In this document: one piece after another, positions 1 to 23,290 of the stretch
How the letters are laid out: each line of letters begins with the position of its first letter
Numbering within the stretch: the stretch's first letter is position 1
Virus record (IMG/VR): IMGVR_UViG_3300025418_001163
Coordinates: 1-23,290 of that record
Direction: 5' to 3' (one strand)
Length of the DNA stretch: 23,290 bases
DNA from: a virus
Position numbers and translations under genes: made by a program
The notes under the pieces: model-generated
The model's input: the letters and a program-made list of their open reading frames with translations, nothing else
Database searches by the model: none
Told to the model about the DNA's origin: nothing

Positions 1-37
1 CTTCTTACTAACTTATATCGTCTAAGGAGATATAACC

Positions 38-547
38 ATGGCACACCCATATCAAAACCCACATGACCCATTCAAGGATCGTTACCCAGATCCATGGTCA
101 AAGAATCAAGTAACAAATACAGTCAAGCCAGCAGAGATTACTATTCAGTCTCTATTCCCTCAGTTCAATCGCTGGGCTATCGGCTTTGATCCTCTTCTAC
201 AGACCCTGCAGCAAGTCTCAGCTACCGCTAAGCAGGCCAGCTATCCGCCTTATAACATCTACAAGGATGGGGACAAATACGTCCTAGAACTGGCTGTAGC
301 CGGTTTTGGTAAGGAAGATATCACCATTACTGTAAAAGAGCTCCAGTTGACCGTAGAAGGCCAATTAGAGGCATCTGAGGCGGAGCCTATCCATAAGGGA
401 ATCGCTACCCGTGACTTCAAGCAAAACTTCGTGTTAGCCGAGTATGTAGTAGTCAAGGGAGCAGAGCTTAAGGATGGAATGCTCCGAATCACCCTAGAAC
501 AAGAGCTGCCCGAAGAGATGCAGCCAAAGTTGATTAAAATCAAATAA
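38..547 (+). CDS. Small heat shock protein, Hsp20/IbpA-like
   Basis: A 169-aa protein whose residues about 69-158 form an alpha-crystallin domain of the IbpA type. It opens with PPYNIYKDGDKYVLELAVAG, continues through an L-x-V-x-G strand and a GIATRDF segment, and has the KGAELKDGMLRITL block near the end. The C-terminal KLIKIK carries the I-x-I motif used for oligomer contacts in this family. The N-terminal arm of about 68 residues is Pro/Gln-rich. Family knowledge: these ATP-independent holdases keep unfolding proteins soluble, and phage copies are known, notably in cyanophages. The start is set by the AAGGAGA ribosome site at about 24-30. The role here (protecting host or virion proteins during infection) is inference; the family call is firm. 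Confidence 0.93.
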   Translation: MAHPYQNPHDPFKDRYPDPWSKNQVTNTVKPAEITIQSLFPQFNRWAIGFDPLLQTLQQVSATAKQASYPPYNIYKDGDKYVLELAVAGFGKEDITITVKELQLTVEGQLEASEAEPIHKGIATRDFKQNFVLAEYVVVKGAELKDGMLRITLEQELPEEMQPKLIKIK

Positions 548-566
548 TCTGCTAGACTAGATAACA

Positions 567-606
567 GAGTCCCTAGTTTCTACGGCGAATACGTGGCTAG
601 GGACTC
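567..606 (+). promoter_or_regulatory. Perfect 10-bp hairpin just upstream of tRNA-fMet
   Basis: The arms GAGTCCCTAG (567-576) and CTAGGGACTC (597-606) are exact inverted repeats around a 20-base loop. The structure ends 3 bases before the tRNA. No T-run follows, so it is not a standard intrinsic terminator. It may be a processing signal for a tRNA precursor transcript or a transcription pause site; this is inference. Confidence 0.55.
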
Positions 607-609
607 CGA

Positions 610-683
610 CGCAGAGTGGAGAAGTTCGGCATCTCGCTTGGCTCATAACCAAGAGGTCACGGGTTCAAATCCCGTCTCTGCAA
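610..683 (+). tRNA. tRNA-fMet (CAT), initiator type
   Basis: A full cloverleaf can be drawn by hand: acceptor 610-616/676-682, D stem GAGA/TCTC (619-622/632-635), anticodon stem CTTGG/CCAAG with loop CTCATAA (anticodon CAT at 644-646), and T stem ACGGG/CCCGT with loop TTCAAAT. Initiator features are present: an unpaired C1-A72 (610/682), a purine-pyrimidine pair at 11-24 (A620/T634) and discriminator A683. One of the three anticodon-stem G-C pairs typical of initiators is replaced by T-A at 29-41. CCA is not encoded; CGA follows. The C1-A72 mismatch argues against elongator Met or lysidine-type Ile2. Confidence 0.93.
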
Positions 684-728
684 CGAGGTAACACTTGTAT
701 TGCTTCTCATTTGGTTTGAAGTTTACGC

Positions 729-827
729 AAGTATCTAGGCGGACGCTAGCACGACCTAGACGGTCTCATCAGGGGACTCGGTTACGAGACCTTACGGCGT
801 GGTGAAAGATAAACCGACCTGATACTT
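729..827 (+). ncRNA. Possible structured RNA spacer between tRNA genes
   Basis: AAGTATC (729-735) pairs perfectly with GATACTT (821-827), closing a 99-base element that abuts tRNA-Asn with no gap. Inside it, GGTCTC/GAGACC (762-767/786-791) and TAGG/CCTA (736-739/755-758) can pair. A competing helix, TCAGG and CGGTT (769-773, 779-783) with AACCG and CCTGA (812-816, 818-822), would exclude the closing stem and the inner hairpin. I found no cloverleaf or ribozyme signature that I recognise. It may be a functional small RNA or only part of a tRNA precursor. Confidence 0.4.
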
Positions 828-900
828 TGACCTTTAGCTCAGCAGGCAGAGCACTCGACTGTTAATCGAGTTGTCCCTGGTTCGATCCCAGGAAGGTCAG
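828..900 (+). tRNA. tRNA-Asn (GTT)
   Basis: A complete cloverleaf: acceptor TGACCTT/AAGGTCA (828-834/893-899), D stem GCTC/GAGC, anticodon stem CTCGA/TCGAG with loop CTGTTAA (anticodon GTT), T stem CCTGG/CCAGG with loop TTCGATC, and discriminator G900. CCA is not encoded. It probably shares a transcript with the upstream tRNA-fMet. Confidence 0.96.
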
Positions 901-904
901 CGGC

Positions 905-946
905 GATACGAGCGTGATTCCGTATGAAGAGTGCGATCTGCGTATC
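905..946 (+). promoter_or_regulatory. Stem GATACG/CGTATC downstream of tRNA-Asn
   Basis: GATACG (905-910) and CGTATC (941-946) are perfect inverted repeats around a 30-base loop, 4 bases after the tRNA end. No T-run follows. With the hairpin at 567-606 and the element at 729-827, every flank of the two tRNAs carries a closing stem, which suggests a structured precursor. The function is inferred. Confidence 0.35.
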
Positions 947-966
947 CCCCCATTAAAGAAGGAAAG

Positions 967-1104
967 ATGATGAATAAAGAAGTAACACCCGAAGATTTAG
1001 ACAAATGGGCAGAAGAGTATGAAGCTACCCACACTGATACAATTGTTCCAAGTAAAGAAACCATGGATGCTGTCTGGGAGACCCAGCAATCATTCGAGGA
1101 GTAA
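967..1104 (+). CDS. Small acidic hypothetical protein (45 aa)
   Basis: The reading frame starts at tandem ATGs (967, 970) behind AAGAAGGAAAG and gives a 45-aa protein beginning MMNKEVTPEDLDKWAEEYEA and ending in SFEE. It is acidic, with no membrane segment and no cysteines. No family is recognised. The good ribosome site and the short distance to the next small gene support it as a real gene. Its role is unknown. Confidence 0.6.
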   Translation: MMNKEVTPEDLDKWAEEYEATHTDTIVPSKETMDAVWETQQSFEE

Positions 1105-1138
1105 TCACACCTACCCCGCCGAAAGTATGGAGAGCTAA

Positions 1139-1300
1139 ATGCCTAATTATGATTATAAGTGCAACGTCTGTGGGGGCGTGCAAGAGATTTATCAGACATT
1201 TGGTGATAGCACTGTTCCCGTATGTTGCCAAGAGTCTATGAGTAAGATTTTTCAAGCTACCCCCGCCGTTTTTAAAGGTGGAGGCTGGGGAGGACAGTAA
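1139..1300 (+). CDS. FmdB-like zinc-ribbon protein (53 aa)
   Basis: The 53-aa product begins MPNYDYKCNVCGG and ends FKGGGWGGQ, the layout of small FmdB/CxxC-CxxC family proteins (MPxYxYxCxxCG at the N-terminus and a F-K-G-x-G-W tail). The first zinc knuckle (C8, C11) is intact. The second is unusual because it reads VCCQ (C29, C30) instead of CPxCG, so zinc binding may be altered. The stop overlaps the start of the next gene (TAATG), so translation is probably coupled. Phages often carry these proteins; their biochemical role is not established. Confidence 0.75.
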   Translation: MPNYDYKCNVCGGVQEIYQTFGDSTVPVCCQESMSKIFQATPAVFKGGGWGGQ

Positions 1301-1509
1301 TGTGGTCTTGGTTACTTGCAATCATTGGAGTGACAGGAATCTACTTTGTAGGTCGTAAGACTATATGGGGTTGGTTTGTTCTCCTGTTCAATGAATGTCT
1401 ATGGACTGTCTACGCTATCCATACTAAACAATACGGGTTTATATTTGCCTCTTTAGCGTATGCTATTACCTATATCCGGTCATATAGGCACTGGGCTAGG
1501 GAGAAGTAA
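1300..1509 (+). CDS. Small integral membrane protein
   Basis: A 69-aa hydrophobic protein with about two to three membrane segments: roughly residues 2-17 (WSWLLAIIGVTGIYFV), 21-40 (TIWGWFVLLFNECLWTVYAI) and 46-60. The tail is basic (RSYRHWAREK). Its overlapping start and stop couple it to the genes on both sides. Size and topology would fit a holin, but the lytic enzyme is far away on the other strand and no holin motif is specific enough, so no function is assigned. Confidence 0.7.
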   Translation: MWSWLLAIIGVTGIYFVGRKTIWGWFVLLFNECLWTVYAIHTKQYGFIFASLAYAITYIRSYRHWAREK

Positions 1510-1934
1510 TGTCTGATAAGTATCGTGCTCGGCACTTCATGCCTATAGTTGATCCCGATAACTATGCTGCAATGGCAGCTGCCCTACGATACGACAGAGA
1601 ACGTAGCCGACTTTGTGGTCCAGGCTATGAAGAGATTTATGCCCCCACCTCAGGTGGTCCACGCCCTCGTGCCCAGAAGTGCTGCTATAACGCCAACACT
1701 GAAACCCTCGTTATTGTAATGACAGACCCCGGCGCCGGTGGTAGGGCTCAATATACCTGGATTCAATATGATGGGGTAAATGTGGGGGATTGGGAGGTAC
1801 TTAAGAATGGTACCTCTACTAATGACTTTGTAAATGACGCTCTTTTAGGGGTTCCTTGGCTTAGGACCTCCTATGGTACACTTCCTAGGACAAGATCAGA
1901 AACATTTGAGCTAGGTAGCCAAGAGTATTTGTGA
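1509..1934 (+). CDS. KTSC-like domain protein (tentative)
   Basis: A 141-aa protein whose start overlaps the stop of the membrane protein gene (TAATG). Residues about 57-115 have the layout of KTSC domains: a Tyr followed by LVIVMTDPG, a YTWIQYDGV strand, then a helix ending in NDFVNDALLGVPW. The N-terminal half is Arg/Tyr-rich with several Cys and is not recognised. KTSC domains have been linked to nucleic-acid-associated proteins, but their function is poorly known. The domain call rests on pattern alone. Confidence 0.5.
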   Translation: MSDKYRARHFMPIVDPDNYAAMAAALRYDRERSRLCGPGYEEIYAPTSGGPRPRAQKCCYNANTETLVIVMTDPGAGGRAQYTWIQYDGVNVGDWEVLKNGTSTNDFVNDALLGVPWLRTSYGTLPRTRSETFELGSQEYL

Positions 1935-1963
1935 TACGCTAGGTTTAGACTAGAGAGGGAAAA

Positions 1964-2533
1964 ATGACAACAATTGCAGCAATTCAAGGTGACGGTTGGG
2001 TAGTAATGGGTGCAGACACTCAATCTACCGTTTCTGAGTACAAACGCCTTAAGATGGCTAACGATAAAGTTATTGATAATAATGGGATCCTAATTGCCGG
2101 TTGTGGCATGGGACGTGGCATGGATCTTATGCAAAAGGCATGGGTTGCCCCAAAACCTCGTAAATCCCGCATGAGTATTGATGAGCTCGATAAGTGGATG
2201 GCTAAGACTTTTATTCCTCAAATGCGTCAGCTATTCATTGATGGTGGCTATGATATGAAGGATGACGGCGAGTACGCTCAACACGAGGGTGCATTTATTG
2301 TCGCTGTACAGGGCGTTGTATTTTATATTGATGACGACTACTCCTTTGACCGTGAAGCTCGTGGGGTTACTACATCTGGTAGCGGTGGGGACTTTGCTGC
2401 CGGTTCATTATTTAAAAAAGATTTAAGCACTATAGAAAAAGCTAAGAAGCAAATGGAGATTGCTGTAGACGCTGCCAGAGAGTATGACGTCTATTCTGGT
2501 GGAGAAACCCGCATTTACGTACAAGAGGCCTAA
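1964..2533 (+). CDS. Proteasome beta/HslV-like Ntn-hydrolase peptidase
   Basis: A 189-aa protein starting MTTIAAIQGDGWVVMGADTQ. After Met removal, Thr2 would be the catalytic N-terminal nucleophile. Asp18 matches the proteasome D17 position and Lys35 lies close to the K33 position. The later blocks fit too: GSGGDFAAG at about 139-147 and a helix leading to EYDVYSGG (about 173-180), matching the conserved Ser and Asp-x-x-Ser-Gly-Gly motifs. Length is close to HslV/20S beta subunits without a propeptide. The family makes threonine peptidases that assemble into rings. No ATPase partner is visible in the window. The substrate is unknown; scaffold, virion or host targets are all possible. Confidence 0.85.
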   Translation: MTTIAAIQGDGWVVMGADTQSTVSEYKRLKMANDKVIDNNGILIAGCGMGRGMDLMQKAWVAPKPRKSRMSIDELDKWMAKTFIPQMRQLFIDGGYDMKDDGEYAQHEGAFIVAVQGVVFYIDDDYSFDREARGVTTSGSGGDFAAGSLFKKDLSTIEKAKKQMEIAVDAAREYDVYSGGETRIYVQEA

Positions 2534-2595
2534 TACCTCTGTTACCATTACCCTGTCTCTTGGGCAAGACTCTCTAACCCTCTCTAGATAGGACT

Positions 2596-3705
2596 ATGTA
2601 CATGGCAACTAATCTCGAAGGCAATAGCCTAGAGTCATGGACAGTTTATACAGGTAACCCAATTACCGGTAATACAAGCTTGTCTGTGTCAACAACCTCT
2701 GCAACATACGCATACGCTATGTTGACAAATATCACCACATCAACTGTTACGGGTCGCCCTAACGTTGATTTCGTATGGGGTAACTTCCCACTACAACCAA
2801 ATGATGAGCGTTCTGCAGGAACTCCATCCGCAACTGTTACAGTCGGTGGATCACAGAACGTATCATGGACCAACACCTCAACTGTTAACTCTGCTTATCT
2901 CACCTATACTCAGGATTCCGAGAACATCGCAGAAGCTAACTACTCAGGATTCCCAAGCTTTATTGCTGCGGACCCAATCCTTCGTGTAACAGCTGCTTCA
3001 GGAAATGGTACAACCGTCACCTATACAGCTCAATCAAACGGAATCGTCCCAGCTTCATTGGTTGGACAGAACGTAACCATCACAGGTCTCACAAACTCTG
3101 CATTCAACCTAACAAACGCCACAATCGCATCAGCTACAGCTTATCAGTTCACAGTAACTAACTCAGCTGGTTCAGGCGTATCAATCACTGGTCAAACAGG
3201 CTACGCACAACTTGGTGCTGGAGCATCTGACTCAGATGGTGCATTCGTAGGCACAACCGCTTATGTAACTGTTCCATCAGTTCTTGGCCTATCAACCTCT
3301 AATGCTCAAACACTTCTTGGTGATGTCGAGCTTGTTGTTACAACTGCAGGTTCTGCAACTAACACACCAATCTCAATCACTGCTGCTGCTCGTACTGCTA
3401 GCTCAGCTACTGCAACTGTTACAGCTACAGGTGCTGGCGCTGCGTTCCCAATTGGTACAAAGATCACAATTGCTGGTCTTGCAGATGCTACAACAACAGA
3501 ACTTAACGGTACATGGACTGTTACCGCAAGTGCGACAAACACTGTCTCATTTGTCTCTAACAACACAACCGCTATCGCTGTTGCTTCACCTACAGGTACC
3601 CCAACAGTCAAGGGTGCTTCTGCAACAATCAAGACCCAGAGCGTTGCTGCGGGTGCTGCATCAATCGCCGCTGGTGCTGCGATTACAATCACACCTTGGG
3701 CCTAA
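2596..3705 (+). CDS. Modular all-beta virion surface protein (probable)
   Basis: A 369-aa Ser/Thr/Ala/Val-rich protein with no cysteine. Residues about 128-205 and 259-348 are two related beta modules: the first contains the string GQNVTITGLTNSAFNLT, the second a divergent IGTKITIAGLADATTTELNG. Between them, residues 222-252 (TVPSVLGLSTSNAQTLL) resemble a PASTA repeat. Codons favour AAC, ATC and TTC as in the capsid gene, which suggests high expression. Translation may start at 2596 or at the second ATG, 2602. The terminator at 3722 closes the unit. A head decoration or tail-surface protein is likely; the exact position in the virion is unknown. Confidence 0.7.
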   Translation: MYMATNLEGNSLESWTVYTGNPITGNTSLSVSTTSATYAYAMLTNITTSTVTGRPNVDFVWGNFPLQPNDERSAGTPSATVTVGGSQNVSWTNTSTVNSAYLTYTQDSENIAEANYSGFPSFIAADPILRVTAASGNGTTVTYTAQSNGIVPASLVGQNVTITGLTNSAFNLTNATIASATAYQFTVTNSAGSGVSITGQTGYAQLGAGASDSDGAFVGTTAYVTVPSVLGLSTSNAQTLLGDVELVVTTAGSATNTPISITAAARTASSATATVTATGAGAAFPIGTKITIAGLADATTTELNGTWTVTASATNTVSFVSNNTTAIAVASPTGTPTVKGASATIKTQSVAAGAASIAAGAAITITPWA

Positions 3706-3721
3706 TAGCCTAAATGTAATT

Positions 3722-3749
3722 AGCCGGGAGTTAACGCTCCCGGCTTTTT
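3722..3749 (+). terminator. Intrinsic terminator
   Basis: A 9-bp perfect stem AGCCGGGAG/CTCCCGGCT with loop TTAACG is followed by a T-run (TTTTT at 3745-3749). It lies 17 bases after the stop of the beta-rich virion gene. It is the clearest rho-independent terminator in the window. Confidence 0.93.
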
Positions 3750-3771
3750 GCTTTAATGAGAGAATACTCGT

Positions 3772-4029
3772 ATGACGCACCCCAAAAAAGCGCATCGTCA
3801 GTTCAAGGTGCCTCTAAAAGACCCCGCCACGGTGGGGAGGCTGGGTGACGCTAGATTCCCCCTTCCTAATTCTGTAGTAGACTATGATCAGATTTATTAT
3901 GGACTAGGCCCCGATTCAGACATAGATATGGATCAAAACCAAGGAACGGACATAGATGACACAGCTAATGGAACCGGAGCTACAGGGAATGCCTCAGGTG
4001 GAGGACTTTCAACAGCGAATTCAATGTGA
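3772..4029 (+). CDS. Hypothetical protein (85 aa), acidic low-complexity tail
   Basis: An 85-aa protein. The N-terminal half is basic (THPKKAHRQFKVPLKD). Residues about 45-85 are Asp/Gly/Asn-rich and look disordered. It is the first gene after the terminator, with only a modest purine-rich stretch (GAGAG) upstream. No family is recognised. Its end overlaps the next frame by up to 74 bases. Confidence 0.6.
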   Translation: MTHPKKAHRQFKVPLKDPATVGRLGDARFPLPNSVVDYDQIYYGLGPDSDIDMDQNQGTDIDDTANGTGATGNASGGGLSTANSM

Positions 4030-4192
4030 CAGCTGTTCAGCTAGAGCCACAACCCTAGTTTTGCTGCCTTATGGAGAATTAGCCTTTTGCAGCCATCATT
4101 ACAATAAAAACACTAAAGCACTTACAGATGCCGGGGGAATTGCTAAACTTCTGGGAGTATCTGAGGATAGATCGGAAAATCATGCAAGCTAA
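3956..4192 (+). CDS. DUF7455-like zinc-binding protein
   Basis: The product is 78 aa from ATG 3956, or about 67 aa from ATG 3989. It has a C-D-S-C knuckle (C24, C27) and a second site FCSHHYN (C45, H47, H48), the CxxC...FCxHH layout of the small DUF7455 proteins common in Actinobacteria. AACGGA before 3956 favours the longer form, which overlaps the previous gene by 74 bases. The function of the family is unknown. It is one of the hints of an actinobacterial host. Confidence 0.7.
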   Translation: MTQLMEPELQGMPQVEDFQQRIQCDSCSARATTLVLLPYGELAFCSHHYNKNTKALTDAGGIAKLLGVSEDRSENHAS

Positions 4193-5024
4193 GAATGGCA
4201 GCAACATTGTTCAAGCCGGTAATGGCGGCAATCTCATTAGCAAGCTAATAGAGCCATGGACCGCAGCAAATAAGGCAAAAATTACTATGGCCTTGCAGGA
4301 TAGGTATCTAGAGAAGCAAACCGAAGAACATGGAAAGCGCCAATCTGCTCTTACTACTGAGATGAATAAGCGCAATGCTTTTAAGGCTGTTCTTCCAGCA
4401 TACGCACAGGTGCACGCTCATGAGATGTTTACTGAAACTTATGGCGAAGATCACCCCGATGTAGTTTCAGGAAAGAAAGTTGCGGGAGAACCTCTTCGTC
4501 CAGAACTTACTGCTTCTTATCGTGCTCGTGGATTAGCTGGTTCTCAAATTGCTTCTGAATCTCCAGGTGAGCGTCAGGAAGCAGGACGTCAGAAGACAGA
4601 ACAAGAAAAACAAAAAACACTTGCAATGGTTCGAGAGAATGCAGACTTTGGTGCTTGGCAAAAGATGAAGAGTGATGGTTCTGAAGGCGGAAAGATAAAG
4701 AACCCACAATTTGATGCATCCGCTGCAGTAGCTTCTTCTCCTGTTAAAGGTTGGAATCCAGAAGAGAACGATATTCAATCTGCTCTTAATGCAAATAACC
4801 AACGAAATCTTCTTCCATTTACATCAACTGCCGGTGAATCTGGTAATTGGACCCCAACAAAGTTTGAGCCAAGTGGTCAACCTACTTTTAGTGAAAATGA
4901 TGCTGAAGAGCTACGCAGTATTTCTAATCAATCACCTAATGATACTCGAGCCGGATTCGGTGCTCGTGCAACAGAACAAAGTCGTTTATCCAACCTCAAT
5001 GTCGGAACTCAAGAAGGAAAGTAA
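4182..5024 (+). CDS. Hydrophilic hypothetical protein (280 aa)
   Basis: I place the start at ATG 4182 (MQAKNGSNIVQ), which overlaps the upstream stop by 11 bases and has GAGGA upstream. A start at 4128 would add 18 residues and overlap the previous gene far more. Residues about 35-75 look helical and charged; about 120-160 are Gln/Glu/Lys-rich; the C-terminal third is Asn/Ser/Pro-rich and probably disordered. There is no membrane segment, cysteine or recognised family. With the adjacent 835-aa gene it may form a pair of internal virion or assembly proteins, which is inference. Confidence 0.7.
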   Translation: MQAKNGSNIVQAGNGGNLISKLIEPWTAANKAKITMALQDRYLEKQTEEHGKRQSALTTEMNKRNAFKAVLPAYAQVHAHEMFTETYGEDHPDVVSGKKVAGEPLRPELTASYRARGLAGSQIASESPGERQEAGRQKTEQEKQKTLAMVRENADFGAWQKMKSDGSEGGKIKNPQFDASAAVASSPVKGWNPEENDIQSALNANNQRNLLPFTSTAGESGNWTPTKFEPSGQPTFSENDAEELRSISNQSPNDTRAGFGARATEQSRLSNLNVGTQEGK

Positions 5025-5027
5025 ACC

Positions 5028-7535
5028 ATGGGCCAATTTGATCGTATTGTAAAGCCTGCTACTAGTGCAAGGCCAGCTGTTATTGAGCCAGGTGCCGGCA
5101 TTGATATTGGACAACCTATTCAAAGTGCTGCAGATGCTGTTCAGGCTGGAGCAGGTCTAGTAGTTAATCCACGTGACACTGCATTTCAAAAGAGCAGCAG
5201 TGGTAACCCAAAACCAAACAAATCCCTACCTCGTACTGCCAAAAAGGCTGCTAAGTTTGAAGGGTCACGTCGTCAACGAGCTGCACATAAGGCACAGCTA
5301 AATACAACAACCATGCGTATGGGTGCTGACGGTGAGGCATATGATCTTGAAGATGTGCAGGCAAAGTCTACGGCTCCCGCTACCCCAGCAAGCCCGGTAA
5401 CACTTCTTAATGGACCACGTAGGTCAGCCCCTAAAGCCTCTATTGGAAGAAACGAAAACTTCCATGCAAGTACGGAAGTTGCAGCTCGTGCTAACTATCT
5501 ACTCCAGGGTGTCCCGGCAGCTGCTAGGCAAGCAGCAGAAGCCGCAGAGGCAACTGAGTCAGAGCGTCAAGGTATGATCGCCGGAGAAAATAAGTTTAAC
5601 GAAGAACAAAAACGTACAGGAGGTTCTTTGCGCTCTGAGCGAGGAATCACTTACGATCTTAATGATATGCGGGCAGAGATAGATAAAAAGGGAAGTCCCG
5701 ATATTGCTACAAATAAGCCTACAACAGTATCTGCAAAACACAAGCAATGGTCTGAATTTAAAAACCGAATGGTTTCTGAACATGGCGTTATCCCTGAAAT
5801 TAAAAAGGGAAGTCCTGAAGGAGAGAGCGGCACAAAAGACGACCTTCGTCCTAGCTCTATTATTCCTACGGCACCACAATTAGAAGATTTAGGAAAAGAC
5901 AGCGAACGTGCAGTTGGAACTGAAATCACTAAAGAAGAAAATTATGGAACTGAAGCTAAAGCAGCTCCTGCTCCAGAAGCAGAAGAAGACAAGCTTGCTA
6001 GAGAAAAAGCAGAAGCGGCTGAAAAGAACAGTGCTCAGCTAAATGAAGTTAAAGAATACGAGCAAAAGAGTAAGGGCCGCAATAAAGAGGCGGGCATGGA
6101 TACTCGTGCTGATGTAAATCGTGGTACTCAATTTAAGCAACCTTCTAGGGTTGTTGGGCAAGAAGTTGAAAAATCACTTGGCGGTCAAGTTGTAGTAGAG
6201 ACGCCTATGAAGGAATTCTCAAATAAAGAGTGGAACCGCAGAGTTCGTGAATCTAAAATTGACGCTGGTCCAGAAAGTACTACTATTGAGTTACATGATC
6301 TTCCTGAAGAAGGTACGGACATTGTTACTCCTGTTAGGGAACGTGGTGTACAAGTTACCCCTAAGAAGCCAAAAGTTATTTCGCTTCCTAATGGCCCATT
6401 GACAGAAGCTCAAACTGAGCAAAAAGAAAAATTACCTAAGACAGTTCGTTTTGAAGGACCACGCAGCGTTATTCCAGACACGGCTATGTCAACTGCTGTT
6501 GATACAGAAAAGACTGATGCCGAACTGCATGCTGAGAACCTTAGGGATATTAGCAACAGAATGCCTTCTGGATATAGCGGTACTGGTCCTTATGATCCTA
6601 ATAAGACATCTGCTCGACCAAATCGTATGCAGACCAGAGAACAACGTGCTATTAGGGCGTCAAAGCGTAGAACACGTGCAGAAAAATTTGGTTCGGACTT
6701 TGCACCAAAGCTTCATACTCCAGAAATTATGCAAACAGCTAAGCTTATTGGTCAACAAACCTATGGTTTGTCACCTGAAGCTATGGCCCACCCTGATTTT
6801 CATGGACACGAGGCTGTTGCTGAGGCGTACATTGCACACCGACTTGGAATTCATAACTCTTTAGAAAAGCTAAATACTGCTCTTGGTGGACTTACCAATG
6901 AGCGTGCAGAACGCCGAGGTGCTTGGTATAAGCTACTTGAGTCAGAAGATCGTGGAGATGAGGCATTTAAGGGTGCCGGAGATGTGCTTCGTGGTCTTGT
7001 AGGCGGAGAAAAGAACATTACAACTGTTAACCGTAAAATTGGACAAGGTGAAGAAACCGGAGTTCAACTACACGGAAAAGCTATTGAGCACTTTATTGCT
7101 AAGCAAAAAGACCAATCTAATAGAGAAAACCTTAAAACCACTACTATGCGTATGGGTGCTAATGGTCAAGCCTATGATATTGAAGATCGTGCTGCAAAAC
7201 CAATTTCATTCCCTGAAAATGTAGATGTTTCTGCTGCTACCCCAACAGGGTCTAGCAAAAGACTTATTCAAGCTCAGGCACATGCAGGCCATTTAGAGAG
7301 TGGAAAGAATGTAGTCGGCTGTAAGCACTGCGCCGCCCTATCTTCTACGCAATCACGTGCTAATGCAGCTACTGTTGCTGGTACATTTATTCCGCCAAAG
7401 GCAGAGACTGGACGAGTTGCAGTTCGTAAAATTGACCAAGTTCCTGAAAAGGCAACTGTTCGTTCTCTTTCTGAAGAAGAAAAGGCTAATAAGTCCAATC
7501 TTTCTGGCAAGGACGATTCTAAGTTTAGGTTCTAA
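5028..7535 (+). CDS. Large, mostly disordered repeat-bearing protein (835 aa)
   Basis: Starts 3 bases after the previous stop. It is very rich in Lys, Glu, Ala, Arg and Pro with few hydrophobic stretches, so most of it is probably unstructured. A peptide motif recurs: TTTMRMGADGEAYDLED (residues 93-109), RSERGITYDLNDM (202-214, weaker) and TTTMRMGANGQAYDIED (704-720). A more ordered, helical region lies near 555-660 (PEIMQTAKLIGQQTYGLSPE onwards). A zinc-like site H755, C765, C768 (GCKHC) lies near the C-terminus. No family is recognised. Position among structural and accessory genes suggests an internal virion or assembly protein, but this is not shown. Confidence 0.75.
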   Translation: MGQFDRIVKPATSARPAVIEPGAGIDIGQPIQSAADAVQAGAGLVVNPRDTAFQKSSSGNPKPNKSLPRTAKKAAKFEGSRRQRAAHKAQLNTTTMRMGADGEAYDLEDVQAKSTAPATPASPVTLLNGPRRSAPKASIGRNENFHASTEVAARANYLLQGVPAAARQAAEAAEATESERQGMIAGENKFNEEQKRTGGSLRSERGITYDLNDMRAEIDKKGSPDIATNKPTTVSAKHKQWSEFKNRMVSEHGVIPEIKKGSPEGESGTKDDLRPSSIIPTAPQLEDLGKDSERAVGTEITKEENYGTEAKAAPAPEAEEDKLAREKAEAAEKNSAQLNEVKEYEQKSKGRNKEAGMDTRADVNRGTQFKQPSRVVGQEVEKSLGGQVVVETPMKEFSNKEWNRRVRESKIDAGPESTTIELHDLPEEGTDIVTPVRERGVQVTPKKPKVISLPNGPLTEAQTEQKEKLPKTVRFEGPRSVIPDTAMSTAVDTEKTDAELHAENLRDISNRMPSGYSGTGPYDPNKTSARPNRMQTREQRAIRASKRRTRAEKFGSDFAPKLHTPEIMQTAKLIGQQTYGLSPEAMAHPDFHGHEAVAEAYIAHRLGIHNSLEKLNTALGGLTNERAERRGAWYKLLESEDRGDEAFKGAGDVLRGLVGGEKNITTVNRKIGQGEETGVQLHGKAIEHFIAKQKDQSNRENLKTTTMRMGANGQAYDIEDRAAKPISFPENVDVSAATPTGSSKRLIQAQAHAGHLESGKNVVGCKHCAALSSTQSRANAATVAGTFIPPKAETGRVAVRKIDQVPEKATVRSLSEEEKANKSNLSGKDDSKFRF

Positions 7536-7537
7536 TC

Positions 7538-7720
7538 ATGTCACGTACCGATTCATTTAACGATAGGCCACGTGATAGGCAGCTTCCCCGCAATTTACGC
7601 AACAACGCTCGGGAAGCTGCTGAATACCTAACTGGTCTAAAACCAGATCGCCCAGACGACTCACACGTAATAACCCGACAAAAATACGGTCGTGGTGCTA
7701 ATGGGGAGTCTGCAAGCTAA
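7538..7720 (+). CDS. Small basic hypothetical protein (60 aa)
   Basis: A 60-aa Arg/Asp-rich protein starting 2 bases after the previous stop, with its own stop overlapping the next start (TAATG). Its end, KYGRGANGESAS, resembles part of the MGANGQAYD repeat of the upstream 835-aa protein, hinting at a shared linear motif. It is otherwise unrecognised. Confidence 0.6.
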   Translation: MSRTDSFNDRPRDRQLPRNLRNNAREAAEYLTGLKPDRPDDSHVITRQKYGRGANGESAS

Positions 7721-7923
7721 TGGCACGCCGTATTGACTATAACATTAATGGTAAGATTAATGGTCTTACAAGCCATTCATGGACTTGCAACACCTGTGCC
7801 TACCACGTAACTAAACTTGGTGGGGCTTCTGCTATCCGTGCAGGTAAAAAAGAGGCGTATAATCATTCCTGTGTGGATACCTCTGATTCACAAGAAAAAC
7901 AACGTAAGGACACATTCGGATGA
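7720..7923 (+). CDS. Small zinc-finger-like protein (67 aa)
   Basis: A 67-aa basic protein with C23, C26, H49 and C51 (WTCNTCAYH ... NHSC), a plausible single zinc site. It overlaps the genes on both sides (TAATG before, ATGA after), so it sits in a tightly coupled operon. It could bind nucleic acid or protein. No family is recognised. Confidence 0.65.
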   Translation: MARRIDYNINGKINGLTSHSWTCNTCAYHVTKLGGASAIRAGKKEAYNHSCVDTSDSQEKQRKDTFG

Positions 7924-8183
7924 CAACTAAGAAGAAATCAGCTGCGTGGACTCGTAAAGAGGGTCAAAATCCTAATGGTGGGTTAAATGCTAAAGGTCGT
8001 GCCTCTGCTAAGAAAGAGGGCCACAATCTTAAGGCACCCAGCAAGGATCACGACAACAAGCGCCATAAATCTTTCTGTGCTCGAATGAAGGGCATGAAGA
8101 AGCACAATACCTCATCTAAGACAGCTAATGATCCTAATAGCCGTATTAATAAATCTCTACGTGCATGGGACTGTGATTGCTAA
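7920..8183 (+). CDS. DUF6321-like basic phage protein
   Basis: An 87-aa Lys/Asn-rich protein. It reads AWTRKEGQNPNGGLNAKGRA, then FCARMKGMKKHNTSSKTAND, SRINKSLRAWDCDC. This order (W-x-R-x-E-G-x-N-P-x-G-G-L-N-x-K-G-R, then S-F-C-A-R-M, then a final A-L-R-x-W-like tail) is the pattern of a small family widespread in phages, DUF6321-like. The function is unknown. Starts and stops overlap both neighbours. Confidence 0.75.
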   Translation: MTTKKKSAAWTRKEGQNPNGGLNAKGRASAKKEGHNLKAPSKDHDNKRHKSFCARMKGMKKHNTSSKTANDPNSRINKSLRAWDCDC

Positions 8184-8347
8184 TGGCTAAAGAAGTTTGG
8201 GATAAAAAAGATCCAGATGGCGGTAAGCATAAGAAGCTGTCATCTAAAAAGAAGTCTGCTGCTAAAGCCCGTGCTAAAGCTGCTGGACGTCCCTACCCTA
8301 ATCTTGTAGATAACATGAATGCTGCAAAGAAGAAAAAGAAGAAGTAA
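8183..8347 (+). CDS. Lysine-rich small protein (54 aa)
   Basis: ATG 8183 overlaps the previous stop (TAATG) and the frame ends at 8347. The protein begins MAKEVWDKKDPDGGKHKK, has a central AKAAGRPYPNLVDNMNAAK stretch and ends in six Lys. The R-P-Y-P-N-L-V-D-N segment recalls short motifs seen in other phage proteins of unknown function. It is strongly basic, so nucleic-acid binding is possible but not shown. Confidence 0.65.
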   Translation: MAKEVWDKKDPDGGKHKKLSSKKKSAAKARAKAAGRPYPNLVDNMNAAKKKKKK

Positions 8348-8348
8348 A

Positions 8349-8912
8349 ATGAGTAGATCTGAAGAATTTTCAAATACTCTATTTCCTTTAACTGGTCAGC
8401 GCTTAAATATAGTGCCACCTAATAAAGATAAGCATAATGTAGATGTAGATGATTTTGACAGACTACTTATGAGTACTAATAAGGATGATCTACCACCCCT
8501 TTATCACGGATCAGCAACATACCATAAGCCTGGAACTATTTTAACTCCAAGACCGGATAGTCCATATAAAACAGGAAAAAGGCACGTATTTGCTACATCC
8601 TGGGCACAGGTAGCAGGAAGATATGCCGCTCCCGAACCATCTGCAGATAAAACAAATAATGGTGTTACTTGGGGTGTTGTGCATAAAGTTGAGCCTGTTG
8701 AAGATGAGCCGGTATATAAAGATGTATTACATGGAAAAAAACAAGGTCATTTTCTATCTAAACAGTTTAGGGTACTAGAAGCCACACATTTAGTTGATGA
8801 AGAGGGTAGAGAAACCCCATTAAATGGGAACAAAGACTTAATGGATATTTGGCCCCCAAATAGATATAACACCATGTCCTCAGATAGAAACGTAGAATTG
8901 GATCTTAAATAA
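8349..8912 (+). CDS. Arr-like ADP-ribosyltransferase (putative)
   Basis: I choose ATG 8349 (MSRSEEF), which lies just after the previous stop and behind a purine-rich AAGAAGAAG, over the upstream in-frame ATG at 8319. The 187-aa product has the rifampin ADP-ribosyltransferase (Arr) layout. LYHGS (H53) is the NAD-binding His-x-Gly. KPGTILTP follows, then VFATSWAQVAGRYA (80-93), the strand-helix that normally carries Tyr, here Phe81. Next are VEPVEDEP (114-121), matching the Arr V-E-P...E-D-D-P segment with an acidic residue, and HFLSKQFRVLEAT (134-146). The family moves ADP-ribose from NAD to a substrate. The target is unknown: host machinery, as with T4 Alt/ModA-type enzymes, or a small molecule. 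Confidence 0.68.
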   Translation: MSRSEEFSNTLFPLTGQRLNIVPPNKDKHNVDVDDFDRLLMSTNKDDLPPLYHGSATYHKPGTILTPRPDSPYKTGKRHVFATSWAQVAGRYAAPEPSADKTNNGVTWGVVHKVEPVEDEPVYKDVLHGKKQGHFLSKQFRVLEATHLVDEEGRETPLNGNKDLMDIWPPNRYNTMSSDRNVELDLK

Positions 8913-9205
8913 TGACTACTAAGAAAAAAGAAGTAGCTGGCGGTAAGGAATACAAAGGTTCAGCCGCTAATGGCGGACGTAAAATTATCGTAGAGCACTA
9001 TAAGGACTCAAGCGGTAAGTGGCATACCACTTCTAAGAATGCTGCTAAAGCTAAGTATGAGAAAAAGCATGGCAAACTACCTAAGGGAACTGACGTAGAC
9101 CATAAAGATAATAATCACGATAATGACTCAGCCAGTAACCTACGTCCTTTAAAGCACGGCAAAAATACCGCTAAGGAGAATAAGCGCAGAGCAGGTAAGA
9201 AGTAA
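8912..9205 (+). CDS. HNH-like endonuclease (small)
   Basis: A 97-aa Lys-rich protein. Residues 61-90 carry the HNH pattern DVDHKDNNHDND (H64, N67/N68), then SNLRPLKHGKN (N76, H82, N85) and N90. Zinc ribbons of larger HNH enzymes are absent. Small HNH proteins near terminase genes are common in phages and can take part in packaging; homing is the alternative. The start overlaps the upstream stop (TAATG). The gene ends 1 base before the convergent tRNA-Gln. Confidence 0.72.
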   Translation: MTTKKKEVAGGKEYKGSAANGGRKIIVEHYKDSSGKWHTTSKNAAKAKYEKKHGKLPKGTDVDHKDNNHDNDSASNLRPLKHGKNTAKENKRRAGKK

Positions 9206-9206
9206 G

Positions 9207-9277
9207 CTCCCGAACATGGATTCGAACCACGATAGCCAGTGCCAAAAACTGGAGTCCTGCCGTTAGACGATTCGGGA
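9207..9277 (-). tRNA. tRNA-Gln (TTG)
   Basis: Read on the minus strand: acceptor TCCCGAA/TTCGGGA, D arm GTC...GAC, anticodon stem CCAGT/ACTGG with loop TTTTGGC (anticodon TTG), T stem GTGG/CCAT-type with loop TTCGAAT, discriminator G. CCA is not encoded. It lies just downstream of the lytic transglycosylase gene on the same strand and probably shares its transcript. Confidence 0.93.
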
Positions 9278-9285
9278 TAGACCTG

Positions 9286-9849
9286 CTAAACCGCCAATAT
9301 TTGAGGACAGAGCTTAAGCCACATCTGAACTAGATAGTGATCTCTTTCACCTGGGTTAGCATGCCAAGGTGACCAATCCCTACCCCCAGCAGACATCTGA
9401 TAGGCGATTTGAGCGTTCTTTACTGGATTGGTTAGTTCTTGGGCAGACTTAAGATGAAACTCGCTTATACGGCCCTTCAGAGCCCCGTAAAGGTTAATCT
9501 GGAAGACTCCATAGGAATCGTCTCCAGTCTTACGGTTAAAGTCATGGGCAATAGGGTTTCCATGAGTTTCTTTCATAGCAACAGCCCAGGCGATCTTTAG
9601 GGAACGGCCTTTAAACCCTACCATCTGTAATAGCTGGTAAAGCTGCTTTGGGGAGAGTTTCTTAGCTACTTCGAGTTTGCCAATAGGAGTTAAGCACCTT
9701 TGGACTATCGGGGCTGCCGCCCTAGCTGAAAACGTTATAATATTTGTAATTGTTAAAAGGGCTATAAGCCCAAGGATTAGATATTTCCTTTTGTCATATA
9801 AATTCACACTATCTCCTAGGCTAGAGAGCCAACCCGAATCTTCACTCAT
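9286..9849 (-). CDS. Membrane-anchored lytic transglycosylase (SLT-like)
   Basis: A 187-aa protein on the minus strand. Residues 22-44 form one hydrophobic segment (KYLILGLIALLTITNIITF...) without a clear cleavage site, so a signal anchor is likely. The catalytic domain follows: AWAVAMKETHGNP with the predicted catalytic Glu94, SYGVFQINLYGAL (112-124), NPVKNAQIAY (141-150) and GGRDWSPWHA (155-164). This is the SLT/goose-lysozyme-like order (E-T/S-x-x-x-P, G-x-x-Q-I, N-x-x-x-x-A). It cleaves peptidoglycan glycan strands. AGGTGA precedes the ATG. Lysis is the likely role, though wall penetration at entry is possible. Confidence 0.87.
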   Translation of the reverse strand: MSEDSGWLSSLGDSVNLYDKRKYLILGLIALLTITNIITFSARAAAPIVQRCLTPIGKLEVAKKLSPKQLYQLLQMVGFKGRSLKIAWAVAMKETHGNPIAHDFNRKTGDDSYGVFQINLYGALKGRISEFHLKSAQELTNPVKNAQIAYQMSAGGRDWSPWHANPGERDHYLVQMWLKLCPQILAV

Positions 9850-9922
9850 CTGTCACCTGAATGAAAATAGCCTGGCATCGGTCTGCCAAGCTAGTTGTAA
9901 CTCTTTTGTTTCGTTTTTAGTG

Positions 9923-9952
9923 TTGAGGGTTTTAACCTCTATAAACTAGTAT
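9923..9952 (+). promoter_or_regulatory. Candidate rightward promoter
   Basis: TTGAGG (9923-9928), an 18-base spacer and TAGTAT (9947-9952) match sigma70-type -35/-10 elements imperfectly. It would drive the gene at 10036 and the terminase operon. Its -10 overlaps the leftward -10 within the inverted repeat CTATA-AACTAG-TATAG (9939-9954). Confidence 0.4.
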
Positions 9953-9977
9953 AGACGTAAATACAGCCTTAGGTCAA
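9948..9977 (-). promoter_or_regulatory. Leftward promoter of the lytic gene and tRNA-Gln
   Basis: On the minus strand TTGACC (9977-9972), an 18-base spacer and TATACT (9953-9948) each differ from the sigma70 consensus at one position. It lies about 100 bases upstream of the lytic transglycosylase start, with a TGGCA/TGCCA hairpin (9873-9888) in the leader. Confidence 0.6.
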
Positions 9978-10035
9978 CCTGGAAACCAATATAAGATATG
10001 ATTAATCTTACAAAAACCGCATAAATTGGAGAAAT

Positions 10036-10314
10036 ATGAGAATCGTACAAAGAATTGCTACAAAACAAGGCCACCCAGTGCCTTCTACTTCACATGCTCC
10101 AAGAGGCCCATTCCCACCTGAGCTTTACGCTCGTCCTGAGATTGTGACCGATTACACACCGGTAGATCAGGTAATTCCTATTGGTGGAACTGCACAGAAC
10201 AACTTCAACCCACCAAGGATGTTTCAGTGTTCTTATTGCAATATGCTAGAATTAGAGAAGGACATATCAAACCATATTTGCCGGGAGGACGACGAAGATG
10301 GCCAAGACACATGA
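10036..10314 (+). CDS. Small zinc-finger-like protein (92 aa)
   Basis: A 92-aa protein with a Pro-rich N-terminal two thirds and a C-terminal site C65, C68, H80, C82 (FQCSYCNM ... NHIC), a CCHC finger. TGGAGAAAT precedes the ATG. It is the first gene of the rightward operon after the divergent promoter region and overlaps the next gene by 17 bases. Its function is unknown; nucleic-acid or protein binding is plausible. Confidence 0.7.
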   Translation: MRIVQRIATKQGHPVPSTSHAPRGPFPPELYARPEIVTDYTPVDQVIPIGGTAQNNFNPPRMFQCSYCNMLELEKDISNHICREDDEDGQDT

Positions 10315-10591
10315 TGTCGGTAAGAAACATTACTGGCACTTTATGGTTTATCCACTTAAGCCAAAAGTAGTATTTGAAAAAGCGGAGACTCAAGAAATAG
10401 AGGAGCCCTATCGTTTTGGTAAGGGCTACTGCTTACGACTACCTTTTACTCGCTTATCAATAGTAATGGGTAAGTGGATTAAGTATTATTCAGAATCTCA
10501 AGCACTTACTAATGCAATTGTAGGACGCAAGATGTCTACGGAAGAAGTAGACTGGGATCGTATACGATTTGGAGTAGAGGAAGATGTTTAA
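10298..10591 (+). CDS. Hypothetical protein (97 aa)
   Basis: A 97-aa mixed alpha/beta-looking protein (HYWHFMVYPLKPKVVFEK..., CLRLPFTRLSIVMGKWIKYY). The start overlaps the previous gene by 17 bases with GGAGGACGACGAAG upstream, a good ribosome site. It overlaps the next gene by 8 bases. No family is recognised. Position before the terminase suggests a link to packaging or DNA handling, but this is only context. Confidence 0.65.
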   Translation: MAKTHDVGKKHYWHFMVYPLKPKVVFEKAETQEIEEPYRFGKGYCLRLPFTRLSIVMGKWIKYYSESQALTNAIVGRKMSTEEVDWDRIRFGVEEDV

Positions 10592-10814
10592 AAAAAAGAT
10601 CTATGAGCGTAAAGTTACTAAAGCTCAAAAAAGAGTGGCTATGTTGCCTACACCTGAACTGCTTACGTGGAGTGATCAAGTGCTCTATAGTATTGGAAAA
10701 AATTTAGCTGGTTGGCAAAGAAGCCAGAATCCGCAGACTTTAGAAGAAGCACGGCTAGGGGCTGAGGTAATTCAGGCCATAACAGAAACATTAACTGAAA
10801 GAGCTCTACGTTGA
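10584..10814 (+). CDS. Small helical protein upstream of terminase
   Basis: A 76-aa helical protein. The C-terminal half LEEARLGAEVIQAITETLTE looks like an amphipathic helix; the N-terminus is basic (FKKKIYERKVTKAQKR). Its stop overlaps the TTG start of the large terminase (TTGA). The position would fit a small terminase subunit, but it is shorter than most and no helix-turn-helix is clear, so the function is left open. Confidence 0.6.
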   Translation: MFKKKIYERKVTKAQKRVAMLPTPELLTWSDQVLYSIGKNLAGWQRSQNPQTLEEARLGAEVIQAITETLTERALR

Positions 10815-12388
10815 GTCAATTTGAAGATGAAGATCTAAGTCAAGAAGATTTAGACGACGAGATAGGTCCTATAACAGAGGATGAAGAAGATGAGCTAGAC
10901 GAGCTCTCTAAAGAATTCGTAACTGTTTTAATTGATAAAATCATGGACTTTATGAAGCTTCTTGTAGGTCATGAACTTCACCCATATCAAGTACCGTTAG
11001 CTAGGCGCATTATTGAATCTGTGATCATTAATGATGGCGAAGAAATCACTGCGTTGGCTTCTCGTCAGTCTGGTAAGTCTGAAACCATCGCCAATACGGT
11101 GTCAACCCTCATGGTTATCTTGCCACGCCTAGCACGTATTTATCCAGATCTATTAGGTAAGTTTGGTGATGGTATTTGGGTGGGAATGTTCGCACCTGTA
11201 CAAAACCAGGTAGAAACGCTTTATGGCCGTACAGTATCTCGTCTAACTTCTGAAAGAGCTATGGAGATCTTTGGTGATCCCGAAATTGATGATATGCCAA
11301 CTAAAACTCCAGGTGTAGTAAGAAACCTTAAGCTTAAGAAGTCTGGCAGTAGCCTTATGATGATGACAGCTAACCCTAGAGCTAAGATTGAATCTAAGTC
11401 TTTCCACTTGATCATTATTGATGAGTGTCAAGAAGCGGACGATTTCGTTGTATCAAAGTCAATTGCACCTATGGGTGCCTACTACAACGGAACTATCGTT
11501 AAGACCGGAACACCAACAACCCACAAGAATAACTTTTACCGTGCTATTCAGATGAATAAGCGCAGGCAAACTGGCGGACGCAATGCAAAGCAGAACCATT
11601 TTCAATGGGACTGGAAAGATGTTGCTAAGGTTCAGGCTAACTATGAGAAGTTTATTAAGAAAGAAATGCTTCGTATCGGTGAGGACTCTGATGAGTTCCA
11701 GCTGTCATACAACTGCAAGTGGTTGCTAGAACGAGGTATGTTTGTAACCTCTGGCATTATGGATGACTTGGGTGATACTTCACAGGAAACTGTAAAAGCT
11801 TGGCACCGTTCTCCAGTAGTAGTGGGCATTGACCCAGCTCGTAAGATGGACTCAACGGTGGTAACTGTTGTGTGGGTAGACTGGGATCGTCCAGATGAAT
11901 ATGGTTATTATGACCATAGAGTGCTTAACTGGCTTGAGCTTCAGGGCGATGACTGGGAAGAGCAATATTTCCAGATACAACAGTTCCTGGCTAGCTATGA
12001 TGTCCTTGCTATTGGCGTAGATGCTAATGGTGTTGGTGATGCAGTGGCTCAGCGTTTAAAGGTTCTTATGCCACGAGCTGAGGTTGTACCAGTTACTTCT
12101 AGTCCTACTGAGCAATCTAAGCGGTGGAAACACCTTCAGGCCCTTATTCAACGCCAAATGGTTTCCTGGCCAGCACATGCTAAGACTCGTAGACTACGTA
12201 TTTGGAAGAAGTTCTATCAGCAAATGACAGATGCTGAAGTTCAGTATAAAGGCCCTAACTTCTTGGTAGCAGCCCCTGATGAGGCTCACGCTCATGATGA
12301 CTTTGTTGATTCATTGGCCCTAGCATGTTCTCTTACACAAGAGATGGTTATGCCAACTATTGAGGTTTCAGCAAGCCCATTTTTCTAA
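10811..12388 (+). CDS. terL: Terminase large subunit
   Basis: A 525-aa two-domain packaging motor. The ATPase domain has Walker A SRQSGKS (84-90), Walker B LIIIDE (200-205) and a motif III-like KTGTPTT (231-237). The nuclease domain (RNase H fold) has acidic residues D341 (VVGIDPA), D404 (AIGVDANG) and D497/D500 (HDDFVDSLAL). The first 35 residues are very acidic. I use the TTG start at 10811, which overlaps the previous stop; the first in-frame ATG (residue 45) would cut into the conserved N-terminal region. The enzyme cuts concatemers and pumps DNA into proheads through the portal encoded downstream. Confidence 0.96.
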   Translation: MSQFEDEDLSQEDLDDEIGPITEDEEDELDELSKEFVTVLIDKIMDFMKLLVGHELHPYQVPLARRIIESVIINDGEEITALASRQSGKSETIANTVSTLMVILPRLARIYPDLLGKFGDGIWVGMFAPVQNQVETLYGRTVSRLTSERAMEIFGDPEIDDMPTKTPGVVRNLKLKKSGSSLMMMTANPRAKIESKSFHLIIIDECQEADDFVVSKSIAPMGAYYNGTIVKTGTPTTHKNNFYRAIQMNKRRQTGGRNAKQNHFQWDWKDVAKVQANYEKFIKKEMLRIGEDSDEFQLSYNCKWLLERGMFVTSGIMDDLGDTSQETVKAWHRSPVVVGIDPARKMDSTVVTVVWVDWDRPDEYGYYDHRVLNWLELQGDDWEEQYFQIQQFLASYDVLAIGVDANGVGDAVAQRLKVLMPRAEVVPVTSSPTEQSKRWKHLQALIQRQMVSWPAHAKTRRLRIWKKFYQQMTDAEVQYKGPNFLVAAPDEAHAHDDFVDSLALACSLTQEMVMPTIEVSASPFF

Positions 12389-12466
12389 CGTTTAGGCCGA
12401 CAAATTAAGAAATACAAGAAAGAATAATCCCGAGGACCTCAATCCCAACCCTATAGGAGAATAACA

Positions 12467-12874
12467 ATGGCAACACCAAATATCGCCCCAACGCCTCAGT
12501 TTGCTGAGCGCCCAGGCAACACCTATGAGCGTAAAATGTCCCCAGCAGCCCCAGGTCTTCGTGGACCACTTCGTTTTGAAGAAGGCATTGCAACAGACAC
12601 AGACGTTCCAAATGATTTCCAACTTGGCTTGGATCAAGGTTATGAGACCCCAGCTGGTCGCCCTAACCACAACAACAACGTCTTTGAAAAGTACGCAGAA
12701 GAGACCATGAAAGAGCGTGCCCACGTAGGCTCAGCAGCATGGGTTGAAGCTCCAACATTCCTTGGCGAGTTTGCTCAAGGCAACTTCGGAGATCATTCAA
12801 CAGTTGTTATCGAAGAAGTTATCCGTAACGGTTCACGCCAAGAGCGCATGAACCCAGCTTCGGTACTCGACTAA
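12467..12874 (+). CDS. Probable structural protein (135 aa), highly expressed
   Basis: A 135-aa protein between terminase and portal. The N-terminal half is Pro-rich and probably extended; residues about 75-115 look more ordered (EKYAEETMKERAHVGSAAW). Codons favour AAC, TTC and CGC, as in the capsid gene, unlike the neighbouring small genes. The leader AGGAGAATAACA just before ATG is shared with two other head genes. A hairpin follows it. A virion component is likely from expression signals and context; the family is not recognised. Confidence 0.7.
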   Translation: MATPNIAPTPQFAERPGNTYERKMSPAAPGLRGPLRFEEGIATDTDVPNDFQLGLDQGYETPAGRPNHNNNVFEKYAEETMKERAHVGSAAWVEAPTFLGEFAQGNFGDHSTVVIEEVIRNGSRQERMNPASVLD

Positions 12875-12884
12875 TCTAAGATAT

Positions 12885-12939
12885 ACTATACCGGTCTCCA
12901 ACTCTGTTCCCTTTCTCCGGAGTTGGAGACCTCTATAGT
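12885..12939 (+). promoter_or_regulatory. Long intergenic hairpin before the 89-aa gene
   Basis: GGTCTCCAACTC (12893-12904) pairs perfectly with GAGTTGGAGACC (12920-12931). Beyond a 2x2 internal loop, ACTATA (12885-12890) pairs with TATAGT (12934-12939), making 18 bp in all. No T-run follows. The stem ends beside the GGAGG of the next gene, so it could act as an RNA processing or stability element, a partial terminator, or a modulator of that ribosome site. Confidence 0.7.
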
Positions 12940-12950
12940 GGAGGATAACA

Positions 12951-13220
12951 ATGGCTCAGCCTAATAACCCAAAACTATATAACATGTTGTTGAACCAAGC
13001 TAAAGCGAAGTGGCCTTCACATAAAGGACCTAATCACTTAAGTTGGCCAGCAATGAAATGGTTTGGTCAGGAATACGCTCGTGAAGGTGGCGGGTATGTT
13101 GATTCAATTCAACAAGTAGATCCTAACCTTAGGGATTACAAGCAAGAAGCTATTAAAAAAGAAGAAGAAAAAGAAGCAAGAGAGAAAGCAAATCTAAAAA
13201 AACGAGGATATCTCGTTTAG
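12951..13220 (+). CDS. Small conserved-looking phage protein (89 aa)
   Basis: An 89-aa protein. The core MLLNQAKAKWPSHKGPN then SWPAMKWFGQEYAREGGGYV recalls small phage proteins with an A-K-x-K-W/F-P-S ... W-x-x-x-E-Y-x-x-x-G-G pattern. The tail is a highly charged helix (KKEEEKEAREKANLKKRGY). GGAGGATAACA precedes the ATG. Role unknown; it lies immediately before the portal. Confidence 0.65.
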   Translation: MAQPNNPKLYNMLLNQAKAKWPSHKGPNHLSWPAMKWFGQEYAREGGGYVDSIQQVDPNLRDYKQEAIKKEEEKEAREKANLKKRGYLV

Positions 13221-13251
13221 TAGCGGGGGCTAAGATGAACGGAATTAACCA

Positions 13252-14964
13252 ATGAGTGGTGGTATTGATTTTTCACCTCCCAGTTATAGGGCGGCGTCAT
13301 CTGACTTAACTATCTCCATTTCTCCTCTGGGACTTGTAGAGCTAGCAGACGAAGAGTTCGAAGTACATGGGCCACGTCTAAATAGGTATTCATTAAACTG
13401 GGCCATGTATCTGGGCCATCACTGGTCTTATCGCCGTGAAATTGGCGAATCACAGATGGTATACAACTACTATCGTGCTTTTACAGATTACATCGTAAAC
13501 TTTACATTTAGCCGTGGCGTAACATTCCGTAGCCCTAAGCAGACTGAAGCTATCGTCCCTAACATTCTAAAGCGTGTTTGGGAGACAGATAACAATAAGC
13601 AAGGCATTTTGTGGGAAATGGGTCAACAAGGCGGCGTTTCAGGAGACTGCTTCGTAAAGGTGGCCTATGAAGAGGCATACGAAGACTCAGTAGGCTTTAT
13701 GCACCCAGGTAAGGTGCGTATTCTTCCCCTTAACTCATCTTTCTGTTTTCCAGAATTTCACCCCCATGATCGCTCACGTTTGATCCGTTTCAAGCTCAAG
13801 TATCGTTTCTGGGGTACATCTATTGAAGGAACCCGTCAGGTCTATACATACACTGAAATCCTGACTGATGATCGTATTGAAGAATATATTAACGATGAAC
13901 TTATTGACTCTCGCCCTAACCCAATCGGCGTAGTCCCAGTCATCCATATCCCTAACGTCCTAATCTCTGGCTCTCCATGGGGCCTATCTGATTGCCACGA
14001 CGTAATTATCCTTAACCGTAACTATAACGAAGTTTCTACCGATGTAGCAGATATCATCAATTACCACGCTGCTCCGGTAACAGTTATCACAGGAGCTAAG
14101 GCTTCTGCCCTTGAGAAGGGCCCTAAGAAGATTTGGGGCGGTCTTCCAAAGGATGCACAAGTATTTAACCTAGAAGGTGGCGGACAAGGCCTCGTAGGAG
14201 CTATGCAGTACCTTGAGACCCTAAAGACCGCTATGCATGAGATGGTGGGTGTTCCTGAGACTGCTCTTGGACAAATGCAGCCAATCTCTAATACATCAGG
14301 TGTAGCCCTTGCTATTCAGTTCCAGCCTTTGATGAATCGCTACCAACAGAAGCTGGTTCAGTATAGCGAGGGTCTACGTAGAATCAATGAACTGATATTA
14401 TTAACCCTGGCCTTTAAAGAACCTGAAGTTTTCACTTGGAACCAAGAAGTTTATGGGCCAATCAAGCAGGGTCAGCTTCCTCAGCTAGATCTTACCGATC
14501 CAATTACATATCAATCTATTGTTCATTTCCCACCTCCACTTCCACTAGATAAGCTGATCGTCTTGAATGAAATTCAACAAAAGATGAACATGAATCTAGA
14601 GAGCCGTGAAGGCGCTTTACGTCAATTAGGCGAAGAGTTTCCTAACGAGAAGTTGGAAGAGATTAGGTCAGAGCTCATTGCAGATGCTAAATCTGATGGT
14701 GCTTTGAACCTAATTAAGCAGCAGATCCAATCTGCTATTACAAGTTTGACTGGAATGATGCCAGATGGAACCCTTCCACCTGGAGCTGCACCTGCAGATG
14801 GCATGGGCCCTGGCCCTCTAGGCCAACCAGGTGTCATCACTCCGTTCGAAGAGCAAACCCTTGCAGGACTTCAGAATGAGCTGATTGTAGAGGCGTATGG
14901 TGCCCGCACCCCACGTCAAGCATCAGATCAAAAGGACACCCCAAACTCTGAGGAAAACAAGTAA
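13252..14964 (+). CDS. Portal protein
   Basis: A 570-aa protein placed between terminase and scaffold/capsid, where portals sit. Its length and residue pattern fit portals: an early helix-rich wing (NRYSLNWAMYLGHHWSYRRE), a QMVYNYYRAFTDYIVNFTFSRGV segment, a central beta-rich region ending NPIGVVPVIHIPN, a long helix near EMVGVPETALGQMQPISNTSG, and a C-terminal Pro/Gly-rich stretch (about 514-540). Portals form a dodecameric ring at the head vertex, the DNA channel and the dock for the terminase. The ATG at 13252 has a weak GGAA upstream. Confidence 0.88.
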   Translation: MSGGIDFSPPSYRAASSDLTISISPLGLVELADEEFEVHGPRLNRYSLNWAMYLGHHWSYRREIGESQMVYNYYRAFTDYIVNFTFSRGVTFRSPKQTEAIVPNILKRVWETDNNKQGILWEMGQQGGVSGDCFVKVAYEEAYEDSVGFMHPGKVRILPLNSSFCFPEFHPHDRSRLIRFKLKYRFWGTSIEGTRQVYTYTEILTDDRIEEYINDELIDSRPNPIGVVPVIHIPNVLISGSPWGLSDCHDVIILNRNYNEVSTDVADIINYHAAPVTVITGAKASALEKGPKKIWGGLPKDAQVFNLEGGGQGLVGAMQYLETLKTAMHEMVGVPETALGQMQPISNTSGVALAIQFQPLMNRYQQKLVQYSEGLRRINELILLTLAFKEPEVFTWNQEVYGPIKQGQLPQLDLTDPITYQSIVHFPPPLPLDKLIVLNEIQQKMNMNLESREGALRQLGEEFPNEKLEEIRSELIADAKSDGALNLIKQQIQSAITSLTGMMPDGTLPPGAAPADGMGPGPLGQPGVITPFEEQTLAGLQNELIVEAYGARTPRQASDQKDTPNSEENK

Positions 14965-15006
14965 TATACCCTGACAAATTGAAAAATATTTGAAAGGGTA
15001 TATACC
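14965..15006 (+). promoter_or_regulatory. Inverted repeat between portal and scaffold genes
   Basis: TATACCC (14965-14971) and GGGTATA (14996-15002) pair around an AT-rich 24-base loop, and GGTATATACC (14997-15006) is itself a palindrome. TTGAAA followed by TATATA is present but with a spacer of only about 14 bases, so a promoter is not convincing. The rest of the 110-base gap, up to AAGGAAT before 15075, shows nothing else. Confidence 0.35.
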
Positions 15007-15074
15007 AGAAACCAAACCCGTAGGTCATCGTGGCACTAATTCGGACAACGACCTCTTAAACCTAAGGAATAAGC

Positions 15075-15848
15075 ATGGCAGAAAACTCAACAGCAGTGGA
15101 CAGTGCAGTGGCTCAAGAAGCGTTTGCTTCAGAAGTTCAAGGTACAGCTCCAGTTGCACAGCAGGCAGTGGCCCCAACAGCTCAGTTTACTGAAGTTAAG
15201 GGCTATACAGATGAAGACTTGAAGCGTGTACGTGAGCAAGAGAAATCTAAGCTCTATCCACAGATTGATTCCCTAAAGGAAGAAATCAGTCTTCTTAAGA
15301 AAGACCGTGAAGAGCGTTTGGCAGAAGCACAACGCATTGCGGAAGAGAAAGCAGAAGAAGCTCGTAAGAAGGCAGAATCTGAGATGGACGTTCGTTCACT
15401 TCTTGAACAGAAGGAGAAGGAATGGAAAGATCAGCTAGAACAGATCCGCCAAGACAATGCCCGCAAGGATGCACTGCTTGAGCGTGAGCGTCAATATGCA
15501 GAGCTTACGAACTATCGTAATCGTCGTCTAGAAGAAGAGCGTGAAAATATCATGCCTGAACTAGTAGACTTGATCTCAGGCAATAGCCCAGAAGAGATCG
15601 AACAGAGCATTACTGGACTTAGGGATCGTACCTCTAAGATCTTGGAATCGGCGCAGCAAGCCATTGCGGCTCAGCGTCGTGATATGAAAGGCACAAGTAC
15701 AACTTTGCCTCCACTTATGGACAACAATTCGGCCTCACAATCGTTTACAGCGGAACAAATTGCCGCTATGTCGGTTGCAGATTACGCAAAGAACCGAGAC
15801 CGTTTGCTCCCAGGAGTAAACTCTCAAGCTAAAGGAATCTTTGGATAA
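15075..15848 (+). CDS. Capsid scaffolding protein (probable)
   Basis: A 257-aa protein directly upstream of the capsid gene. Residues about 45-150 form a long charged coiled coil (EEISLLKKDREERLAEAQRI...). Flanks are Ala/Gln/Ser-rich. The C-terminus, FTAEQIAAMSVADYAKNRDR then LLPGVNSQAKGIFG, is a compact end like the capsid-binding tails of scaffolds. No protease domain is seen. Scaffolds direct prohead assembly and are then removed. CCTAAGGAAT precedes the ATG. Confidence 0.82.
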   Translation: MAENSTAVDSAVAQEAFASEVQGTAPVAQQAVAPTAQFTEVKGYTDEDLKRVREQEKSKLYPQIDSLKEEISLLKKDREERLAEAQRIAEEKAEEARKKAESEMDVRSLLEQKEKEWKDQLEQIRQDNARKDALLERERQYAELTNYRNRRLEEERENIMPELVDLISGNSPEEIEQSITGLRDRTSKILESAQQAIAAQRRDMKGTSTTLPPLMDNNSASQSFTAEQIAAMSVADYAKNRDRLLPGVNSQAKGIFG

Positions 15849-15891
15849 CATCCAAAAAATATACATAACAACTAACAAGGAGTAAACCGAC

Positions 15892-16968
15892 ATGGCATCA
15901 GCCGTAACAGGTACCGGCAACCTCGCCGCAGCACCTACAGCGTATTCTGGCGCTAACAGCCAGCTTACACAAGCAATTCAGACCATCTGGTCAAAGGAAA
16001 TCCTATTCCAATCAATGCCTATCCTTCGCTTCGAACAATTCGCAGTTAAGAAGACAGAACTTGGCGTAGCTCCTGGTCTCCAGATCAACTTCATGCGTTA
16101 TAACAACCTCGGCTTCGCAGCCCCATTGGTTGAAGGTGTTCGTATGACAACCAACGCATTGACAGCTCAACAGTTCTCAATCACCGTTGCAGAACAAGGA
16201 TACGCAATTGCAGTATCTGAGCTTCTTCTCAACGCTTCATTCGATGACGTAATGGCTTCAGCTTCACGTCTTCTCGGTCGCAACATGGCTCTCTACCTTG
16301 ATGGCCAGGCTCGTGACACCCTTATGGCAGCATCTTCAGTCATCTACGGCGAAGATCGCTCAAACCTCTCAGCAGTCAACAACTGGTATGCATACGGCAC
16401 AGAAGCAACTTCTCGTGCAACAATGACCGGTGCTTCATACCTCTCAACCCGTACCGTTAAGGACGCAGTTGAGACATTGGCAACCAAGAACATCCCAAGG
16501 CTTGGCGAGACCTACGTAGCATTCGTACACCCTCACCAATCACGTCGTCTTCGTGACCTCCCAGAGTTCATTGAAGTCACAAAGTACGCTGCTCCAGGTA
16601 ACTTCATGCTCGGTGAAATTGGTCGTTTGTACGACACAGTCTTCATTGAGACAACCCAAATCACCAAGGTAACCAACGGTGCAGGTTCAGGATATACAAC
16701 TGATACAGCAGTAGCTCCAGGATCAATCTCTTACCCAACTGGTGGAGGTTACACAACTCCAGTAACAGCTACAGGTAACGGTTCATCTGACCGCTACTCA
16801 GCTATCTTCATTGGAGACAATGCATTCGGTCACGCTATCTCACTTCCAGTTGAGCTTCGTGACGGCGGTATTCTTGACTTCGGTCGTGAGCACGCTCTTG
16901 CTTGGTACGCAATCTACGGTCTTGGTCTTATCACTGACCAATCTGTAGTTATCGCAGAAACCAACTAA
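15892..16968 (+). CDS. Major capsid protein, N4-gp56 family
   Basis: A 358-aa protein with the N4-gp56-type layout: a Q-x-I-W-S-K-E-I-L N-terminal helix, INFMRYNNLGFAAPLVEGVR at about 65-85, then an ITVAEQGYAIAVSEL strand-helix, RNMALYLDGQARDTLM and a C-terminal GGILDFGREHALAWYAIYG. Codons are strongly biased to AAC, ATC, TTC and CTC, as expected for the most abundant virion protein. A Gly/Thr/Ser-rich insert at about 265-300 may be a surface loop. ACAAGGAGTAAACCGAC precedes the ATG. The scaffold lies immediately upstream and a strong hairpin follows the stop. Confidence 0.92.
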   Translation: MASAVTGTGNLAAAPTAYSGANSQLTQAIQTIWSKEILFQSMPILRFEQFAVKKTELGVAPGLQINFMRYNNLGFAAPLVEGVRMTTNALTAQQFSITVAEQGYAIAVSELLLNASFDDVMASASRLLGRNMALYLDGQARDTLMAASSVIYGEDRSNLSAVNNWYAYGTEATSRATMTGASYLSTRTVKDAVETLATKNIPRLGETYVAFVHPHQSRRLRDLPEFIEVTKYAAPGNFMLGEIGRLYDTVFIETTQITKVTNGAGSGYTTDTAVAPGSISYPTGGGYTTPVTATGNGSSDRYSAIFIGDNAFGHAISLPVELRDGGILDFGREHALAWYAIYGLGLITDQSVVIAETN

Positions 16969-16978
16969 TTTAATACCC

Positions 16979-17006
16979 GGGGGAGAGACCTTGAAGCCTC
17001 TCCCCC
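16979..17006 (+). promoter_or_regulatory. GC-rich hairpin after the capsid gene
   Basis: GGGGGAGAG (16979-16987) and CTCTCCCCC (16998-17006) form a perfect 9-bp stem with a 10-base loop, 10 bases after the capsid stop. No T-run follows, so it may be a partial terminator or a 3' stabiliser of the capsid mRNA that lowers expression of downstream genes. Confidence 0.7.
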
Positions 17007-17038
17007 ACCCTAACTAACATAACAGGAGAATAACAATC

Positions 17039-17404
17039 GTGGCAAAAGCAAAAGTAACAGATGTAACCGGCCGTGTCCGTGAGCAAATGATTAAGGATAG
17101 CGCTGAAGCTTTAGCAGCTCGTGCAAACGAGATTTCGCTAGCTACAGCAACACAAGAGTACAAGGATGCAACTGAAGTTGTAGACTTGTCAACACCATCA
17201 GCACCAACCGTTATTGATGAGGTTGAGAGCGTAGGCGTTAGCCTTGCTGATGATAGCGTCATCGTACGTGTCGCAGAAGACATTGAAATGATGACTGTAG
17301 GAGCGGGCAACCATTATTCTTTCCAAACAGGTAAGAAGTACAAGGTACCGAAGCATGTAGCAGCACACCTTCAAGAAAAGGGTTACTTGTACGACCGTTT
17401 GTAA
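17039..17404 (+). CDS. Capsid-adjacent protein (121 aa), possible connector or head protein
   Basis: Starts at GTG 17039, behind the shared leader AGGAGAATAACAAT. The N-terminal half is helical and charged (VREQMIKDSAEALAARANE). The C-terminal 50 residues, VRVAEDIEMMTVGAGNHYSF then QTGKKYKVPKHVAAHLQEKG, form a small domain with the Y-x-V-P-x-x-V-A-x-x-L-x-x-K-G-Y pattern seen in phage proteins encoded just after capsid genes. Its role (head completion or decoration) is inferred from position. Confidence 0.68.
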   Translation: MAKAKVTDVTGRVREQMIKDSAEALAARANEISLATATQEYKDATEVVDLSTPSAPTVIDEVESVGVSLADDSVIVRVAEDIEMMTVGAGNHYSFQTGKKYKVPKHVAAHLQEKGYLYDRL

Positions 17405-17420
17405 GCTGCACCCCTAGATC

Positions 17421-17458
17421 GCTAAACTCCAACAAACGCCCTCCTGTTGGAGTTTAGC
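17421..17458 (+). promoter_or_regulatory. 13-bp hairpin before the connector gene
   Basis: GCTAAACTCCAAC (17421-17433) and GTTGGAGTTTAGC (17446-17458) are perfect inverted repeats with a 12-base loop. The following bases (CCATTT) contain only a short T stretch, so termination would be weak. The CTCCAAC/GTTGGAG core also occurs in the hairpin at 12893-12931. Confidence 0.72.
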
Positions 17459-17464
17459 CCATTT

Positions 17465-17499
17465 AAGGCTGACTAATCATCAGCTTTATAGGATGATTA
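17465..17499 (+). promoter_or_regulatory. Two overlapping, mutually exclusive stems
   Basis: GCTGA/TCAGC (17468-17472/17480-17484) and TAATCATC/GATGATTA (17474-17481/17492-17499) share bases, so only one can form at a time. They lie 25 bases before the connector start (GGAGG at 17515-17519). A regulatory switch is conceivable, but chance is not excluded. Confidence 0.3.
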
Positions 17500-17523
17500 C
17501 TACATTAATTTACTGGAGGTTCT

Positions 17524-18867
17524 GTGGCAACTTTAAGCGCTCTCTCTGACCGTTTACGTGCAGAACTTGGCGATACCGCCAGATCCTTCGTAGACACTCT
17601 TACAGGTGACGAAAGTACTGTTCGCTTTCAAATGTCTCAAGCCCCTGTACAGGGCTCCACTCTTTCTATTCAAGTAACTACCCCAGGCTCTACAGCCACA
17701 GTTACGGGCGCATCTGCCGCCCTAGGTATTGTTACCTACACCACCATATCTAACACATTTGCTACAGGACAATTAGTAACAATCACCGGTCTTAGCACAT
17801 CAGCATTTAACCTTACCAAAGTACTTATAACATCCGCTACCAGCACATCTTTTACAGTGGCTAGCAGCGCTACCGGCACAGCAGTTACCAATGCATCTGC
17901 TCAGGCAGTGGCCGGAACTAATACTCAAGATGTTTCCTCTACCGCAATCGTAGAAGAGGGCACAGGAGTTCTTACTTTGGCAGTGGCCCCAGCAACCGGA
18001 TCCATTATCAATATCTCTGGACAGGCCTACCGTTACTTTACTGACTCTGAAATAGCTTATTACATTAATACGGCGTTCTCTCAGCACACCAGTACAGAGA
18101 CTACCAGCCTAGGAAGTAACATCACTCAACTGGCATTCCTACCGCCTATTGAGGAATACCCCCTAGTTATTCTTGCCTCTACGCTGGCCCTCTATACGCT
18201 AGCTAATGACTCAGCTTTTGATATTGACATTATCTCTCCAGACGGTGTTTCTATCCCTCGTTCTGAACGTTACCGTCAGGTTATGGAAATTGTTCAGACC
18301 CGTAAAGAACAATACATTGAGCTTTGTAAGATGTTGAACCTCGGACTCTATCGAATTGAGGTCTTTAGTCTACGTCGCATCAGCCGTCTTACAAATCGGT
18401 ACGTACCTATCTACAAGCCTCAAGAGATTGATGACTGGTCACTACCGCAACGAGTCATGCTCCCTACCCCTACATATGGGGACGTTACTCCTCCAGAGCC
18501 AATTATGGTTCAGGATCTGGAAATGTACTCAGGAGACGACTTCTCTATGGAGTTTGGCTTCAGCTTTGACCTTACTAACTACACGCCTAAATCAGAGATT
18601 GTTCTTTACCAGAATAGTGAATTCTCTCAAGTTGGCCCAGTTATCCTAGGTACCTTTAATATTACTAAGGTAACCCCACAAGGCGCCAGTGTTCCAACAC
18701 TTCTACAGATGACTCTTCCAAGCAGTGTCACAGAGATGCTTCCAAAGGTCTCTTACTATGATCTACGACTTACCGATCAGAATGGTCTTAAGAAGACCTA
18801 CTTTGGCGGAAAGGTCTATACCTTCCCATCCGTAACCAATTCCTATAATTATGCGAGTTCAGTATGA
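17524..18867 (+). CDS. Head-tail connector with inserted beta module
   Basis: A 447-aa protein from GTG 17524 behind TGGAGG. Residues 1-55 and 140-280 form a connector-like core: LSDRLRAELGD, TVRFQMSQAPV, then GTGVLTLAVAPATGSIINIS and YFTDSEIAYYINTAFSQH. Residues about 56-131 are an inserted beta module with GQLVTITGLSTSAFNLT, closely related to the module in the 2596-3705 protein. Residues about 345-435 (DFSMEFGFSFDL ... YYDLRLTDQNG ... YFGGKVYTF) look like a BppU-type N-terminal baseplate domain. It probably joins the head to the tail or fibre apparatus. Its stop overlaps the next start (ATGA). Confidence 0.72.
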   Translation: MATLSALSDRLRAELGDTARSFVDTLTGDESTVRFQMSQAPVQGSTLSIQVTTPGSTATVTGASAALGIVTYTTISNTFATGQLVTITGLSTSAFNLTKVLITSATSTSFTVASSATGTAVTNASAQAVAGTNTQDVSSTAIVEEGTGVLTLAVAPATGSIINISGQAYRYFTDSEIAYYINTAFSQHTSTETTSLGSNITQLAFLPPIEEYPLVILASTLALYTLANDSAFDIDIISPDGVSIPRSERYRQVMEIVQTRKEQYIELCKMLNLGLYRIEVFSLRRISRLTNRYVPIYKPQEIDDWSLPQRVMLPTPTYGDVTPPEPIMVQDLEMYSGDDFSMEFGFSFDLTNYTPKSEIVLYQNSEFSQVGPVILGTFNITKVTPQGASVPTLLQMTLPSSVTEMLPKVSYYDLRLTDQNGLKKTYFGGKVYTFPSVTNSYNYASSV

Positions 18868-19223
18868 GCCCAGTAGTATGGACCCCCTCGGGTACCTCCG
18901 CCCAGACAGTAGTAACCTATGATTGCAGTGGCACAGGCACCTGCACCTGTGGAACCTGTACCCAGCCAGCAGTAACCATTAATGAACCTGCTGCCATTAC
19001 CCTAACTAGTCAGACCCTTGCGGTACCGGCTATTGCCTTCCACTATACCCAGCTCATTCCTAGCAATACCTGGGTAATTGCCCATGATTTAAACTTTTAT
19101 CCAAACGTAACTGTTGTAGACTCAGCAGGTAACATAGTAGAAGGTAACATCTCCTACACCGATTCAAACCACCTGACCTTAACGTTCACGGCGGCTTTCG
19201 GTGGAGATGCATACCTTTCTTAA
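18864..19223 (+). CDS. Short fibre or tail protein with cysteine-rich segment
   Basis: A 119-aa protein. Residues about 58-119 match a common phage fibre domain: FHYTQLIPSNTWVIAHDLNF, then a VTVVDSAGNIVEGNISY block and LTLTFTAAFGG. Residues 20-32 hold four cysteines (CSGTGTCTCGTC), unusual among the otherwise cysteine-poor fibre genes; this could bind a metal or form disulfides. The start overlaps the connector stop. It is probably a small virion protein attached near the fibres. Confidence 0.7.
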   Translation: MSPVVWTPSGTSAQTVVTYDCSGTGTCTCGTCTQPAVTINEPAAITLTSQTLAVPAIAFHYTQLIPSNTWVIAHDLNFYPNVTVVDSAGNIVEGNISYTDSNHLTLTFTAAFGGDAYLS

Positions 19224-19234
19224 GGAGATAACGA

Positions 19235-20713
19235 ATGTCACGTAGCTTTCTAACACCGATCAATCTGAATCAAAATGAAATTCAGAATGCTCGTATTCAG
19301 AACCTTGCTACAGCGCCATCTAGCCCTGTAACAGGTCAGATTTACTACGACACTTCTGTAAACCAGCTTAAGGTTTATGAGGGCAGTGGCTGGGCTCCTG
19401 TTGGTGGAGTTGCTACTGGTGCCGGCGCACCCGCAACCTCGCCTTTATCTTCAGGCTCAATGTATCTTGATACAACTAACAGCCTTCTTTATGTTTCTAA
19501 TGGAACCTCATCAAGTGCTAACTGGATTCCAGTTATGCCTTATGGCCTTACTGCAGATATTGCTAATCTTAATACTGCTAACGCTTCTGGTTCCTCTCTA
19601 AAGGTAGCTCGTGCGGACCACGTACACCGCCATACAGATACCGATCACTCTGGAATTCACCTTAATGCGCTTGCTACTGCAACTGGCTCTTACTCAATGG
19701 GTGGCAATAACCTAACAAACCTTGCCACACCTGTTAACCCAGCAGATGCAGCTACTAAGGCATATGTAGATGCTACCGCAACTGGTCTTAGCATTCAAAG
19801 TTCTGCCGAGTATTTAATTGCTGGAACTATCGCAGGTACCTATACAGCAGGAACAACTGGCGCTGATGGTGGTACTGGTGTTGGCGCAACAATTACCTAT
19901 TCTTCAACAGGCTCTACAACTATTGATACCGCTGCATCTCCTCTTAAGCTTAATGACCGTGTACTTGTAATCAACGGTGTAACTGCTTACTCTGGTGCAT
20001 CATCAATTGTAAACGGCCTCTATACAGTAACAACTGCGGGTACATCCGGAGTTGCTACAGTGCTTACCCGTTCTACAGACTACGATAACCACATTGCTGG
20101 TCAAGTAGACGCAGGTAACTTCGTTTATATTGCTGCAGGAACTATCTATGGCGGAACTGGTTGGGTACAAACTCTTCCTGGAACAGCTACAGACGTTGGC
20201 AATGGAATCAAGATTGGTACCGATCCACTTGATTGGGCACAGTTCTCTGGTCCAGGAGCGTACACAGCCAATAATGGCGTAAAGTTAACCGGAACAGTCT
20301 TTAGTTTTAATCCACTTTCAACTGGTGGTTTGACTACTGGAGTTTCTGGAGCTTCCCTACTTCTTGCTACAAACTCAGGACTTGCAACATCTAGCAGTGG
20401 TGTAGGAGTAACCTCTGGTCTAGGTATTACCGTTTCTGGTGCAGGTGCTGCGGGAGCAGCTACTGCAAACCAGGTAGCCATTAACACCGACGTAGTAGTT
20501 CGTAAATATGCTGCTACAATTGGTGATGGAACAACAACATCGTTTACAGTGACACACAATTTGGCAACTAAGGACGTGCAAGTTACCCTTTACGATACGT
20601 CAACCAACGTAGAGTACACGGCAGACGTTACGCATTCGACTACTAATACTATTACAGTAGCCTTTGCAAACGCACCATCTAGCAACCAAATCCGAGTCGT
20701 AGTATTCGCATAA
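19235..20713 (+). CDS. Tail fibre protein
   Basis: A 492-aa protein behind AAGGAGA. The N-terminus (SRSFLTPINLNQNEIQNARI) is probably the virion-attachment part. Two short repeats follow: YYDTSVNQLKVYEGSGWAPV (37-56) and MYLDTTNSLLYVSNG...NWIPV (76-100). Then comes a His cluster DHVHRHTDTDHSGIH (128-142) and NPADAATKAYVDA (168-180), a motif typical of phage fibres. The rest is Gly/Thr/Ser-rich beta structure. The C-terminal 65 residues (DGTTTSFTVTHNLATKDVQV...) resemble the domain in the preceding 119-aa protein. It is likely to form trimers and contact the host surface. Confidence 0.87.
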   Translation: MSRSFLTPINLNQNEIQNARIQNLATAPSSPVTGQIYYDTSVNQLKVYEGSGWAPVGGVATGAGAPATSPLSSGSMYLDTTNSLLYVSNGTSSSANWIPVMPYGLTADIANLNTANASGSSLKVARADHVHRHTDTDHSGIHLNALATATGSYSMGGNNLTNLATPVNPADAATKAYVDATATGLSIQSSAEYLIAGTIAGTYTAGTTGADGGTGVGATITYSSTGSTTIDTAASPLKLNDRVLVINGVTAYSGASSIVNGLYTVTTAGTSGVATVLTRSTDYDNHIAGQVDAGNFVYIAAGTIYGGTGWVQTLPGTATDVGNGIKIGTDPLDWAQFSGPGAYTANNGVKLTGTVFSFNPLSTGGLTTGVSGASLLLATNSGLATSSSGVGVTSGLGITVSGAGAAGAATANQVAINTDVVVRKYAATIGDGTTTSFTVTHNLATKDVQVTLYDTSTNVEYTADVTHSTTNTITVAFANAPSSNQIRVVVFA

Positions 20714-20725
20714 GGAGGTTAAAAA

Positions 20726-20926
20726 GTGTCAAAGCCCTTTTTAACCCCAATAAATCTAGTACAAGCCGCTACTGATCCAGTAACTGCTACAGCTGGAGAT
20801 ATGTACTTTAATACTGTTGATCAAGCAGTTAAGGTATACAACGGCACAAGTTGGAATGATGTAGGAACTGGTACTGGCGGGGGCAATGGAAATGCCGATG
20901 CCTACACATACATGGGAGTTTACTAA
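20726..20926 (+). CDS. Short paralog of the fibre N-terminus (66 aa)
   Basis: Starts at GTG 20726 behind a strong AAGGAGG. It begins SKPFLTPINLVQ and has MYFNTVDQAVKVYNGTSWNDV, matching residues 1-54 of the upstream fibre (SRSFLTPINLNQ ... YYDTSVNQLKVYEGSGWAPV). It ends in a Gly/Asn-rich tail (GTGTGGGNGNADAY). It may be an adaptor that uses the same docking site as the fibre to mount the next proteins. Its stop overlaps the next start (TAATG). Confidence 0.75.
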   Translation: MSKPFLTPINLVQAATDPVTATAGDMYFNTVDQAVKVYNGTSWNDVGTGTGGGNGNADAYTYMGVY

Positions 20927-21258
20927 TGGCGACATATACACCGACAGCCACACCAACTTTATTTTATAGGGGTGCAGCTACTACAACTTCTAGCACAGTT
21001 TACACTGTGCCTACAAGCACATCCTCTTACAGTACTGTGGCTATTTTGACAGATATTGTTATTTCTAGCACTGACCCAAATCAACAAACTGTTACCATCT
21101 TAGTGGATGGTGTGGTTCTGGTACCTTCTGTCCCTATTTCCTCAAATAGCGTTTTAAACTTTCAATTTCGAACAGTTATGACCACTGGTAAAGTTATTAC
21201 GGCATTGGCTGGGTCTACCAACATCAATCTTCATATTAGCGGAATTCAGCTTTCATAA
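20926..21258 (+). CDS. Short beta virion protein (110 aa), paralog A
   Basis: A 110-aa Thr/Ser/Val-rich protein with a compact beta pattern: TVYTVPTSTSSYSTVAILTD, then VTILVDGVVLVPSVPIS and a C-terminal TNINLHISGIQLS. The layout (YTV-P-x6-S-T-V-A-I near the start, SGIQLS at the end) matches the gene at 21589 (YTV-G-x5-V-V-S-T-I-A-I, FGTEIS), so the two look like paralogs. Coupled by TAATG overlaps on both sides. Probably a tail or fibre accessory protein. Confidence 0.68.
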   Translation: MATYTPTATPTLFYRGAATTTSSTVYTVPTSTSSYSTVAILTDIVISSTDPNQQTVTILVDGVVLVPSVPISSNSVLNFQFRTVMTTGKVITALAGSTNINLHISGIQLS

Positions 21259-21587
21259 TGACTATCCAACAATATCCTTCCTATGACAATATAGCCTCTA
21301 CCCTATCTTGGAAGTATACGGCTTTGGCTAATCAGACAGTGCTTTCTGGATTAGATGATTTTGGCCAAACATTAATTTATAACGCTGGAATAGAACAATT
21401 CTACCTAAATGGTGTATTATTAGTTCGAGCAGTAGACTATACGGCTACAGATGGCAGGACAGTAACTATCCCGGCACTTAAAGCAGGAGATTCTGTTCAA
21501 ATCGTCTGTTGGTCTGCGTACTCTGTTGCCACCAGTTCCTCAGGAACATCCGAGTCGTTTCATCCGTTCATGTTGATGGGAGCATAA
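21258..21587 (+). CDS. Short fibre protein (109 aa)
   Basis: A 109-aa protein carrying a common phage fibre motif: TVLSGLDDFGQTLIYNAGIEQ, then FYLNGVLLVRAVDYTATDGR and TVTIPALKAGDSVQIVCWSAY. The pattern (Q-T-x-x-S-G-x-D-x-x-G-x-x-L-x-Y, Y-L-N-G-V-x-L, D-Y-T-A-T-D-G) occurs in many phage fibre and fibre-like proteins. It overlaps the upstream gene (TAATG). Likely a virion surface component. Confidence 0.75.
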   Translation: MTIQQYPSYDNIASTLSWKYTALANQTVLSGLDDFGQTLIYNAGIEQFYLNGVLLVRAVDYTATDGRTVTIPALKAGDSVQIVCWSAYSVATSSSGTSESFHPFMLMGA

Positions 21588-21588
21588 G

Positions 21589-21918
21589 ATGGCAAATTCA
21601 TATAAAGTCTTAGGTCAGTCTTACCCTCTTGCGACTACCAATACAGATATCTACACAGTTGGCGCTGGTAAATCAGCAGTCGTTTCCACTATCGCTATCT
21701 GTAACCAAACAGGTAATCAGCTTACCTACAACATTGCTATTCGTATTGGTGGATCTACTTTGGCTACCAGCCAATATCTTGCATATAGCACACCGATTAA
21801 TGGAAATACCACCACCTTTATTACTATAGGAGCTACGCTAACTGCGACGGATGTGATAACAGTTTACGCTTCAACACAAGGTTTGTCGTTTAGTGTGTTT
21901 GGAACGGAGATTTCATAA
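21589..21918 (+). CDS. Short beta virion protein (109 aa), paralog B
   Basis: A 109-aa protein with the same layout as the gene at 20926: DIYTVGAGKSAVVSTIAICN, a central IAIRIGGSTL strand and a C-terminal LSFSVFGTEIS. It starts 1 base after the previous stop and overlaps the next start (TAATG). Probable tail or fibre accessory protein arising by duplication. Confidence 0.68.
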   Translation: MANSYKVLGQSYPLATTNTDIYTVGAGKSAVVSTIAICNQTGNQLTYNIAIRIGGSTLATSQYLAYSTPINGNTTTFITIGATLTATDVITVYASTQGLSFSVFGTEIS

Positions 21919-23290
21919 TGTCAGTTTCAAGTATTGGAGCAGCTCAAGGAGGAGCAGCGTTTAGCGTTGCTGTATCTACTACGTATCAAACAGTAGTTTT
22001 TACTCAGCAACAGCCTGCTGGAGCGTATACATTTACCTCTCAAACTAGTAACAACACTATGGACCTTTACTTCTTTGGTTCTGGTGGAACTCTCGTCACC
22101 TCTACAAATGGTAAAGCAATTCAACCTTCTTTACCATTTAGCAAACTTGTTATTGTTGGTGGAACTCCTGGAGATGTTATTACATTTTCTGCTCAACAAA
22201 CATTTAGTGGTACAGCTGAAACTTCAGAAACTGGTGCTGGTCCAGTTGTTTTAAGTACAAGCCCGACATCTTTACCAAACGTTAACTCAACAACAGTTGT
22301 TACGGGCTTAAATTTTGCATCAAACGTAACTGCTACATTTACGGGTACAGATAATTATGTAAGAAATGCTAAATCTATAGTTTATGGTTCTCCTACATCT
22401 ATTGTTGTTACCCGACCAGACTCTATGCCAACAACTTATTCTCCCTATACACTTACTGTGACAAACCCGTCGGTAGCTGTTCCTTCGGGAAGTAATAAAA
22501 ATACCGTATCTGTAACAGCTGGTGTTAATCCAGTTTGGGTAACATCTGCATCACAAAATGGAAATACTGGTTTTCCTCTTACAGCTATATCAGCCACAGA
22601 TGCTGATGGAGCAAGCTCAATAACATATTCAATAGTTTCTGGATCATTTCCAACTGGTGTAACTTTAAATACAAGTACTGGTGCTTTTACTGGAATTCCA
22701 ACAACAGCAGGTACTTATAACGTAACAGTTAGAGCAACTGATTCAGGTGGAAACACAGCAGATAGATCTTTTACATATTCACTTACAGGAGGCAATATAA
22801 CTTCTGATGCAACTTATTATTATCAAACTTTTTTAACAAATGGAACTATTGCTCCAACAATATCTGTTACAGCTGACGTATTCTTAGTTGCAGGTGGTGG
22901 CGGTGGCGGTGGTGCAGGCGGCGGAGGCGGAGGTGGAGTTCGTGCTCTTACTTCACAGAGTATACCAGCGGGATCTTATGCCGTAACAGTAGGCGGCGGA
23001 GGTTCTGGTGGACCACGTTCTTCTGGAGGACCAACTGGAACAGGATCAAATGGATCAAATTCAGTTTTTAATGGATTATCAGCAACTGGTGGTGGTTTTG
23101 GTGGCGGCTATTCTATAAATCTTAATGGTTCATCAGGAGGTTCTGGCGGCGGCGGAGGAAATTCAAATGGTAGTACTGCTCAAGGTGGAAGTACTGGAAA
23201 TGCTGGAGGTTATACACCAGTAGAAGGATATAGTGGAGGAACTGGTGGAAATTATGCCTACACATCTGGTGGCGGTGGTGGTGCAGGCGG
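21918..23290 (+). CDS. Glycine-rich adhesin/fibre protein, partial (3' end outside window)
   Basis: The frame is open from ATG 21918 (overlapping the previous stop) to the window edge, 457 complete codons. Residues about 1-105 are a beta domain like the short proteins upstream. About 108-190 resemble an IPT/TIG Ig-like fold (GPVVLSTSP ... VVTGLNFASNVTATF ... YTLTVTNP). About 204-290 look like a He_PIG putative Ig domain (GVTLNTSTGAFTGIPTTAGT). From residue 326 it is glycine-rich with runs of up to seven Gly. Glycine-rich receptor-binding tips of this kind occur in T-even-type gp38 adhesins. Likely the host-recognition protein. Confidence 0.82.
   Translation, partial: MSVSSIGAAQGGAAFSVAVSTTYQTVVFTQQQPAGAYTFTSQTSNNTMDLYFFGSGGTLVTSTNGKAIQPSLPFSKLVIVGGTPGDVITFSAQQTFSGTAETSETGAGPVVLSTSPTSLPNVNSTTVVTGLNFASNVTATFTGTDNYVRNAKSIVYGSPTSIVVTRPDSMPTTYSPYTLTVTNPSVAVPSGSNKNTVSVTAGVNPVWVTSASQNGNTGFPLTAISATDADGASSITYSIVSGSFPTGVTLNTSTGAFTGIPTTAGTYNVTVRATDSGGNTADRSFTYSLTGGNITSDATYYYQTFLTNGTIAPTISVTADVFLVAGGGGGGGAGGGGGGGVRALTSQSIPAGSYAVTVGGGGSGGPRSSGGPTGTGSNGSNSVFNGLSATGGGFGGGYSINLNGSSGGSGGGGGNSNGSTAQGGSTGNAGGYTPVEGYSGGTGGNYAYTSGGGGGAG

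Follow-up and report, generated by a model that had tools for sequence, protein, structure and literature searches.

An apparently active proteasome-like threonine peptidase that seems to be exchanged among actinophages

The phage DNA studied here (the window, i.e., the whole 23,290-base IMG/VR record IMGVR_UViG_3300025418_001163) carries a gene for a proteasome/HslV relative that is apparently active as an enzyme. The reading that we prefer, with a probability of roughly 0.55, is that of an accessory, ATP-independent, exchangeable threonine peptidase of actinophages: a group I enzyme (HslV/BPH/AAH-like) that would be catalytically competent and carried as an exchangeable cassette. The family itself is already known in phages (PHROG 1040; group I homologs, PMC8665760). 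What appears to be new, judging from the sequences compared, is that the gene is very common in these actinophages and repeatedly swapped, with constant catalytic residues; no description of its frequency in actinophages or of an allele-like exchange was found in the open-licence literature, and none of the open-licence papers searched reported a functional test of a proteasome homolog from a phage. The gene, its likely ribosome-binding site and the codons of its predicted catalytic residues are as follows (slot proteins are the peptidases encoded after the portal gene in a separate group of ~40-kb phages, see below).

1953..1959, + strand: likely ribosome-binding site (gagaggg), read in the sequence; most relatives are preceded by similar purine-rich stretches.
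1964..2533, + strand: proteasome-like N-terminal-threonine hydrolase gene, 189 aa; PHROG 1040, PF00227, AF2 model and fold matches.
1967..1969, + strand: Thr2 codon, predicted nucleophile (mature Thr1); Thr in 63/63 relatives and 64/64 slot proteins, placed on residue 1 of solved chains by structural alignment.
2015..2017, + strand: Asp18 codon (proteasome Asp17); Asp in 62/65 and Glu in 3/65 relatives, Asp in 64/64 slot proteins, aligned to Asp17 of yeast beta5.
2066..2068, + strand: Lys35 codon (proteasome Lys33); Lys in 65/65 relatives and 64/64 slot proteins, aligned to Lys33 of yeast beta5.

The protein starts with Met-Thr-Thr, the first Thr codon immediately following ATG, and therefore has no propeptide; relatives with an intact start likewise have Thr at position 2. 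The initial annotation had placed the gene at 1964-2533 and pointed to the motifs GSGGDFAAG and EYDVYSGG; the coordinates are correct and both motifs are present. A search with the Pfam proteasome model, which it had proposed, resulted in a marginal pass (PF00227, 23.3 bits, gathering score 22.4); in a six-frame search the same model gave only 13.5 bits, under the cut-off. PHROG 1040 ("peptidase HslV family") matches the protein over its full length (residues 1-187, E 1.3e-22). The NCBIfam equivalog cut-offs are missed, both those for HslV (TIGR03692, 20.6 bits vs 157.75; NF003964, 20.8 vs 137) and that for the archaeal proteasome beta subunit (TIGR03634, 21.6 bits vs 224), and solved yeast beta5 chains match weakly at the sequence level. 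Pfam also gave R_equi_Vir as a weak match at E 0.0044, under the cut-off, which was taken as chance.

The AF2 model built with 62 relatives has a mean pLDDT of 93.1 and a pTM of 0.89; it superseded an earlier run on 24 close sequences, which had given a poor model (pLDDT 69). Foldseek comparison with the PDB returned HslV (E 2.9e-11), the beta-proteobacterial proteasome homolog (BPH) and proteasome beta as the best folds. In the VIA alignment, BPH 5ovt ranked first (171 residues aligned, Z 20.5, rmsd 2.4), and proteasome beta chains from an archaeon and from yeast came next, within about one Z unit. Thr2, residue 2 of the model, fell on residue 1 (Thr1) of the solved chains. Many phages, among them Gordonia phage Daredevil and Caulobacter phages, encode proteins with similar predicted structures. 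The equation of Thr2, Asp18 and Lys35 with proteasome Thr1, Asp17 and Lys33 thus stands, the three residues being conserved in the relatives and aligned to solved chains. The initial annotation had made its proposal dependent on an Ntn-hydrolase fold and on a conserved Thr2; the AF2 model has the proteasome fold, and Thr2 is present in all 63 relatives. Proteasome homologs can also be ligases, as the precedent of connectase shows (PMC8665760), and the phage protein could accordingly be a connectase-type ligase or a specific processing enzyme and not a protease. The model, however, contains both helix pairs and no obvious strand 3-4 insertion of the connectase kind, and we regard such a function as extremely unlikely.

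Residue conservation was counted over 65 non-redundant relatives, and over 63 in the case of Thr2, because the mechanical choice of start codons removed the N-terminus in two rows. Besides the residues listed above, Ser140 and Asp175 are present in 65/65 relatives; Asp175 varies among the 64 slot proteins of the 40-kb phages, in which the catalytic Thr, Asp and Lys are invariant. In close comparisons dN amounted to 0.016-0.093, against dS values of about 0.8-2.9 that approach saturation (no defined value for L005), and the gene is under strong purifying selection with respect to its close relatives. These data bear on the possibility that the protein is a decoy subunit which joins or blocks a proteasome or HslV ring of the host; the initial annotation had suggested that it might join or block a proteasome-like ring. 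Its fold is the same as that of the ring subunits, and actinobacteria commonly have a 20S proteasome. Nevertheless, there would be little reason for an inert subunit to retain Thr, Asp and Lys under purifying selection, and blockage of a host ring by such a subunit is therefore disfavoured. Furthermore, the protein shares no more than about 17-25% of its residues with ring subunits of solved structure, and docking into one conserved host ring fits poorly with the highly divergent, interchangeable versions described below. A decoy role is in our opinion very unlikely.

The distribution of the peptidase gene was compared with that of the structural genes of the window, two of which served as yardsticks.

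10811..12388, + strand: terminase large subunit (yardstick gene), PF17289/PF03237; 53% identical to Streptomyces phages.
13252..14964, + strand: portal protein (yardstick gene); the portal annotated in LuckySocke is 57% identical.
15075..15848, + strand: scaffolding protein; the scaffold annotated in LuckySocke is 37% identical.
15892..16968, + strand: N4-gp56-family major capsid protein, TIGR04387 142 bits; 74% identical to LuckySocke.

The closest cultured relatives by terminase (53%) and capsid (74%) are the Streptomyces phages LuckySocke, Alone3, BRock, pSt2308 and GiJojo. WhiB, an actinobacterial regulator, is encoded in 23 of 24 related records, and among 14 control genomes only Corynebacterium was positive. 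From WhiB and the Streptomyces phage relatives we infer that the host of the window phage is probably an actinobacterium. Our impression of a mainly lake setting of these phages comes from the relatives and from phage DSL-LC01, the source of which was lake water. The portal frames of G001 (96902-98626) and G006 (56922-58658) each contain one in-frame TAA, which may reflect an intron/insert or a sequencing error.

At least 545 relatives of the window peptidase are present in IMG/VR. When records were chosen by their terminase and not by the peptidase, all four of 93-104 kb carried the gene (one of them had already been met earlier via its peptidase gene), as did 10 of the 16 shorter fragments. 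The complete genome of the soil relative LuckySocke possesses no peptidase gene. Over 14 genomes, identity to the window copy was well correlated between terminase and portal (rho 0.89); the corresponding values were -0.23 for peptidase vs terminase and -0.03 for peptidase vs portal (for two records, a stand-in locus of near-equal identity was used as input). In addition, the relatives have the gene in several different neighbourhoods (synteny table), and in the window the peptidase and terminase genes are separated by more than 8 kb. Given this uncorrelated divergence and the several contexts, the peptidase is therefore kept, yet moves and is exchanged. The peptidase tree contains open forks, long branches and unsettled bootstrap values, and just its better-supported points were used; among them, the peptidase of L019, a member of the 40-kb group, clusters with window-type proteins, and therefore both phage groups draw on a shared peptidase pool. 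No relatives were found in the bacterial genome contigs scanned; the bacterial relatives are located on plasmids of Rhizobium, Paraburkholderia, Streptomyces and Bacillus. Two of them, from Rhizobium sp. CB3090 (L255) and Paraburkholderia sabiae (L257), are carried by large plasmids of root-nodule bacteria, and the stretches read around them contained no recognisable phage genes.

The near-universal presence of the gene in the sampled freshwater clade and its absence from the soil phage LuckySocke would also be consistent with amino-acid salvage, i.e., with degradation of host proteins or peptides, without special targets, to supply protein synthesis by the phage in its nutrient-poor lake hosts. 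The missing dedicated unfoldase (see below) agrees with such a role too. On the other hand, a single soil relative is a thin comparison, and salvage gives no obvious reason for repeated divergent replacement at one slot; we consider it quite improbable.

This replacement is seen in the separate group of ~40-kb phages, where the gene order is terminase (phrog_38), portal (phrog_104), peptidase, phrog_8200 and a gene for a ~1600-residue protein. Eighty loci of this group were picked by their portal and not by the peptidase, and 73 of them had enough downstream sequence. The peptidase is located immediately 3' of the portal in 63 of the 73, and the slot is empty in the other 10, whose records showed no peptidase in the sequence available (four of these records are 37-40 kb long and were searched whole). 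The slot peptidases form five clusters (60% threshold), about 29-56% identical between clusters, with most cluster-pair averages at 29-40% and one pair at about 54%. In some phage pairs the portals are 97-98% identical, yet the peptidases only 32-33%. L268 and L271 share 94% DNA identity as far as position 2646, which lies 22 bases inside the peptidase gene (2624-3196); the similarity is absent across this gene and is back at 3190. On the basis of these comparisons, the slot peptidases are swapped between phages, with apparent breakpoints near the gene ends.

The order terminase-portal-peptidase places the enzyme in the classic position of a prohead protease, and in L033 it is encoded by the third gene after the capsid gene. 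The processing of assembly proteins, which the initial annotation had listed among the functions, is thus possible: the peptidase could replace a prohead protease in capsid maturation and clip or clear scaffold, portal-associated or ejection proteins. A search for S78 prohead proteases found none in 19 records. This proposal is weakened by the 10 of 73 portal-selected loci without the gene, including those searched whole, and by LuckySocke, whose capsid is 74% identical to that of the window phage and whose portal and scaffold are homologous to it, but which has neither the peptidase nor an S78 protease. Moreover, versions of ~30% identity interchange next to near-identical portals, and the window peptidase is distant from the terminase, at a position that shifts among relatives. 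We therefore regard capsid maturation, although it is the chief rival of the reading that we prefer, as unlikely. (LuckySocke gene 42, annotated as "peptidase", has no Pfam match and was rejected as a candidate.) Neither an indispensable prohead protease nor an inert subunit that blocks a ring would fit the genomes compared as well as an accessory, ATP-independent, host-facing peptidase.

The closest neighbours of the peptidase gene in the window are the following.

38..547, + strand: HSP20 small heat-shock chaperone gene, PF00011 54.5 bits, phrog_432; recurrent neighbour.
1509..1934, + strand: upstream neighbour, 141 aa, no assigned function; family 3 in the synteny table, common to many window-type relatives.
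2596..3705, + strand: downstream neighbour, 369 aa, Ala/Ser/Thr-rich; family 1, sub-threshold PASTA match.

An HSP20 gene is found less than 2 kb from the peptidase and on the same strand in 14 of the 28 non-redundant window-type loci whose flanks were long enough; it usually precedes the peptidase, by 114-1578 bases, and follows it in one locus. HSP20 is present in 8 of 20 records searched; by coordinates, it is near the peptidase in five of these eight large genomes and far from it in three. The pairing is recurrent and not obligate, and the related genomes are not independent. tRNA genes for Met, Asn and Gln are present at 610-684, 828-901 (+) and 9206-9277 (-), two of them between the HSP20 and peptidase genes. 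The product of 2596-3705 is a probable virion surface protein; it has a stretch (VTITGLTNSAFNLT) similar to one (VTITGLSTSAFNLT) in the product of 17524-18867, which suggests a putative common beta-rich virion domain. For the products of 4128-5024 (298 aa) and 5028-7535 (835 aa), no relatives were detectable in the four related records compared; open reading frames of the same length occupy this place in many relatives. The gene at 9286-9849 (-), opposite in direction to its neighbours, encodes a lysozyme-like protein that matches SLT_3 at 67.5 bits and probably has a membrane anchor. In another phage group, the peptidase gene is accompanied by those for a dual-specificity phosphatase, a histone-deacetylase-like protein and terminase: in L064, the histone-deacetylase-family gene (7148-8071; PF00850, E 3.6e-58) and the phosphatase gene (6610-7164) are situated between peptidase and terminase, and equivalents of this pair are present in nine other non-redundant loci.

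The initial annotation had noted no visible ATPase partner, and this holds as far as checked. Searches for an HslU-type ATPase (PF07724) in 13 relatives gave sub-threshold matches only. Matches to PF00004 are weak in many relatives, and none of them adjoins the peptidase; the one examined was of the MoxR/AAA_5 type and not HslU/ClpX. These AAA+ genes, which are kilobases away, were thus dropped as unfoldase partners. An unfoldase of the host could serve as partner.

For the accessory peptidase that we favour, the following scheme can be drawn. Host Met aminopeptidase would expose Thr1, and the subunits would stack as a double ring, as in BPH and HslV. The ring would act without ATP on unfolded chains or peptides, which the neighbouring HSP20 possibly holds for it, and would serve proteostasis or the removal of host proteins in infection. 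Among the functions put forward initially, degradation of host or unfolded proteins would be the best fit, although this is reached by inference. The swapped versions combine one chemistry with different bodies, which points to selection at the contact with the host, either for specificity or for evasion of an inhibitor or defence, and a host-facing role would best account for the exchange; it is also possible that the versions are functionally equivalent and swapped neutrally. A bolder proposal is that an ATP-independent mini-proteasome is a weapon of freshwater actinophages against their hosts: at least five distant peptidases appear to swap at one slot with the same catalytic residues and with breakpoints near the gene ends, as would be expected if hosts respond with inhibitors or if the versions differ in their targets. 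We put it forward tentatively, with the odds against it. If the pattern is true, abundant lake phages hold a proteasome-type peptidase with fixed chemistry and a swapped body, and the interchangeable and empty alleles represent a natural set for asking what the peptidase does in infection.

Several known systems resemble the window peptidase. Annotated phage members of PHROG 1040 include WJZ48484.1 of DSL-LC01 (an Actinomycetia phage), gp77 of Pitbull and gp81 of Hum25 (Arthrobacter phages), as well as proteins of Moorella phage MTATph1, Tenacibaculum phage pT24 (gp229) and Geobacillus virus E3 (gp65). Like the window peptidase, they match over the whole length and have Thr right after Met (Ser in pT24) together with the Asp and Lys, but they are only 25-31% identical to it and encoded in other genomic settings. 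HslV (ClpQ) shares the fold and the Thr/Asp/Lys site; the window peptidase differs in its score (20.6 bits vs 157.75) and in having no HslU. Salmonella jumbo phage pSal-SNUABM-04 possesses HslV without HslU (PMC7823757), a situation that resembles that of the window-type phages. BPH (5ovs, 5ovt, 5ovu), which forms a double ring of 14 subunits and has a long, acidic pore loop, has no propeptide and no partner ATPase found, and in some organisms it shares an operon with Hsp33 (PMC5777263). The window peptidase is similar in the missing propeptide and partner ATPase and in its stress-gene neighbours, and BPH is its best structural match (Z 20.5), though with archaeal and yeast proteasome chains close behind; however, it is 17% identical to BPH and is known from its sequence and a monomer model. 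Finally, AAH is a compact group I homolog without propeptide from phages, alpha-proteobacteria and actinobacteria (Fuchs, Alva and Lupas 2021, PMC8665760). The window peptidase has no propeptide either, and its plasmid-borne bacterial relatives are compatible with AAH; by the published description of AAH and the spread of these relatives, it is probably an AAH-type group I proteasome homolog. Fuchs et al. (2021, PMC8665760) found no actinobacteria-specific phages with AAH, whereas the window phage and several annotated actinophages carry genes of the PHROG 1040 type. If the window peptidase is indeed an AAH, it fills this gap.
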